NCBI GenBank assembly: GCA_016868315.1
Contig: VGHE01000005.1
Span: 133,657 to 197,656 of the forward strand
Source of the DNA: Betaproteobacteria bacterium
Lineage (GTDB): Bacteria > Bdellovibrionota_B > Oligoflexia > Silvanigrellales > Silvanigrellaceae
Direction: 5' to 3'
Length of the DNA stretch: 64,000 nt
Shown: in pieces, positions 1 to 64,000 of the stretch
Layout: each line of letters opens with the position of its first letter
Position numbering within the stretch: position 1 is the first letter of the stretch
Translations under genes and position numbers: made by a program
Notes under the pieces: generated by a model
Database searches by the model: none
Seen by the model: only the letters and a program-made list of their open reading frames with translations
Told to the model about the DNA's origin: nothing

Positions 1-769
1 CGACTTGTGGTGTTCGACCTGGCGTACTCTCGAGGAGAGTATCGAGCTGCTCTACGACAGATGATTTTGAAATGACGAATGGAACACGCACAGCATCGGC
101 AAGCTTGGCTTGTTCAGCAGCAAACTCTTCACTTTCCAATTGGTCGGCAGGAACGAGAATGATGTGCATCTGTTTGGAGGAGTTCGTTGCAGCATCATTA
201 GCTGCTGCTGGTTCAGCCTTTGAATTGGTTGGAGCAGGTATTGCATGAGTCCGGCGTGTCAGCGAAGTCAATACAAAATGACCTCCCGCAAGAAGTTCAG
301 AAACACGACTCCCCTCCTTCAGCCAGGGTCGTGTTAACTGGGGCGCCGAGATAACGTTGAGCGAAAAAACAGCGACGTGCGAGAAAACAAGCACGGCCGC
401 GGGCAGGTACTTGATAATTTGAACTCTGATAAAATTTCCGCGACGCGATGATCGTAGCAACTGAAAATCAAGGTACTGGCGGCTCAACAAAAGAAGAACA
501 GATGCCGGAAGCGAAATGAGAACTCCCATCAGACCACTCAGTCCGACAAGCATCAGAGTTGTCCAAAACAGACGCCATTCCGAGAATAGGCCGCGGAATA
601 ATCTCAAATCCAGGGAGTCGGTGATCTTGCCATCAGCAACGAAAAGAACGAAGACAAGCGAAACGCCAATCCAGATGGCCACGGACAGGGAGACAAACCG
701 TGAGACCTGCTCAAAAAAAGCCAACACACCGCCACCCGGTGTATATTTTGAGCGCGTCCTGTAAACCAT
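1..769 (-). CDS. Membrane protein of unknown function, truncated by the left edge
   Basis: The reverse strand reads open from an ATG next to hutH through to the window edge, giving 256 codons with no stop, so the C-terminus is missing. The start has an AGGGG ribosome-binding site about 7 nt upstream. Three hydrophobic segments are visible (roughly residues 24-46, 70-97 and 120-140). A low-complexity Ala/Asn/Ser stretch follows near residues 180-197, and then a soluble part beginning around HIILVPADQ. Positive charges at the N-terminus (YRTRSK) suggest an inner-membrane protein with an N-terminal cytoplasmic tail. I do not recognise the family; the soluble tail could start an extracytoplasmic enzyme domain, but that is a guess. 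It is transcribed divergently from hutH. Confidence 0.75.
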   Translation of the reverse strand, partial: MVYRTRSKYTPGGGVLAFFEQVSRFVSLSVAIWIGVSLVFVLFVADGKITDSLDLRLFRGLFSEWRLFWTTLMLVGLSGLMGVLISLPASVLLLLSRQYLDFQLLRSSRRGNFIRVQIIKYLPAAVLVFSHVAVFSLNVISAPQLTRPWLKEGSRVSELLAGGHFVLTSLTRRTHAIPAPTNSKAEPAAANDAATNSSKQMHIILVPADQLESEEFAAEQAKLADAVRVPFVISKSSVVEQLDTLLESTPGRTPQV

Positions 770-837
770 TGTCGTTCCCCTGCAGGCTGTTGGAAATATA
801 CTAGCGATGGCAGGAAGAAACTTCAAAGAGGTAGGCC

Positions 838-2403
838 ATGTCAGGAAAAGACAAAACTGTAGCGGTTGACTCCCAGCCCGTGGTGCTCGATGGGTGCGCG
901 CTGAATATCGCACAAATCGTGCAAATCGCCCGACATTCCCGGCGGGTTGAACTTTCCCCCGATGCGCTGCGGAAAGTGCACGCTGCAAGGGCATGTGTGG
1001 AATCACGGGTGCAGAGCGGTGAAACTTTTTATGGCATCAATACAGGGTTCGGTGCTCTAGCCAACATCAAAATACCCAGCGATCATCTTCGGGAATTGCA
1101 AGTCAATCTCATCCGCTCACACGCCTGCGGCGTCGGACCTCGGCTTGAAACTGAGGTGGTGAGAGCCATTATGGCTCTCCGACTTCAAACCATGCTCCGT
1201 GGCAACTCTGGAGTGCGTGAAGAGACGCTCCGGCAAATGGAGTTTTTCCTCAACAACAACATCCATCCTGTAATCCCAAGCCAAGGCTCGGTCGGTGCAT
1301 GTGGTGACCTTGCACCTCTCGCGCATCTCGCTCTGGCGCTGATTGGCGAAGGTCAAGTCGAGTGGGAAGGCCAAACCCGCAAGACAGCGGAAGTGCTCGC
1401 CCAGCTCAAGCGCCCCGCGCTGAGCCCCGAAGCTAAGGAAGGCCTTTCTCTCATCAACGGAACTCAAGTTATGACCGCTGTTGGGGTACTTGCTCTTGCC
1501 ACGGCTGCACATCTTCTCTGCACGGCAGACATCACGCTTGCCATGTCGCTCGATGCAACCAAGGGAACGGCAACCGCATTTCGGGAAGAAATACAAAACG
1601 TGCGACCTCACAGCGGTCAACAGCGCGCTGCTGCCAATATGAGAAAAGTTCTTGCCGACGACGGCCTCCGCCTGAGTCATGCCGGATGTAAAAAGGTTCA
1701 AGACCCCTATTCCTTCCGATGCGCTCCTCAAGTTCATGGAGCGGCGCGTAACGCTTACGCTCATGTGCTCGAAACACTGCTCGTCGAGACCAATTCAAGC
1801 ACCGACAACCCGCTGGTTTTTCCTGAAAGCAATGAAATCCTCAGCGGTGGCAATTTCCACGGCGAGCCGGTTGCCATGGTGCTCGACTATCTCGCAATTG
1901 CAATGGCTGAAGTGGCGAGCATTTCCGAGCGTCGCATCGACAAGCTCGTGAACCCACATATGAGCGGGCTTCCGCCTTTCCTTATGAAAGAGTCCGGTTT
2001 GAACTCGGGCTTCATGATTCCACATGTCGTCGCAGCTGCGCTTGTCAGTGAAAACAAAGTGCACTGCCACCCAGCATCGGTGGACACCATTCCCACGTCA
2101 GCCGAGCAAGAAGACCATGTCAGTATGGGCATGACCTCAGCTCTCAAAATGCAGAGAGTCCTGAACAACACAGCGCGTGTTCTAGCCATCGAATCGTTGG
2201 CTGCAGCGCAGGGGCTCGAGTTTCATAAACCACTCCAAGGTGGTTTGGGGGTGCGAGCCGCCTATGATTTCGTAAGGCAATGTTCTGAAAAGCTCGACCA
2301 AGATCGCGCACTGGCCGACGACATCGAGCTCATGGCTGAAGCCATTTTCACGGGAACATTCCGGCGACACGTTGAAGCAGTGGTTGGGGAATTAGACGTT
2401 TGA
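838..2403 (+). CDS. hutH: Histidine ammonia-lyase with a Cys in the MIO tripeptide
   Basis: Non-oxidative deamination of L-histidine to trans-urocanate in the cytoplasm, the first step of histidine degradation. The 521-residue length fits the family. Family blocks are clear: YGINTGFG near residues 63-70 (catalytic Tyr), GSVGACGDLAPLAH around 151-164, QDPYSFRCAPQVHG, SGGNFHGEP, and the HAL-type ending TSAEQEDHVSMG. The tripeptide that cyclises into the MIO electrophile is normally Ala-Ser-Gly; here it is Ala154-Cys155-Gly156 (codon TGT). The ATG has an AGAGG ribosome-binding site. No hutU, hutI or hutG lies nearby, so the rest of the pathway, if present, is elsewhere. The downstream methyltransferase start overlaps the stop codon. 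Assignment as HAL rather than another aromatic amino acid lyase rests on the C-terminal blocks. Confidence 0.95.
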   Translation: MSGKDKTVAVDSQPVVLDGCALNIAQIVQIARHSRRVELSPDALRKVHAARACVESRVQSGETFYGINTGFGALANIKIPSDHLRELQVNLIRSHACGVGPRLETEVVRAIMALRLQTMLRGNSGVREETLRQMEFFLNNNIHPVIPSQGSVGACGDLAPLAHLALALIGEGQVEWEGQTRKTAEVLAQLKRPALSPEAKEGLSLINGTQVMTAVGVLALATAAHLLCTADITLAMSLDATKGTATAFREEIQNVRPHSGQQRAAANMRKVLADDGLRLSHAGCKKVQDPYSFRCAPQVHGAARNAYAHVLETLLVETNSSTDNPLVFPESNEILSGGNFHGEPVAMVLDYLAIAMAEVASISERRIDKLVNPHMSGLPPFLMKESGLNSGFMIPHVVAAALVSENKVHCHPASVDTIPTSAEQEDHVSMGMTSALKMQRVLNNTARVLAIESLAAAQGLEFHKPLQGGLGVRAAYDFVRQCSEKLDQDRALADDIELMAEAIFTGTFRRHVEAVVGELDV

Positions 2404-3590
2404 AAAAAGCTCACAGCAAAAAAACCAACTCAACACCAGCAAGCTCATTCGGTTCAGAGGCATTAATTGAACGCCTCGAGCGCCTCAGCCAGGCTTCCTC
2501 GGGGAATCACCAGAGCTGGATGATTCAGCTGAGCCCAGAAACCAAGACACTCTGGGAAAGAGATTTTCTCGCAACGCTGAAACCCGAAAAATCAACATTT
2601 CCCTTGGGTGGTGATTTTTATACTCTCACCTTTCATTCACCCCTCTCGAGTGCAGCGCTGCTTGGAACCATATTTCCGCGCTGGTGTTGTCCATTACAGC
2701 ACCAATGGCCAGTGAATCCGCGTTCGGAAAAATTTGTTGAACGTGCGGCCGCTGGAATCCAACACAAACTCGGACTGAGCTGGTCACAGCTGCAAATCTT
2801 GTCCACGTCGCCGGAACTGAAGCGTATTGCCGTTGGCCTCAAGGGTCGCCTGCTTCAAATGCAAATGAGTCAGCAACCCCACGACCAAAACGTCTTGGTT
2901 GTTCTCGTCCATGCCAAGGGTATTTGTGCTGGACTCAGTACCGGAGCTATTGAATTGGGAAGTGCTCTTTCTGGGGGGCTCGGATTCCTAAAAAACCCCA
3001 AAGACCAGCCTTCCACTGCGCAGGCAACGCAAAATGCACAAACCACCGAAACAGACCAAAGCCACCCAGCAAAACCCGAGCGAACAAGCAGAGCCGCTGG
3101 AAAAATCACCGAAGTCCTAATGCTTCTTAAAGAACTCGGTATCAGCAGCACAGACTTCCCTACATGGCTTGAATTGGGTGCTGCGCCGGGAGGAATGACT
3201 CAGGAGTTGGTGAACTGGGGAGCTCAAGTCACAGCAGTCGATTTGGCCGAACTTGCACCCCATATGGTTAAAAATCCGAAAGTCACCTTGTGGAAAATGA
3301 ACGCAAATGAGATCCGTTCAGCAGAAAAATTTAGTGCAATTCTCTGTGACATGAACGGTCCAACGCAAAACTCAGCTCAAATCGTCGCGCATTTGTTGGG
3401 AACACTATTGCCAGGAAGCCTGCTGATTCACACTTTGAAAGTCACACAACTCAACTTGTTAAAGAACTCCATCGAAGCTGTGTGTGCGCTCTTTGAGGAG
3501 CAGGGTGCAAGGGTTCTTGCCGTGCGCCATCTTTTCCACAACCGCACAGAAGTCACAGTCATTGCAGTCAAACTGCGAGCGCATGCCTGA
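2400..3590 (+). CDS. FtsJ/RlmM-like SAM-dependent rRNA methyltransferase
   Basis: Predicted S-adenosylmethionine-dependent 2'-O-methyltransferase of the FtsJ (RrmJ) fold, most like RlmM, which modifies 23S rRNA in E. coli. The C-terminal half carries the SAM-binding motif LGAAPGG (residues 259-265), an acidic strand end AVDLAEL, a CDMNGP motif at the catalytic-site position and a late IHTLKV strand. The first 230 residues are a poorly conserved extension, with a Gln/Thr/Lys-rich linker near residues 205-230. Translation appears to start at a TTG overlapping the hutH stop, with GGGGA upstream; no ATG lies close by. Coupling to hutH suggests co-transcription but gives no functional link. The exact rRNA target is not readable from sequence. 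Confidence 0.75.
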   Translation: MKKAHSKKTNSTPASSFGSEALIERLERLSQASSGNHQSWMIQLSPETKTLWERDFLATLKPEKSTFPLGGDFYTLTFHSPLSSAALLGTIFPRWCCPLQHQWPVNPRSEKFVERAAAGIQHKLGLSWSQLQILSTSPELKRIAVGLKGRLLQMQMSQQPHDQNVLVVLVHAKGICAGLSTGAIELGSALSGGLGFLKNPKDQPSTAQATQNAQTTETDQSHPAKPERTSRAAGKITEVLMLLKELGISSTDFPTWLELGAAPGGMTQELVNWGAQVTAVDLAELAPHMVKNPKVTLWKMNANEIRSAEKFSAILCDMNGPTQNSAQIVAHLLGTLLPGSLLIHTLKVTQLNLLKNSIEAVCALFEEQGARVLAVRHLFHNRTEVTVIAVKLRAHA

Positions 3591-3604
3591 ATACTTCCAG
3601 AAAC

Positions 3605-3634
3605 AAAAAAACCCACCGGAAGGTGGGTTTTTTT
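3605..3634. terminator. Bidirectional intrinsic terminator
   Basis: A 7-bp GC-rich stem (ACCCACC / GGTGGGT) with a GGAA loop is flanked by A-runs on one side and T-runs on the other. It can therefore terminate both the methyltransferase transcript from the left and the long ribosomal cluster that ends with rplQ on the right. It sits between the two convergent genes. Confidence 0.9.
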
Positions 3635-3723
3635 GTTGCAAGCGCCACCACGCGGTCAGCGTGGTCACAGCAACATGGCCTTCTCAACGACGCAACCGGT
3701 TTCCCTCAGCGCCGCTCGACCAA

Positions 3724-4101
3724 TTACTTCGCCTCGGGAGCCTTCACTTCGTCAACAAGCTCAATCAACGCACGGCGCGCGTGGTCGCCAGGGCGGAAGC
3801 CCAGCTTGAGAATACGAGTGAAACCACCCGGACGAGTTCCCGTAGAAGGAGCAACTTCCTTGAACAAACGAGTCACAACTTCTGCACCGTAAAGACGCGC
3901 TGCCGCAATTCTGCGGTTCGCAACTGAGTCTTTGCGTGCGAGGGTGATCAAAGGTTCAACAACGCCGCGCAACTCTTTCGCACGCTCAACTGTAGTCTCA
4001 ATACGACCCGTTGAGAGCAGCTGCGTTGCGAGACCACGGAGAAGAGCTTTACGCTCTGTCGCGTTGCGGTTCAGCTTTCTGTATCCAAAACGATGTCTCA
4101 T
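3724..4101 (-). CDS. rplQ: 50S ribosomal protein L17
   Basis: Large-subunit protein near the peptide exit tunnel. The N-terminus [19 protein letters not shown] and the [13 protein letters not shown] block are diagnostic. It has 125 residues, the normal bacterial length. It is the last gene of the alpha-operon part, 17 nt after rpoA, and is followed by the intrinsic terminator about 90 bp downstream. Confidence 0.98.
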
Positions 4102-4118
4102 CGCACATTCCTACCTTT

Positions 4119-5120
4119 TTATGCCTTAAATTCACGCTCGCGCAGACGGGCAGGATCAAATCCTTCGATCTTCATACCAAGATGGAGACCCATTTCTGCG
4201 AGAATGTCTTTGATCTCGTTCAAAGTCTTGCGGCCGAAGTTCTTGGTCTTGAGCATTTCGGATTCGCTCCGCATGACAAGTTCACCAATATACCGAATTC
4301 CAGCATTTTCAAGACAATTTGCTGCGCGTACAGAAAGTTCTAGTTCGTCCACAGACTTGTAGAGACTTTCGTTCACACGAGCGTCGACCGTCACAGCCTC
4401 AGCCACAGGAGCTTCTTCATCAGCTTCCTGGAAGTTGATGAAGACAGAGATTTGATCCTTAAGAATCTTGGCTGAGTAAGCCAATGCGTCTTCAGGAGAA
4501 ACCGCACCGTTGGTGCTAACTTCAATCATCAACTTGTTGAAGTCCGAACGCTGACCCAAGCGTGTTTCCGTCACGGAGAAGCTCACCCGACGAACAGGCG
4601 AGAAAACCGCATCGAGAGGAATCACGCCCACGGGCAAGCCCGCTTCTTTGATGAGCTCGCTCGTCACGTAGCCCTTGCCTGCGCGAATGTGGAGCTCGGC
4701 TTTGAAACGGCCGCCCGCACCCACCGTGCAGATGACCTGCTCGGGGTCGAGAACCCGCAGAGAACCATCGGCTTCGATGTCTGCACCCGTGACAACTTTT
4801 GGACCCACGACGTCGATTGTGGCGACTTTTTCAGTCTCACCATCGAGCCAAACGCCAAGTGCTTTGAGGTTCAGAACGATTTCGGTGACGTCTTCGGAGA
4901 CATCAGGAACCGTTGAAAACTCATGCTCAACGCCTTCAATTTTCAACCCAACCACGGCTGCGCCCTGAAGCGACGACAACAGAACGCGTCGCAGTGCATT
5001 GCCGAGAGTCGTTCCAAAACCACGCTCAAGAGGCTTCGCGATGAAACGACCAAACACACGGGTGACATCTTCTTTTTCAATAAACTGTGGCTTTACAAGC
5101 GCTTTCCAGTTGCTCTGCAT
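4119..5120 (-). CDS. rpoA: RNA polymerase alpha subunit
   Basis: Assembly platform and upstream-element/activator contact of RNA polymerase. The N-terminal dimerisation domain has [22 protein letters not shown]. The alpha-CTD (about residues 255-325) has [16 protein letters not shown] and [15 protein letters not shown]. The 333-residue length is typical. I place the start at the ATG rather than the TTG one codon upstream; both lie behind a GGGG ribosome-binding site. It sits between rpsD and rplQ as in most bacteria. Confidence 0.98.
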
Positions 5121-5170
5121 CAATTACCCCGTCCCAATTTCAAACGAACGCACGTTCAGTGCGCTACGTG

Positions 5171-5803
5171 TTACTTAGAGTAAAGCTCGACGACCATCTG
5201 CTCGCGTGCAGGGACAGAGATGTCCTCACGAGCAGGTTTAGCCAGGACCTCACCTGTGAAGCTGGAATGATCCCACTTCAACCAGGCTGGAGCACCATGA
5301 CCTTCACGCTTGGTCGCTTCAAGAGCTGCCAACACGGGCGCCATGTTACGGCTTCCTTCCGCCAAAGTCACCTTGTCACCAACCTTGAGAACTGCGGAGG
5401 GGATGTTTACCCGCTTGCCGTTCACGAGGATGTGGTTGTGACGAACAACCTGGCGTGCGCCGTTACGGCTCGCTGCGAGGCCGAGACGATACACAACGGA
5501 GTCAAGACGGAGTTCGAGACCCTGGAGCAGGAGCTCACCCGTTTTACCCTTCTTCTGGGCTGCCTTTTCAAACATGCCGCGGAATTGCTTCTCGAGAATT
5601 CCGTACATGCGACGCAGCTTCTGCTTTTCACGCAGCTGATTTCCGTAGTCGGAAAGCTTGGCGCGACGAGCACCATGCTGACCAGGAGCGGACTTGCGCT
5701 TATCTACAGCGCACTTATCTGTATAGCAGCGATCGCCCTTGAGATAGAGCTTCACGCCCTCCCGACGACACAATCTACAACTTGGACCAATATAACGAGC
5801 CAC
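5171..5803 (-). CDS. rpsD: 30S ribosomal protein S4 (zinc-ligand form)
   Basis: Primary 16S rRNA-binding assembly protein. The N-terminus MARYIGPSCRLCRREG, with a CxxC pair and further cysteines (RCYTDKC), gives the Cys4 zinc-binding version of S4. The S4 RNA-binding domain follows (LDSVVYRLGLAASRNGARQ, HNHILVNGKRVNIPS). It has 210 residues. Together with the cysteine forms of S14 and L36 encoded nearby, it indicates that this genome uses the zinc-containing paralogues here. Confidence 0.98.
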   Translation of the reverse strand: MARYIGPSCRLCRREGVKLYLKGDRCYTDKCAVDKRKSAPGQHGARRAKLSDYGNQLREKQKLRRMYGILEKQFRGMFEKAAQKKGKTGELLLQGLELRLDSVVYRLGLAASRNGARQVVRHNHILVNGKRVNIPSAVLKVGDKVTLAEGSRNMAPVLAALEATKREGHGAPAWLKWDHSSFTGEVLAKPAREDISVPAREQMVVELYSK

Positions 5804-5822
5804 GGTTTAATCTCCAATTCAA

Positions 5823-6212
5823 TTAGACGCGACGACGCTTGGGAGGACGGCAACCATTGTGTGGAATGGGTGTTTCATCCTTGATGAGCGTGACCTTCAT
5901 ACCTGTTGCAGAAATTGCACGGATTGCAGACTCACGACCAGAGCCTGGACCCGTAACGACCACAGAGCACGAACGCATGCCACTTTCCATGGCTTTGCGC
6001 GCTGCATCTTCAGCCGCCATTTGCGCAGCGAAAGGCGTGCTGCGGCGCGAGCCCTTGAAGCCCTTGCTGCCTGCGCTCGACCAGGTGACAACATCACCAT
6101 TCACATCTGCGAAAGTAATGATTGTATTATTGAAGCTTGCCGAAATCGTCGCGATTCCGACGGGAACATTGCGCTTAACGCGCTTTTTCTTGGTAACAAC
6201 AGCCTTGTTCAT
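5823..6212 (-). CDS. rpsK: 30S ribosomal protein S11
   Basis: Platform protein of the small subunit near the mRNA exit. Recognised by [42 protein letters not shown] and the C-terminal [16 protein letters not shown]. It has 129 residues, normal length. A short Lys/Arg-rich N-terminal arm is present. It lies 23 nt after rpsM. Confidence 0.98.
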
Positions 6213-6235
6213 ACTTTACTCACTTCAGCTGGCGA

Positions 6236-6604
6236 TTATTTCTTCTTGTTCGCAACAGTCTTCTTCGGACCCTTGCGTGTACGTGCGTTCGTCTTGGTTC
6301 TCTGTCCACGAGCTGGCAGCCCGCGACGATGGCGAAGACCACGATAGCAACCGAGATCCATCAAACGCTTAACGTTCGACTGAACCATGCGACGCAAATC
6401 GCCTTCAACCGTGAGCGCTCCATCGATGGCCTTACGGATCTGGTTGACTTGGTCGTCGTTCAGCTCCTGTGCCCGGATGTCGCGGCTAATAGAAAGACTG
6501 TCAAGAAGCTTTTGAGCTGTCTTGCGGCCAATTCCATAAATATAAGTCAGAGACACTTCAATCCGCTTGTTACGCGGAATATCTACACCGGCAATACGTG
6601 CCAC
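6236..6604 (-). CDS. rpsM: 30S ribosomal protein S13
   Basis: Head protein contacting the P-site tRNA and 50S bridges. The N-terminus [14 protein letters not shown], the helix-two-turn-helix segment [15 protein letters not shown] and the C-terminal [21 protein letters not shown] are diagnostic. The start is GTG, preceded by a GGGGG ribosome-binding site. It has 122 residues with a lysine-rich tail. Confidence 0.98.
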
Positions 6605-6622
6605 GGAATACCCCCAAAAACC

Positions 6623-6736
6623 TTAACCTTGGCGTTGCTTATGTTTCTTAATAGAGCAAATCACCCGAACAATACCTTCCCGACGAATGACTTTGCACTT
6701 GTCGCAGATAGGCTTAACGCTCGCACGAACCTTCAT
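6623..6736 (-). CDS. rpmJ: 50S ribosomal protein L36 (zinc form)
   Basis: A 37-codon gene between infA and rpsM. The product begins [19 protein letters not shown] and ends IKKHKQRQG, which is unmistakable L36. The C-C-C-H zinc ligands are retained (Cys11, Cys14, the third Cys and the His of KKHK). A GAGGT ribosome-binding site precedes the ATG. This position is conserved in most bacterial spc/alpha clusters. Confidence 0.97.
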
Positions 6737-6760
6737 AACTACCTCACAAAACCAAAAAAC

Positions 6761-6979
6761 TTACTTCGCGCGGAAAACAATCCGACCGCGTTGGAGATCG
6801 TATGGACTTAGCTCAACCTTCACGCGGTCACCCGGCAAAATGTTGATAAAGTTCATTCTCATCTTTCCAGACACATGAGCCAGAACAATATGTCCATTTT
6901 CGAGCGCAACCCGAAACATGTTGTTCGGAAGCTTCTCGGCGACAGTACCCTCTACCTCAATTCGATCATCACGTTCCAT
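6761..6979 (-). CDS. infA: Translation initiation factor IF-1
   Basis: Single OB-fold factor that occupies the 30S A site during initiation. The start is the ATG giving [19 protein letters not shown], 72 residues, the canonical size, with a GGTGGG ribosome-binding site about 7 nt upstream. A longer in-frame extension upstream was discarded. Conserved blocks: [23 protein letters not shown] and [13 protein letters not shown]. It lies directly between adk and rpmJ; the methionine aminopeptidase gene (map) often found between adk and infA is missing. Confidence 0.97.
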
Positions 6980-7049
6980 ACACATCCCACCAATGACCGA
7001 AGTCCGATGCGCCAAGTCGCTAACGCAAAATTAGCGAACCGGCAACAAC

Positions 7050-7715
7050 TCACTTCAGTTTTTTCGTTATGACTGCAGCCACGTCCAGGTACACCATTTC
7101 AGGATCGCGCTGGGCATCGAGTCGATGCAGCAGACCCTGTCTTTGGTAATCCCCCGAAACTGGTGCAGTTTCCGCTTCATACACGCCCAAACGCTTGGCC
7201 ACAGCTGCTGGCTCATCGTCTTTGCGGCGTGCATATGAGTGAGTGGCTCCACAGGAAGCGCAGGATGAGGGGGCTAAACCCTCAGCATTCCCCGAGACCA
7301 CTGCTGAACACTTTTGGCAAGTCCATCGGTTGCTTAGTCGTGCGACCAAAACATCCTTGGAGACCTCAAAATCAATTGCCGCGTCGACTTTGAGATTCAA
7401 CTTGAGAAGAACTTCGTCCAAAATTCGAACTTGACTTAAATTACGCGGTACGCCGTCAAGAAGCAGAGAATTCTTTCCGGCTTCTTTAGCGCGCACCAGC
7501 GTTCCATGACAGCATTCAAATAGGGTCTGGTCGTCGACCAACGAGCCGGACTCTACGATTGCCTTCACCTTCTGACCCAATGCTGAGCCAGACTTAATTT
7601 CCTCGCGGAGCAGAGCCCCTGTTGAGATATGCGCAGCACCCAATCGGCTAGCGACCAAAGCAGCCTGGGTGCCTTTTCCAGCCCCAGGTGCACCCAACAA
7701 GACAAACACCTTCAC
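7050..7715 (-). CDS. adk: Adenylate kinase with a four-cysteine LID
   Basis: ATP + AMP to 2 ADP, nucleotide homeostasis in the cytoplasm. The P-loop is GAPGAGKGT (residues 8-16). The LID contains Cys133, Cys136, Cys152 and Cys155 in two CxxC pairs, so it is a structural-zinc type as in many Gram-positives and delta-type proteobacteria. The family block DGFPR is DGVPRNLSQ here, and RKDDEPAAVAKRL matches the RxDDxxxxxxxRL motif. It has 221 residues. The start overlaps the secY stop by 4 nt (ATGA), implying translational coupling. Confidence 0.96.
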   Translation of the reverse strand: MKVFVLLGAPGAGKGTQAALVASRLGAAHISTGALLREEIKSGSALGQKVKAIVESGSLVDDQTLFECCHGTLVRAKEAGKNSLLLDGVPRNLSQVRILDEVLLKLNLKVDAAIDFEVSKDVLVARLSNRWTCQKCSAVVSGNAEGLAPSSCASCGATHSYARRKDDEPAAVAKRLGVYEAETAPVSGDYQRQGLLHRLDAQRDPEMVYLDVAAVITKKLK

Positions 7716-9046
7716 GTTGGGCTCCGTTCCGTTGTGGGACCAAACTTCGGCTCAGCCGAAGTGTCCTTGCCTGAGAACAGAAGCGAATCGTAGCGTTGTG
7801 TCGCCAACTGTGCGCTAACCTGCCGAACGGTTTCAAGAGCGACGCCCACTACGATGAGCAAACTCGTTCCACCGACGAACAACGACTCGGAGAAGCCACC
7901 CGTAACAACCTGGGGAATCAAACACACCAGGTTCATGTACAGAGCACCTGCGAGAGTCAGCCGGGTCACCACCATATCCAATGCCTCGGCGGTTTCCGTG
8001 CCCGGACGAATTCCTGGGATGTATGCGTTCTGCTTCTTCAGATTCTCAGCAATGTCGTCCGGCTTGAACGTAATTGAAGTGTAGAAATAGCAGAAGAACA
8101 ACACGAGGAATGCAAACAAAACATTGTGCAACCACTGATTCGGGTACAACGCCGCCATCCAAGGACTTTCGGAGCGACCGAAAAAACCACCAAAAGAAAG
8201 CGGTACCGCAAGAATAGTACTTCCAAAAATAGCCGGAATAACACCTGCCATATTCACCTTCAAAGGAAGGTGCGTCGATTGGCCTGACATCACACGGTTA
8301 CCCACCAATCGCTTCGCATAATGCACAGCGATCTTTCGGTAGCTCTGCTCGATGAACGCAATTCCAAAGACCGTGGCCACCAGAAAGACCAAGAAGCCCA
8401 AAGCGGTCACAACAGTCATGGTGTTTTCGCGCAACGCGACTACAACAGCTCCCAACCCACTTGGAAAATAGGCGACGATACCTGCAAAAATAATGAGAGA
8501 GGTGCCGTTTCCGATGCCCTTCTCGGTGATTTGCTCACCAAGCCACATCACGAAACAGGTACCACTTGTCAGAAGAAGTGCAGCAAGAATTCTGAATGAA
8601 AATCCGGGATCAAGAACCGCAGCACCTGCCGCAGTTTCCGGAGCACTCTCGAGCGCAGTTGCGGCCAGGTAACCCTGGAGCACTGCGATGACAACCGCCA
8701 AAGTGCGTGTGATGCGGTTGATTTTCTGCCGCCCCACTCCGCCTTCTTTCTGCAGCTGTTCAAGCGAAGGAACCACCACAGTCATCAACTGGATGATAAT
8801 GCTTGCCGAGATATAGGGCATGATGCCCAACGCGAAAATCGAAAACTGGTTGAGGGCTCCACCTGAAAACATGTTCAACATTTTCAGAAGGCCGCCCGAA
8901 TTCTGGCTGGCGAGTTCCACGAGCGCTTTGGTGTTCACCCCCGGAGTCGGAATGTGCACGCCCAAACGAAAAACCAACAAAGCCATCAGAGTGAACAACA
9001 CTCTTTTCAACAATAAGTTCTCACCGCTTTCTTCGGCAAGTGCCAT
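7712..9046 (-). CDS. secY: Preprotein translocase subunit SecY
   Basis: Central channel of the Sec translocon in the inner membrane. It has 444 residues and about ten hydrophobic segments. The N-terminal VLFTLMALLVFRLGVHIPTPGV block is diagnostic, as are the plug-region GGALNQFSIFALGIMPYISASI and PGIRPGTETAEALD. The position between rplO and adk is the standard spc-operon arrangement. The partner gene secE is not in its usual place upstream of rplK. Confidence 0.98.
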   Translation of the reverse strand: MALAEESGENLLLKRVLFTLMALLVFRLGVHIPTPGVNTKALVELASQNSGGLLKMLNMFSGGALNQFSIFALGIMPYISASIIIQLMTVVVPSLEQLQKEGGVGRQKINRITRTLAVVIAVLQGYLAATALESAPETAAGAAVLDPGFSFRILAALLLTSGTCFVMWLGEQITEKGIGNGTSLIIFAGIVAYFPSGLGAVVVALRENTMTVVTALGFLVFLVATVFGIAFIEQSYRKIAVHYAKRLVGNRVMSGQSTHLPLKVNMAGVIPAIFGSTILAVPLSFGGFFGRSESPWMAALYPNQWLHNVLFAFLVLFFCYFYTSITFKPDDIAENLKKQNAYIPGIRPGTETAEALDMVVTRLTLAGALYMNLVCLIPQVVTGGFSESLFVGGTSLLIVVGVALETVRQVSAQLATQRYDSLLFSGKDTSAEPKFGPTTERSPT

Positions 9047-9053
9047 CGCGTCC

Positions 9054-9476
9054 TTACTCCTCGATCTTTACGCCAGCGGCGCCGAGTTTTTCGCGTGTAG
9101 TCCCTGACACGCGGATGGATTTCACGACCTTGAGCGACTTTGGAACATCGCCCACGGACAGGAGCTTCACAATCGCCTTCTCACCGGCAACGTTAACTCC
9201 GTCAAGCACACCAGCCTCAATGTAAGGCTCTACGTCGCGGAGATTCAGTGCAAACACTTCAATGGCATGCACGTTAGTGAAGCCACGCTTGGGAAGACGA
9301 CGGTAAAGAGGGGTCTGACCGCCTTCAAAACCAGGGCGAATTCCGCCACCAGCGCGAGCCGTTTGACCCTTACCACCGCGTCCACCGGTTTTACCGAGAC
9401 CACTTCCAGGTCCACGGCCGAGGCGACGTCTATCTTTGGTAGCGCCATCATTGGGGCGCAAATCTTGCATTCTCAC
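9054..9476 (-). CDS. rplO: 50S ribosomal protein L15
   Basis: Late-assembling large-subunit protein. The glycine/arginine-rich arm RRLGRGPGSGLGKTGGRGGKGQ and GFEGGQTPLYRRLPKRGF are diagnostic. It has 140 residues. Seven nucleotides separate it from secY, consistent with coupled expression. Confidence 0.98.
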   Translation of the reverse strand: MRMQDLRPNDGATKDRRRLGRGPGSGLGKTGGRGGKGQTARAGGGIRPGFEGGQTPLYRRLPKRGFTNVHAIEVFALNLRDVEPYIEAGVLDGVNVAGEKAIVKLLSVGDVPKSLKVVKSIRVSGTTREKLGAAGVKIEE

Positions 9477-9486
9477 AATTCACCTC

Positions 9487-9684
9487 TTACTCAGCGGGTT
9501 CGACTTTGACCCACTGAATGACCTTGTTAACTTGGCCAAGAATGGGGTTGAGATTCGGAAGCACGCGTGACTGGCCAATCTTCTTGAGGCCAAGTGAAAC
9601 GAGCGTCCGCTTCTGTGTTTCTGAACGACCTGCTGAGCTTCTCAACAGGGTGACTTTGATGTTTTTAGTATTAAGGCTATTCAT
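9487..9684 (-). CDS. rpmD: 50S ribosomal protein L30
   Basis: Small ferredoxin-like-fold large-subunit protein. The start is the ATG giving MNSLNTKNIKVTLLRSSAGR (65 residues), with GAGG 8-9 nt upstream; a four-codon extension was not used. IKVTLLRS, TLVSLGLKKI and the QVNKVIQWVKVE ending match L30. It is present in only some bacteria, so its retention here contrasts with the loss of rplX. Confidence 0.95.
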   Translation of the reverse strand: MNSLNTKNIKVTLLRSSAGRSETQKRTLVSLGLKKIGQSRVLPNLNPILGQVNKVIQWVKVEPAE

Positions 9685-9692
9685 GGCCGACC

Positions 9693-10172
9693 TCATTTAC
9701 GTGCGTTGACGTATTCTTCGCGTGTTGTCAGCTGGCGCAAACCTGCGAACGTTGCCTTAACAACGTTGTGCGGGTTGCGGCTTCCCTGGATTTTCGCCAT
9801 CAGGTTGGGAATACCAGCGAGCTCAGCAATGGCACGCACAGCGCTTCCTGCCACGATTCCTGTACCATCTGGAGCTGGGCTCATAAGAAGCTTGCTTGCG
9901 CCGAACTTGGACTGAACCATGAATGGAATGGTTTGGTTCTCAAGCGGAACGCTCACGAGAGACTTCTTGGCCTGAGCAACTGCCTTGCGAACAGCCTCTG
10001 GCACTTCACCGGCCTTACCGAGACCGAATCCAACAGTTCCTTCTTTATCGCCGACGACCACGAGAGCCGAAAAGCTCATGCGACGTCCGCCTTTCACCGT
10101 TTTAGAAACGCGTGCAACACTGACCACACGATCTTCAAAGCGGTCTTTTTTCTCTTCAGTTCTAACCTGCAT
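9693..10172 (-). CDS. rpsE: 30S ribosomal protein S5
   Basis: Decoding-fidelity protein at the mRNA entry. The dsRNA-binding-like N-terminal domain includes FEDRVVSVARVSKTVKGGRR and VGFGLGKAGEVPEAVRKA. The C-terminal half has GTGIVAGSAVRAIAELAGI and NPHNVVKATFAGL. It has 159 residues, normal length. Confidence 0.98.
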   Translation of the reverse strand: MQVRTEEKKDRFEDRVVSVARVSKTVKGGRRMSFSALVVVGDKEGTVGFGLGKAGEVPEAVRKAVAQAKKSLVSVPLENQTIPFMVQSKFGASKLLMSPAPDGTGIVAGSAVRAIAELAGIPNLMAKIQGSRNPHNVVKATFAGLRQLTTREEYVNARK

Positions 10173-10192
10173 GACCTACTCCTTGACCTTCC

Positions 10193-10555
10193 TTAGAATT
10201 TCAAACCGGATTCACGAGCAGAGTCCGCCAGAACCTGGACGCGGCCGTGGTAGCAGAAGCCATTACGATCGAAGACAACCTCTGTGAGGCCGATCTTTTT
10301 CGCTCTCTCTGCAATAGTGGCGCCAACCTTCTTAGCCATGTCCTTACCACGAAGACCCGTGGTTCGGATGGAGCTCTCGAAAGAAGTTGCCGATGCCAAA
10401 ACCTTTTGCGCTTTGTCATCAATCAACTGAACTTGGATGTGCCGAGCGCTTCTGAAAATACACAGGCGCGGCTTGCTGAGGTCATTCATGCGACGACGCC
10501 AGAAGCGCATCTTGCGAAGCTCACGCACACGACGTCTGTTCACAACACGATACAT
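10193..10555 (-). CDS. rplR: 50S ribosomal protein L18
   Basis: Binds 5S rRNA in the central protuberance. Recognised by RLCIFRSARHIQVQLIDD, the VGATIAERAKKIGLTEVVFDRNGFCYHGRV block and its 120-residue length. It sits between rplF and rpsE as usual; its RNA partner's gene is at the far right of this window. Confidence 0.98.
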   Translation of the reverse strand: MYRVVNRRRVRELRKMRFWRRRMNDLSKPRLCIFRSARHIQVQLIDDKAQKVLASATSFESSIRTTGLRGKDMAKKVGATIAERAKKIGLTEVVFDRNGFCYHGRVQVLADSARESGLKF

Positions 10556-10602
10556 AATGTTCTCCTCGTCGCCTGCTCACATACAGGCGGACATATTCAC
10601 GT

Positions 10603-11139
10603 TCACTTCTTACCAGATGACTTACCGACTTTGGTCACGATCACTTCGCCAGAGTAGCGAATACCCTTGCCGTGATAGGGCTCGGGAGCGCGCACTGCGC
10701 GAACTTGAGCCGCAACGCGACCGACCAACTCTTTGTCGGGACCAGCGACAGAAACCTTGCCCGCTTTATCGACATCGAATGCGATGCCTGCAGGAGGGGT
10801 CATGCTGACAGGGTGGGAATATCCCACTGTCAACGTGAGGTTCTTGCCAGCCATGGCGGCACGGTAACCCGTACCAACCAGCTCGAGCTGTCTTGTGTAC
10901 CCAGTCGTCACGCCTTCGACCATGTTGGCCAGAAGGGTTCTGTAGAGTCCCCAGAAGTTAGCTCCGTCTTCGATTGCAGGCTGAACCGCAATCTCTGCGC
11001 CTGTCTGGCTCAGCTTGATGCGGCCAAATGTGTCGCGCTTGAGGGAGCCCTTAGGTCCATTCACTTCCAGAACGGAGCCGTTCAACTTAACGGTTACGCC
11101 GTTTGGAATTTTAATAGGCTGTTTACCGATTCTTGACAT
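10603..11139 (-). CDS. rplF: 50S ribosomal protein L6
   Basis: Two-domain protein at the base of the L7/L12 stalk near the factor-binding site. N-terminal MSRIGKQPIKIPNGV and C-terminal PEPYHGKGIRYSGEVI are diagnostic. It has 178 residues. The gap to rplR (47 nt) is one of the longer ones inside the cluster, but I see no regulatory element in it. Confidence 0.98.
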   Translation of the reverse strand: MSRIGKQPIKIPNGVTVKLNGSVLEVNGPKGSLKRDTFGRIKLSQTGAEIAVQPAIEDGANFWGLYRTLLANMVEGVTTGYTRQLELVGTGYRAAMAGKNLTLTVGYSHPVSMTPPAGIAFDVDKAGKVSVAGPDKELVGRVAAQVRAVRAPEPYHGKGIRYSGEVIVTKVGKSSGKK

Positions 11140-11168
11140 AAATCACACTCACTTCCTTCAGCTGCAGA

Positions 11169-11567
11169 TCACCAAACCTGAGCCAAAATTTCACCGCCAA
11201 CCTTCTCAGCACGCGCAGTCGCATCAGTCATGACGCCCTTTGGTGTAGAGACAATGGCGAGCCCCAGTCCAGCGCGCACAGGTTTCAACTTTGCAACGCT
11301 CGAGTACACGCGGCACCCAGGCTTGGACACACGAGCCAAACCACGGATGGCAGGAGCGCCACTCTCGCTGTACTTCACAGCGATTTTGATTTTGCCTTGA
11401 CCATTGTCACGGATAAGGCGGAAACCACGGATGAAGCCTTCGGCCTCGAGAATCTTGGTGATTTCAACCTTCAACTGGCTCGCGGGAACTACGGCGTAGC
11501 GCAGGCCGGCAGAGCTTGCGTTGCGAACGCGAGTCAACATATCTGCAATTGGATCTGTCGTATTCAT
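11169..11567 (-). CDS. rpsH: 30S ribosomal protein S8
   Basis: Central-domain assembly protein. It starts MNTTDPIADMLTRVRNA, and the ending VSTPKGVMTDATARAEKVGGEILAQVW matches S8. It has 132 residues. In E. coli this protein represses the spc operon at the rplX-rplE junction; here that junction does not exist because rplX is missing, so the same control point cannot operate. Confidence 0.98.
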   Translation of the reverse strand: MNTTDPIADMLTRVRNASSAGLRYAVVPASQLKVEITKILEAEGFIRGFRLIRDNGQGKIKIAVKYSESGAPAIRGLARVSKPGCRVYSSVAKLKPVRAGLGLAIVSTPKGVMTDATARAEKVGGEILAQVW

Positions 11568-11578
11568 TTTACTTCACC

Positions 11579-11764
11579 TCACCAGCTGGCCTTGATCATG
11601 CCTGGAATTTGGCCGTTGAGAGCCAACTTTCTCAAGCACAGACGGCAAACACCGAAATCACGGTAGTAAGCTCTTGGACGTCCACACTGGTTGCAACGGT
11701 TGTGTGCGCGCGTGGAGAACTTCGGTTTCTTATTCGCTTTGTTGATCATTGCTAAGCGTGCCAT
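11579..11764 (-). CDS. rpsN: 30S ribosomal protein S14, type Z
   Basis: The short zinc-binding S14 (61 residues) with the ligand set CNQCGRP...CRLCLRKL, rather than the roughly 100-residue zinc-free form. [20 protein letters not shown] begins the protein, and [12 protein letters not shown] ends it in the standard way. It lies between rplE and rpsH. Confidence 0.98.
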
Positions 11765-11774
11765 CGTTCAAACC

Positions 11775-12413
11775 TCACTTACGGAATGGCATGTCGAGAA
11801 GACTGAGCAGCTCGCGCGCGGCTTCGTCGGTCTTCGCAGACGTTACGATTGTGATGCTCAGGCCGCGTGATTTGTCGACCTTGTCAGCTTCGATTTCGGG
11901 GAAGATAATTTGCTCGCGCAAACCCAAAGAGTAGTTCCCGCGACCGTCAAAGCTGTTCAGGGACACGCCACGGAAGTCACGTACGCGTGGCAGAGCAACG
12001 TTAACAAGGCGATCGTAGAATTCGAACATTCTCTCGCGACGAAGAGTCACGGAAGCGCCAATGGGCATCCCTGCGCGCAGCTTAAACGACGCGATGGACT
12101 TCTTCGCACGGGTGATCAGGGGCTTCTGGCCGGTGATCATCTCGAGCTCAGCAGCTGCCGACTCGAGGGCTTTGATGTTCTGGGTTGCTTCACCCTGGCA
12201 CGTGTTCACCACGATCTTCACGATCTTTGGCAACTGCATGGGATTCGTGTCTGTGTGACGCTTCTTAAGTTCAGGAAGAACGCTCTTCGCGAACTTCTCT
12301 TGGTAGCGAGGCTTCGCTCCCTTGACGTGCTCACCGCGAGCAACAACTGCCGCAGCGTCAGCACCTTTCTTGCCGCCAGATTTCTTGGCTGGCGCGTTCT
12401 TATCGGTAGCCAT
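11775..12413 (-). CDS. rplE: 50S ribosomal protein L5 with a basic N-terminal extension
   Basis: 5S rRNA-binding protein of the central protuberance. The core is typical ([75 protein letters not shown]). At 212 residues it is some 30 longer than usual. The surplus is a Lys/Ala/Gly-rich N-terminal arm ([17 protein letters not shown]...) before the normal [10 protein letters not shown] start. The ATG is only 2 nt after the rplN stop, with its ribosome-binding site GGAGG inside the rplN end. The gene normally between them, rplX, is absent. The extension shows no KOW motif and so is not an obvious L24 remnant. Confidence 0.96.
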
Positions 12414-12415
12414 AA

Positions 12416-12793
12416 TTACAAGACCTCCGGAGCGAGACTGATGATTTTGCCGCAGTTACGTGCACGCAGTTCACGTGCAACTGGTCCGAAAATACGCGTA
12501 CCAATGGGTTCGCGCTCGTTCTTCACGATTTTCACAAGCACAGCTGCATTTTCATCAAAGCGAATGCTCGAGCCGTCAACGCGCGAGACTTCCTTTTTGC
12601 ATCTAACTACGATGGCCTTGTGAACTTCACCTTTCTTCACACGGCCTCCCGGCACAGCATCTCTGACCGAAACGACGATAAGGTCACCAACGCGCGCGTA
12701 ACGACGGAATGAACCGCCCATCACGCGAATGACGTTGAGTGATCGCGCTCCGCTGTTATCAGCTGCTACCAGGATGGATTCCGGTTGAATCAC
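12416..12793 (-). CDS. rplN: 50S ribosomal protein L14
   Basis: Interface protein of the 50S subunit. The N-terminus [20 protein letters not shown] and the block [15 protein letters not shown] are standard; it ends [10 protein letters not shown]. It has 125 residues. It is followed directly by rplE instead of rplX. Confidence 0.98.
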
Positions 12794-12818
12794 GATACAC
12801 CTCTTAAATTCTCAACGA

Positions 12819-13073
12819 TTAAATTACGGAAACGACTTTCCAGCTCTTTGTCTTCGAAATACGGCGGCAGGGAAGAATCATAACTTCTTTACCCACGACA
12901 ACCGGCGCTCCGGTGGAATCCACATGCAGCGAGATTTCACGGCGCAGGCGTTTGCCATAGCGAGGAGCCACGACAACGCGTGGAACTTCAACTTTGGCTG
13001 TCTTGCCATCCTTAGAAAGTCCGACAACGCGGGCTCTCACAGGGTTCTTGGTTACATTATCTGTTGTTGTCAC
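12819..13073 (-). CDS. rpsQ: 30S ribosomal protein S17
   Basis: OB-fold primary assembly protein. RVVGLSKDGKTAKVEVPRVV, YGKRLRRE and the CRRISKTKSWKVVSVI ending identify it. It has 84 residues. It lies between rpmC and rplN in the normal order. Confidence 0.97.
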   Translation of the reverse strand: MTTTDNVTKNPVRARVVGLSKDGKTAKVEVPRVVVAPRYGKRLRREISLHVDSTGAPVVVGKEVMILPCRRISKTKSWKVVSVI

Positions 13074-13083
13074 AGCCTACTCC

Positions 13084-13281
13084 TCACTTCTTCTTCTGGT
13101 TGGCGCTCACGGCGCGACCCAACGTACGCAATTCGCGGCGCAGCTGAACCGGACCTTTGCCCGACTGAATGACGCTCGGGTCGAGGGAAACGCGGAACTT
13201 CACGAGCTCCTTAGCCAATTCCTTCTTGCGAGCGGCAGCATCAGCTGCTGAAACCGTTTCTTTAGCCTTCTTCGAGCTCAT
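13084..13281 (-). CDS. rpmC: 50S ribosomal protein L29
   Basis: Helical protein at the exit tunnel, next to the signal-recognition-particle docking site. I start it at the ATG overlapping the rplP stop (TAATG), with GGGAGG upstream, giving 65 residues; four in-frame codons upstream were excluded. The helix ELAKELVKFRVSLDPSVIQ and the GPVQLRRELRTLGRAV segment fit L29, although the N-terminal part is Ala/Lys-rich and divergent. Confidence 0.93.
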   Translation of the reverse strand: MSSKKAKETVSAADAAARKKELAKELVKFRVSLDPSVIQSGKGPVQLRRELRTLGRAVSANQKKK

Positions 13282-13706
13282 TAGACCTCCCAAACCTTAG
13301 CTGCACGCGAAACAACGCGTGTCTTGAACGGGAGCTTCGCAGCTGCAAGCTCGAACGCTTCTTGCGCGAGATTTTCAGGAATACCCTGAATTTCGAACAG
13401 TACGCGACCCGCACGAATCGGAGCTACCCAGTGATCCAAGCCACCCTTACCGGAACCCATACGAGTTTCTGCCGGCTTCTTAGTGATCGGCTTGTCGGGG
13501 AACACCCGAATCCACACCTTACCACCACGCTTAATGTGACGAGTCAAGGCAATTCGGCTTGCTTCGATTTGGCGAGAAGTTAGCTTGCCAGGTTCAATCG
13601 CCTGAAGAGCAAAGTCCCCAAAATCCACGGTGTTACAACGGTTTGCTACACCTTTAATGCGTCCCTTGTGGGACTTACGAAATTTAACTTTCTTTGGAGC
13701 CAACAT
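13281..13706 (-). CDS. rplP: 50S ribosomal protein L16
   Basis: Large-subunit protein near the A-site tRNA elbow. [39 protein letters not shown] and [20 protein letters not shown] are diagnostic. It has 141 residues. Its stop codon shares one base with the rpmC start. Confidence 0.98.
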
Positions 13707-13712
13707 TGTCCA

Positions 13713-14405
13713 TCACTCCTCATTCGAGCGAGGCGTACGGCTTTCCTTGCCCGGAACAGCCTTGCCAAAGATTTCGTTTTTGAAGATCCACACTTTCACG
13801 CCGATGATCCCGTACGTGGTGAGAGCTTCAGCAGTCGCGTAATCGATGTCAGCGCGGAGAGTGTGGAGAGGAACGCGACCTTCCATATACCACTCTGTAC
13901 GAGCCATTTCGGCACCGTTCAGACGGCCAGAAACACGAACCTTGATACCCTTAGCGCCAGCCTTCATTGCTGACTGCATAACCTTGCGCATCGCACGGCG
14001 GAAAGAAATACGCTTCTCGAGCTGCTGAGCAACGTTGAGCGCGCTCCACTGAGCGTTCGTATCCGCGTTCTTCACTTCGAAAATGTCAACCTTCACAGCA
14101 CGCTCAGGCTGCTTGAGCAGACCCTTGATTTCGTCCCTGAGGATTTCGATTCCCTTACCCTGCTTGCCGATGATGCGGCCAGGCTTGGCTGTATAGATTT
14201 TCACCAACAGCTGTTTAGCAGCGCGTTCGATCTCGATTTTCGAGATGCCGGCTACATCAACTGAGCCATACTTCTTCGTAACGAACTTACGAACGTTCAG
14301 GTCTTCATTGAGATAGCGCGCAAAATCACGCTGACTATACCAACGGGAATCCCAAGTTTTGTTGATTCCCAAACGCAAACCAATTGGATTTACTTTCTGT
14401 CCCAC
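13713..14405 (-). CDS. rpsC: 30S ribosomal protein S3
   Basis: mRNA-entry-tunnel protein with a KH domain. I use a GTG start giving [18 protein letters not shown], the family's universal N-terminus; it is preceded by GAGAGGGG. An upstream ATG would add seven residues before this conserved start and has no comparable support. The KH motif region ([17 protein letters not shown]) and the C-terminal [15 protein letters not shown] are intact. It has 230 residues. Confidence 0.96.
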
Positions 14406-14418
14406 TGCAAATCCCCTC

Positions 14419-14742
14419 TCAACCAAGTGCCAAGCGAACTGTAAGGTGTGACGTTTTCTTCGTCACTGGCGATGCACGACCCTGTGCGCGAGGCATATAG
14501 GTCGTCCGACGCGGACCTTCGTTCACCACCAAGTCAGCCACAACTGCATTCGCAGCCAATTCCCGAGGGAGTTGTGCCATAGCAGACTTGATTAGTTTAA
14601 TAGTTGCCACCGAACCGGCGCGGCGTTCAGCACTGAGAAGTGCAACTGCAGCTGCCGCTGTTTTGCCCTTAACCAATGGACGAAGCAGTCGCGCTTTGCG
14701 GGGCGTGCACCGTGCAGCGTAATGTGTAGCTTTCGCGTTCAT
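14419..14742 (-). CDS. rplV: 50S ribosomal protein L22
   Basis: Lines the peptide exit tunnel. The start is the ATG of [20 protein letters not shown], with AGGGGAG upstream, giving 107 residues; a longer in-frame reading overlapping rpsS was rejected. [21 protein letters not shown] is the conserved tunnel loop. The order rpsS-rplV-rpsC is canonical. Confidence 0.97.
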
Positions 14743-14752
14743 ATCACTCCCC

Positions 14753-15028
14753 TTACTTCTTCTTCGCTGCCTTCTTATCGGCACCATGGCCGAAGAAGGT
14801 CCGCGTTGGCGCAAACTCACCGAGCTTGTGTCCAACCATGTTTTCATTGACATACACTGGAACGAACTTCTTGCCGTTGTGAACAGCGAAGGTCAAACCA
14901 ACAAAATCTGGAACGATAGTCGAACGACGGCTCCAGGTTTTGATGACTTTACCGGCGCCCTTGTTCTTCTCAGCCGCCTTCACGAGGTAGCCATCGACAA
15001 ATGGTCCCTTTTTTAACGAACGTGGCAT
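14753..15028 (-). CDS. rpsS: 30S ribosomal protein S19
   Basis: 30S head protein complexing with S13. [36 protein letters not shown] and [20 protein letters not shown] are diagnostic. It has 91 residues, normal length. Confidence 0.98.
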
Positions 15029-15042
15029 AAATCAAACCCCTC

Positions 15043-15876
15043 TTACTTCTTCTTGCGGCGACTGATGATGAATTTGTCACTTGGACGAGCCGTACGACGA
15101 GTCTTGTAACCCTTCGCCAACTGGCCCCAAGGCGAACATGGATGACGACCACCGGATGTACGGCCTTCACCACCACCCATTGGGTGGTCGATTGGGTTCA
15201 TTGCAACACCGCGGACAGATGGGCGTACACCCTTCCAGCGCGCACGGCCAGCTTTACCCAAGGAAACATTCATGTGGTCTGAGTTCGAAACAGTACCAAT
15301 CGTCGCGTAGCAGTTCTCAGGGATCATGCGAAGCTCGCCAGAAGGCATACGCACCTGCGCATATCCTTCAATACGACCAACGAGAGTTGCTGAGCCGCCT
15401 GCACTGCGCACAAGCTTCGCGCCTGCACCAGGCTTCAGCTCGATGCTGTGGATTGCTGTACCTGCAGGAATCTTGCGCATCGGAAGGCTGTTACCAGGCT
15501 TGATGTCCGCCTCTTCCGAGTTCATGATCTTGGTGCCAACGGTCACACCGTTGGTGGCCAAATGATAACGGCGATCTCCGTCTTTGTACTGGACGAGAGA
15601 AATGAATGCTGTGCGGTTGGGATCATACTCAACGCTGGTCACAACGCCTTCGATATTACGGCGTGCACGTTTCCAGTCGATGATACGATACTTGCGCTTG
15701 TTTCCACCGCCCTGATGACGAACCACAATACGGCCGTTGTTGTTGCGTCCCGCCTTCTTGGGCAGAGCTTCCAACAGGCCTTTGTAGGGCTCGTTCGTGG
15801 TCAATACTTCGCGGTACTTGATGTAGCTTTGGAACCGCGTGGTGGCCGTGTAAGGCCGCATCTGACGAATTGCCAT
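15043..15876 (-). CDS. rplB: 50S ribosomal protein L2
   Basis: Core protein near the peptidyl-transferase centre. MAIRQMRPYTATTRFQ begins it. The conserved C-terminal block RGVAMNPIDHPMGGGEGR is followed by GYKTRRTARPSDKFIISRR. It has 277 residues, the usual size. Confidence 0.98.
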   Translation of the reverse strand: MAIRQMRPYTATTRFQSYIKYREVLTTNEPYKGLLEALPKKAGRNNNGRIVVRHQGGGNKRKYRIIDWKRARRNIEGVVTSVEYDPNRTAFISLVQYKDGDRRYHLATNGVTVGTKIMNSEEADIKPGNSLPMRKIPAGTAIHSIELKPGAGAKLVRSAGGSATLVGRIEGYAQVRMPSGELRMIPENCYATIGTVSNSDHMNVSLGKAGRARWKGVRPSVRGVAMNPIDHPMGGGEGRTSGGRHPCSPWGQLAKGYKTRRTARPSDKFIISRRKKK

Positions 15877-15928
15877 ATACCTCTCCTAAGGGCACGATAG
15901 CGAGGTTTTTATCCGCGCCCTGAATTGA

Positions 15929-16255
15929 TTACTTACCCTGCTCGGTCGTTTCAGGCACCGAACTTGCCACAGGCAGAGTCTGACCGTCCTTCAACCGCAC
16001 ATATGCCTTCTTGTAGTTGGGAGCCTTCACCGTGACAGGACCAGCCTTCTTGCTGCGAGCCTTACGAGCAACGCGACCGCGGACGATAGATGTGTTGACG
16101 TCGAGGACGTCGACACCGAACACGCTTTTTACAGCCTTGCTCACGTCAGCTTTGGTTGCCTTCTTAGCCACTTTAAGTGTGAAGACGTTTTGAGTTGAAA
16201 GCGTAACGGCTTTTTCACTCAAGATAGAACCGAGAATAACGAGATCAGCGCGCAT
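15929..16255 (-). CDS. rplW: 50S ribosomal protein L23
   Basis: Exit-tunnel rim protein that docks trigger factor and SRP. ILSEKAVTLSTQNVFTLKVAKKATKADV and VKSVFGVDVLDVNTSIVRG match L23. It has 108 residues, a little longer than average because of an acidic/polar C-terminal tail (VPETTEQGK). Confidence 0.96.
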   Translation of the reverse strand: MRADLVILGSILSEKAVTLSTQNVFTLKVAKKATKADVSKAVKSVFGVDVLDVNTSIVRGRVARKARSKKAGPVTVKAPNYKKAYVRLKDGQTLPVASSVPETTEQGK

Positions 16256-16266
16256 CTCTCACCCCT

Positions 16267-16863
16267 TTACTTTCCGAAACGGCGAGAGAGGATTTCCATC
16301 GCCTCTCCGGTCGCGACAAGTTTACGGCTCTCAACGATATCGAGAGCAGTGACTTGTTCTGGTTTCACGAGAACGACACCGCGAATGTTACGGATAGCGC
16401 GGAGTGTTGTTTCTGATGGATTCGAAAGGCAAACCAAAACCTTGCCGTAGTTTTCTTCAATTGGCTTGAAGAACTTGTACGCGTCTTTGGTTTTACCCGA
16501 TGGAATGTCAAGTGCTCCGGTGAACACTTTTCCAGCCTTCACGCGATGCGCGAGAGCAATTTGGAGTGCAACATTTGCCATCTTTGTTGGGATAGCTTCG
16601 CGGTAGTCACGAGCTTTAGGACCATGCGCAACTCCGCCACCAACATGGAGAGGAGAAACGAATGAACCGCGGCGAGCGCTACCGGTTTTCTTCTGCTTGA
16701 AAGGTTTCTTGCCGGTTGATGCAACCATAGCACGGGTCTTCACACCCACAGTGCCCTGGCGACGATTTGCGCGGTAAGCTTTGACAATTTGCCAAAGGGT
16801 GCCTTCGTTCTTCTCCGCACCTTCCGCCAACCAACTTGGTAATGTGTTTACTTGTGACAACAT
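16267..16863 (-). CDS. rplD: 50S ribosomal protein L4
   Basis: Tunnel protein. The ATG giving MLSQVNTLPSWLAEG is used because GAGG lies 9 nt upstream; a GTG five codons earlier is a weaker alternative. The extended-loop block RRQGTVGVKTRAMVASTGKKPFKQKKTGSARRGS is clear in two parts (RRQGTVGVKTRAM, then GKKPFKQKKTGSARRGS). It has 198 residues. The N-terminal strand differs from the usual L4 opening. In E. coli L4 also controls its own operon through the S10 leader; the short leader here (about 20 nt) leaves no room for that structure. Confidence 0.95.
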   Translation of the reverse strand: MLSQVNTLPSWLAEGAEKNEGTLWQIVKAYRANRRQGTVGVKTRAMVASTGKKPFKQKKTGSARRGSFVSPLHVGGGVAHGPKARDYREAIPTKMANVALQIALAHRVKAGKVFTGALDIPSGKTKDAYKFFKPIEENYGKVLVCLSNPSETTLRAIRNIRGVVLVKPEQVTALDIVESRKLVATGEAMEILSRRFGK

Positions 16864-16886
16864 CTCAGTGTTCCTCACTCGCCTAA

Positions 16887-17438
16887 TTAAATGAATACAA
16901 GGCCGCCGCGAGGTCCAGGCACGCCACCGACAACAGCGAGAATTGCTTCTTCGCTCGACCAGTATGCGACTTCAACCTTACGCAGGGTGACATGTGAATC
17001 GCCGTGATGACCAGGCAAACGCTTGCCCTTGGGCGTACGACCTGGCTCGGTACGCATACCCACGGAGCCCGGAGCACGATGGAAACGGCTACCATGGCTT
17101 GCAGGGCCGCCTGCGAAACCGTGACGCGTTACGGCGTCTTGGAAGCCTTTACCTTTTGAAACACCGGAACATTTGATGAGTTGGCCTGCGGCGAGATTTG
17201 GCGAGGTGACTGTGTTGCCTACGGGGAAATCCGCGGCGTTATCAACAATCCATCCACGAGTGGTCTTCTTTTTCACACCGGTGTCGTACTCGACAACAAC
17301 GAGCGTGCGCCCATCTTGGAGACTTTCGTGGCGGACAACCTTGGCGGGCTGAAGACGAAGGACTGTTACGCCCTGAGCTTCACCTGCTTCGGTAAATGCA
17401 CTGGTCATGCCGACCTTGATAAATGCATTACGAATCAT
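16887..17438 (-). CDS. rplC: 50S ribosomal protein L3, compact form
   Basis: Early assembly protein reaching the peptidyl-transferase centre. The ATG giving MIRNAFIKVGMTSAFTEAG has GAGGG upstream. KGKGFQDAVTRHGFAGGPASHGS and PGHHGDSHVTLRKVEV identify it. At 183 residues it is about 25 shorter than E. coli L3, lacking much of the segment between the two halves of the barrel. The first strand reads NAFIKVGMT instead of the usual GKKVGMT. In the loop where PrmB methylates a glutamine in E. coli (GQNQTPG), this protein reads GMRTEPG. Confidence 0.95.
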   Translation of the reverse strand: MIRNAFIKVGMTSAFTEAGEAQGVTVLRLQPAKVVRHESLQDGRTLVVVEYDTGVKKKTTRGWIVDNAADFPVGNTVTSPNLAAGQLIKCSGVSKGKGFQDAVTRHGFAGGPASHGSRFHRAPGSVGMRTEPGRTPKGKRLPGHHGDSHVTLRKVEVAYWSSEEAILAVVGGVPGPRGGLVFI

Positions 17439-17520
17439 ATGACTTCCCTCGGACTGGATGCGAGCAATTCGCAGCGCCAGTTTGTTTAAGAACGAATCGC
17501 ATGCCTGCGACGCGCTCGAG

Positions 17521-17832
17521 TTAGTAGAGATTGATCTCGACGTCAACACCAGCGGCAAGGTCAAGCTTCATAAGAGCGTCGACTGTCTGCTGCTTGGGTT
17601 CGAGGAGGTCGATCAGACGACGATGCGTTCTGATTTCGAACTGCTCGCGTGACTTTTTGTCCACGTGCGGCGAGCGCAAAACCGTATAACGGTTGATGAG
17701 TGTAGGCATTGGAACTGGACCGGCGATACGCGCTCCCGTTCCTTTTGCTTTGCTAATGATCTGTGCAACGCTTTGATCAACAAGCGCAACATCATATCCC
17801 TTGAGGCGAATGCGAATTTTTTGGCTTTCCAT
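17521..17832 (-). CDS. rpsJ: 30S ribosomal protein S10
   Basis: 30S head protein and NusB partner in antitermination. [20 protein letters not shown] and [29 protein letters not shown] (read in two overlapping parts) are diagnostic, as is the DVEINLY ending. It has 103 residues. It is the first gene of its operon, with GGAGATG as ribosome-binding site and a promoter just upstream. The rpsL-rpsG-fusA-tuf genes that usually precede it are not here. Confidence 0.98.
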
Positions 17833-17859
17833 CTAGACATCTCCGAGTATGGGCCTCGA

Positions 17860-17888
17860 CCCATATCCAACAGCTGAAACCTTGTCAA
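17860..17888 (-). promoter_or_regulatory. rpsJp: Sigma-70-type promoter of the S10-spc-alpha operon
   Basis: On the reverse strand TTGACA (perfect -35) is followed after exactly 17 nt by TATGGG (-10-like). The predicted start site falls about 20 nt before the rpsJ ATG, so the leader is very short. It lies between the rpoC terminator and rpsJ, which is where a promoter for the downstream operon is needed. Confidence 0.7.
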
Positions 17889-17928
17889 GCAACTCTTGAA
17901 AAAGAGATTTCGCGAGACTTTCTCGAAC

Positions 17929-17960
17929 AAAAAAAGCCCCGGGCTCAAAATCCCGGGGCT
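17929..17960 (-). terminator. Intrinsic terminator after rpoC
   Basis: A perfect 9-bp stem AGCCCCGGG / CCCGGGGCT with an 8-nt loop is followed on the reverse strand by a run of seven T. It lies 28 nt past the rpoC stop, so it ends the rplKAJL-rpoBC transcript before the S10 promoter. Confidence 0.93.
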
Positions 17961-17987
17961 TAATTAAAAGCACACAACTTTAAGCTG

Positions 17988-20900
17988 TTAGCGGAAGTTG
18001 TGGTTGTGACCACCCATCCGGGCAACCATCGAAGGCGTTGCCGCCTCAATAATAGCCTCGGCATCGAGCGTCTGGCCTTCAACGAACATATCAACGTGCT
18101 TGTAAAGCGAGACACCTGTTCCGGCAGGGATCAGACGCCCCATAATCACGTTTTCCTTCAAGCCACGCAGAAGGTCGACGCGGCCCGAGAGAGACGCCTC
18201 GGTAAGCACCTTGGTGGTCTCCTGGAAGGACGCTGCCGAAATGAATGACTCGGTCGACGACGCAGCACGCGCGATACCAAGCAGCAATGGCTCAGCAACA
18301 GCGGGACGTGCACCACGGGCGACTGCCAACTCGTTCTGCTCCTCGAAAGTCCACTTCTCGACCTGAGCCGCAGGCAGAAACTCGGTGTCTCCCGAATCCT
18401 TGATTTTAACGCGACGCAACATCTGCTTAACAATGATTTCGATGTGCTTGTCGTCGATTGGCACGCCCTGGAGCTTGTAGACCGCCTGAATCTCGGAGAC
18501 GAGATACTTGGCCAATTCTTTCTCGCCCTTGACCCGAAGAATATCGTGCGGGTTCAACGAACCGTCGACAAGAGGTTCACCAGCTTGAATGAAGTCGCCT
18601 TCGGTCACGACAACGTGGCGTCCCTTCGGAATCAGATATTCTTTCTGATCACCGATTTCGGGCTTCACAACCACGCAACGCTTGCCTTTTGTATCCTTGC
18701 CGAAGCTAACATAGCCGTCGATTTCGGAAATGATCGCAAATGTGCGGCGTTTTTGCGCGAGGAACAGCTCGGCCACACGCGGCAGACCACCGGTAATGTC
18801 TCGAGTCTTCGCCTGTTCACGTGGAATCTTGGCAAGAATATCGCCAGGGAATACAGCTTCGCCGTCAGCGAACATAACTGTTGCACCGCTTGGAAGCAGA
18901 TATTTCGCATCACGTGTCTGCGAGATTTTCACAGCTGTGCCGCTGGAGTCAGTGACGAGAAGGGCTGGCTTGACCTTCGCATCGCGAGTTTCGAGGATAA
19001 CGCGGCGGGAAATACCCGTCGTTTCTTCCTGACGCTCTTCGTATGAGATGCCTTCTTCCATGTCCGAGTAGCGCACTTTACCGGCCACTTCGGCCACGAT
19101 AACTACAGAGTGCGGATCCCATTCAATGAGCTGGTCGCCCACAGCTACAGACTGCCCATCCTTGATGAACACCCTTGAGCCATATGGAATGGAATGACGA
19201 TCGCGTTCGTTGCCGTCGAGGTCGTAGACGAGCACTTCGCCGTTACGTCCCATGGCACGGAACCAGTTTTGATCTTTGCCCTTCTCTTTACCACGAACCA
19301 GGTTCGAGTTGACGAGTTTGACCGTTCCCTCGAGCTTCGCCTCGTGCGAGGACTGCTGTGCTTGCGTTGATGCCGCACCACCCTGGTGGAACGTACGCAT
19401 CGTGAGCTGTGTACCCGGCTCACCAATCGACTGAGCAGCAATAACGCCGACAGCTTCGCCTACGTTAACAAGGTTACCGGTCGCAAGGTCACGACCATAG
19501 CATTTCGCACACACACCGCGGCGTGTACGGCAGGTCAAAACCGAACGCACTTTTACGCGGTCGATTTTAGCGGCTTCAAGTTTCGCATTGACTTCTTCCG
19601 ACATTTCTTCGTTCGCACGAACAATAATTTCGCCCGTTGAACGGTTCTTGACGTCTTCCAGTGAGGTACGACCGAGAATACGCTGGCCGAGCTTCTGAAT
19701 GACTTCGCCGCCATCGATGACAGGGGTCATCTCGATACCATCCATCGTTCCGCAATCGTATTCGGAGACGATTGTATCTTGAGCCACGTCGACGAGCTGA
19801 CGGGTCAGGTAACCTGAAGAAGCAGTTTTCAACGCCGTGTCGGCAAGACCCTTACGAGCACCGTGCGTGTTAATGAAGTACTGCAACACTGTCAGACCTT
19901 CACGCAGGTTCGCCGTAATCGGTGTTTCAATAATCTCGCCTGTGGCCTTCGCCATCAGACCGCGCATTCCCGCCAGCTGACGCATCTGGGACTTGCTACC
20001 ACGCGCTCCGGAGTCAGCCATCATGAAGAGCGAGTTGAACGAAGGAATGATTGTATCCTTGCCTGTTTCGTCCTTCACCTTCTGGGTCGAAATCTGCTTG
20101 AACATGTGCTCAGCAATGTTGTCTTGAACACGTGACCAGATGTCGATGACCTTGTTGTGGCGCTCGCCTTCGGTAATCAAACCTTGGTTGTACTCTTCAT
20201 GAACCGTACGCACGTCTTCGTGTGCCTGGTTCAAAAGTGCAATTTTCTCTTCAGGAATGACCATGTCCTTGATGGAAATGGAGATACCCGCTTGAGTTGC
20301 ATGACGGTAACCCAATTCACGCAATGCGTCGGCAAGAAGCACAGTTTCCTTGGCTCCGCACATGCGGTAGGTTTCGTTCACCAAGGCCGACAGGCTCTTC
20401 TTGTCCATGGCTTTGTTGTACTTTTCGAAAAACGGAACGCGATTCGGCACAACTTCACGCAAAATAACACGACCCACTGTGGTTTGGGTCAATGTCTTGT
20501 CCGCTGGCTTCACGCGAACGTGGATGCGGGAGTGGATATCGATGTGACCGTGATCGTATGCAGCGCGAACCTCTCCGAGGTCTGAGAACTTCTTGCCACT
20601 GCCCTTCGCTCCCACGTTTTCACGGGTGAGGTAGTAAAGGCCAAGTACGATGTCCTTGGTAGGCTCGATAATTGGTGTACCGTGCTGCGGCGAAAGAATG
20701 TTGTTGGTGGACATCATCAGAACGCGCGCTTCGATTTGAGCCTCAAGGCTCAAAGGCACGTGAACACACATGGTGTCGCCGTCGAAGTCGGCGTTGAACG
20801 CCTGGCATACCAGCGGGTGAAGCTGAAGAGCCTTACCTTCCACGAGCACAGGTTCGAAGCCCTGGATACCCAAACGGTGAAGTGTAGGCGCACGGTTCAG

Positions 20901-22181
20901 CAGAACTGGGTGCTCTTTAGTCACTTCCTCGAGAAGATCCCAGACTTCTGGACGTTCCTTCTCGACCATCTTTTTTGCACTCTTGATGGTCGAAACAAAA
21001 CCACGCTCTTCGAGCTTGTTGAAGAGGAATGGTTTGAACATCTCGAGAGCCATGAGCTTGGGCAGACCGCACTGGTGCAGCTTGAGCTCGGGACCAGAAA
21101 CGATCACAGAACGGCCGGAGTAGTCGACGCGCTTACCGAGAAGGTTTTGGCGGAAGCGACCATTCTTACCTTTGAGCATATCGGAGAGTGAACGCAGCGG
21201 ACGCTTGTTTGGACCCGTAAAGGTCTTGCCACGACGACCGTTGTCGAAGAGTGCATCGACAGCTTCTTGAAGCATGCGCTTCTCGTTGCGGACGATAATA
21301 TCTGGAGCGTTAAGCTCACCCAGACGCAACAAACGATTGTTACGGTTGATAACGCGCCGGTACAGGTCGTTCAAATCGGAAGTCGCAAATCGGCCACCAT
21401 CGAGAGGAACGAGTGGACGCAAATCAGGCGGCAACACAGGGATAACGTTAAGCATCATCCACTCAACGCTGTTGTCGCTGGTCATGAACGCGCCGACAAC
21501 CTTCAGACGCTTGATGAGTTTTTTGGTTTGCGCGTCGGAGGTCACATTTTTGAGCGACTCACGCAATTGGTTGGCGAGCTCAAAAACGTCGATCTGCTGT
21601 AGCATGTCCATGATAGCTTCAGCGCCGATTGCAACCTGGAACGTGTTGTTTCCATACTGGCGCAATGCTGCTTGGAATTTATCTTCCGACAGAAGCTCAT
21701 GCTTTTTGAGATCGGTTTCCTTGGGGTCAAGGACAATATACGACTCGCAATAAAGAATCTTTTCGAGATCCTTCAGCGAGAGATCGAGCACAGCACCGAT
21801 ACGGGAAGGAAGGCACTTCAAGAACCAGATGTGAGCCACAGGAGAGGCCAAGTTGATATGGCCGAGGCGCTCACGACGCACCTTACTTTCGATGACTTCA
21901 ACACCACATTTTTCACAGACCGTGCCGCGGTGTTTCTTGCGCTTGTATTTTCCGCAGATGCACTCGAAATCGCGCACTGGTCCAAAGATCTTACCACAGA
22001 AAAGACCATCTCGTTCCGGCTTGAACGTACGGTAGTTGATGGTTTCAGGCTTCTTAACTTCACCAAACGACCAGCTACGGATTCTCTCAGGAGAAGCGAG
22101 GCCGATTTTCACAGCGGTGAAATCGAGCGGATCAACGGGCTTTTCGAAGAAGCTGTATGCAGTTCTCAGATTATCGTTCAT
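17988..22181 (-). CDS. rpoC: RNA polymerase beta' subunit
   Basis: Largest catalytic subunit of RNA polymerase. The N-terminal zinc site [20 protein letters not shown] and the catalytic NADFDGD motif at residues 463-469 (Asp465, 467, 469 chelate Mg2+) are visible. So is the second zinc region [19 protein letters not shown]. The usual Q-M-A after the triad is T-M-C here, a neighbour-position change only. It has 1,397 residues, normal for a proteobacterial-type enzyme. The ribosome-binding site is AGGAG, and the gene is 54 nt from rpoB. Confidence 0.99.
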
Positions 22182-22235
22182 TTTTTGCTCCTAGGGGCGA
22201 AGGTTTTTCATTCTCAGCGAGCCAGAAAGAGAGAA

Positions 22236-25200
22236 TCAGTTGCTCTCTCTTTGTTCCCGCTGGAGGTCTTCGTGACTGACCTCCTCGCCCTCTCTGATCA
22301 ATTTCACATCCAACGCGAGCGATTGCATTTCCTTGACCAAGACGTTGAAAGACTCTGGCAATCCGGGGAGCATCATGTTCTCGCCCTTGACCACAGCTTC
22401 GTACATCTTCGTGCGGCCAACGATGTCATCAGACTTGACCGTCAGGAATTCCTGCAAGGTGTAGGCCGCACCATAGGCCTCCATTGCCCACACTTCCATT
22501 TCACCCAGACGCTGACCACCGAATTGTGCCTTACCGCCGAGAGGCTGCTGGGTCACAAGACTGTATGGTCCAATAGAGCGCGCGTGAATCTTCTCGTCCA
22601 CCAAGTGGTGGAGTTTGAGGATGTACATGACACCCACGGTCACAGGACGGTCGAATTTATCACCCGTGCGACCATCATAAAGTTCAACTTGTCCAGTTTC
22701 AGGCAGACCCGCGAGCTTCAGGTAACCGAACACCTCTTTCTCTTCCGCACCGTCGAAGACTGGATTGGAGAGAGTCACACCCTCGCGATACTTGCGCACG
22801 AACTGACGCAGTTCTTCGTTGCTGCAGCCCTTGATGAAACTGCGCACGCTTTCGTCGTCCCAAACCTTGAGCAGGTATTGCTCGAGCTCGGCACGTGGCG
22901 CAGCTTTTTCGATCATGTCGTTGATCTTTTCACCGATACCGCGTGCTGCCCAACCAAAGTGGGTTTCCATGACCTGACCAATGTTCATACGCGATGGAAC
23001 ACCAAGTGGGCTCAACACGATGTCCACAGGTGTACCGTTCTCCATAAACGGGAGGTCTTCCTGAGGAACGATCTTGGAGATAACGCCCTTGTTTCCGTGA
23101 CGGCCAGCGAGCTTGTCGCCCACCTGGAGACGGCGCTTAATGGCCACATAGACCTTCACCATCTTGATAACGCCAGGAGGCAACTCATCGCCACGTTTGA
23201 CACGGCTGATGAGGTCTTCTGTCATGACCTGGGCGAAGTTGAGTTTTTCGTCCATCGACTTCTTAATTTTAGCAAGAAGCGAGCTCTTCTCAGGGCTCAC
23301 AACTTCCAAGCGACGGATTTGATCGATCGACATTCCACGGAACACTTGCTCAGAAATCTTCTGACCTGCAGTGATTTTGGTCACTACGCCCGAGTGGGTG
23401 GTTTCGATAGCTGCAGATGCAGTTTCACCAACCAACAGTGCCTGGAGCTTCTCAAGTGCTGACTGGCGGATGATCTCGATACGATCGCGCTCGTCTTTAC
23501 GCAGCTTGGCGATTTCTTGCTCTTGGATAGCCTGCATACGGCTGTCAGGCTCAGCTCCTTCGCGCGAGAACACCTTCGCACCGATAACAGTTCCCACCAC
23601 TCCTGGCGGAACGCGCAACGAAGTATCGCGCACGTCTGCAGCCTTCTCACCGAAGATGGCGCGCAGCAGCTTCTCTTCGGGAGTAAGCTGTGTCTCGGCC
23701 TTCGGGGTGAGCTTTCCAACGAGAATGTCGCCAGGCTTCACTTCAGCACCGATATTCACAATACCAGCGTCGTCGAGGTTCTTGAGAGCTTCTTCACCGA
23801 CGTTGGGGATGTCGGATGTGATTTCTTCTCGACCGAGCTTGGTGTCGCGGCTGATACACTCAAATTCTTGGATGTGGATGGATGTGTAGAGGTCGTCTTT
23901 CACGACGCGCTCGGACACAACGATCGCATCTTCGAAGTTGTAACCCTGCCAAGGCATGAACGCGACAACCACGTTCTGGCCAAGTGCAAGTTCACCGTTT
24001 TCAGTTGAGAAGCCGTCAGCGATAATATCGCCGGCGTTGATTTTCTCGCCAACCTTAACGATTGGACGCTGGTTGATACACGTATCAACGTTCGAGCGCT
24101 GATACTTAACGAGGTTGTAAATATCCACGTCAGATGCAACTTCGGTTGAATCTGCAGCAACGTCGTTGGTCTTGACCACGATGCGCTCTGCGTCAACGCG
24201 AATGACCGTACCCGAGCGCTTGGCAACAACAGTTACGCCCGAGTCGGATGCAACCTTGCGCTCCATGCCTGTACCCACCAGTGGCGCGCGTGTGCGCAGC
24301 AGTGGCAGACCCTGACGCTGCATGTTCGCGCCCATCAACGCACGGTGGGCGTCGTCGTTCTGCAAGAACGGAATCAACGAAGCAGCAACAGAAACGGGCT
24401 GGTTTGTTGCAACGTCGATCAGGTCAACTTCCTCAGCGGGTGCCATGGTTGTTTCACCAGCACGACGCGTGGTCTGAAGTTGGTTTTGATTGATTTGCTT
24501 GTTTTTATCGAGCGACACGTTGGCCTGGGCAATCGTGTGATCGCGCCATTCATCGGTCGACGAGTAATAACGAACTCCTTCGGACAACTTGCGATCTTTG
24601 ACTTCCCGATAAGGCGTCTCAATGAAACCGTATTGGTTCACGCGCGCAAAAGATGCCAACGAAACGATAAGACCGATGTTCGGACCTTCAGGCGTTTCGA
24701 TAGGACAGATTCGGCCGTAGTGAGTTGGGTGAACGTCACGCACTTCAAAGCCGGCGCGCTCACGCGACAAACCACCTGGTCCAAGAGCCGACAAACGGCG
24801 CTTGTGGTAAACCTCGGCGAGCGGGTTGGTTTGGTCCATGAACTGGCTGAGCTGCGATGAGCCGAAGAATTCCTTGACCACGGCTGTCACTGGCTTCGCG
24901 TTCACGAGGTCGTGTGGCATCAGGCTGTCGAGGTCTTGGAGCTGCAAACGCTCACGGATAGCGCGTTCGATACGCGTCAGACCGATGCGGTACTGATTTT
25001 CAAGCAACTCGCCCACAGCGCGCACGCGACGGTTTCCGAGGTGGTCGATATCGTCCACGACAGCTGCGCCCGAACGAACTTCGAGGAGCATCTTGACTGT
25101 GCCAAGAATGTCTTCGCGTGTCAGCGTGCGATGATCGATGTCGATTTTGTCGCCAAGGCTGAGCTTTTCGTTGAGCTTAAGACGACCCACGCGCGAAAGA

Positions 25201-26411
25201 TCGTAACGCTCTTTCACGAAGAACAGGTTGTCGAAAAGCTGGCTCGCGTTGTCGAGTGTTGGAGGATCTCCGGGACGCATACGCTTATAGATTTCAATAA
25301 GCGCTTCTTCCTGGTTTGCAGTTTTGTCGGCATTGAGTGTGTCGCGGAACGAAGAGTCCACGTTGACGTCGTCAATGAACAGAACCTCAAACTGCGAGAT
25401 GCCCTTGAGTTTGATTTGCTCGAGAACAGGTTTCTGCAACTCAGTATTGACCGGAAAGAGAACTTCTCCGGTGTCTTCGTCAATGACGTCGCGAGCGATG
25501 ACTTTCTTGCTCACTTCATCATCGGTCATAGGGAGTGCGTTGACGTTCTCAGCCTGCAACTGCCTTACGACCTTCGCAGTAATCTTACGATTGCGCTTGA
25601 CGAGAACTTCTCCAGTCTTGGGATCGACGATGTCGGAAGGAGCGCGCTTGGAGCTCAAGAACTTCCAATCAACCTTACGGAGGAACTTGCCGTCTTTGAG
25701 CAGAATTGTTTCACGCTCATAGAAGTGATTGAGCAATTCTTCCGTTGAGAATCCAAGTGCCTTCAACAGAATGGTTGCAGGCATCTTACGGCGACGGTCG
25801 ATTCGGCAATAGAGAATATCTTTGGTGTCGAATTCGAAGTCCAACCACGATCCGCGGTATGGAATGATGCGAGCGTTATACAACAACTTACCAGAGGAAA
25901 GTGTCTTGCCCTTATCGTGATCGAAGAACACACCAGGTGAACGGTGCAACTGGGAAACGACAACGCGCTCCGTGCCGTTGATGATGAACGTTCCGTTCTC
26001 GGTCATCAATGGAATTTCGCCGAAATACACTTCCTGCTCTTTGAAGCCACGAATCGACTTCACACCGGTCTCGTGATCGACATCCCAGATGATGAGGCGG
26101 ATGTTAACCTTGATAGGTGCAGCGTAGGTCATGCCTTTAGAACGACATTCCTCAACTGTATACTTCGAATCGTCGAGCAAATAACTGACGAATTCAACAG
26201 AAGCCGTTTTGTCGAAGTCCGTGACGGGGAAGACGCTTTTGAAAACACCCTGCAGACCAATCTCGCTGCGAGTGTCGGCGGTTTCCACTCCCTGGAGGAA
26301 TTCGGCGTACGACCTCTTTTGAATGTCAATTAGATTGGGCATACCGATAATCGGATTAACTTTTGCAAAGTTTCTCCGATGGCGAACAAAACTAGATGCC
26401 ATGTTGGACAT
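22236..26411 (-). CDS. rpoB: RNA polymerase beta subunit
   Basis: Catalytic partner of beta'. The rifampicin-pocket region reads [18 protein letters not shown] followed by [20 protein letters not shown]. The positions whose changes most often give resistance (Asp, His and Ser of this segment) are the sensitive-type residues. The C-terminal RFGEMEVWA-like block ([16 protein letters not shown]) contacts beta'. It has 1,391 residues, about 50 more than E. coli. The ATG has GAGG upstream. Confidence 0.99.
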
Positions 26412-26519
26412 AAAGAGGACCTCGTTACGTTACTGATCCAAACCACAATTCTGAGCTCACCCCACAGGTGACCCGTTTTTGCGCATGTAGGCCGAAACTT
26501 ATCTTCCTAATAGCAAAAG

Positions 26520-26551
26520 TCAAGCCAACCAGAGGAATCCAGTTGGCTTGA
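26520..26551 (-). terminator. Attenuator-like hairpin between rplL and rpoB
   Basis: A perfect 10-bp inverted repeat (TCAAGCCAAC / GTTGGCTTGA, 12-nt loop) is followed on the transcribed strand by CTTTTGCT, a weak T-run. It would let only part of the rplL transcripts continue into rpoB. That is the known logic of this junction in E. coli (attenuator plus RNase III site). Function here is inferred. Confidence 0.6.
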
Positions 26552-26560
26552 TTTGGCCGT

Positions 26561-26578
26561 GCCGGCCAAATGGCCGGC
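26561..26578 (-). other. GC-rich hairpin just after rplL
   Basis: GCCGGCC and GGCCGGC form a 7-bp stem with a 4-nt loop, 14 nt beyond the rplL stop and immediately before the attenuator-like hairpin. No T-run follows it, so it is more likely an mRNA-stabilising or processing structure than a terminator. Confidence 0.5.
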
Positions 26579-26591
26579 CGTATAGGAGCGA

Positions 26592-26969
26592 TTACTTGAT
26601 ATCAACAGTTGCGCCAGCAGCTGTAAGCTTCTTCTTGATGTCTTCAGCTTCAGCCTTGGAAACGCCAGTCTTGAGGCTCTTCGGAGCGCCTTCAACCAGG
26701 TCCTTAGCTTCCTTGAGGCCGAGGCCAGTCAGAGCGCGAACTTCCTTGATGACGTCGAGCTTCTTGTCGCCGCCAGCCTTGAGGATGACTTCGAATTCGG
26801 TCTGAGCTTCAGCTGCGGGAGCAGCAGCGCCACCAACAGCAGCAACTGCAACAGGAGCAGCAGCAGAAACGCCGAAGATTTCTTCGAGTTCTTTGACGAG
26901 CTCAGCAGCTTGGATGAGGGTCAGGCCTTTGATGTACTCAACGAATTGCTCTTTAGTGATAGTCGACAT
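26592..26969 (-). CDS. rplL: 50S ribosomal protein L7/L12
   Basis: Acidic multicopy stalk protein that recruits translation GTPases. The N-terminal dimerisation helix is [20 protein letters not shown]. An Ala/Val-rich hinge follows, then the C-terminal domain with [19 protein letters not shown]. It has 125 residues. Two hairpins lie between it and rpoB and probably set the ratio of stalk protein to RNA polymerase. Confidence 0.98.
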
Positions 26970-27027
26970 ATTTTATCTCCAATTAATTTGATTAATATTT
27001 AAGCAATACTCAATTCAATAACACGCA

Positions 27028-27546
27028 TTAAGCCGTCTTGGTTTCCTTGATTTGATTCAAGACGCTGACCAACGCTCTTGGAACGCCCTGGACGACGCCC
27101 AGCATTCCGCGGTGTGGAGCAACGAGAGAACCAAGAATCTTGGCAATAAGAACTTCGCGAGAGGGCAAAGAAGCGAGCGCTTCGATTTGCTTCACGCCAA
27201 GCTTTTCAGCTTCCATGTAACCGGCGACAGGCTTGAGCTTCTCGTTTTTCTTCGAAGCATCGTTAAAGGCCTTCGCAGCCGCAGCAACATCGCCAAAAAC
27301 AAAGACGATACCAGTCTGGTTCTTGAGGTCAGAAGCGATGACGGCTTCCTTGCGACCTTCAATGGCCTTTTTGGCGATCGTGTTTTTCACGACGCGGAAC
27401 TCAGCATTGGCAGCCTTCAGAGCGCGACGCAATTCGGTCAGCTCCTCCACTGTCATGCCTTGGTATTGCGCCAGAAATAGCGCGGACGACTTGTCTAGGT
27501 ATTTAACCACGTCGTCGCGCCAGGCGACTTTGGCATTCCTATCCAA
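27028..27546 (-). CDS. rplJ: 50S ribosomal protein L10
   Basis: Stalk base protein that carries L7/L12 dimers on its C-terminal helix. FLAQYQGMTVEELTELRRALK and EFRVVKNTIAKKAIEG identify it. The start codon is TTG with GGGAGG six nt upstream; there is no ATG in a sensible place. It has 172 residues. A structured leader of about 120 nt precedes it. Confidence 0.96.
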   Translation of the reverse strand: MDRNAKVAWRDDVVKYLDKSSALFLAQYQGMTVEELTELRRALKAANAEFRVVKNTIAKKAIEGRKEAVIASDLKNQTGIVFVFGDVAAAAKAFNDASKKNEKLKPVAGYMEAEKLGVKQIEALASLPSREVLIAKILGSLVAPHRGMLGVVQGVPRALVSVLNQIKETKTA

Positions 27547-27668
27547 TCGAACCTCCCTTCGGAATTGACGGCTTTCGCCATCGGTTTAAAAAGAGGGTCT
27601 TAGTCTATGCGGGATTTACCTCGAACCGACGAGAACCTGCAGTCTTCGACCCACAAAAATCAAAAGAT
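27547..27668 (-). promoter_or_regulatory. Probable L10 leader of rplJ-rplL
   Basis: The untranslated stretch between rplA and rplJ is long for this cluster. It contains a GAGG...CCCTC pairing followed by TTTTT, and then a GATGGC-GAAA-GCCGTC hairpin next to the ribosome-binding site. In many bacteria L10(L12)4 binds a leader in exactly this place and represses rplJL. The match is by position and folding potential only; I could not test it against the Rfam L10_leader model. Confidence 0.4.
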
Positions 27669-28361
27669 TTATTTCATTTCAGTTGTGTCGAGGCGGATAC
27701 TGGGGCTCATCGTAGCGCTGACGTAAGCGGACTTAACGTAAGTCCCCTTCGCAGCTGAGGGCTTTGCCTTCAGAATCGCTTCGACGAAAGTCTTGAGATT
27801 CTCTTCGATAGCAGGAGCAGAGAACGAAGTCTTGCCCACAGGAGCCTGGATAATTCCAGCCTTGTTCACTTTGAATTCAACGCGACCAGCCTTGGCATCC
27901 TTCACTGCATTGCGAAGATCCATGGTCACGGTACCAACCTTGGGGTTGGGCATGAGACCGCGTGGCGCAAGGATTTTACCCAAGCGACCCACAACGCCCA
28001 TCATGTCGGGAGTAGCAACAGCAGCTTCGAAGTCGAGCCAACCGCCAAGAATCTTCTGAGCGATATCGTCGCCACCAACGAAGTCGGCACCAGCTTCTTC
28101 AGCTTCTTTGATTTTCTCGCCCTTTGCGAAAACCAGAACGCGGACTTTCTTACCGAGACCGTGAGGAAGGACAACGGCTCCGCGAACATTCTGGTCGGCG
28201 TGGCGAGGATCAACACCGAGGTTCATGGCAACTTCAACAGTGCCGTCGAACTTCGTGTAGCTAACTTCTTTCAAAAGCGCAGCAGCTTCAGGCAGCGCAT
28301 AACGCTTCTCTGAGTTCACTTTCTTGCGCGCGTCTGAGAGCTTTTTACCAATCTTCTTCAT
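27669..28361 (-). CDS. rplA: 50S ribosomal protein L1
   Basis: L1-stalk protein involved in E-site tRNA release; in many bacteria it also represses its own rplKA m[30 protein letters not shown] is visible in overlapping parts, as is the [20 protein letters not shown] block. It has 230 residues. Confidence 0.98.
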
Positions 28362-28418
28362 TTTAAACTCCTGAGGTGCAGTCGGCCGAAAGGCCTCCCT
28401 CGTGAATGTATTTAAAAA

Positions 28419-28844
28419 TTACGCTTTGACTTCGAGACCCATAGAACGAGCCGAGCCCTTGATGAGGCGCTTAGCTGTCTCAACGTCGTAGCAGTTGAGG
28501 TCGGGAAGCTTGGTCTTGGCAATTTCCTCAACCTGCTTCTCGGTCACCGAACCGCACAGAGCCTTGCCAGGCGTCTTGCTGCCAGACTGAATTTTCGCAG
28601 CCTGCTTGAGCAACACCGTAGCTGGTGGCGTCTTGGTGATGAATGTGAATGATTTGTCAGAGTAGACCGTGATGATTGTGGGGAGGATTGTTCCTGCCTG
28701 CTTTTGCGTGCGGGCATTGAATTCCTTCACGAACATCGCGATGTTGACGCCGCGCTGACCCAGGGCTGGACCGATTGGTGGAGCCGCTGTAGCCTGCCCA
28801 GCAGTAATCTGGAGCTTAATAAGACCAACTATTTTCTTTGCCAT
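28419..28844 (-). CDS. rplK: 50S ribosomal protein L11
   Basis: GTPase-centre protein. The ATG giving [20 protein letters not shown] is used (GAGGAAGG upstream) rather than a TTG two codons earlier. [22 protein letters not shown] and [11 protein letters not shown] are diagnostic. It has 141 residues. It is the first gene of the cluster. The secE-nusG pair that precedes rplK in most bacteria is replaced by an unrelated envelope-protein gene. Confidence 0.97.
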
Positions 28845-28954
28845 TGGCAACCTTCCTCGTTTCGACTTTTCCAGAGTTACAGCGCGAAATCGGCTGTTTC
28901 CGGACGTGAGTCGTCTCGCTTAATACAAAGCTGAGAGCTGCGCAAGCAGTAAAC

Positions 28955-30079
28955 TCAGAACTGGTATGTGGCTTGAATCTCGAACTTTCCGCGCACAAGC
29001 GGAGCGGATGGAATCTTAGGGTTTTCCCCGTTGGCAGGAACCTTGGATTCAATTTTGGCTCGACTCGAGCCGACCTCGAGACCCAGACCTCCGAGCAAAC
29101 CGTACCGACCTGCCTTTTCTTCGGGCGAAACGTAAGATGCCAGCGCCATGACCTGCAACGCAAAACGCTTTTCGACCCAGCTGTACTGGGTCTCTTGGGC
29201 GTCTTTGATGATGAGGTCAGCATGCTCATAAGCAGGAGTCAGGCGAAGATAGCCGCGCAGAGGCGCCTCGATCTCTAAGTCAGAAGGTTTCCAATTGATG
29301 ATTTCCAAATCAGCCGGGAGAAGAAGCCTGAGGGAGGGATGCGCGCGAGAAAAGTCTGCGAATTCACTGATGACAGAACGAACGCGTTTTGTGTCGTTGC
29401 GGTCGAAGGGCTTGTCAGCTCCACCATCCGTGGTGATTTGCGCCGAGTGAATCTCGAAGACCATACCCTGGGTGTAGGCCGGGTAGATAGCCTCTGCATA
29501 AGCCGTGCGCAAAGTGAGGCCTGTGCGGCTAATCTTGGCGTCGTCTGAGTTCTTGTAGCTGTATGAACGAAAACCAAGCCCCGCATTGAATGATGACTGA
29601 CGCTCCGCACGGCGGAGCAACTGATATGCAGCCCCAAAGTCAACGTATGTCCAGGCGCCCGACTCAAGAAAATGCTGCCCCAGGGTGGTGACTCCAAGAG
29701 TCCGGAACGCGTCCCCACCCACAGCCAGTCCGCGGGTCAGCCCCAACATACAAGAAGACACCATTGAGCAAGAAAGCTCGGCTTCTTGGGGTAAAACGGC
29801 TGGATGAAGCCTGTTTTCGAGGAGCGAGGACGCAGGAACAGCGCGCAGAGGACTAGACAGAGTGGAAAGCGATGCGCTTCCCGAAGCTGAGCTTTGTGGC
29901 ACTGGGGACGATGCTGGCGCAGCAGCTGGTGCAGGAGCTGGCGAAGCAGTCTGCGCCCACGCAGGACGAATGACTCCTCCCAGCCCAAATCCAACTGTGC
30001 CGGAAATAAAAAATACCGAGCTAGCTGCTGCAACGGAATTCACCAGATTTGCTTTGCGGCGGTTGGTCATCATCCCCAT
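28955..30079 (-). CDS. Signal-peptide protein, probable outer-membrane beta-barrel
   Basis: It starts at an ATG with AGGGAG upstream; longer in-frame readings run back over the neighbouring promoter region and were excluded. The N-terminus MGMMTNRRKANLV is followed by a hydrophobic stretch and a signal-peptidase-like AWA site near residue 42. A Pro/Ala/Ser-rich linker covers about residues 43-85. The mature part alternates polar and hydrophobic residues, has many aromatic strand ends and finishes in phenylalanine (QATYQF), as outer-membrane barrels do. It has 374 residues. I do not recognise a family. It is divergent from the methionine S-methyltransferase gene and lies immediately upstream of rplK in the same orientation, so it may share readthrough with the ribosomal cluster. 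Confidence 0.7.
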   Translation of the reverse strand: MGMMTNRRKANLVNSVAAASSVFFISGTVGFGLGGVIRPAWAQTASPAPAPAAAPASSPVPQSSASGSASLSTLSSPLRAVPASSLLENRLHPAVLPQEAELSCSMVSSCMLGLTRGLAVGGDAFRTLGVTTLGQHFLESGAWTYVDFGAAYQLLRRAERQSSFNAGLGFRSYSYKNSDDAKISRTGLTLRTAYAEAIYPAYTQGMVFEIHSAQITTDGGADKPFDRNDTKRVRSVISEFADFSRAHPSLRLLLPADLEIINWKPSDLEIEAPLRGYLRLTPAYEHADLIIKDAQETQYSWVEKRFALQVMALASYVSPEEKAGRYGLLGGLGLEVGSSRAKIESKVPANGENPKIPSAPLVRGKFEIQATYQF

Positions 30080-30091
30080 GACGGCTCCCTT

Positions 30092-30120
30092 TTGAATCAA
30101 TTTCTTGTGGCCGCCATACT
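30092..30120 (+). promoter_or_regulatory. Possible promoter of the methionine S-methyltransferase gene
   Basis: TTGAAT and CATACT, 17 nt apart, each match four of six sigma-70 consensus bases. They lie about 150 nt upstream of the start codon in the 191-bp divergent spacer. Nothing else in this spacer (no riboswitch-sized structure) is recognisable. Confidence 0.3.
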
Positions 30121-30270
30121 GTGGGCAGGACGTCGATTTTGCAACTTCCCTGCCATGTTGTGTATTGAAGACATCTGAAGCACACCACCCCGTGGGCATC
30201 GCTTCACCCTCTGGCACTGCGCAACACATCAGCGTGATCGAGCACTTTGAGAAAATGGGGAGCGAGCTAC

Positions 30271-33200
30271 ATGACACTCATCAGCCCAGAAGAATTTTTG
30301 GAACGTTGTACGGAATCGAGTCAGACAACATACGACCTTCTGAAAAAGCTACTCGACGAGGCACTCACACCCGAAGGCCGCGCAGAGACTCGACGGTTTC
30401 TGACACGCTTACGCAAAGCGTGCGATGAATCCGAGCTGAACGATGATGAGTTCCTCGCTCAGCACCACTTCACATTCAATACGCTTGCACTCGATAACGG
30501 CAGTGGTGGTGAAAATGCGCTTTGCCTGTTGCAGCTGCCCAGTATCTTTACTCCAGAAGACTGGTCTTTCACCTTCTTTGAAGGTTTGGCGCGTTACCCC
30601 GCATCAGAATTTCAAGGACGCGTTGTTGCCGAGCTTGGGTGCGGCAACGGTTGGATTTCGATCGCCCTCGCTGCGAAGGCCTCCCCGCAGAAAATTCTTG
30701 GGCTTGATATCAACCCGCGCGCCATCACATGCGCACGTTTGAACCTGCTTCTCAATGCACTCGACGACTCCGGCACACCAAAAATCGACCATGAGGGAAA
30801 AAGCCTTCTTGATCGCGTCGAATTTCACGTCTCTGACCTGCTGAGTTACCCAATCGAAAAACGTATTTCTCTCGACCGCGTGATTGGTTGCATTCCACAA
30901 GTTCTGAGTCCAGAGCCTCTCGTCGCTGCACAGTTCGTTTCCGAAGATGCCGACGATAATTTCCTTTATTCTCTGAGCAACTATTGCGAGAAACAAGGGT
31001 ACGTCGAAGACCAGTTCGGACTTGGTTTAATTGCTCGTGCTCTTGAGGAGTCCATTGCTATTAGCAAACCTGCAGCGAAAGTGATTCTAAACCTGGGTGG
31101 GCGCCCTGGGACGGCAGTCCTTGAAAGATTGCTCTCGCGGCGTGGATTTTCGGTCAAGAAAATTTGGAGCACGAAGGTCTGGCAAGCTGCAGACACAGAC
31201 ATCTTGCCACTCGTGGAAATTGAAAACATAACACCACACCGCTTTGAGTTCTTCACAAGCCTGACCAGTGATGAACCAATCTGCGCACGCACAGCGTTGG
31301 AATATCAAAAGAGGGGCGGGCAGATTGCTCACAGCTTAAGTGTCTACGAAGCTCAAATTAAATATCCGTCCGCAGTCCGTTCGATCTTCAAACTCATCGG
31401 CCAGACCGGATTCGAAGATTCACGCAACGGCCTGGATCTTGCGTTCGCAAACGACGAACTTGCCGAAGAGAAAATCAACTTCATTGGTGGCCTTGCCGAA
31501 TGGCTGCAGCAGAAACCAAATTTGCCCTATTCGGATGCTGAGGGCGAACCGCAGTTGCGTCGGCAAATTGCACAATTTCTGCGGAGCTACTGGAAAATCC
31601 CACTGACGGCTAAGAGTGTGTTCGTCACACCCAACCGTAAGGCTGCACTCAAAAATCACATCCAAATGTTGCGTCCGAGACTCACGCTGATTCAAAAAGA
31701 TCTTACCCAACACATTCCCCCTCACTGGCTCAATGCATCGAGCCGAGGCGCGAACACAACTCCAGGAATCGTGGAGGCTCCCAAACGAGTCGACGAGATC
31801 TGCAAGTTGGTTCTTTCTCTTGAGCCGCAGCTGGTTATCTGTTCGCTGCAGGATTTCGAGGTTCGCACGAGTGATGCTTTTGTCAGGCTGGTGGAGACCT
31901 GTACGCGCGTCAATGCGCAGTTGATTGTCGACCTCTCCGACCACTTCGAATTGTCGAGCCAGCCTGCACCACACGGAGTGCTCTCTTGGCTCTCCGAACA
32001 TCCTTTGCCCGGACAGGTCACGTTGCTTTTTGCGCTTGTGCGCAACCGCGTTTACAGCGATCTGGAACTGAGTTTCCTCATCACGGAAAATCTCGATTTA
32101 CTTGAACGCATGACAGCCGCAGCGGAGCTGACTTATAGCCGAACTCCGCTTCTGACACAGCGCTATTTCGGAAAGATATTTGCGGATCTTTTGAATTTTC
32201 AGCTCACCGACCTGCGCCGTTCCAAGAGCGAGCAGCTGCGCCTTCCACGCAACCCTGAAGCAACGAAAATGCTCCCCCTCCCGGAAAATATCGTTGAGGC
32301 TTTCCAGCACCCCGCAATCGCAGTGCACAGTCTCGAACTCAGCCCTCAGCATGTCAGATTGGATTATGGTGAAAACTGCCTTGCCTCACCGCTGCAACTC
32401 GATAGTGCGATCATGGAAAGTTATCTGCGTCAGAACATTTCGGCGCATGAATTAAATTGTGAAAAACCCGTGATCGAAATGGTCGAGAAACGTTTTGGAC
32501 TAAATCATTTTACAGAGAGAAACGTGGTTCTTGGGCTTGGTGTAGCCCCCCTCTTTTGCGCAGCTCTCGAAATGATTGCGTCGCGGGGCGAGACGATTGC
32601 ATTGCCCACAGGGGCATATGGTTATTTCCGAGCAGCATGCGATTACGTTGGTGTGCCCTGCGCAATGGTTCAAACGAGTGATAAAAATAGGTTCAAAATA
32701 ACCACGAATGAACTCGATCAGTTCCTCTCCGAGAAACGCTGCCAGTGGCTTTACTTGAATGGCCCGATTGTTAATCCGACCGGTGTCATATACTCCAATG
32801 GAGAAATTCTAGATTTGCTTGACGTCCTCGAGCGGCATAAATGTGGACTGATCTTCGACACCATCTTTTCAGGCCTCGAATTCAACGGAAAACATACGCA
32901 TCTTAGCCTCAGCCGCTTCCGCCAGGCACGTTCCGAACAACCGCCTGCATCCAAAATGATTGTTCTGGGTGGGCTGTCCAAGGAACTCGCTGCAGGGGGG
33001 CTACGCTTGGGCTGGGCTGTTACCGAAGACGACGAACTTGCACAAAACCTGAGAGCTCGCGTCACCGGAACCCCACACGCCACAGTGCGATATGCAGCAC
33101 GGAAAATTTACTTGGCTCTCAACGACGCGAATCATTCCGTCCAAAAGGAACTTGAGCAGCAAAAAGCCACACTCCGCAGCAGAGCTGAGAAACTCACCAC

Positions 33201-33501
33201 TGCTCTGACTGAATTGGGCTGGGACGTTATTGAACCAGAAGGGGGATTGTTCGTCTGTGCCTCACCTCAAAAGTACCTCGAAGGTTTGGGGCGCGATGTT
33301 CCCGAGAGCCAACTCCGCACGGCAGCCGACGATATCGCAACACAATTACGCATCCAGACGGGACTGCTGGTTAACAGCGCCACGTGGACGGGGCTGCCGC
33401 ACCAGTTGCGTTTTGTCATCAGTGTGGAAGAAGAAACCTTGGAGTCCGGAATTGAGCGACTGAAACAATTCGACTCAAATTGGCAAAACCAAGGTCGATA
33501 A
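30271..33501 (+). CDS. Methionine S-methyltransferase, plant-type two-domain enzyme
   Basis: Predicted to methylate L-methionine with S-adenosylmethionine, giving S-methylmethionine (EC 2.1.1.12). Architecture and length (1,076 residues) equal the plant enzyme: an N-terminal methyltransferase and a C-terminal class-I aminotransferase-like domain. The plant signature blocks are present: IFTPEDWSFTFFEGL (about 92-106), VAELGCGNGWISIA (SAM site, GCGNG at 123-127), GLDINPRA, LLNALDD, FLYSLSNYCEKQGYVED, QFGLGLIARALEE, then PHRFEFF and ICARTA. The C-terminal domain keeps NGPIVNPTGVIYSN, FDTIFSGLEF and a Schiff-base-type lysine, Lys904, in GGLSKELAAGG. I start it at the ATG with GGGGAG upstream; this aligns with the plant N-terminus, and a TTG eight codons earlier is less likely. 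No dimethylsulfoniopropionate pathway gene is adjacent. The role of the aminotransferase-like half is unclear even in plants. Confidence 0.85.
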   Translation: MTLISPEEFLERCTESSQTTYDLLKKLLDEALTPEGRAETRRFLTRLRKACDESELNDDEFLAQHHFTFNTLALDNGSGGENALCLLQLPSIFTPEDWSFTFFEGLARYPASEFQGRVVAELGCGNGWISIALAAKASPQKILGLDINPRAITCARLNLLLNALDDSGTPKIDHEGKSLLDRVEFHVSDLLSYPIEKRISLDRVIGCIPQVLSPEPLVAAQFVSEDADDNFLYSLSNYCEKQGYVEDQFGLGLIARALEESIAISKPAAKVILNLGGRPGTAVLERLLSRRGFSVKKIWSTKVWQAADTDILPLVEIENITPHRFEFFTSLTSDEPICARTALEYQKRGGQIAHSLSVYEAQIKYPSAVRSIFKLIGQTGFEDSRNGLDLAFANDELAEEKINFIGGLAEWLQQKPNLPYSDAEGEPQLRRQIAQFLRSYWKIPLTAKSVFVTPNRKAALKNHIQMLRPRLTLIQKDLTQHIPPHWLNASSRGANTTPGIVEAPKRVDEICKLVLSLEPQLVICSLQDFEVRTSDAFVRLVETCTRVNAQLIVDLSDHFELSSQPAPHGVLSWLSEHPLPGQVTLLFALVRNRVYSDLELSFLITENLDLLERMTAAAELTYSRTPLLTQRYFGKIFADLLNFQLTDLRRSKSEQLRLPRNPEATKMLPLPENIVEAFQHPAIAVHSLELSPQHVRLDYGENCLASPLQLDSAIMESYLRQNISAHELNCEKPVIEMVEKRFGLNHFTERNVVLGLGVAPLFCAALEMIASRGETIALPTGAYGYFRAACDYVGVPCAMVQTSDKNRFKITTNELDQFLSEKRCQWLYLNGPIVNPTGVIYSNGEILDLLDVLERHKCGLIFDTIFSGLEFNGKHTHLSLSRFRQARSEQPPASKMIVLGGLSKELAAGGLRLGWAVTEDDELAQNLRARVTGTPHATVRYAARKIYLALNDANHSVQKELEQQKATLRSRAEKLTTALTELGWDVIEPEGGLFVCASPQKYLEGLGRDVPESQLRTAADDIATQLRIQTGLLVNSATWTGLPHQLRFVISVEEETLESGIERLKQFDSNWQNQGR

Positions 33502-33540
33502 ACTATACTTTCGGCACCCAAAAGAGAGGACTTTGCAGCC

Positions 33541-34206
33541 ATGCGTATTGCCATTTCGGGCCACAGCGGATGCGGAAACACCACGGCGACCACAAATGTC
33601 GGTCAGGCGTTAGGGTTGAAGATAGTGAATTACACTTTCCGCGACCTCGCCAGAGAGCTCGAAATGAGCTTCGATGACCTTCACAAGCAGGCTCCAACAA
33701 ATTTCATTTTTGATTATCTGACCGATCTGAAATGCATCCGCTCAGCATTGACGGAAAATATCGTGCTCGGCACGCGCCTTGCTGCCTGGCTCATGGATGC
33801 CGATCTGAGAATCTGGCTTCACGCGCCTCTCGAAGAAAGAGCGCGCCGCATCAACAAGCGCGAAACCGAAAAAGCTGCGACCTACGAATCGGTTCTCTAC
33901 AAAACCCTGAAGCGAGATGAACAAAACCGAAAACGCTACTTGCAGCTTTATGGTCTAGATATTCACGACCACTCTGACTTCGACATTACCATCAATACCG
34001 ACAAACTCACGGCAGAGCAGGTTTCGAGCTTGATTGTTGCTGCAGCGCAGTGGGCTAGCAAAAACCAACTCGAGCGCAAGAACATTCACATCAAGCGCAT
34101 TCGTGAAATCATCGCCGACAAACTCAAAGTCTCTGAACAGCAAATCCTTGACCCGAACCATCCTATCGATGTGAAGGAAATATACGCGCGTCTGAATAAA
34201 GTCTAA
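33541..34206 (+). CDS. Archaeal-type cytidylate kinase family protein
   Basis: Predicted (d)CMP kinase of the compact P-loop family typical of archaea and some bacteria, not the larger E. coli Cmk. MRIAISGHSGCGNTTAT carries the P-loop, in which the usual GKTT is GNTT, as in bacterial members of this group that I recall. A VLGTRLAAWLMDADLRIWL strand-helix and RARRINKRE (lid arginines) follow. The last 45 residues (after about 175) form a charged extension (KNIHIKRIREIIADKL). It has 221 residues. The stop overlaps the stop of the convergent downstream gene by 4 nt. The function as CMP kinase is family-based; a related small-molecule kinase is possible. Confidence 0.65.
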   Translation: MRIAISGHSGCGNTTATTNVGQALGLKIVNYTFRDLARELEMSFDDLHKQAPTNFIFDYLTDLKCIRSALTENIVLGTRLAAWLMDADLRIWLHAPLEERARRINKRETEKAATYESVLYKTLKRDEQNRKRYLQLYGLDIHDHSDFDITINTDKLTAEQVSSLIVAAAQWASKNQLERKNIHIKRIREIIADKLKVSEQQILDPNHPIDVKEIYARLNKV

Positions 34207-35138
34207 AGACGCTCAGACCAGCGCAAGCCAAAGCTAGTCTGCTGCAACTCAAGATCGACCGCATCGAGGACTTCACCTGTACTGGTGTACTCCGCCGCGA
34301 TAGCATCTGCGTGTCGGGATTTGCTTTCCCAAGTGAATGACAGCTGATGCTTGTGGGGAGCATTGCCCCCTTGCGCATCTCGCCACTGCACACTCGAAAA
34401 ATCAACACTGAATGCAGCGGAAATCATTTGACCGGTGACACTGCGGTCGGGCTGAAACTTCACCCGGTTCGCTGTTGCTGAGCGACTGACCGGAAAAGCA
34501 TCGTGCTTGACAGCTGTTTTACCGAAGCCAAGCCACGCGTAGTCGGCACCAAGACCGAAGGACACAGCAGAATCAGCGACGGTGGTGTCCTGTTGAATCA
34601 GCGTACCAGCCCTCAGTGGAACCCCATAAAGAGCAAGCGTACCGCGAGGATAATGAATACGCTCATAGAGTGCCTCTGCAGAGCCCAACCAACGCAAACG
34701 GGTGTTTTCGGCCAAACTGAACTGTTTCTCAAGTCCAGCCTCAAAAGCAAGATCAAACCAAGAAACAGCTTGGAGGTCGTAACTTCTTCCAGCCGCAGGG
34801 AAGATGTTCTTCAACTTGAGCGAGTAAAACGATCGCGTGAACAGGCTCTCGGAGCTGAAATTGCGGTGCACTCCGAAGCGAAATGCGGTGAAGCGCAAGT
34901 TGTTCTCGTAGGAACCAAACCCTGGCGGACTATAAGGGAGCGTAACGTGACCCATTCCCACCGCGACAGCAATTTCCGGATGCATGTTTCCATCAGAGGT
35001 GCCGTCACGCGGTTCCTCGGTATTAGACGACACCAACTCGAAATCTTCTGTGGGCACAATCTCGGCCAAAGCTTTCTGAGGGGTCACAATTTGAACCAGA
35101 AGAGCTGCGAGAGCGCATTGAATAAAACCATAATTCAC
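34203..35138 (-). CDS. Signal-peptide envelope protein, probable beta-barrel
   Basis: The start is a GTG overlapping the stop of the OsmC-CinA gene (GTGA), with GGGAG about 9 nt upstream. It gives a clean signal peptide (MNYGFIQCALAALLVQIV..., ALA cleavage near residue 25). The 311-residue product is rich in alternating hydrophobic/aromatic strands and Gly/Ser/Thr turns, consistent with an outer-membrane barrel of 10-12 strands. The last strand ends FGLRWSERL without a terminal aromatic, so the barrel call is tentative. I do not recognise a family. Translational coupling to the upstream fusion gene indicates co-expression. Confidence 0.65.
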   Translation of the reverse strand: MNYGFIQCALAALLVQIVTPQKALAEIVPTEDFELVSSNTEEPRDGTSDGNMHPEIAVAVGMGHVTLPYSPPGFGSYENNLRFTAFRFGVHRNFSSESLFTRSFYSLKLKNIFPAAGRSYDLQAVSWFDLAFEAGLEKQFSLAENTRLRWLGSAEALYERIHYPRGTLALYGVPLRAGTLIQQDTTVADSAVSFGLGADYAWLGFGKTAVKHDAFPVSRSATANRVKFQPDRSVTGQMISAAFSVDFSSVQWRDAQGGNAPHKHQLSFTWESKSRHADAIAAEYTSTGEVLDAVDLELQQTSFGLRWSERL

Positions 35139-37045
35139 GATTTGACGCTCCCTAAGCTTTCGGCAACACCAACAAGTGTGCACAGCGCAAAGACGCTGGC
35201 GCGTTTTTGGATAAGTTCGCGTGGAAGATGTTTACCGAAACGCTTCTCAGCGCACAAAAGCACATCTGAAGATTGCGGCTGACCAGTGACACGCTCCCAG
35301 CCCTGAAGACTCAGAGATTCAAGCAGCGCAGAGCTCTGCAGACGCCCCCACAATCCTTCACTCAGTGAGACTGCAAAACAGACTGTGCCGACCGGTTTTT
35401 CTGCAGTTTCGCCACCAGGACCTGCAATGCCGGTCACCGACAGCGCCACGGCCGAATCAAAAACACGCCGCGCTCCCAGAGCCATCTCGGCTGCTGTGGC
35501 GTTGCTCACAGCACCGTGCTTGCGCAAGGTCTCATTCGAAACACCCAACAAAGTGGCTTTGGACTGATTCGAATAGGCGACCACTCCACCCGAAAAGACT
35601 GCCGAGATTCCCGGAAAAGCAGTCAGCTCAGCTGCAATCCGACCACCCGTGCACGATTCGGCGAGCGCGAGGCGCAGATCCGCTCGAGCGAAATATTCGT
35701 GCAGACGCTCGACCAGCGTTTGGGTTCCACGGTACAGCAGGCGCTGACCAAAAATTGCCTCAATGCGATTCACTTCAGAAGCAACATCGCATTCATCAGC
35801 CGCGGCTGTAGCCTCTTCGTTTGGAGCACTCTGTTCTGCTTTAAAACTATAAGAAACGTATCCAGCATGAGCCTGGTAGGACACATGCAGGTTCGGATAC
35901 TTTCCGAGAAGGTCATGCTCAACAGCTGACAACTGAGTCTGCAGCGCTGATTCTCCTATGCCCCACACATGCCAAGGACCCCATTCACGGAACGTACGTT
36001 CCGCTGACCTGAGATGCTTTTTAACTTCCTGCAGGAACATCTGTTCACACTCCCATGGAACACCCGGAAGCGCGAAAAGTGTGCTGCTGTGCTCTGGATA
36101 AGATTTGGTAACAAAGAATCCTGCGGCGGTTCCAAAACCATTCGGTAAAATACCTGCCCCTGAAGGAAGCATCGCCTGCTTGCGGTTGCTCTCCGGAATT
36201 TCAGTTCGGCCGAGCAACTGAAATGCTCTCACACAGATATCCCATGCCTCTTGAGAGAACTCGAGAGGAACCTTGAGAGTCTCGGCCACGACTTCAGCCG
36301 TGAGGTCATCCTGAGTTGGCCCAAGTCCACCCGTCATGAACACAAACTCGTGCACAGCCGCCAGTTCATTCAAGGTCTTGCCAAGCATCGTGCGATCATC
36401 GCCCACCATGCGAACTTCGTTGACCTGAATTCCCAGACGATTGAGTTCCTTGATAATGAAGCGCCCATTTGTGTCAGCAGTTTTACCCGCAAGAAGCTCA
36501 TTTCCTGTCAGCAGAACAGCAGCGCGCAGCTGAGATTGGTTTGCACGAACTGAAGATGAGTTATCCTTTTCGAGTTCCTCGAGAGCCCGAACAAACTCGA
36601 CAGAGAGGTCATTCCCATTGAGGAGCAGACGGGGCTCAAACTCACAACCGCTGCGCTTGATCATGGCGCTGACACCACAATAACGGGCATAGGAGAGAGC
36701 TGCTGCGCGCAAAACCCGATCGGATTCCAGACCCTCTCCGAAAAACCTGTAGGTCAAAACACAATGCGAAAACACCCGCGGATGCTCATCGGTCACGGAA
36801 AATTCCGTGTCGATCAGAAGCTCCTGCAATGGTTGCCGCATTTTTTTTAGAATGGAGACAACATCCACGCCGGTGCAACCCGCCACGCCCATGGCGACGA
36901 GATCTTTGGGCGAGTGATGACGCTTGGGTACTCCGGGCGTCGATGATGCACCCATCAGGGTGCGCAAGCCATCCGCAGAGATTCCCTCGAACTCAAGCTC
37001 GTTGGGCGGCTCATTTTTGAGCCATCGTACCGACATTTTAATCAT
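35135..37045 (-). CDS. OsmC-CinA fusion: peroxidase-like domain plus NMN deamidase protein
   Basis: One 636-residue chain with three parts. Residues 1-150 are an OsmC-like domain with its two thiols (Cys57 in GCTGVDVVSIL and Cys123 in YCGVSAMI), a fold known for organic hydroperoxide reduction. Residues about 175-345 are the MoaB/MogA-like (COG1058) domain of CinA (LLTGNELLAGKTADTNG, MTGGLGPTQDDLTAE). Residues about 455-600 are the PncC nicotinamide-mononucleotide amidohydrolase domain (ALAESCTGGRIAAEL, GGVVAYSNQSKATLLGV, VTGIAGPGG). The COG1058-PncC pair is ordinary CinA; the OsmC head is not. The start ATG has GGAGG seven nt upstream. No stop or frameshift separates the domains. A 45-residue Cys-containing tail follows PncC. 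CinA proteins act in NAD salvage, ADP-ribose turnover or competence. Confidence 0.85.
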   Translation of the reverse strand: MIKMSVRWLKNEPPNELEFEGISADGLRTLMGASSTPGVPKRHHSPKDLVAMGVAGCTGVDVVSILKKMRQPLQELLIDTEFSVTDEHPRVFSHCVLTYRFFGEGLESDRVLRAAALSYARYCGVSAMIKRSGCEFEPRLLLNGNDLSVEFVRALEELEKDNSSSVRANQSQLRAAVLLTGNELLAGKTADTNGRFIIKELNRLGIQVNEVRMVGDDRTMLGKTLNELAAVHEFVFMTGGLGPTQDDLTAEVVAETLKVPLEFSQEAWDICVRAFQLLGRTEIPESNRKQAMLPSGAGILPNGFGTAAGFFVTKSYPEHSSTLFALPGVPWECEQMFLQEVKKHLRSAERTFREWGPWHVWGIGESALQTQLSAVEHDLLGKYPNLHVSYQAHAGYVSYSFKAEQSAPNEEATAAADECDVASEVNRIEAIFGQRLLYRGTQTLVERLHEYFARADLRLALAESCTGGRIAAELTAFPGISAVFSGGVVAYSNQSKATLLGVSNETLRKHGAVSNATAAEMALGARRVFDSAVALSVTGIAGPGGETAEKPVGTVCFAVSLSEGLWGRLQSSALLESLSLQGWERVTGQPQSSDVLLCAEKRFGKHLPRELIQKRASVFALCTLVGVAESLGSVKS

Positions 37046-37117
37046 GACAGTCCTCCGCTTGTGCCCGGGCACGTGTCCAACACTGCTCGGGATTTCCCAC
37101 AGCGGGTTCCTGCAGAG

Positions 37118-37822
37118 TTAGGATCGGCGGATAGTTTGTCTTAAATAGGAGGAGAGTTCCAGAAGCACGGGCTCGAAAGGTGCTTCACCAGAAACAACAC
37201 GATCGGAGCGTTCCTTGCTTGGCTCAACAAACTGCTCATGCATGGGAAGGACAGTTTCCCGGTATTGCTGGGTCACTGATTCAGGAGATCTGCCTCTGTC
37301 CTTCACATCGCGACGCAGGCGTCTGTGGAACCGGATGTCTTCGGCGGTCTCAATGAAAATCTTGTGATGAATTTTAGACTCGAGAATTGTGTCTGAAAAA
37401 ATCAGGATTCCCTCCAGCACGACGATCGGGCGGGGAGAGACGATTCTTTGAATCTGGTTACGGGTGTAAGTCTTGAAATCGTACTGCGGAACAGCCACCT
37501 GATGCCCCACCGAGAGCAAATCGAGGTGTGTGCACAGGAGTGGAAACTCGATGGCATCGGGATGATCGAAATTGCAGGTTGTCCGTTCTTCTAAGGGCAA
37601 ATAACTGAGATCACGGTAGTAGTCATCTTGGCGCAAATAGGCGACCTGATCCCGCCCCACCAAATCCAGAAGCTTGTCGCAGAAAGTCGTCTTGCCGCTT
37701 CCTGAGCCCCCGGAAACACCGAGGATAAGCGGTGGGACGAAGCTTTTCTCACGGTTTCCGGTCGCTTCCAGAACCTTCCGTGACAGAGAATGCAGCCGTA
37801 AAGCCGACCATCCGAACGTCAT
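37118..37822 (-). CDS. udk: Uridine kinase family protein
   Basis: Phosphorylates uridine/cytidine with ATP or GTP in pyrimidine salvage. P-loop GVSGGSGSGKTTF at residues 35-47. Further family blocks are LRQDDYYRD, FDHPDAIEFPLL, VPQYDFKTYTRN and VLEGILIF. The predicted start (GAGGAATAAGT before the ATG) yields 234 residues. The N-terminal 30 residues before the P-loop are an extension not seen in E. coli Udk. In-frame codons further upstream were excluded as non-coding. It is transcribed divergently from the propionate operon. Confidence 0.88.
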   Translation of the reverse strand: MTFGWSALRLHSLSRKVLEATGNREKSFVPPLILGVSGGSGSGKTTFCDKLLDLVGRDQVAYLRQDDYYRDLSYLPLEERTTCNFDHPDAIEFPLLCTHLDLLSVGHQVAVPQYDFKTYTRNQIQRIVSPRPIVVLEGILIFSDTILESKIHHKIFIETAEDIRFHRRLRRDVKDRGRSPESVTQQYRETVLPMHEQFVEPSKERSDRVVSGEAPFEPVLLELSSYLRQTIRRS

Positions 37823-37878
37823 ACTTATTCCTCGTGTAGGTTGGCGCGCTTCTACCGGGCTCCCCAGGATTTGGCAAG

Positions 37879-37906
37879 TTGCAAAAAAAGGACAGAGCAC
37901 TAGACT
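37879..37906 (+). promoter_or_regulatory. Possible promoter of the propionyl-CoA operon
   Basis: TTGCAA and TAGACT with a 16-nt spacer lie in the 168-bp spacer between udk and the mutase-subunit gene, leaving a leader of roughly 78 nt. Each hexamer matches four of six consensus bases. The spacer is too short for a full cobalamin riboswitch and shows none. Confidence 0.3.
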
Positions 37907-37990
37907 GCGTCCCAGCAAGAAAAAACCAAGCGTCTTGGCGCTCTGAGGCCACAAATTTACCTCGGACAGCCGAGACACCGGAGCAGACCC

Positions 37991-38482
37991 ATGATTGAGT
38001 GTCCAAAAATTTATTTCACGCCCGATCCTCCCGACCAGAACGGCGCAGCCGGCGGCGGTGTTTCCATTGCCGGAGTGAAGTTTTCCAAGATTCCTCGCGT
38101 CCTCATCGCCAAACCTGGCCTGGATGGTCACGACCGTGGCGCAAAATACATCGCAAAGGCTCTGCGTGATGCGGGCATGGAAGTTATCTACACGGGCATC
38201 AGGCAGTCTCCCGAGGACATCGCCATCACAGCTGTGCAGGAAGATGTCGACGTCGTAGGCCTGTCACTGCTCTCTGGTGCGCACACGGCGCTTTTTCCTC
38301 GAGTGTTAGATGCGCTTAAAAAGCAGGGTGGCGGCGATATTCCTGTGATTGGCGGCGGAATCATTCCCGATGAAGATGTTCCTGAACTTATCAAGGCCGG
38401 AGTAGGCGCAATTTTCACGCCCGGCACGCGTATTGAAGACGTCATCTTAGAAATTAAAAGACTTCTGGAGAACCAACCGTGA
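37991..38482 (+). CDS. Methylmalonyl-CoA mutase, cobalamin-binding subunit
   Basis: Small B12-binding subunit of a split methylmalonyl-CoA mutase. It carries the base-off motif DxHxxG as D45-G-H47-D-R-G50 (His47 is the predicted lower cobalt ligand), a GLSLLSGAH segment, and GGGIIPDED / GTRIEDV at the end of the Rossmann-like domain. It has 163 residues, matching the C-terminal domain of fused mutases. The first 30 residues are an unconserved glycine-rich lead. The large catalytic (TIM-barrel) subunit is not adjacent and not in this window. The next gene starts within this gene's stop (GTGA). Confidence 0.88.
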
Positions 38483-40035
38483 CACTCACGACAGCACAGT
38501 CCATCGAAAAGCTTCACCGCGAGCGTAGTAAAGCCATTGAGGGCGGTGGTTCAAAGCGTGTCGAGGCACAGCACAAAAAAGGCAAGATGACCGCGCGCGA
38601 GAGAATTGCCGAGTTTGTCGACCCGGGCACCTTCACTGAATTCGACGCTTTCGTGGTTCACAACTGCTCTGACTTCGCCATGGAAAAACAAAAGGTGCTT
38701 GGCGATGGTGTCGTCACCGGATGTGGAAAAGTGAACGGTAGAGATGTTTACCTCTTCGCGCAAGATTTTACTGTTTTCGGCGGCAGCCTCTCGGAAATGC
38801 ACGCAAAGAAAATCTGTAAAGTAATGGATCTCGCCGTTCAAAATGGTGCACCTGTGGTCGGACTCAACGACAGTGGTGGCGCGCGCATTCAGGAAGGTGT
38901 GGCGAGCTTGGGTGGTTATGCGGAAATTTTTTACCGCAACACACTGGCCAGTGGAGTCGTTCCTCAAATCAGCGCCATTCTCGGTCCGTGCGCGGGCGGC
39001 GCGGTTTACTCTCCTGCCATCACCGACTTCATTGTCATGACCCAGCACACGTCGCATATGTTCATTACAGGTCCTGATGTCATCAAGACCGTGACCGGCG
39101 AAGAGATCGACTTTGAAACTCTGGGGGGTGCAGAAACACACAACGTGAAAAGCGGTGTTGCAGATGCAGCATGCTCTGACGAATACGAGACGCTTCAGTT
39201 TGTCAAAAACCTGCTCAGTTACATGCCTCAGAACAATCTTGAATCTGCGCCTGTCGTGCCTTGCACCGACCCCACTGACCGCGCCGATGCCGAACTCAAC
39301 ACATTGATTCCCGACAACCCCAACCAACCTTACAGCATGCACGATGTCATCAAGCGCGTGTGTGATTCAGGTTCGTTCCTTGAGGTTCAACCCCTCTATG
39401 CGAAGAATCTGATCATCGGCTTCGCCCGCTTGGGTGGTCAGTCGGTGGGAATTGTTGCCAACAACCCCATGGCTCTTGCTGGGGTGCTCGACATCAATGC
39501 AAGCATCAAAGGAGCGCGTTTTGTGCGCTTCTGTGACTCCTTCAATATCCCTTTGGTGGTCTTCACCGACGTCCCCGGCTTCCTGCCAGGCACGGCTCAG
39601 GAGTTCGGCGGCATCATCAAGCACGGAGCGAAACTGCTGTATGCCTTCTCGGAAGCATCTGTACCACGCTTCACCGTCATCACACGCAAAGCCTACGGTG
39701 GAGCGTATGATGTGATGAACAGCAAGCATATCGGTGCTGACCTGAACGTCGCTTGGCCGTCAGCGGAAATTGCGGTGATGGGACCCGAAGGGGCTTGCAA
39801 TATCATTTTCAAAAATGAAATCGCGCAGGCCGAGAATCCAGAAGCGAAAAGAAAAGAGCTTATTGAGGCCTACCGCGATACGTTTGCGAATCCTTATGTG
39901 GCTGCATCGAAGGGTTTCATCGATGACATCATCGAGCCCCGAGAAACCCGTCGGGTTCTCGTGACTGCACTGAAGATGAACGCCAACAAACGCAAGAATC
40001 TTCCGCGCAGAAAACACGGAAATATCCCGCTCTGA
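38479..40035 (+). CDS. pccB: Propionyl-CoA/acyl-CoA carboxylase beta subunit
   Basis: Carboxyltransferase half of a biotin-dependent acyl-CoA carboxylase; transfers carboxybiotin CO2 to propionyl-CoA giving methylmalonyl-CoA. The 518-residue chain shows [55 protein letters not shown] and the C-terminal [21 protein letters not shown]. Preference for propionyl over acetyl substrates is inferred from the operon (mutase subunit before, MeaB and epimerase after). It starts at GTG coupled to the mutase subunit. Confidence 0.93.
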
Positions 40036-40059
40036 TGAGCAACAAGGACTTGAAAGAAC

Positions 40060-41649
40060 ATGACCACAACAATTCCTAAATACAACGAACTGGTGTTCCG
40101 ACCCTTCAAAAAGGTGCTGATTGCCAACCGCGGTGAGATTGCTGTCAGAGTCATTCGCGCCTGTCGCGACCTCGGACTTTCGCCGATCGCGGTTTACTCA
40201 GAAGCCGACGCCGAGGGTCGACACGTCTCTATGGCCGACCAAGCTTTGTGCATTGGCCCAGGCCCAAGCGCTGAAAGTTATCTGAAGATAGAAAATATCA
40301 TCAAGGCTGCGCACGACTCTGGCGCAGAAGCTGTGCATCCAGGTTTTGGCTTTCTCTCCGAAAATGCCGAATTTGCGAATGCTGTGCTTAAAGCCGGACT
40401 GATCTGGATTGGTCCGTCACCGAGTGCCATCCACTCCATGGGCGACAAGACCTTTGCCAAGCGCGCGGTGACAGCCGCAGGAGTCCCCTGCTCTCCCGGT
40501 AAAAATGAGCCTCTCAAGAACGTCGAAGACCTCAAGAGTGTGCTCAAGGAGATTGGCTATCCGGTTATTCTTAAAGCTGCAGCGGGTGGTGGTGGCCGCG
40601 GGATGCGTGTCATCCGCAAACCAGAAGAAATTGAGGATGCATTTAACAACTGCCAACGTGAAGCACTCAGCTACTTCGGCAATTCTGATGTCTTCTGCGA
40701 ACGATTTATTGAACGCCCGCGCCACGTCGAAATTCAAGTTCTCGCTGACGGGCACGGTAACACTGTGCACTTGTTCGAGCGTGACTGCACCATCCAGCGC
40801 CGCAATCAAAAACTTATTGAGGAAGCGCCGAGCAGCTACATTTCTGAAGCGACCCGTGCAGAAATGGGACGCGTTGCGGTGAAGGCTGCTCAGGCCGTGG
40901 GTTACGTCAATGCAGGGACGTGCGAGTTCATTCTCGAATCCCCTGAAAAATTCTACTTCATGGAGATGAACACCCGTATTCAGGTGGAGCATCCGGTAAC
41001 AGAGGCCATCACGGGCATAGACCTTGTGCAGTGGCAATTGCGTGTTGCTGCGGGCGAAGCACTGGGCTTTCAGCAGAAAGATCTCTCCATCCGCGGCTGG
41101 GCATTCGAAGCGCGTATCAACGCAGAAGATCCCTTCAACGGATTTCGTCCATCCGCGGGCGAAGTGCAGCTGCTAGAGCTTCCCGCAGGTCCTGGAGTGC
41201 GCGTGGATACCCAGCTTTACAGCGGTTATCGTATACCCACCCACTACGACTCGATGATCGCTAAAATCATCGTACATGGTCAGAATCGGGCAGACGCTTT
41301 GGCCAAACTCTATCGTGCCTTGGGTGAAACCGTCATTCACGGCGTTGAAACAACGATTCCCTACCACCAAGCGCTCATCAAATGTCCGGCGTTTCAAAGC
41401 GGCGAATACACAACCCGCTTTGTTGAAGAAAATGAAGCGCTGCTCAAAGAATTCGAAACAAAGCAGACTCCGCTCACTGCTGAGTCGGCCTTGGCTGCGG
41501 GTCTCAAAATCCATTTGGCACGCACGCTGGGTACAGCAACAGCCGCCGAGGCCGCCAATTCCACAGCGCATGCAGGCGCGTCGTCGAATAGTGCGACCAA
41601 CTTAAGCCCCTGGCGACAAGCTCACCTGCTCGAAGCAACGCGGCAGTGA
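40060..41649 (+). CDS. Acyl-CoA carboxylase biotin carboxylase subunit without carrier domain
   Basis: ATP-grasp biotin carboxylase: FKKVLIANRGEIAVRVIRAC start, GFLSENAEFA, AAAGGGGRGMRVI (ATP-binding loop), FCERFIERPRHVEIQVL, ERDCTIQRRNQKLIEEAPS and EMNTRIQVEHPVTE. At 529 residues it ends with a short Ala/Ser/Thr-rich tail and has no AMKM biotinyl motif. The carrier is the next gene, whereas PccA enzymes usually carry both in one chain. It lies 24 nt after the beta subunit and 20 nt before the carrier, clearly one operon. Confidence 0.93.
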   Translation: MTTTIPKYNELVFRPFKKVLIANRGEIAVRVIRACRDLGLSPIAVYSEADAEGRHVSMADQALCIGPGPSAESYLKIENIIKAAHDSGAEAVHPGFGFLSENAEFANAVLKAGLIWIGPSPSAIHSMGDKTFAKRAVTAAGVPCSPGKNEPLKNVEDLKSVLKEIGYPVILKAAAGGGGRGMRVIRKPEEIEDAFNNCQREALSYFGNSDVFCERFIERPRHVEIQVLADGHGNTVHLFERDCTIQRRNQKLIEEAPSSYISEATRAEMGRVAVKAAQAVGYVNAGTCEFILESPEKFYFMEMNTRIQVEHPVTEAITGIDLVQWQLRVAAGEALGFQQKDLSIRGWAFEARINAEDPFNGFRPSAGEVQLLELPAGPGVRVDTQLYSGYRIPTHYDSMIAKIIVHGQNRADALAKLYRALGETVIHGVETTIPYHQALIKCPAFQSGEYTTRFVEENEALLKEFETKQTPLTAESALAAGLKIHLARTLGTATAAEAANSTAHAGASSNSATNLSPWRQAHLLEATRQ

Positions 41650-41669
41650 CACACAGAGGAGCCACCTGA

Positions 41670-42239
41670 ATGAGATTTAAAGTTCAACAAAAAGGCGATG
41701 CCGAAGCCTGGTTCTTCGAAGTCAGTGATCACCTGCTGGCCAATGGTCTCAGCAGCGGAAAAACCTTTAAAGCCAAAAAGCTCACGAGTGACCTCACTGA
41801 TGCCGGCGAGCTCGAAGTGCGCCTGCATGCAGACAGACGGTCGATTGTGGTCGGCCAACACATTGTTCCCTTCTCCGGATTGGGACAAATGCTCAAAGGC
41901 CACGATGCACGTTTGAAAATGGGAGCGCCAGCAACTTTCCGCAGGATTTCTGTGGAGCCCATAAAGCCCATTCTCCCCAAAAAAACCGCTGCGAACTTGG
42001 GTGGTGGCGACCAAAAATCACCGCTCACTGGAAAAGTTCTGGCTGTTTTGGTCACAGAAGACCAGATGGTTAATGAAGGAGATGTTCTGCTGACCATCGA
42101 GGCCATGAAGATGGAAAACAGAATTCTCGCCGAGTGCGCCGGTCGCATCCAGAATATTAAGGTTGCTCCTGGCAACAGCGTCTCTGTGGGAGACGTGCTG
42201 TGCTTCCTGCAACCCTCTGCGAATGAGAACAATTCATGA
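41670..42239 (+). CDS. Biotin carboxyl carrier protein of the propionyl-CoA carboxylase
   Basis: A 189-residue chain whose last 75 residues are a biotinyl domain: SPLTGKVLAVLVTEDQMVNEG, then EAMKMEN with Lys147 as the biotinylation site. The first 110 residues resemble the linker/BT-like region that joins carboxylase and carrier in fused PccA proteins, so this looks like a PccA split at that boundary. Its stop overlaps the meaB start (ATGA). Confidence 0.9.
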   Translation: MRFKVQQKGDAEAWFFEVSDHLLANGLSSGKTFKAKKLTSDLTDAGELEVRLHADRRSIVVGQHIVPFSGLGQMLKGHDARLKMGAPATFRRISVEPIKPILPKKTAANLGGGDQKSPLTGKVLAVLVTEDQMVNEGDVLLTIEAMKMENRILAECAGRIQNIKVAPGNSVSVGDVLCFLQPSANENNS

Positions 42240-43246
42240 TCATCCAAAGAACGCTGGATGTCTCTCAACTTGCGAAACAACTGACGGGCGAAACCCTTGT
42301 TGATGGCATGACAGACAACTGGCGTTCGCGTGTCCGAGCACTCAGCCGTGCAATCACCTTCCTTGAAAACGATCCCTTGCTTGCCCTCAACGTCTTGGGC
42401 AACGCTGGCTTCACACAGGAAAAATCACAGAGTCGGGTGATTGGTTTAACCGGTCTTCCAGGTGCAGGGAAAAGCTCGCTCACCAACTTAATGGTGCGCG
42501 CTCTGCGCAAAGCCGGCAAAACGGTAGCTGTGCTAGCTGTCGACCCGTCCTCGCCCCTGTCTGGTGGAGCTGTGCTGGGTGACCGCGTGCGCATGCAGGA
42601 ACATTTTCGCGACCCAGGCGTTTTTATTCGCTCGATGGGAAGTCGCGGAGCTCTGGGTGGTGTGGCGCGCTCGACGCGCGGTGCCGTGCGTCTGGCTGGC
42701 CTCCTGGGCTTCGATGCCATCATTGTGGAGACGGTGGGCATTGGACAAAGTGAAAGTGAGATTGTTGAGCTAGCGGACACCACAATTCTTGTCTTGATGC
42801 CCAACAGCGGCGATGAAGTTCAATTGATGAAAGCAGGAGTCCTGCAACTTGCTGACATTTACGTGGTCAACAAATCTGACCTCGCTAGCCCTGCCCGCAT
42901 GATCAACGAACTTCATGAAAATACAGCGCCCGATCATCCGGATCTTTGGTGTCCGCAAATTGTCGCGACCAGTGCTGCAAATGAAGAAGGCATCGACAAA
43001 ATCATTACAGCAATAGAGCAACACCAACTTTATGAGTCGAACCATCCCAAAGGGCATGAACTACGCAAGCAAAGAGCTGTGAAGGAAATCCTGCGCGCCC
43101 TGCACCACGTCATTGAACCCGAATTCCTCGAGGCCATTTCAAAAGTTCCCCCGAGCCAACTTGAAGAGATCATCGAAGGCAAGCGACCAGCCTTGGCTTT
43201 GGCACACGACCTAGCCCTCAAATTCAGAAGGAAGGCAACACCATGA
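42236..43246 (+). CDS. meaB: Methylmalonyl-CoA mutase-associated GTPase MeaB
   Basis: G-protein chaperone that gates adenosylcobalamin loading and protects methylmalonyl-CoA mutase. Walker A GLPGAGKSS at residues 73-81, LAVDPSSPLSGGAVLGDRVRM, IVETVGIGQSE (switch II) and VNKSD (base specificity) are all intact. It has 336 residues. It is coupled by 4-nt overlaps to genes on both sides. Its presence implies an active mutase although the catalytic subunit is encoded elsewhere. Confidence 0.95.
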   Translation: MIIQRTLDVSQLAKQLTGETLVDGMTDNWRSRVRALSRAITFLENDPLLALNVLGNAGFTQEKSQSRVIGLTGLPGAGKSSLTNLMVRALRKAGKTVAVLAVDPSSPLSGGAVLGDRVRMQEHFRDPGVFIRSMGSRGALGGVARSTRGAVRLAGLLGFDAIIVETVGIGQSESEIVELADTTILVLMPNSGDEVQLMKAGVLQLADIYVVNKSDLASPARMINELHENTAPDHPDLWCPQIVATSAANEEGIDKIITAIEQHQLYESNHPKGHELRKQRAVKEILRALHHVIEPEFLEAISKVPPSQLEEIIEGKRPALALAHDLALKFRRKATP

Positions 43247-43671
43247 AGATTCTGAGAATCAACCATCTCGGTATTGCGCCCAAAGCGCCCACACAAGCGA
43301 AATCCTTCTTTGAGTCTATCTTAATGTTACAAAATCAGGGCGAAGAGGTTGTCGCCGACCAAAAGGTGCGCGTCACATTCTTCGAGGCAGAGCGCAGCCG
43401 CATCGAAATCCTTGAGGCGACCGACCCTTCCAGCCCGGTCGCCAAGTTCATTGAAGATCGTGGCGGTGGCATTCAGCATGTCGCACTCGAGGTCGACGAT
43501 CTCGAGGCTTGGCTGAAGGCTTTGAGTGAACAGGGCGTGCAGATGATTGACCCCCAGCCACGCCGTGGTGCGCACAACACTTTGATTGCGTTCGTGCATC
43601 CACGCTCAACGGGTGGTATCTTGGTCGAGCTCGTTCAGGAAATGAAGGAAAAAGTTCATGCAGCGAAATAA
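43243..43671 (+). CDS. mce: Methylmalonyl-CoA epimerase
   Basis: Interconverts (S)- and (R)-methylmalonyl-CoA. Glyoxalase-fold (VOC) protein of 142 residues. Metal ligands are visible as His8 in INHLGIAPK, the His of GGIQHVALEVDDL and the Glu of GGILVELVQE, with the characteristic DPQPRRGAHNT near the substrate site. It completes the set needed with carboxylase and mutase for propionyl-CoA to succinyl-CoA. It overlaps the bamD start by 14 nt. Confidence 0.93.
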   Translation: MKILRINHLGIAPKAPTQAKSFFESILMLQNQGEEVVADQKVRVTFFEAERSRIEILEATDPSSPVAKFIEDRGGGIQHVALEVDDLEAWLKALSEQGVQMIDPQPRRGAHNTLIAFVHPRSTGGILVELVQEMKEKVHAAK

Positions 43672-44485
43672 AATGAAGCCATTGTGGTTTGCCTTGCTGA
43701 CTCTTGGCCTTGCCGCGCCCGTTTTGAGTCTGCAGGTGAGTTGCGAGATCAAGCCCATCTCAGAGTTGAGTCCTGAAGATGGTATCGTGCGTTTACGCGG
43801 CTTGCACAAAGACGAATCGTGGGAACGGCTCATCCAGGAAGTGAACGAGTACAGAAGTCGCTTTCCATACTCTCAATATGCTTCCGAGGCTGAACTTCTG
43901 CAGGGCGATGCCTTCTTCAGAACCAAGCGCTTCCCCGAGGCTATCAGCAACTATGAAGATTTCGTGCGACGTAACCCAAGCCACCCTCAGGCGGATTTTG
44001 CCCTTTTCCGCGTTGCAAAATCATTCGATCTGCAGTGCCCTGAAGACGAACAGCGCGAACAGGCAACAACCCAACGCGCACTCGACAAGTACGCCGAATT
44101 GAAGCGGCGTTTTCCACGCTCACAGCACATTGCTGAATCAAACGATCGCAGTGCAGTGCTGCGCAAGAGGCTTGCCGATCACCACATCTTCGTCGCCAAC
44201 TTCTATTGGAAGAAAAGCCTCTTCCACGCGGCGTTAAACCGGTATTTATACGTGGTCGACACATTCGATGAGCAGAAAGATCTTCAGGTTCTGGCTTTGC
44301 AGCGTGCGTCTGAAAGTTATCTTTGGCTAGCCAAAGAGCTCGAGCGCAACCCGAAATCAGACGCTGTAAGTTTCTACACATCTCAAACACCCGATCAGTT
44401 GAAGCAAAAGTCTGCTGAACTGATCGCAAAGAGAAAATCGCTACTCGGTTCTCAGCCCACAAAGACATCCGAGAAAGAAGGCTGA
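43658..44485 (+). CDS. bamD: Outer-membrane assembly factor BamD-like lipoprotein
   Basis: TPR protein of the BAM complex that inserts beta-barrel proteins into the outer membrane. A signal peptide (MKPLWFALLTLGLAAPVLS) is followed by QVSC, a poor lipobox with Cys near residue 34; lipidation is therefore uncertain. The repeats SQYASEAELLQGDAFFRTKRF and EAISNYEDFVRRNPSHPQADFA, with the later AELKRRFPRSQHI, match BamD (YfiO). It has 275 residues. The start lies inside the epimerase gene with AAGGA upstream, so this essential-type envelope gene rides on a catabolic operon. A terminator follows. Confidence 0.8.
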   Translation: MQRNKMKPLWFALLTLGLAAPVLSLQVSCEIKPISELSPEDGIVRLRGLHKDESWERLIQEVNEYRSRFPYSQYASEAELLQGDAFFRTKRFPEAISNYEDFVRRNPSHPQADFALFRVAKSFDLQCPEDEQREQATTQRALDKYAELKRRFPRSQHIAESNDRSAVLRKRLADHHIFVANFYWKKSLFHAALNRYLYVVDTFDEQKDLQVLALQRASESYLWLAKELERNPKSDAVSFYTSQTPDQLKQKSAELIAKRKSLLGSQPTKTSEKEG

Positions 44486-44500
44486 TTCGGGAATCAACAC

Positions 44501-44541
44501 AAAGGGCGCCTCGGCAAATGCTGCGGCGCCCTTTTCTTTTT
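44501..44541 (+). terminator. Intrinsic terminator after bamD
   Basis: AAAGGGCGCC pairs with GGCGCCCTTTT around a 14-nt loop, followed by CTTTTTG. The A/T flanks also make it partly usable for the convergent gene on the right. Confidence 0.88.
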
Positions 44542-44563
44542 GAATCGATGCTCAAAGCTCTAT

Positions 44564-45775
44564 TTACTGAGCCGAGTGCAGCCTGGTCAGACTCTCCTTG
44601 ATTTTTGGGTTCTGAACCACGAACAGCTCAAAGGTTTTCGACCTAGCAGAGCCCACGAATTTAAACGGGTTTTTGTCTGCAGAACCAATGAAAACATCGA
44701 TGTGATTACCATATAACGCACCACCCGTGTCTGCTGTAAAGAAATAACCGTCGTGGAAGTGCACCGAGCCGTCGGCCAGAATGACCTGCGCACCTCGCGC
44801 GGAGGGAATATAGACGAGCGTGCCGTAGGGCAGCCAACCTGGGTCGACAGCAATTGTGCGGTAGGGCTGCAACACGTATCCCGCCACACCATCTCCAAAA
44901 CTTCCCTTAGCGCGGTAGAATCGGGAATAGCCTAGCCCTGGCAGTGAGATCCAACGAGAGCAATCCACCTGCAGCGACTCTTCATGGCTTCCTACGTAAT
45001 TGAACACGATTGACTTGCCATCGTTGCCAAGAACCCGAACGGATCCCTCGAGAGAGGCATGACACCAGTCTTTCGCCTGCAATGAAGCCCCTAGACGACG
45101 TCCTGCCATGTCGAGCAACGGATAGCCGGAATCACCGGCATCACGGAAGGTCGGAATAAAATAATAAGTCGCCCAAGCTGAACGAACAGATGAAATTTCC
45201 GAGTTATAGGGGCTCCGGAAGTCAAACGGGCTGTCGCCAACAGGTGCCGATCGCCCCTCATCGTTATCCGGCTTACCCAATGATTCAAAAAACAATCTCG
45301 ACCAGCGCATTGTCTCGCAAGCGTCACCGCCTTTAGCAGCAACACAATCATTGTATTGCGTTTTCAAGAATGGACCATACACGTGCTCACCATCAGCACA
45401 CACGTTGAGCTTGGTGTTCCACTCGGTGCCTTCAGAGCAAAGTTCCTTTCCTCTAAGCTGCTGCGCAAAACCACGCTCCCAGTGCAGACCATCGCAGGGT
45501 TCGCCTCCGCCAAAGGCTTTGCACTTTTGAATCATCGAAATACTGAATGGCCCAATGACGCCTGCAGCGCTATAACATTGATTGAAGGTCAGGTCGTAGC
45601 TGTAGCCCTCAGGACAATAGATATCATCCGGTGTCACGAGTCCTGGACGACCATGGTTCTGCTGATCCGCCTCAGGCTTTGGTTCCGCTTTCTCCCGACA
45701 ACTCGAAAGCGTGAAAACGCTCACAGTGGCTGCACAAAGGGCGCTCAAAAGAAATGAAAGATGCATTTTTCTCAA
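44564..45775 (-). CDS. Lipoprotein with C-terminal 3D (MltA/RpfB-type) domain
   Basis: Probable envelope lipoprotein acting on peptidoglycan. TTG start overlapping the MFS gene stop, with GGAGAAG correctly spaced; an ATG three codons on is less well placed. The signal peptide ends in LSSC (Cys26). Two Cys-rich repeats (YCPEGYSYDLTFNQCYS and LCSEGTEWNTKLNVCADG) lie between residues about 50 and 150. The C-terminal third has PGWLPYGTLVYIP and FFTADTGGALYGNHIDVFIG, the Asp-rich signature of the 3D double-psi barrel found in lytic transglycosylase MltA and stationary-phase Rpf/YocH proteins. Lytic activity is inferred from the family. It has 403 residues. Confidence 0.8.
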   Translation of the reverse strand: MRKMHLSFLLSALCAATVSVFTLSSCREKAEPKPEADQQNHGRPGLVTPDDIYCPEGYSYDLTFNQCYSAAGVIGPFSISMIQKCKAFGGGEPCDGLHWERGFAQQLRGKELCSEGTEWNTKLNVCADGEHVYGPFLKTQYNDCVAAKGGDACETMRWSRLFFESLGKPDNDEGRSAPVGDSPFDFRSPYNSEISSVRSAWATYYFIPTFRDAGDSGYPLLDMAGRRLGASLQAKDWCHASLEGSVRVLGNDGKSIVFNYVGSHEESLQVDCSRWISLPGLGYSRFYRAKGSFGDGVAGYVLQPYRTIAVDPGWLPYGTLVYIPSARGAQVILADGSVHFHDGYFFTADTGGALYGNHIDVFIGSADKNPFKFVGSARSKTFELFVVQNPKIKESLTRLHSAQ

Positions 45776-47019
45776 TGTGACTTCTCCAATTCTTCATTGA
45801 AATCGAGATCTCGACCGTGGGTTTCTTTCAGAGCCCAAACAGCAAGAAAAGAACAAAGAAAAGCTGCAAAGGTGGCCCACCAGGCTCCGGTAACAATCCG
45901 TCCATCGGCAGCAAAATAAGCAACGATAAAATTCATGGGAACAACTGAACCACGCACAAAATTAGGCACCGTAGTGGTTGCTGTCGCGCGTAAATTGGTT
46001 CCAAAAGTCTCGGCTGTTGTGAGAACGAAGAGTGCCCAGTAGCCAATAGCAATTCCAAGCAACACAAAACTCGCGTGAAAAACAAAAGAATGTGCCGCAG
46101 CAAACGTGAGATGCGCAACCGAAAGCAGAGCAGCACTTGCCATGAAAGCGGCGATAACCTTTTTGCGCGATGCCACTGCATGACTGAGTATGCCTGAGCC
46201 CAAATCACCCAAAGCAAGGCCGATGTATACCAACATGACTGCTGTCGAGGCTTTCACTGGAAACTCGATGCCTCGAGCCTGCGCAAGATCGGGAGCTAGA
46301 GTTGCAAAAACACCCACAACAAGCCAAACCGGCACACCCAATCCGATGCAAGAGAGGTAGCGAGAGAGGCGGTCTTTGTTGGTAAAAAACGCAAGAAAAG
46401 TTCCACGCACGCTTGGCTTTGATGCGGCAATCTTTGCAAAGATCTCGGATTCACCCGTCTTCATACGCAACAGTAGAAGCAAAAGTCCGAGCACCCCACC
46501 CAACGCATACGCGAACCGCCAACTCAGCGCTTCACCCACAAGAGCAGCAGCAATCGAACCCAGCAGGCCAAAACCAGCGACTACCCCAGCCGCTGCGCTG
46601 CGCAATTCCTTGCCCAAGACCTCACTGACAAGAGTAATTGCAGCGCCAAGCTCACCCGCGAGGCCAACCCCGGCAATAAAGCGCAAGACTCCATAAGTCA
46701 GCTCGTCATGCACAAAGGCATTTGCAAGATTCGCAAGAGAATAAAGCAAAATAGAACCATAGAGCACCGAAATGCGTCCACGTTTGTCACCCAGAACACC
46801 CCAAATGACACCCCCCACCAACATTCCAATCATCTGCAAATTGATGAGTAGAATACCGGATTCAAGAATGCGTTCTTCAGGAACCCCAATGTCGAGCAGA
46901 CTCTTTTTTCGAACGACACTGAAAAGAATGAGATCGTAGATGTCGACAAAATAACCGAGTGCGGAAACCACTACGGCACGATGAAAAAGTGTAGGCTTCG
47001 CTGCCTCAGCTGAGCTCAT
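45772..47019 (-). CDS. Major facilitator superfamily transporter
   Basis: Inner-membrane secondary transporter, 415 residues with about twelve hydrophobic segments. The loop 2-3 signature GDKRGRISVLYGS and the FIAGVGLAGELGAAITLVSE helix resemble the metabolite:H+ symporter (organic acid/sugar) subfamily. Substrate cannot be read from sequence. The ATG has GGAG upstream. It lies between a YkgJ-like gene and the 3D lipoprotein on the same strand, with a 4-nt overlap downstream. Confidence 0.85.
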   Translation of the reverse strand: MSSAEAAKPTLFHRAVVVSALGYFVDIYDLILFSVVRKKSLLDIGVPEERILESGILLINLQMIGMLVGGVIWGVLGDKRGRISVLYGSILLYSLANLANAFVHDELTYGVLRFIAGVGLAGELGAAITLVSEVLGKELRSAAAGVVAGFGLLGSIAAALVGEALSWRFAYALGGVLGLLLLLLRMKTGESEIFAKIAASKPSVRGTFLAFFTNKDRLSRYLSCIGLGVPVWLVVGVFATLAPDLAQARGIEFPVKASTAVMLVYIGLALGDLGSGILSHAVASRKKVIAAFMASAALLSVAHLTFAAAHSFVFHASFVLLGIAIGYWALFVLTTAETFGTNLRATATTTVPNFVRGSVVPMNFIVAYFAADGRIVTGAWWATFAAFLCSFLAVWALKETHGRDLDFNEELEKSH

Positions 47020-47058
47020 AATCGACTCCGTTCGAAAATGTCACAGCGTTTTAACGGG

Positions 47059-47676
47059 TCAACTCATATTGCGCAAGAGCAGCCGACCGAGCTCGGCCAG
47101 TGGCACTCGCCCCAAATGCTGCTTTGCGAGCAGGTTGATTTCTACATCGAGATCGTCTTCAGGTGTATGCTGTTGAGCCAATGCAAGGAGTGTATTGAGA
47201 CGCTCCAAATCGAGCCACTCGGCAGGAGCCGGAAGGCTACTTTCTTGTTCAAAGTTCAATTCGCACAAGCTTAACTCATAATTTCCTGATTGTTGTGGAA
47301 GAGCAGCAGGTATCTCTGCCATCTTGAGAGGTAAGCCTTGGCTGCGACAAATAACGGGGCGCACAGGATAGATAGAACAGCTCTTCTCTGCGAGAAAAAA
47401 GCACTCCGGCGTAGCCTCGACAGAGCTCTCCGCTGCAGCAGCGATTGGTCTCCACGATGCAGAAATTTTCTTTTGCTCGCTTGCAGGAAGTACCTTCCAC
47501 CAAGAAAAAATCAGCTGTGCCTCAACCGGAAAAACGCTCAAATGGACACGGCAGCATTGCGCACATCCTGCGGCACACTTCATATATTTCTGGTGTTTTT
47601 CGTGAAATTTATTGAAGAAATCTGTTACATTGGCCTGCAGGGATTCAACAAGCTGCGGTTTTTTGCCTTGTGTCAT
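47059..47676 (-). CDS. YkgJ-family cysteine cluster protein
   Basis: Putative Fe-S or zinc cluster protein of the YkgJ/UPF0153 family, role unknown. Two cysteine groups are visible: MKCAAGCAQCCRVHLSVFPVE (Cys34, 38, 41, 42) and CFFLAEKSCSIYPVRPVICR. They form the characteristic C-x3-C-x2-CC plus C-x7-C-x9-C pattern. It has 205 residues and is predicted cytoplasmic. It is first in a three-gene group with the MFS transporter (39 nt gap). Confidence 0.82.
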   Translation of the reverse strand: MTQGKKPQLVESLQANVTDFFNKFHEKHQKYMKCAAGCAQCCRVHLSVFPVEAQLIFSWWKVLPASEQKKISASWRPIAAAAESSVEATPECFFLAEKSCSIYPVRPVICRSQGLPLKMAEIPAALPQQSGNYELSLCELNFEQESSLPAPAEWLDLERLNTLLALAQQHTPEDDLDVEINLLAKQHLGRVPLAELGRLLLRNMS

Positions 47677-47781
47677 CAGAACATCCTGGGTGAATCATTT
47701 TGCATCGTGGCTTCTACCTGCGCACATTGAAATTTGGCAAAGTGGAAAAAGCAAGAGTCACACTCAAAAAAGGAGCAGACC

Positions 47782-48024
47782 GTGTTGAAATCTGTCGGTT
47801 GGTTTCTGGGAGCAGGCCTAACGTGGCTGTTTCTATTTTCACTGCCCATCGGTTCTGGCAAAACACTTTATCAGCTGGGGCAACACTTCATTATTAAAAC
47901 TTCGCCTGTGCAGTGGTTGGGAAGCAAAATCTCGACCGGCTATGAAGCCACTCTCGAGGCAACCAACGAAAGTGAATTGACCGATACCGTTCGCGAACTT
48001 CCCGAGAAGCTCTCCCGCCGCTGA
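47782..48024 (+). CDS. Small single-pass membrane protein, unknown
   Basis: 80 residues from a GTG start with a near-perfect AAAGGAG ribosome-binding site; an ATG 16 codons upstream has no such site. One N-terminal hydrophobic helix (WFLGAGLTWLFLFSLPIG) is followed by a soluble tail ending ELPEKLSRR. It looks like a membrane-anchored small protein. No family recognised. It is flanked by divergent and convergent genes, so it is a single-gene unit. Confidence 0.6.
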   Translation: MLKSVGWFLGAGLTWLFLFSLPIGSGKTLYQLGQHFIIKTSPVQWLGSKISTGYEATLEATNESELTDTVRELPEKLSRR

Positions 48025-48085
48025 AATAAAGCGCTCTTACAATGCGACCGCCTTGAAAGGCAGAGCTTGTGGGAGCTGCATTCAC

Positions 48086-49492
48086 TTATTCCAATGCAAC
48101 AGTATCGGGTAAAAAACGACTCGCAAATGGCCATGGGAGCACCCCCTGGATGCTTGCGGCATTCATGAGAAGTGCAATCAGACGATCTAGACCAAGTGCG
48201 TTGCCGATGCATGGATAGATGCCACGTGTCAGACAGGTATCGAACTGTGGATCCAAAAAAATCTCAGGCCGCTCTTGCTGAAGTCCAAGAAGTCGAGCGT
48301 GGTAATCCTTCGAATCAACAAGCTCTTTATAGCCATTGCAGATCTCTGCACCAAAAACATAAAGCTCAAACCGGTCAACATAGAATGGCTGAGTTGCACT
48401 CGTCGCTGCAAGTGCCCCCATACGCTTCGGATAATGAGTCACGAAGCACGCTTGCTGTGTTTTCAAAAAGGGCTCCACAAATTCCATGAAAACTTTACAA
48501 AAAACATCATCCCAGGTGTCTGTGGCGGCAATAGAAATGCATTTCTCAGCCGCTCTATTTCTGAATTCATCAGTATCAGCGAGCGCCTTGAGATCGAGGT
48601 TAACGAGCTTCAGAAACAAACTCTCAATTGTAAATCGAGGCCAACACCCTTGCGGAAGCGCATCGACACTGCCAACAGCCTGAGCGACGCACTCCACAAC
48701 CCTCTGCGTCTCACTCAAGAGGTCATCGAAATCCTCGCCCTGACGATACCACTCAAGCATCAGGAATTCAGGGTCGTGGTGAGCAGAGAGTTCACCATTG
48801 TTGCGGTATGCATGATCGAGCGAAAAGATACGCTCGCTGCCCTCACACATTATTTTTTTTAACGCTAACTCAGGACTCGTTGGCAACTGCAAAGGCCACT
48901 GCTGACCGCGGTGATCTGTGTAGTGGGTCACAAATGAATTCAAGTAGCGTTCAAGCCCGCCAGATGGCACCAGTGTGGGTGGATCCAATTCAAGATACCC
49001 GTCAGCCAAAAAAAGCAAGCGGGTGCGCTCAATCGCGCAGGAGCGCGCACGCAGCCGTGACAACCGCTCTGACGTTCGAGTTTGGAAATACTGAGTCTGA
49101 GTGCGAGACACTTCGGCCGAAGGAAAATCAGGGGCATGTGCAGGGTCTGGAATGAAAGGGAGAGTCCAACGCGCCACATCCTCTCCAGCCACCCAAACCA
49201 GAGACTCAACGAGAAGCAAAGTTGACGTTTGAAGTTCAACAACGAAGGAGTTCGTCTGAGATGAACTGCTTCGTTGCTCTGTCTTGGTGCTCATCTCGAG
49301 CCGATAAATACGCCCCGCAACAGGCTGTGCAGCCGCAGCGCTCGGCAGAAGCGAAACAGGCCAAATCGCTCCTGAGCCATCGGAAAAACCGAACAGGCTG
49401 TCCTGCACAAAGCAGCGCCCAAAGGCAACCCTAGGCCGACAGGATTGAACACTCCTCAGTTCAAAAATCTCTCGGAGTGAATAGCGAGTCAT
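48086..49492 (-). CDS. epmA: EpmA/PoxA-like lysyl-tRNA synthetase paralogue with N-terminal domain
   Basis: Predicted EF-P--(R)-beta-lysine ligase: activates lysine or beta-lysine and transfers it to a lysine of elongation factor P. Class II core blocks are present: LQLPTSPELALKKIMCEGSE with RIFSLDHAYRNNGE, HDPEFLMLEWYRQG (motif 2 region), and CIGNALGLDRLIALLM (motif 3). EpmA is normally about 325 residues without an anticodon-binding domain. This 468-residue chain has about 135 extra N-terminal residues that may be an OB-fold-like remnant, yet lacks the full LysRS layout. Neither epmB nor efp is nearby. The start overlaps the Lon-like gene's stop (ATGA). A true tRNA synthetase role is a weaker alternative. 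Confidence 0.75.
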   Translation of the reverse strand: MTRYSLREIFELRSVQSCRPRVAFGRCFVQDSLFGFSDGSGAIWPVSLLPSAAAAQPVAGRIYRLEMSTKTEQRSSSSQTNSFVVELQTSTLLLVESLVWVAGEDVARWTLPFIPDPAHAPDFPSAEVSRTQTQYFQTRTSERLSRLRARSCAIERTRLLFLADGYLELDPPTLVPSGGLERYLNSFVTHYTDHRGQQWPLQLPTSPELALKKIMCEGSERIFSLDHAYRNNGELSAHHDPEFLMLEWYRQGEDFDDLLSETQRVVECVAQAVGSVDALPQGCWPRFTIESLFLKLVNLDLKALADTDEFRNRAAEKCISIAATDTWDDVFCKVFMEFVEPFLKTQQACFVTHYPKRMGALAATSATQPFYVDRFELYVFGAEICNGYKELVDSKDYHARLLGLQQERPEIFLDPQFDTCLTRGIYPCIGNALGLDRLIALLMNAASIQGVLPWPFASRFLPDTVALE

Positions 49493-52134
49493 CTCTTCAC
49501 AGAGCGCTTCTTGGGGGTTTTAGCAGCTCGTGCTGCCACCTTCTTCTCTTTGCTGGCCTTACGCAGCTCAGCCTTCTTTTCTTCCTGTCCGGACTTCGGA
49601 TGAAGAGCTTTGGCCACCTCTGCAAAAGCGCTGCCTGGTGCGAAACGTTGCTTCTTTTCGTCCCATTCGCCCGCTGCGAAACCAGTCAGAAGCTCAAACG
49701 CTTCCTCGACTCGGGTCACTGTCCAGATGTGGAAATCACCGCGCTCCACAGCTTCGCGAACCTCGCGCTGGAGCATCAAATGCTTCATATTCTGAACGGG
49801 AATAATCACACCTTGACGTTTATTGAAGCCTTTTATTTTACAGACGCGATAGAAGCCTTCGACTTTTTCATTGATGCCACCTACGGGCTGCACCTCACCG
49901 AACTGGTTCACAGAACCTGTCACGGCGATGCTCTGATCAATAGGCAAATTCGCAAGAGTGCTGAGGATCAAAACCATTTCAGCCAGGGTTGCTGAGTCAC
50001 CATCCACGCCACTGTAGTTCTGTTCAAAACAGATGGTCGCAGCGAGCACAACAGGATCTTTGCGTCCGAACACAGCATTTATCCAGCTCGTCAGAATCGA
50101 AATACCCTTATTGTGAATCTTGCCGGAGAGGGCGGCATCGCGCTCGATATTCACAATTCCAGGTTTGCCTTTGTAGGTTCGACAGGTGATGCGTGTTGGC
50201 ATACCGAACGATACATCGCCCAGGTTGTAAACCGCCAGACCGTTGATTTCCCCCACGCGGCGTGAATTCGCAGAAATTAGAATGTCACCACGAGTGACCA
50301 TCTCACTCAGGTGATCCTGGACAAGCGCCGAGCGGAAGTAACGCTCATCAACGGCCTTCTCAACATCTTCGCGGGAAATTCGTTTAGCCTTGCGCTCTTT
50401 GGCCATAAAATCGGCTTCGATGGTCAGATCTTTGATGAGGCTGAAGCGGGTCGTGAGCTTGTCCTGGTCATCGACAATCCGGCTGCTGTATTCAACAATG
50501 CTTGCGATCGCAGACGCCTCGAAGGGCAAAAGATTTTCGACCTGCGTGCGGGTTGAAACGAAATTGATGTAGTCCTTGATGGTTTCTTCGTTTCTGGGCA
50601 TCTGTAAATCGAAATCCGCTTTAATTTTAAAGATCTTGTTAAAGTCTTCATCGAATTGATACAGCATCCGATAGACCCAATCAGAACCAATGAGCACGAT
50701 TTTCACGTTGAGTGCGATAGGCTCCGGGCGAAGACCGCTTGTTGGCAGAATACTGTACTGCTCGCCAAGATCTTCAATAAATAGCTTTTGGTTTTTGAGG
50801 ACTCTCTTGAGCGTGTCCCAGACCTGCGGATTTCTTAGGACGTCGATGGTATTGAGAACGAGATAACCACCGTTGGCTCGCGCAAGTGCACCTGCCTTGA
50901 TCATCTTGAAGTCGGTTGTGTAGATACCGTATTCAATATTTTTCTCAATTTTCCCGAACAGATTGTAAAACGTCGGGTTGGTTTCAATAACAATCGGAGC
51001 ACCTTTGGTCTCGGTGTTGTCCACAAAGACATTGACGCGATAAGGCAAATAGGAGTCACCTTTTCTAAGGTGATGAGGCACGGGGCTTTCATCGCCCTCT
51101 CCATCTTCATCATCTTCATCTTTTGCAAAGTCTTCGATGTTTTCGAGCAGGTGCTCCTTGGCTTCGTTCAGGTAATTCACAATTGCTGAGTTGTTTGCAT
51201 ACTCTTTGAGAAGAGGCTGCATTGCAGCGCTCACCACGTAGTCGCCAATTTCTGAGCGCAGCGACTCGAGCTTTTGCTTTGTTTCATTTTCGATAGCACG
51301 AACCTTACGGGCAAAGTCGAGAACTTCAGGTTCCAACTGATTGCGCTCAAGTTCTATTTTTTCCTTTTGGTCATCGCTCAGGTCAGCATAGTCTTTTTCC
51401 GACAACGGTTTTCCATCAACAATCGGAACGGTGACGATACCCATCCGTGTGGATTTCACGCCAAAGTTCATAGCCTTCGAAGTTCTCTCGAGTTCGCTGA
51501 AGAGCTTCGCTTTTTTCTCATTGCTCGAGTTCACTGTCGAATTGACGTTGTTCTCATATTCTTCAGACTGCAGAGCATCAGGTATCTCGGTGCCGAGTTG
51601 CTCAATCAACTCGTCCATATCTTTCTTAAACTTCTTGGCCATACCTGTGGCCACTTCAATGGCGCGAGGCGATTCTGTGTTCTTGAAGTTGTAAACGTAA
51701 ATCCAATCTGAGGGAGTCTTCTGCGTTTCTGCAGTTTTCTTCAGAAAGCCGCGAATGACGCTTGTTTTGCCAGTACCTTGAACACCTGCAACATAGATAT
51801 TGTAGCCAGGCTTTTGCACACCCAACCCCACAGTGATTGCGCGCACTGCTCTGGCTTGCGAAATAATCTCGTAATTGGGTACCTTGGCTGCATTTTTGCG
51901 AACAGTGTCGCCGTCAATGCCACAGTGCCTGAAGACCTCGTCACCGTTCAGACGCCTGAAACTGCGACGCGTCTTGTCAATCTTGGCATCGACAGGAAAA
52001 TCTTTGTCACGCTGTGCCAAGAGTTGAAGAGTCACCGAGCTTCCGCTCGCGGTGGATGAGCTCGCCTTCGCAGCTTTGCTCGTTCCACTCTTCCGAACAA
52101 CCGTCTTTTTGGTTTTGGTCTGTTTTTTCTTCAC
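49489..52134 (-). CDS. Lon-family ATP-dependent protease (AAA_32/Lon_C type)
   Basis: 881 residues from a GTG with AGGA upstream (an earlier GTG has a badly spaced site). The order is a Lys/Ser-rich N-terminal tail, AAA domain with Walker A GVQGTGKTS (117-125), a long charged coiled-coil insertion about 200-370, the second part of the AAA module (RANGGYLVLNTIDVLRNPQVW), and the Lon protease domain. The catalytic dyad is Ser714 (VDGDSATLAEM) and Lys757 (GGINEKVEGFY), 43 residues apart as in E. coli Lon (Ser679/Lys722). This is the YcbZ-like branch, not housekeeping Lon. A lysine-rich C-terminal tail may bind nucleic acid. It sits between recQ-like and epmA-like genes in one operon. Confidence 0.87.
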   Translation of the reverse strand: MKKKQTKTKKTVVRKSGTSKAAKASSSTASGSSVTLQLLAQRDKDFPVDAKIDKTRRSFRRLNGDEVFRHCGIDGDTVRKNAAKVPNYEIISQARAVRAITVGLGVQKPGYNIYVAGVQGTGKTSVIRGFLKKTAETQKTPSDWIYVYNFKNTESPRAIEVATGMAKKFKKDMDELIEQLGTEIPDALQSEEYENNVNSTVNSSNEKKAKLFSELERTSKAMNFGVKSTRMGIVTVPIVDGKPLSEKDYADLSDDQKEKIELERNQLEPEVLDFARKVRAIENETKQKLESLRSEIGDYVVSAAMQPLLKEYANNSAIVNYLNEAKEHLLENIEDFAKDEDDEDGEGDESPVPHHLRKGDSYLPYRVNVFVDNTETKGAPIVIETNPTFYNLFGKIEKNIEYGIYTTDFKMIKAGALARANGGYLVLNTIDVLRNPQVWDTLKRVLKNQKLFIEDLGEQYSILPTSGLRPEPIALNVKIVLIGSDWVYRMLYQFDEDFNKIFKIKADFDLQMPRNEETIKDYINFVSTRTQVENLLPFEASAIASIVEYSSRIVDDQDKLTTRFSLIKDLTIEADFMAKERKAKRISREDVEKAVDERYFRSALVQDHLSEMVTRGDILISANSRRVGEINGLAVYNLGDVSFGMPTRITCRTYKGKPGIVNIERDAALSGKIHNKGISILTSWINAVFGRKDPVVLAATICFEQNYSGVDGDSATLAEMVLILSTLANLPIDQSIAVTGSVNQFGEVQPVGGINEKVEGFYRVCKIKGFNKRQGVIIPVQNMKHLMLQREVREAVERGDFHIWTVTRVEEAFELLTGFAAGEWDEKKQRFAPGSAFAEVAKALHPKSGQEEKKAELRKASKEKKVAARAAKTPKKRSVKR

Positions 52135-52196
52135 ACTCAGTCCTGCATCAGCAAAAATTGTCGATATGTTGTGATTGCATAAAAATTCTGCCACTC

Positions 52197-54071
52197 CTAC
52201 AAGTGGTCTGGCAATGTTAGCGTCAGAGCCCCATCATCACGTGCTGCGGAATGACGCATTCTCTTTGTCGCACGTGATTCGCACAAATCACACTGACCAC
52301 ATTGCATGCGTGCGGAAAGGCTCGCGCCCGTCGGCCTTCCTGTAAAGAATGAGTTTGCGAACTGCATTCGACACTGATCCGCAAGAACAAAGCTCGAGAG
52401 TGCCTGCAGGCTCTGCCCAAGAGCTGAGCGCAGCCGAGTATAGCGGTCGAATTGTTGCATCAACTCGGCCAGTGAGCCCCCGAAGAGCAAACTTGCGCGC
52501 GCGTCTTCTTGAGAAATGATTTGAAAACTGAGTTCCGAACGTTCGGAATAATAACGCAGCACCTCAAAAACCTTCTCCCAGGCTAATTGCAGATCTTCGA
52601 GCATTTCTGAGAGAGAGAAGACTGCAAAAACGATGCCTTTCGATTGATTACTCGGATTGAAACGCTGCCCAATCCACTCGAGCACCATTCTGCGCCGGGA
52701 AGGTCCCGGCGGGAGTTGTGAAGTCAGCACAGAAATCGATTCAATGTGCTTGATTTCGAGCTTGACGAGATCGCTATTGGCAGAAGACTGGCCACCGCCG
52801 CAGCCAAGCATCTGCAAAATTCCGGAGATATTTTCAGCCGCCTGATCGACGTCGCGCTCGTTTTTGTGAAAGCTTTGCAGCACTTTTTTGAGATCGTGAC
52901 GTGGCACCAGACGCGCTTGTCCGGAACCTGGGAAGAAGTGCGCCATCGCTCGAAATTGTTCGAGCAAGACTCCTGGCTCAGGCAACATTTTGTCGAACTG
53001 GAAGGAGCGGCGTTTGGGATCGGAGCCTGACCAAACGATCATCGCTTTGGCTTTTTCGCCCTGCCGACCAGCACGCCCCATCATTTGGAACAGTTCTTCT
53101 ATGTTCCCTGGAAAACCAACCACAACAATCAGCTGTACGTCGGGCAAATCGATTCCCATTCCAAACGCCAGAGTCGCACAGATCACCACAGGACGCGCAG
53201 ACTGGCGCAAATATTCTTCCACCGATCGACGCACATCTCGCTGCAAACCGGCATGATAAACCACTGCATTGAGACCGCATTTTTTTAGCTCTTGAGCTGC
53301 GTTCTGACACTGCTCGCGCCGCGGAAAATAAAGAATCGTCTTGCGTGAATCAGACGAGGTCACGAGACCTCGAACAACTGTCCAGCGCTCCTCTTCGGAG
53401 TAAACACGGACTGCGGAAACACCGATATTTTCGCGCAAGGGCCTGTCGACAATTTCTGTCACAGATCCCGGATCGGGAAAAAGCATTTCACGAATCAAAC
53501 GGCGGCTTGATTTTGAGGCTGTGGCCGTCAATGCAAGCACCTTCCGGATATTCAGACCACGCAAAATTGAGGCCAGCTGAGCATATTCGGGGCGAAATGA
53601 ATGCCCCCAAGACACCACGCAATGTGCCTCGTCAACCACAACCATCCGAATCAAGAACCGCTTCAGGAAGCGTTGAAAGCTGAGGAGAGCCAAACGCTCT
53701 GGACTCACAAAAAGCAGACGCACTTGCCCACTCATGAGGCTTTTATAGGCACTCCGACGCTCATCCTCAGATTGTTCAGAGCAAATAATTGCCGCAGGAA
53801 TTCCTGCTTGAGTCATGCGCAAATATTGGTCGCGCATCAAGGCAATGAGAGGACAGACGACAACTGTCATGCCCTCCGGAAAAAGCTGGCTCCCGAGAGC
53901 ATAAATCAGTGTTTTGCCTGCACCCGTGGGTAAAGTGACGAGAAGTTGATCTTTCGAGAGAAGCCCTTTGAAGACCTCCCGCTGCTGAGGACGCAGGGTC
54001 TGGATTGAAAAATGTTTGAGAGCGAGCGCCTCAAGTTGCCCGAGGACTGCCTCCATTTCCGTCTCGACCAA
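52197..54071 (-). CDS. RecQ-like ATP-dependent DNA helicase
   Basis: Superfamily 2 3'-5' helicase for recombination and repair. Motif I LPTGAGKT, motif II DEAHCVVSWGHSFRPEY (the RecQ signature), ALTATAS (motif III), CATLAFGMGIDLPDVQ and MMGRAGRQGE (motif VI region). The C-terminal third has a Cys cluster (CRMQF...CGQCDLC) typical of the RecQ zinc module; no clear HRDC domain. It has 624 residues. The start is uncertain: a TTG with GGGG five nt upstream, or an ATG five codons later with a poorer site. Confidence 0.88.
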   Translation of the reverse strand: MVETEMEAVLGQLEALALKHFSIQTLRPQQREVFKGLLSKDQLLVTLPTGAGKTLIYALGSQLFPEGMTVVVCPLIALMRDQYLRMTQAGIPAAIICSEQSEDERRSAYKSLMSGQVRLLFVSPERLALLSFQRFLKRFLIRMVVVDEAHCVVSWGHSFRPEYAQLASILRGLNIRKVLALTATASKSSRRLIREMLFPDPGSVTEIVDRPLRENIGVSAVRVYSEEERWTVVRGLVTSSDSRKTILYFPRREQCQNAAQELKKCGLNAVVYHAGLQRDVRRSVEEYLRQSARPVVICATLAFGMGIDLPDVQLIVVVGFPGNIEELFQMMGRAGRQGEKAKAMIVWSGSDPKRRSFQFDKMLPEPGVLLEQFRAMAHFFPGSGQARLVPRHDLKKVLQSFHKNERDVDQAAENISGILQMLGCGGGQSSANSDLVKLEIKHIESISVLTSQLPPGPSRRRMVLEWIGQRFNPSNQSKGIVFAVFSLSEMLEDLQLAWEKVFEVLRYYSERSELSFQIISQEDARASLLFGGSLAELMQQFDRYTRLRSALGQSLQALSSFVLADQCRMQFANSFFTGRPTGASLSARMQCGQCDLCESRATKRMRHSAARDDGALTLTLPDHL

Positions 54072-54183
54072 GACCGCCCCTTTTTAGTGCATAAATTTGT
54101 GTTGCGGTTCCCACCTTAGCAGTCCCGACCTCCCGCGCAACCCCGAGCAGCCGAATCGTCTCAATTTCATCTCCCTGCAGCGA

Positions 54184-54212
54184 TTGGCCACAATTTCGGC
54201 AGGGTGTATAGT
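54184..54212 (+). promoter_or_regulatory. Promoter of the DUF3299-like gene
   Basis: TTGGCC and TATAGT are separated by 17 nt, with the -10 box matching five of six consensus bases. The start site would lie about 20 nt before the ATG. The 169-bp divergent spacer holds nothing else recognisable. Confidence 0.5.
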
Positions 54213-54240
54213 CAGGCGTTGTCGTTTGGGAGGATGTGGA

Positions 54241-54723
54241 ATGCCACTTTGGCTGCGCATAACGCTGTTGAGCATCGTTGGTTTTTCGCTCGGGTTTGCG
54301 GGTATCTACTCACTCATGAACCAGGACGATGCTAATTCCCTTTCTGCGAGTGCCAACTCCAAACCAGTTGAAGTTGAATGGTCGACTTTGCGGGATCTCG
54401 ATCTCGACACGGGGGCTGCCTCCCCACAGCTGAAGAAAGTCGATGGCCAGAGAGTTCGCATTCCAGGGTTTATTGTGCCGCTGGAAGACAACATGGACTC
54501 AGTTTCAGAATTTCTGCTGGTTCCTAGCCCGACAGCCTGCATCCACACCCCCCCGCCGCCCGCCAACCAGATGGTGCACGTTCGCATGGCGGGTGGTCGC
54601 AAGGCATCGCGCAGCTGGGGGCCAGTCTGGCTGCAGGGGAGACTGCGGATCACGGATGTCATGGGCCCCTATGGCAAATCTTCGTTTGAAATGCTCGGTG
54701 AGTTGACCGAGCCATACCAATAA
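54241..54723 (+). CDS. DUF3299-like membrane-anchored protein
   Basis: 160 residues, ATG preceded by GGGAGG. One N-terminal transmembrane or signal-anchor helix (LRITLLSIVGFSLGFAGIYSL) precedes a periplasmic domain with IPGFIVPLEDNMDSVSEFLL and CIHTPPPPANQMVHV, the signature block of the DUF3299 family. Members of this family often sit near metal-efflux or ABC transport genes, but none is here. Function unknown. It lies 40 nt upstream of proS on the same strand and may be co-transcribed. Confidence 0.8.
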   Translation: MPLWLRITLLSIVGFSLGFAGIYSLMNQDDANSLSASANSKPVEVEWSTLRDLDLDTGAASPQLKKVDGQRVRIPGFIVPLEDNMDSVSEFLLVPSPTACIHTPPPPANQMVHVRMAGGRKASRSWGPVWLQGRLRITDVMGPYGKSSFEMLGELTEPYQ

Positions 54724-54763
54724 TTTATCTGCCCGTGCATTTTCATCACTGGAGTCACCCAAC

Positions 54764-56521
54764 ATGTTTTTGTCCAAACTCGTCGGTCGCACTGTAAAAG
54801 AAACTCCACGCGACGCTGAACTTGTCAGTCATCGCTTTCTGCTGCGTGGTGGCTTCGTTCGGCAATACGCTTCGGGTGTCTATGGACTTCTCCCCCTTGC
54901 ACAGCGCTCCATTGCAAAAATTGAAAGCATCTGTCGTGAAGAAATGAATCGCATCGAAGGCCAGGAAGTGAAAATGCCCTGCCTTGGCACCAAAGAGCTT
55001 TGGGATGAAAGTGGACGCTACGGTGCCATTGGCAAGGACATGTTTCGCCTTAACGACCGCAACGAAAAGCCCATGGTCTTGTGCATGACACACGAAGAAC
55101 CGGTGGTCTTTTTTGCACGCACCGAGCTCACCAGCTACCGCCAACTTCCAGCCATGATGTATCAAGTCCAAACCAAGTTCCGTGATGAACCCCGCCCACG
55201 CGGCGGACTGATTCGCTTGCGCGAATTTACAATGAAAGATGCCTACAGCTTTCATGCAAGTGAAGAAGATTTGCAAAATTATTATTGGCGCGCGCACGAA
55301 GCATACATGCGTTTCTTCAAACGCACAGGCTGCCGCAATTTCGTGAGTGTTATGTCCGACAACGGAATGTTCGGTGGAAAGTTCTCACATGAATTCATGA
55401 TGCTCGTGCCCTCTGGTGAAGACACCCTCATCACCTGCACGAACTGCGACTACAAAGCGAACCAGGAAATTGCCACAAGCCCCTTCACAACCCAGAGTGC
55501 CAATGCCATTGCCGTCGCTGAGGTGGAAACGCCAAACATCAAAACAATTGCTGACCTGGCAAAATTTTTGAAGATCGATGCCTCAACAACCTGCAAAGCA
55601 GTGATGTTCCAGACGCGCGAACAAGAGCTGGTCGTCGCATTCGTTCGTGGCGATCTCGACGTCGTTGAACAGAAGCTCAAAGGAGTTCTGCAGAAAGAAC
55701 TCTTCCCTGCAAAGGATGAAGTCATTGCTGCCGCAGGTGCAGTGGCAGGTTCCACTGGGCCACTCGGCTTGAATCTTTCAAAGTGCTTGGTTGTCTTCGA
55801 CAAAACCATCAGTGCAGGTTCAAACTTCGCAGTTGGCGCCAACAAAGCTGGTTACCACTTGAAGAACTTCAACCTCGAGCGAGACCTACTCTCGCAGCTG
55901 AACGATTGGCAGAAACAGCGCATCAAGATGGGCGACATCGCAGCTGCGCGCGCAGGCGACCCGTGTCCACAGTGCGGTCACGCGCTTCAGGAGACCCGAG
56001 GAATTGAAATCGGCAACATTTTTCACCTTGGCACCAGATACTCGCACTCAATGAACTGCACCTACTCCGACCAGGCGGGCGTGGCACAAAATCACGTCAT
56101 GGGCTGCTACGGAATAGGCATCACTCGGCTTCTTCCAGCAATCATCGAAGAGAGCCACGATGAACGCGGACCCATTCTTCCAATTACGGTCGCCCCTTTC
56201 GACGTACACATCTGCGTGCTCAACAAGAAAGAGGGAACAACCGAGGAAACTGCACTTGCAACCTACGCAGCTCTCAAAAAAGCTGGAATTGAAGTCCTGC
56301 TTGATGACCGCGACGAAAAACCTGGTTCTCAATTTGCAGACGCTGACCTTGTGGGCATACCGCTGCGTATCATTTTCTCGCCGCGCAACCTCAACGAGAA
56401 CAAGGTCGAATTCAAATTCCGCGACAACCGCACTCCAGCACAAATGATTCCAGTGAATGAAGTTGTCGATTTTGTGAAGAAGACCGTCGCCGCCGAATAT
56501 CAGCGGTACGCACTCGACTGA
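54764..56521 (+). CDS. proS: Prolyl-tRNA synthetase, bacterial type with editing insert
   Basis: Class II synthetase charging tRNA-Pro. RGGFVRQYASGVYGLLPL at the N-terminus, the THEEP motif (MTHEEPVVFF), motif 2 FRDEPRPRGGLIRLREF, the YbaK-like editing insertion (about residues 245-385) between motifs 2 and 3, motif 3 GCYGIGITRLLPAI, and a C-terminal anticodon domain. It has 585 residues, standard for the bacterial long form. It begins 40 nt after the DUF3299 gene. Confidence 0.97.
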   Translation: MFLSKLVGRTVKETPRDAELVSHRFLLRGGFVRQYASGVYGLLPLAQRSIAKIESICREEMNRIEGQEVKMPCLGTKELWDESGRYGAIGKDMFRLNDRNEKPMVLCMTHEEPVVFFARTELTSYRQLPAMMYQVQTKFRDEPRPRGGLIRLREFTMKDAYSFHASEEDLQNYYWRAHEAYMRFFKRTGCRNFVSVMSDNGMFGGKFSHEFMMLVPSGEDTLITCTNCDYKANQEIATSPFTTQSANAIAVAEVETPNIKTIADLAKFLKIDASTTCKAVMFQTREQELVVAFVRGDLDVVEQKLKGVLQKELFPAKDEVIAAAGAVAGSTGPLGLNLSKCLVVFDKTISAGSNFAVGANKAGYHLKNFNLERDLLSQLNDWQKQRIKMGDIAAARAGDPCPQCGHALQETRGIEIGNIFHLGTRYSHSMNCTYSDQAGVAQNHVMGCYGIGITRLLPAIIEESHDERGPILPITVAPFDVHICVLNKKEGTTEETALATYAALKKAGIEVLLDDRDEKPGSQFADADLVGIPLRIIFSPRNLNENKVEFKFRDNRTPAQMIPVNEVVDFVKKTVAAEYQRYALD

Positions 56522-56524
56522 AAG

Positions 56525-57214
56525 TCAGAGTGCGACACCCACAGTCAAACCCAAATCCAAGCGCACGTCACGGTTGATTTCATTGACCTTATCAATGATT
56601 TCCGTTGCAGCTGCTGCTTGAGATTGGTCGGACAGATTCTTGGTTTCAAACTTGGGACGCGGGAGGTTCACACCAGCTCCACCGTAAAGCGACCAAGTGA
56701 AGCCAAACGTTGCGAGAAAGCGATAACCGATATGAACGGTTGGAGCGACCACTGTAAAAGACTTCTCCGACTCTTTGCCGCCCACTGTGACGCTCGAGGT
56801 GACCTGACCAAGATGCAGCTTGCCGCCCAGGAAAACTCCCGAGAGTGTCTGCATTGGATACAGGCGCATCTTAGGCGCGAGCATGATACTGCGCGACTCG
56901 CCCGAAGCACCGCTGTCGACCGAAACCTTGTTATTGGTGAAAAGAAGATCGAGACCTAGGTTCATTGTTTCTGAACTGCGCATTTCAAGCTCAAGACCAA
57001 CGCCTTTATTGAGCAACTGAGCCGCGTTCAACTCGAGTACGTATGACACGTCATCCTGACCTGCCATGTAGCGCTTGCCATAGGTGGGCTGTTCACCTAC
57101 GGGCGGCTTATACTCGCCCGAAGAAGACTGTGCCCAGGCTGCCGAGTAGGACAAAACACAGGCCGCAGCGCAAGAAAGCTGAATCACATTTTTTGCAACG
57201 CTTGAAATCTTCAC
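56525..57214 (-). CDS. Signal-peptide protein, probable outer-membrane beta-barrel
   Basis: The GTG start has GGAGG six nt upstream and gives a clean signal peptide (AWA cleavage near residue 28); ATGs further up would place that Shine-Dalgarno inside the coding region. The mature protein (about 200 residues) has alternating strands, for example GVGLELEMRSSETMNLGLDL, GVFLGGKLHLGQVTSSV and FGFTWSLYGGAGVN, and ends LGLTVGVAL, as in small outer-membrane barrels. No family recognised. It converges on proS with a 3-nt gap. Confidence 0.72.
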   Translation of the reverse strand: MKISSVAKNVIQLSCAAACVLSYSAAWAQSSSGEYKPPVGEQPTYGKRYMAGQDDVSYVLELNAAQLLNKGVGLELEMRSSETMNLGLDLLFTNNKVSVDSGASGESRSIMLAPKMRLYPMQTLSGVFLGGKLHLGQVTSSVTVGGKESEKSFTVVAPTVHIGYRFLATFGFTWSLYGGAGVNLPRPKFETKNLSDQSQAAAATEIIDKVNEINRDVRLDLGLTVGVAL

Positions 57215-57236
57215 GAAGTCCTCCATCAATGAAACA

Positions 57237-58223
57237 TCAATTTTGCTTGAGCGAGACACAGATATCTATGAATTTCGCAGCATAGTTGGGAATCTCGGAG
57301 GAATACATCATCCGAGTATGCCCCCGCTGTTCATCAACATGCGTGAACAGCGCCGAGGGGATTTCGGTCATCAGAGGCAAAGCTCGCTCAAACGGAATAC
57401 GTTTGTCCTTTGCTCCGTGAAACCACAGTACCGGAGTCTGCACATTGCGCAGAACTTTGCGCGCCGCAAAGGTCTCATTAACAAAATCTGCCAACTGAAC
57501 TTCTTGATCAATTCCTATGCGCAGACGCAATGGAAAAGTCTTGGACTGCCGTTTTACCGAGGGAGGAATCACTCCAGCTAATCCGTAGTAGGGAACGAGC
57601 GTCAGCAAATCTTTGAACCACGCCATTGGATTGAGAACCGTCCAACGTTCGCGCCGGAAAGTGCCATCGTTGCCAGTGTTCACAGCCGGACTCACTGCAA
57701 TGACACCCGAAAGAATTTTCGAACAATCAGGGCGCGAAGCCGCCAATAAGCCGTAAGCAGCACCGGCAGCGTGACCCATCAAAAAACAAAGAGGGCCTGG
57801 TCGCTTCAAAGTGAATGCAGCTGAGCCTGCCTCGCCATAAAGGCGCTGGAGAAGAAGCGGCAACGAGCGAGTTGCGGTTTGCATGTCGAGTGAGGATCCA
57901 CCCGTCACCCCATGTCCATCCCAATCGACTGATAAAACATGCAAGCCCTTTGCATTGAGGGCTTCAATCCAATGCCAGTAGGGGTAGGTGGAATCAAAGC
58001 CGAGGGCGTGGCTGAGGATAACCAAAACCGGTAGACCGGGTCTGGGCTCGCGCGGGGATGCCAGAACCGCGCCGCCCGTGCCGTTCGCTAGCGGAACAAA
58101 AAAGTAATAAAAATCCGATATCTTACGACAATTCTCCGGCACTCGCCGATGTTGACTCCGAGCGAAAAGAGTCTCGGGCATGCTTGTCAATCGATCCGCA
58201 AGCCACTGAGAAACATCCTGCAT
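57237..58223 (-). CDS. Alpha/beta-hydrolase fold protein lacking the nucleophile
   Basis: 328 residues with the start at an ATG behind GGAAG. The fold is clear: LSHALGFDSTYPYW (oxyanion-hole region), VLSVDWDGHGVTGGS, MGHAAGAAYGL at the nucleophile elbow, FHGAKDKRIPF (acid Asp273) and RGHTRM (His302). The elbow GxSxG reads G-H-A-A-G, so the Ser position is Ala152. Acid and histidine are kept. It may be a non-hydrolytic binding protein or use unusual chemistry. The product begins without a signal peptide, so it is predicted cytoplasmic. Family: Hydrolase_4/lysophospholipase-like. Confidence 0.78.
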   Translation of the reverse strand: MQDVSQWLADRLTSMPETLFARSQHRRVPENCRKISDFYYFFVPLANGTGGAVLASPREPRPGLPVLVILSHALGFDSTYPYWHWIEALNAKGLHVLSVDWDGHGVTGGSSLDMQTATRSLPLLLQRLYGEAGSAAFTLKRPGPLCFLMGHAAGAAYGLLAASRPDCSKILSGVIAVSPAVNTGNDGTFRRERWTVLNPMAWFKDLLTLVPYYGLAGVIPPSVKRQSKTFPLRLRIGIDQEVQLADFVNETFAARKVLRNVQTPVLWFHGAKDKRIPFERALPLMTEIPSALFTHVDEQRGHTRMMYSSEIPNYAAKFIDICVSLKQN

Positions 58224-58339
58224 GAGATCACTTCCTTGGCGAAAAAAGAATTGAGTTCTTGGCTTGGCGATTATAGCGTGCCGCGAGACACGGACAAGGA
58301 TATGACCACCTAACATGTCATTTTCTATGGAGAGAGCCC

Positions 58340-58867
58340 ATGCTTGAATTCACCCTCAACTCAACAATGAAAGAAGTTGAAACCCGATATCCATTCGCAA
58401 GAGCTATGCTGCACGCGAAGTTCCACGTCGGTGGGTGTGCATCCTGTGGATTTGAGCCCACAGAAACGATTGAACAAGTTGCCCAGAAACACAGCAAAGA
58501 TGCGGCTGCGATGGTTCAGGAGTTGAATAGTGCAATCGCAGATTTGCTTTCGGCTGAAATTGATGCAGATGCCGCCTCCATGCTTCTCAAGGACGAGAAC
58601 GTACTCGTGGTTGACGTGCGAGAAGGCTGGGAGTTCGAAATCTGCCGGCTCGGCAACAAGCCTGTTCTGCTAACAGAGAAAACCATGCCACTCGTGTTCG
58701 AACAAGGACAAAAGGCAAAGGCCGTTCTCGTGTATTGCCATCATGGTGTGAGAAGTCTTAATGCAGCTCTGTACATGCGCCAGAATGGCTTGCCGAACGC
58801 AGTCTCGCTCAAGGGCGGCATCGACCGCTATGCTCAGAGAATTGACCCATCCCTGGCACGATACTGA
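58340..58867 (+). CDS. Rhodanese-domain protein with N-terminal CxxC module
   Basis: 175 residues. The N-terminal 70 residues contain GGCASCGF (Cys33/Cys36) and resemble a small DUF1858-like helical module. The rest is a rhodanese domain with VVDVREGWEFE and the active-site loop CHHGVRS (Cys133), which carries persulfide in sulfurtransferases. The putative role is sulfur trafficking. The ATG follows GGAGAG. It is divergent from the hydrolase gene and 80 bp upstream of the LdcA-Mpl fusion. Confidence 0.82.
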   Translation: MLEFTLNSTMKEVETRYPFARAMLHAKFHVGGCASCGFEPTETIEQVAQKHSKDAAAMVQELNSAIADLLSAEIDADAASMLLKDENVLVVDVREGWEFEICRLGNKPVLLTEKTMPLVFEQGQKAKAVLVYCHHGVRSLNAALYMRQNGLPNAVSLKGGIDRYAQRIDPSLARY

Positions 58868-58947
58868 TTCCGTCTGCTGGCACATTCTAGACTTTCGGTT
58901 CATCATATTGGCAACTCAATATTGATGACACCGGGAGGCTCAGGCTC

Positions 58948-61443
58948 ATGGGAGACACACAACTGCGAGGCGCACTCGTTCATCCAGCGGGGAGAACACG
59001 CCTCTCGGAAACCGAACGCGCAGAAAGACTCACGCAACTCACGCAGCTGGGCTTTCCTCTCACTGAGCTTGCTCCCGAAGTTCCCGAAGCGCACGACATC
59101 ACCGCCGGGAAGCCACTCGAGCGAGCTATCCTGCTCTCGCAGGCACTCACGCAGCGTAAATTTGATTTTGTGTGGGCTTCACGGGGCGGATTTGGAACAA
59201 CCGAACTCGTGCGCTTTCTTGAAAATCTTCTCCCACCGGTTCTTCCACCAAAGCTCTTTGTCGGTTTCTCCGACAATTCATTCCTGGGCAATTATCTGGC
59301 AGCACGCCATCCCAACTTGACCTACGTACATGCAAACCATGCATTCGATTCTACCCTGCTCGAGAAAGGGAACGCCGACAGTGATGTTCTCTTTCGTCTG
59401 CTGCGTGGTGAAGTTCCTGAAAACAAAACAGTCGACGCCAGCTGGTGCAGCGCAGTAAAGCAGTCAAACACAACCATCTCTGGAGCGTGCATCCCCTTCA
59501 ATTTGAGTCTTGCTGAGAGCTTCTCCGCGCTCAAGCATGCGGAAATCCCCACAGGAAGTATTTTGTTCCTTGAGGATATCAATGAAGAACTGTTCCGCGT
59601 CGTGCGTAAGTTCGACTCACTCGTGAACTCTGGGATGGTCGCGCGCTGCTCTGCGGTGGTGCTCGGAAACTTCACAAGTTGCCTCAAAGCAGATGGAACT
59701 GCGGCAACAGAGGTCGAAATCGCCGAACTCTTTTCTCGCAAGACCAGCGTGCCGGTGGTGGTTGCTCCGGTTTTCGGACACGCAGACAAGCGCCTTCCAC
59801 TCGTCGCCCACTCGGAGTGCAAACTCACTGTCCGTGGCCAGATCACGTCACTGACTCTCTCTTTCAAGAAATGTGACCGTCCCGGATTGGCAACTCGCTT
59901 TCCCGCAGACCTTTACCCAGTGCGGAGCACCAGCCATTCCAATCAAGCGCCAAAGCTTCATTTTACAGGCGTGGGCGGCACAGGCATGGCAGCTGTGGCA
60001 GGACTCTTTAAATCAGCTCGCTTTCAGATTTCCGGGAGCGACAACCCTATCTATCCGCCAATGGACGAAGTCATCAGACACATTGGCTTGAACCAGACCG
60101 TTGGTTATCACGCCGAAACTCTGAGCCAAACGCAACCTGATGCAGTCGTACTAGCGAACGTCATTACGCGCCGCAATGCCGAGCTGAAGCCCAATCTTGA
60201 AATGGAATCATTGTTGCGCTCCGACATTCCAACGTTCAGCTTCCCTTCAGCACTCCGTAAGTTCTTTTTGCACCGCGCGACAAATATTGTGGTTAGCGGT
60301 ACTCACGGCAAAACCAGCACCACCAGTTTAATTACCCAGATGTTGAGTCATTTGGGCAAAGATCCCTCGTTGTTCGTTGGCGGTGCTCCAGCCAATTTTC
60401 AACATGGATTTCGTCTCGGTGAAAAAAATATTTTTGTGCTTGAAGGCGATGAATATGACTCGGCGCTTTTCGACAAAGGCCCGAAGTTTCTGCACTACGA
60501 ACCAAGCATTGCACTCATTAACAACATCGAATTTGACCATGCAGATATTTACGCAAATATCGAGGCGATTGAAGAAGAGTTCTATCGACTTGCATGCCTG
60601 ACCCGCGACCGCGGTGGGATTTTGGTTGCAAACGCCGACGATGCACGGGTTGTTAAAGTTGTGCAGCGTTCTCATGCAGAGACCATTTGGTTTGGACGTT
60701 CCGCAGTTTCACTGCCTGGACACCACTGGAAGCTGGAGAATTACCAAACCCAAATCGACGGAACCCTTCTCCAATGCCGTGCTCCAACAAACCAGCCGCA
60801 CACCTTCAAAACGCGTCTTTTTGGCGAACACAATGCCATGAATGCAATGGCTTCATTTGCTGTTATGCACGCCCTCAAAACCCTCGAAGAGAGAGCCAGC
60901 AACAAGCGCGAAGAAATTCCCAACTCGCTTCCAGGCCAAAGGGAACTGATAGCATGGGGCGAGGCGGCGACGTCATTTTTAGGTGTCAAACGTCGTTTTG
61001 AATTGATTGGACAGAGCCGCAACATCGCAGTGTTCGATGATTTTGCGCATCATCCCACGGCAATCGCGACAACTCTCGAAGCCTTTCGTGCATACGTCAC
61101 ATCCGCTCAACGCCCGGGACGTCTTATCGCCTGTTTCGATCCGCGTAACGCAACGATGCGACGCAGTGTGCTTCAGGAACAGCTCGCTGGCAGTTTTAGC
61201 GCGGCCGATGTCGTTTTTCTCGGGAAAGTTCCTGTTGACCTGCGCCTGAAGGAAGATGAAGCGTTGAATGGCACTAAGGTTGCCAGCCTGATTGGTCAAA
61301 AGGCCACGTATTTTGCGGACAACGACCAACTTCTAAAGACTCTCATTGAATCGGTGAAACCAGGAGATACAGTCGTGTTCATGTCGAGCGGGTCTTTTGA
61401 TGGACTGCCCCGCAAACTGCATTCATCCTTGGAAGGCGCCTGA
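58948..61443 (+). CDS. LD-carboxypeptidase - Mpl ligase fusion (murein peptide recycling)
   Basis: One 831-residue chain. Residues 1-310 are an S66-family LD-carboxypeptidase: RGGFGTTELVRFL, GFSDNS with Ser108, FLEDINEELFRV with Glu209 and FGHADKRLPL with His278. The spacing matches the Ser115/Glu217/His285 triad of P. aeruginosa LdcA. Residues 335-831 are Mpl, the UDP-MurNAc:L-Ala-gamma-D-Glu-meso-Dap ligase: GVGGTGMAAVAGL, GTHGKTSTTS (451-460), FVLEGDEYDSALFDKGPKF, INNIEFDHADIY and FDDFAHHPTAI. LdcA removes the terminal D-Ala from recovered tetrapeptide and Mpl attaches the resulting tripeptide to UDP-MurNAc, so the fusion joins consecutive cytoplasmic steps. No signal peptide, as expected. 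The ATG follows GGGAGG. It is followed 1 nt later by the TPR lipoprotein gene. Confidence 0.93.
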   Translation: MGDTQLRGALVHPAGRTRLSETERAERLTQLTQLGFPLTELAPEVPEAHDITAGKPLERAILLSQALTQRKFDFVWASRGGFGTTELVRFLENLLPPVLPPKLFVGFSDNSFLGNYLAARHPNLTYVHANHAFDSTLLEKGNADSDVLFRLLRGEVPENKTVDASWCSAVKQSNTTISGACIPFNLSLAESFSALKHAEIPTGSILFLEDINEELFRVVRKFDSLVNSGMVARCSAVVLGNFTSCLKADGTAATEVEIAELFSRKTSVPVVVAPVFGHADKRLPLVAHSECKLTVRGQITSLTLSFKKCDRPGLATRFPADLYPVRSTSHSNQAPKLHFTGVGGTGMAAVAGLFKSARFQISGSDNPIYPPMDEVIRHIGLNQTVGYHAETLSQTQPDAVVLANVITRRNAELKPNLEMESLLRSDIPTFSFPSALRKFFLHRATNIVVSGTHGKTSTTSLITQMLSHLGKDPSLFVGGAPANFQHGFRLGEKNIFVLEGDEYDSALFDKGPKFLHYEPSIALINNIEFDHADIYANIEAIEEEFYRLACLTRDRGGILVANADDARVVKVVQRSHAETIWFGRSAVSLPGHHWKLENYQTQIDGTLLQCRAPTNQPHTFKTRLFGEHNAMNAMASFAVMHALKTLEERASNKREEIPNSLPGQRELIAWGEAATSFLGVKRRFELIGQSRNIAVFDDFAHHPTAIATTLEAFRAYVTSAQRPGRLIACFDPRNATMRRSVLQEQLAGSFSAADVVFLGKVPVDLRLKEDEALNGTKVASLIGQKATYFADNDQLLKTLIESVKPGDTVVFMSSGSFDGLPRKLHSSLEGA

Positions 61444-61444
61444 A

Positions 61445-63355
61445 ATGAAGATCAACACGCTTCGAATCGCATCTGCTTTGAGCCGTGCACCAAGAGTTTT
61501 CGTTCTGGGTAGCTTGGTTCTCTTGGCTGCATGCCAATCCACGCGGAAGGATGGCGAAGCAGACCCAGGCAACAACTCGGGAACTCGGGGCAAGTCTGTT
61601 TTAGAAGCACGTGGCAAGGATGGCTTCTTCGGTCGTTCAAACACAGACTGGGACAAGGCCGTGGAGCAGCTTTCAAAAGGCCCTCTCTCAGAGGCTGAGG
61701 CGGATCTCGCTTTTCTGATGGCCGAACAATACATGAACCAAAAACAGCTCGAGCCGGCCACACGCCTCATGCGGGCTGTGTTCAACTCACACCCAACCCT
61801 TGTTTCTGGAATCGAACTTGTTCGACTCGTCACTCTCAACGGTGACCTGACTGAGGCAGAACAAATCACCCGAAAGTTGCAGCTCTTCTATCCAAAGAGC
61901 CCAGATCCTGCCCTTGCTCAGTCCTATATTGCTCAGCTCAAGGGATCGCGTGCCGAGGCCATTGAAATTCTCGCTCAAACCTACAAACGCCACCCCAACA
62001 ATGAGGAAGTTGCAGCGCGATACATTGCTGTGCTGATTGAGTCTGGTCAAAAGAATAAAGCCAAAGAAGTTTTGCTTTCGGCGATCACCGCCATGCCACA
62101 GTCCCCCTACTTCCTCCTCCGACTCGCTCGTTTGAGGTCAGATGAAAAACAGTTCAAAGACGCAAAAAACCTTCTCGACAAGCTTCTAAAAATTGCGCCT
62201 GAAAACATTGAGGCTTGGACACTTGCTGGATTCATCGCTGCTGAGGAAAAAAACTATTCTGCGGCTGAGCGATATTTTCGAGAGGCATACGAAAAGCAAC
62301 CTGAGAACGATACACTTGCTCGCTACTACGTGACTCAGTTGCTACGCCTCAACAAGTTTCAGGAAGCCCGTCGTTTGCTGCTGCGTCTTGAGGCCACAGC
62401 CGATGGAGACGGTCAGCTCGACCCCGATTTAACCTTCCAACTCGCATTTGTTTTCTTTCAACTTGAAGAGTTTGCCGAATCAAAGAAACGCTTCCTCGAG
62501 TTGGTCGACAAGGCCAACGACAAAGAACGCATCTACTTTTATGCTGCGCAGTGCGAAGATCGTCTTAAAAATCTACCCGAAGCATTGAAATACTATCAAC
62601 TCGTTAAAGGCGACCCCGAGCTAACAAAGGTCGCCCAGCAGCGCGTCATTCAAATTAAAATTGAAGAAGGTAAATTCCCTGAGGCTGAGGTGCTCCTCAA
62701 AAGCTTTGCCGACAACCACCTCAAGAAACCGACCGAGGATGACTTCAAGTTCTTGGCAGGCTCTCATTCCAAAATGGCACAGTTCACAAAAGCACAATCC
62801 TTCGCAGAGCTCGGTCTGCTGAAGTTTCCGCACAATGTTGACCTCCTCTATCTGAAAGCGGCCTATTTGGAGCACACTGCATCACGCACGGCATCCATTG
62901 CTGCGCTTGAAAAGGTCATCGGTAAAAATCCCGACCACGTGCAAACACTGAACCACTTGGGATACACGCTGGGAGAATCTAACCAGCGTCTCGATTTTGC
63001 TCTCTCGTTGGTTCAGCGGGCTTTGCATAAGGAGCCCAAAAACGGATTCTACCTGGACTCACTCGGATGGATTTACTTCAAGCTCAAGCAATATGCCGAA
63101 GCAGAAAAGCACCTCACGAAAGCTGCACAACTTGAGCCAGGCGAGCCAGTCATCCAGGAACACCTCGGAGAGTTGAAGCTCGCAAAAGGAGATCTTGCGG
63201 CTGCTCTGAGGGCTTTCGAAGCTGCTGCTGCGTTGTTTGAAAAGATTCCAGCATTTCGTCTTGAGACCGAACTAGAATGGAAGCATTCAAAAACGCGTGT
63301 CGACGCGAGAATCCGCGAGCTGAGGCGCAAAGCGTTGCCCACAGGAGCAAGTTAA
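61445..63355 (+). CDS. TPR-repeat lipoprotein
   Basis: 636 residues. The signal peptide ends LLAAC (Cys30), a good lipobox. About a dozen tetratricopeptide-type repeats fill the rest, for example PENIEAWTLAGFIAAEEKNY, HVQTLNHLGYTLGESNQ and GFYLDSLGWIYFKLKQYAEA. Bacterial lipoproteins of this design scaffold secretion, pilus or cell-wall machines; the specific role is unknown. A start 16 codons upstream inside the fusion gene was rejected because it destroys the signal peptide. Adjacency to the recycling enzyme suggests a link to the envelope, no more. Confidence 0.82.
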   Translation: MKINTLRIASALSRAPRVFVLGSLVLLAACQSTRKDGEADPGNNSGTRGKSVLEARGKDGFFGRSNTDWDKAVEQLSKGPLSEAEADLAFLMAEQYMNQKQLEPATRLMRAVFNSHPTLVSGIELVRLVTLNGDLTEAEQITRKLQLFYPKSPDPALAQSYIAQLKGSRAEAIEILAQTYKRHPNNEEVAARYIAVLIESGQKNKAKEVLLSAITAMPQSPYFLLRLARLRSDEKQFKDAKNLLDKLLKIAPENIEAWTLAGFIAAEEKNYSAAERYFREAYEKQPENDTLARYYVTQLLRLNKFQEARRLLLRLEATADGDGQLDPDLTFQLAFVFFQLEEFAESKKRFLELVDKANDKERIYFYAAQCEDRLKNLPEALKYYQLVKGDPELTKVAQQRVIQIKIEEGKFPEAEVLLKSFADNHLKKPTEDDFKFLAGSHSKMAQFTKAQSFAELGLLKFPHNVDLLYLKAAYLEHTASRTASIAALEKVIGKNPDHVQTLNHLGYTLGESNQRLDFALSLVQRALHKEPKNGFYLDSLGWIYFKLKQYAEAEKHLTKAAQLEPGEPVIQEHLGELKLAKGDLAAALRAFEAAAALFEKIPAFRLETELEWKHSKTRVDARIRELRRKALPTGAS

Positions 63356-63358
63356 GGA

Positions 63359-63796
63359 ATGGCGAACAATATAACCATCCTGCTGCCTGAATTTTTCCAA
63401 GCCCTGCGCACCATGTCTGATATCGATGACATCGACTGGGTTGTCGCATCACGCCTGGCAGAACACTGGAAAATGTCGATTGCCGATGTTTTGCTTGAGC
63501 TGCACGCAGTGGATGAGTCTATTCTGGCGAAGGCTCTCGCCCGGGCACACGGGCTTCAATATATTGCGGGTCATTCCCTGACCTGTGATTTCTCAGACGT
63601 CGACACCGAACTGTTCAGCGATCTTCTCAACGTTGGTGCAGCGCCGCTTCAGAACAACCGTCTCGCAGTGTGCAACCCTTACGACGACCACCGCGGCCAC
63701 TTGGGAAGCAAAATGTGCGAAAGGGAAATGGTCGTCACCGAGCGCAGCTTGCTTTACGAAGCTTTGCGCAAGCAGAGCTTAACAAATTGGTTCTGA
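63359..63796 (+). CDS. Small MshEN-like domain protein
   Basis: 145 residues. The central part (DVLLELHAVDESILAKALARAHGLQYI) resembles the N-terminal domain of type II secretion / type IV pilus ATPases (GspE/PilB, MshEN family). No ATPase follows, so it is a free-standing domain. Some MshEN domains bind cyclic di-GMP; that is only a possibility here. It starts 3 nt after the TPR lipoprotein stop, so the two are probably co-translated, and it converges on the rRNA operon. Confidence 0.6.
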   Translation: MANNITILLPEFFQALRTMSDIDDIDWVVASRLAEHWKMSIADVLLELHAVDESILAKALARAHGLQYIAGHSLTCDFSDVDTELFSDLLNVGAAPLQNNRLAVCNPYDDHRGHLGSKMCEREMVVTERSLLYEALRKQSLTNWF

Positions 63797-63835
63797 CCAG
63801 GTTGTGGAGAGGATGTACAAACTCAATCACAAGAC

Positions 63836-63870
63836 AAAAAAAATCCCCGAAGGATTACTCCCTCGGGGAT
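63836..63870 (-). terminator. Intrinsic terminator of the rRNA operon
   Basis: ATCCCCGA / TCGGGGAT (8 bp, 12-nt loop) is followed on the reverse strand by a run of eight T. It lies just past the 5S rRNA 3' end and is oriented to stop the rRNA transcript. On the forward strand only a poor T-run follows. Confidence 0.9.
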
Positions 63871-63882
63871 TCAGAATAAAAA

Positions 63883-63996
63883 GGCTGCACCGAGCTACTC
63901 TCCCACAGTTAAAACTGCAGTACCATTGCCGCAGGCGGGCTTGACTTCGGAGTTCGGAATGGGATCCGGTATTTCCCCGCCGCTATCAGCACAGCC
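63883..63996 (-). rRNA. rrf: 5S ribosomal RNA
   Basis: The reverse strand contains the 5S core CCCATTCCGAACTCCGAAGT, then AAGCCCGC, ATGGTACTGCA and GTGGGAGAGTAG, in the right order. The ends GGCTGTGC and GGTGCAGCC pair as helix I (with two G-U pairs), which sets the borders at about 114 nt; one or two nucleotides may be missing at each end. The 23S and 16S genes are expected beyond the right edge. Confidence 0.95.
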
Positions 63997-64000
63997 AAAG

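Follow-up and report, generated by a model that had tools for sequence, protein, structure and literature searches.

A predicted plant-type methionine S-methyltransferase in a Silvanigrellaceae-like bacterium, with one decayed and one PLP-site-bearing aminotransferase domain

The methionine S-methyltransferase (MMT) of plants carries a large aminotransferase-like half, for which the literature cited here offers no explanation. A gene in a 64,000-nucleotide stretch of bacterial DNA (hereafter the window) raises the question anew: what does this long frame encode, and what might its aminotransferase half be doing in a bacterium? The original prediction identified a plant-type MMT and presented its occurrence in a bacterium as new. 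We agree with the family assignment, given the match in layout over the full length and an N-terminal domain whose closest solved relative is the bacterial enzyme MmtN. The premise of novelty is outdated, since plant-like, dual-domain MMTs have been published from some Deltaproteobacteria and Oligoflexia and grouped with those of plants as Group III (Peng et al. 2022, PMC9135737). The window MMT is thus a member of a published kind, one whose bacterial role was called difficult to predict in the same study. Our analysis makes it likely that the gene encodes a Group III MMT that combines an MmtN-homologous methyltransferase with a decayed and a PLP-site-bearing aminotransferase fold. We predict that the enzyme makes S-methylmethionine (SMM). 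Within the family, the gene most simply traces back to a single ancestral site and can be done without.

The gene (30271 to 33501, plus strand) is intact. Its frame of 1076 aa is uninterrupted from an ATG at 30271 to a stop at 33499-33501, and a ribosome-binding-like GGGGAG lies directly 5' of the start; the longer form of the listed open reading frame begins at an upstream TTG (30247). The frame, the sequence blocks quoted in the original prediction and Lys904 were all found in place. Full-length conservation in other genomes, at 71, 57, 41, and 39% identity, puts the frame far above chance. In addition, the contig that holds it is 197 kb long, in a genome of 3.24 Mb, and the gene lies beside rplK/rplA/rplJ/rpoB in an order that recurs in relatives, which rules out contamination or misassembly of the locus. 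Pfam recognizes a methyltransferase fold at about residues 115 to 166 and Aminotran_1_2 at 744 to 1064 (E 3.6e-39), with no assignment for the stretch in between. We nevertheless distinguish three domains: a methyltransferase (1-332), a decayed aminotransferase fold (about 340-650), and a C-terminal aminotransferase fold (691-1076). The two-domain order of the original prediction overlooked the domain in the middle. The layout is that of Group III, an MmtN-like methyltransferase followed by an aminotransferase in a protein of about 115 kDa, and not the single domain of about 300 aa that typifies MmtN (Group I/II).

The N-terminal domain (30271 to 31266, plus strand) is a SAM-dependent methyltransferase homologous to MmtN. 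Its top match in the PDB is MmtN of Roseovarius indicus (7vvv), with an E value of 2.1e-12 for the single domain and 8e-13 when it was used as a profile. A GxGxG motif is present as GCGNG at residues 123 to 127, and the SAM-binding residues published for MmtN (D69, S101, L102, and C121) align with the invariant MMT columns D146, S188, L190, and C207. This is also the best-conserved part of the protein, with a mean column identity of 67% and 50 to 79% identity to the other bacterial sequences. The residues that contact methionine in MmtN align less clearly: the published methionine-binding E127 falls opposite S213, R132 has no clear equivalent, and E250 lies outside the alignment, with E326 as a possible counterpart in MMT. 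For this reason, we take the substrate specificity of MMT from its family rather than from its site.

The middle domain (about residues 340 to 653; 31288 to 32230, plus strand) was recognized mainly through its predicted structure. A profile built from 16 sequences returned weak matches, mostly to fold-type-I PLP enzymes (E 0.09-0.6). When the domain was modeled alone, pLDDT reached 80 to 96 through much of the core, and the model matched aminotransferases both in Foldseek (E 6e-9, probability 1.00) and in VIA (Z 14.9, rmsd 4.1 Å over 206 residues). Profile comparison with the C-terminal domain of the same protein gave an E value of 0.0023 at a probability of only 12.7%, pairing VRNRVYSDLEL of the middle domain with LSKELAAGGLRL of the C-terminal domain. 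The catalytic lysine of class I/II aminotransferases is not retained, as its position holds R591 in the window and R, K, H, or Y among relatives. The domain is thus a second fold-type-I aminotransferase, and a decayed one.

The C-terminal domain (32341 to 33498, plus strand) presents a different picture. An aminotransferase fold is evident even in the full-length model (Z about 19), whose overall confidence is low, and the lysine, asparagine, aspartate, and two arginines of class I/II aminotransferases are all there (K904, N835, D863, R912, and R1047). Together with Y783, these residues are identical in 16 of 16 bacterial sequences, including those of cyanobacteria, which are about 40% identical to the window MMT. 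The six columns, named in advance, all fall among the 47 of 386 that are invariant (chance P 2.4e-6); their choice and numbering follow aspartate aminotransferase. One more sequence, the 17th (L070), was compared at four motifs and matches at each. The original prediction that the aminotransferase half may be functional is thus supported as a possibility, since Lys904 and five further PLP-site residues are kept in every bacterial relative examined. The half in fact comprises two aminotransferase folds, and just the C-terminal one looks competent. One departure from the standard site is the absence of a tyrosine three residues past the aspartate, where all sequences have Phe866. The position corresponds to Tyr225 of aspartate aminotransferase, and the substitution would weaken ordinary transamination. 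Close solved relatives of the domain include ACC synthases and C-S lyases, although general amino acid aminotransferases outscore ACC synthase.

Comparison with plants relied on a single, presumed sequence of Arabidopsis MMT1. It is 38% identical to the window MMT overall and 53% identical in the methyltransferase domain, the latter being 27% identical to MmtN. The presumed plant sequence is roughly equidistant from all bacterial groups (35-40% identity), and at the positions of Y783, N835, K904, and R912 it has N, S, L, and K, respectively, which we treat only as a lead. If it is true to the real one, the PLP site would have been kept in bacteria and lost in plants. In a tree containing this presumed sequence as the sole one from plants, the 17 long sequences fell together and away from MmtN on an unsupported backbone. 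For the methyltransferase domains of plant MMT and MmtN, the literature gives an identity of about 30%.

When single genomes representing each species were scanned with six short peptide seeds, at least five full-length relatives of the gene were recovered, in a Silvanigrella MAG (71%), a proteobacterial MAG (57%), and three Xenococcaceae cyanobacteria (39-41%). Within the phylum, MMT is carried by 13 of 58 whole genomes, 11 of them among the 14 of its own family (Silvanigrellaceae-like Bdellovibrionota) and two among the seven of a second family of the class. In one genome (G059), the gene appears as two tblastn pieces owing to an in-frame insertion, which is present in L007 as well. Viral contigs encoded no full-length relative and plasmid matches were confined to the aminotransferase part, by which a virus- or plasmid-borne MMT was ruled out. 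Cyanobacterial carriers amounted to 1/386 evenly drawn genomes, the one being the query genome itself, and to 4/27 in one family. These are no closer (36-37%) to the presumed plant sequence than other carriers are, and a plastid or cyanobacterial source of the plant gene is unsupported. Cyanobacteria are unmentioned in the main text of PMC9135737.

The surroundings of the gene speak to its history in the family. Divergent from MMT lies a gene (28955 to 30073, minus strand) for an exported, outer-membrane-like protein of 372 aa without a Pfam match, and this arrangement is found in three genera of the family. The neighbor was detected in 14 of 14 family genomes, next to rplK or MMT wherever its position could be seen, except at L069, where the contig ends. 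Three genomes (G045, G047, and G055) have no MMT and yet retain the exported-protein gene, which we therefore read as a marker of the site and not as a partner of MMT; the place of MMT is taken by a kinase gene, gatCAB-like subunit genes, or a helicase-like gene. MMT-less sites in three relatives correspond to L067 1-1755, L068 5985-11504, and L069 1663-5181. The simplest reading of these sequences is a single ancestral MMT site in the family followed by losses, which would make the gene old, vertically inherited, and dispensable.

Other neighbors vary by genus. A cytidylate-kinase-like gene (33541 to 34206, plus strand) begins 39 bp downstream of MMT, and since it is directly adjacent only in the genus of the window, its functional link to MMT is weak. 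In another genus, an acetate-CoA ligase gene follows closely 3' of MMT (L030 12728-14698, L029 12928-14919, and L031 12831-14759), touching or overlapping it in L029 and L030 and identified as AcsA in L030; a conserved small membrane protein of about 100 aa is encoded just upstream of MMT in that genus. As the ligase and the small membrane protein flank MMT in this one genus only, and no neighbor is conserved beyond the family, an operon-based function for MMT was ruled out. Beside the kinase gene is a second exported protein (34203 to 35183, minus strand), which appears to be evolving fast, given an identity of 30 to 38% between congeneric genomes. In a further single frame (35135 to 37072, minus strand), an OsmC domain is fused ahead of a CinA-type protein (MoCF_biosynth plus CinA), an unusual fusion of which L006 and L004 have full-length counterparts.

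How such an enzyme might work can be sketched from its domains. The N-terminal domain would bind SAM through D146, S188, L190, and C207, and a methyl group would pass to the methionine sulfur through proximity and desolvation, the mechanism that has been put forward for MmtN, yielding SMM and SAH. SMM would then be formed in the organism; the partner expected for its metabolism, a dedicated SMM:homocysteine methyltransferase, was not found. Less surely, the two aminotransferase-fold domains may pair within the chain as the subunits of an ordinary aminotransferase dimer do, one dead and the other capable of binding PLP. Such pairing is speculation because the model of the whole protein is of modest quality (pLDDT 63). 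The live domain might help to bring methionine or SMM into position or gate its passage, or else might act on it chemically.

What the aminotransferase domains contribute divides the possible explanations. They could be purely structural or allosteric, with PLP, if bound, serving as a sensor or persisting as a fossil in an enzyme that makes SMM only. The middle copy has already decayed, and the presumed Arabidopsis sequence is without the lysine (L instead), the asparagine, the tyrosine, and one arginine, although plant MMTs are active (PMC11464771). Yet K904 and its partners are strictly conserved across bacterial groups that are about 40% identical, which implies that PLP binding is still under selection in bacteria, and we judge the purely structural account to have slightly less than an even chance. 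An enzyme with two activities is a rather unlikely alternative. In that case, SMM would be made and then used by the PLP domain, either through transamination to 4-dimethylsulfonio-2-oxobutyrate or through elimination of dimethyl sulfide in the manner of ACC synthase, which acts on the related sulfonium SAM. An intact PLP site in all bacterial sequences, cyanobacteria included, fits this proposal, as do the ACC synthases and C-S lyases among the close solved relatives and the failure to find a dedicated SMM-consuming methyltransferase. It is harder to reconcile with the higher scores of general amino acid aminotransferases, with Phe866 at the Tyr225 position, with the lack of conserved pathway genes beside MMT, and with the report that DMSP was made by only one of four tested bacteria with a Group III MMT (PMC9135737). 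The broader scenario, in which bacterial Group III MMTs process their sulfonium product at a PLP site formed by a live and dead domain pair and plants inherited the fusion but lost its PLP activity, seems to us improbable.

Two further possibilities concern the product and its fate. SMM could be returned to methionine by a homocysteine methyltransferase, as in the plant cycle, controlling SAM levels. PF02574 proteins do occur in every MMT-bearing genome examined. The two in the window genome, however, were identified as MetH and as a bifunctional homocysteine methyltransferase/MTHFR (NF006396), and the score against the dedicated homocysteine S-methyltransferase NF007020 stayed well under its cut-off (93.8 versus 215 bits). 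PF02574 proteins of the same two sizes, with identities judged from length, are found in other carriers and also in MMT-less relatives, cyanobacterial carriers have MetH only, and the genes are unlinked to MMT. Because no dedicated SMM:homocysteine methyltransferase was found, a plant-style cycle is unsupported, and we consider it doubtful; the bifunctional homocysteine methyltransferase/MTHFR might accept SMM. Alternatively, the protein could belong to some other methyltransferase-aminotransferase family, one whose methyl acceptor is a sulfur compound other than methionine. The unclear conservation of the MmtN methionine-contact residues allows for this, but the reading is very unlikely in view of a methyltransferase domain that is the best-conserved part of the protein, has MmtN as its best solved match, and shows the 53% identity to its presumed Arabidopsis counterpart. 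Moreover, most SAM- and Met-binding residues are conserved across MMTs in the published alignment (PMC9135737).

With an intact PLP site and a decayed second copy in bacteria, the unexplained aminotransferase half of MMT becomes testable. The role of bacterial Group III enzymes also gains two constraints, namely that the search for a dedicated recycling enzyme came up empty and that members of one family can do without the gene. The decayed middle domain, the strict conservation of the bacterial PLP site, the cyanobacterial carriers, and the family-level history are useful increments.

Among known systems, MmtN (Group I, PDB 7vvv) shares with the window MMT a homologous methyltransferase domain of about 30% identity and the residues of the SAM site. 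It differs in being a single-domain trimer of 305 aa without aminotransferase domains, compared with three domains in 1076 aa, and the methionine-contact residues are not clearly shared. The bacterial Group III MMTs, compared by their published description, agree in layout, length class, and taxonomic setting, and neither they nor the window MMT show linkage to genes for DMSP, NRPS, or the Met cycle (PMC9135737). PLP aminotransferases of class I/II, ACC synthase among them, have their fold and PLP-site residues in common with the C-terminal domain and their fold alone in common with the middle domain. In contrast to those enzymes, the aminotransferase units of MMT are fused in tandem after a methyltransferase, the first copy is decayed, and Phe replaces the PLP-contacting Tyr. 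Plant MMT (Arabidopsis MMT1), at about 1070 aa, has the same domain order as the window MMT over its full length.
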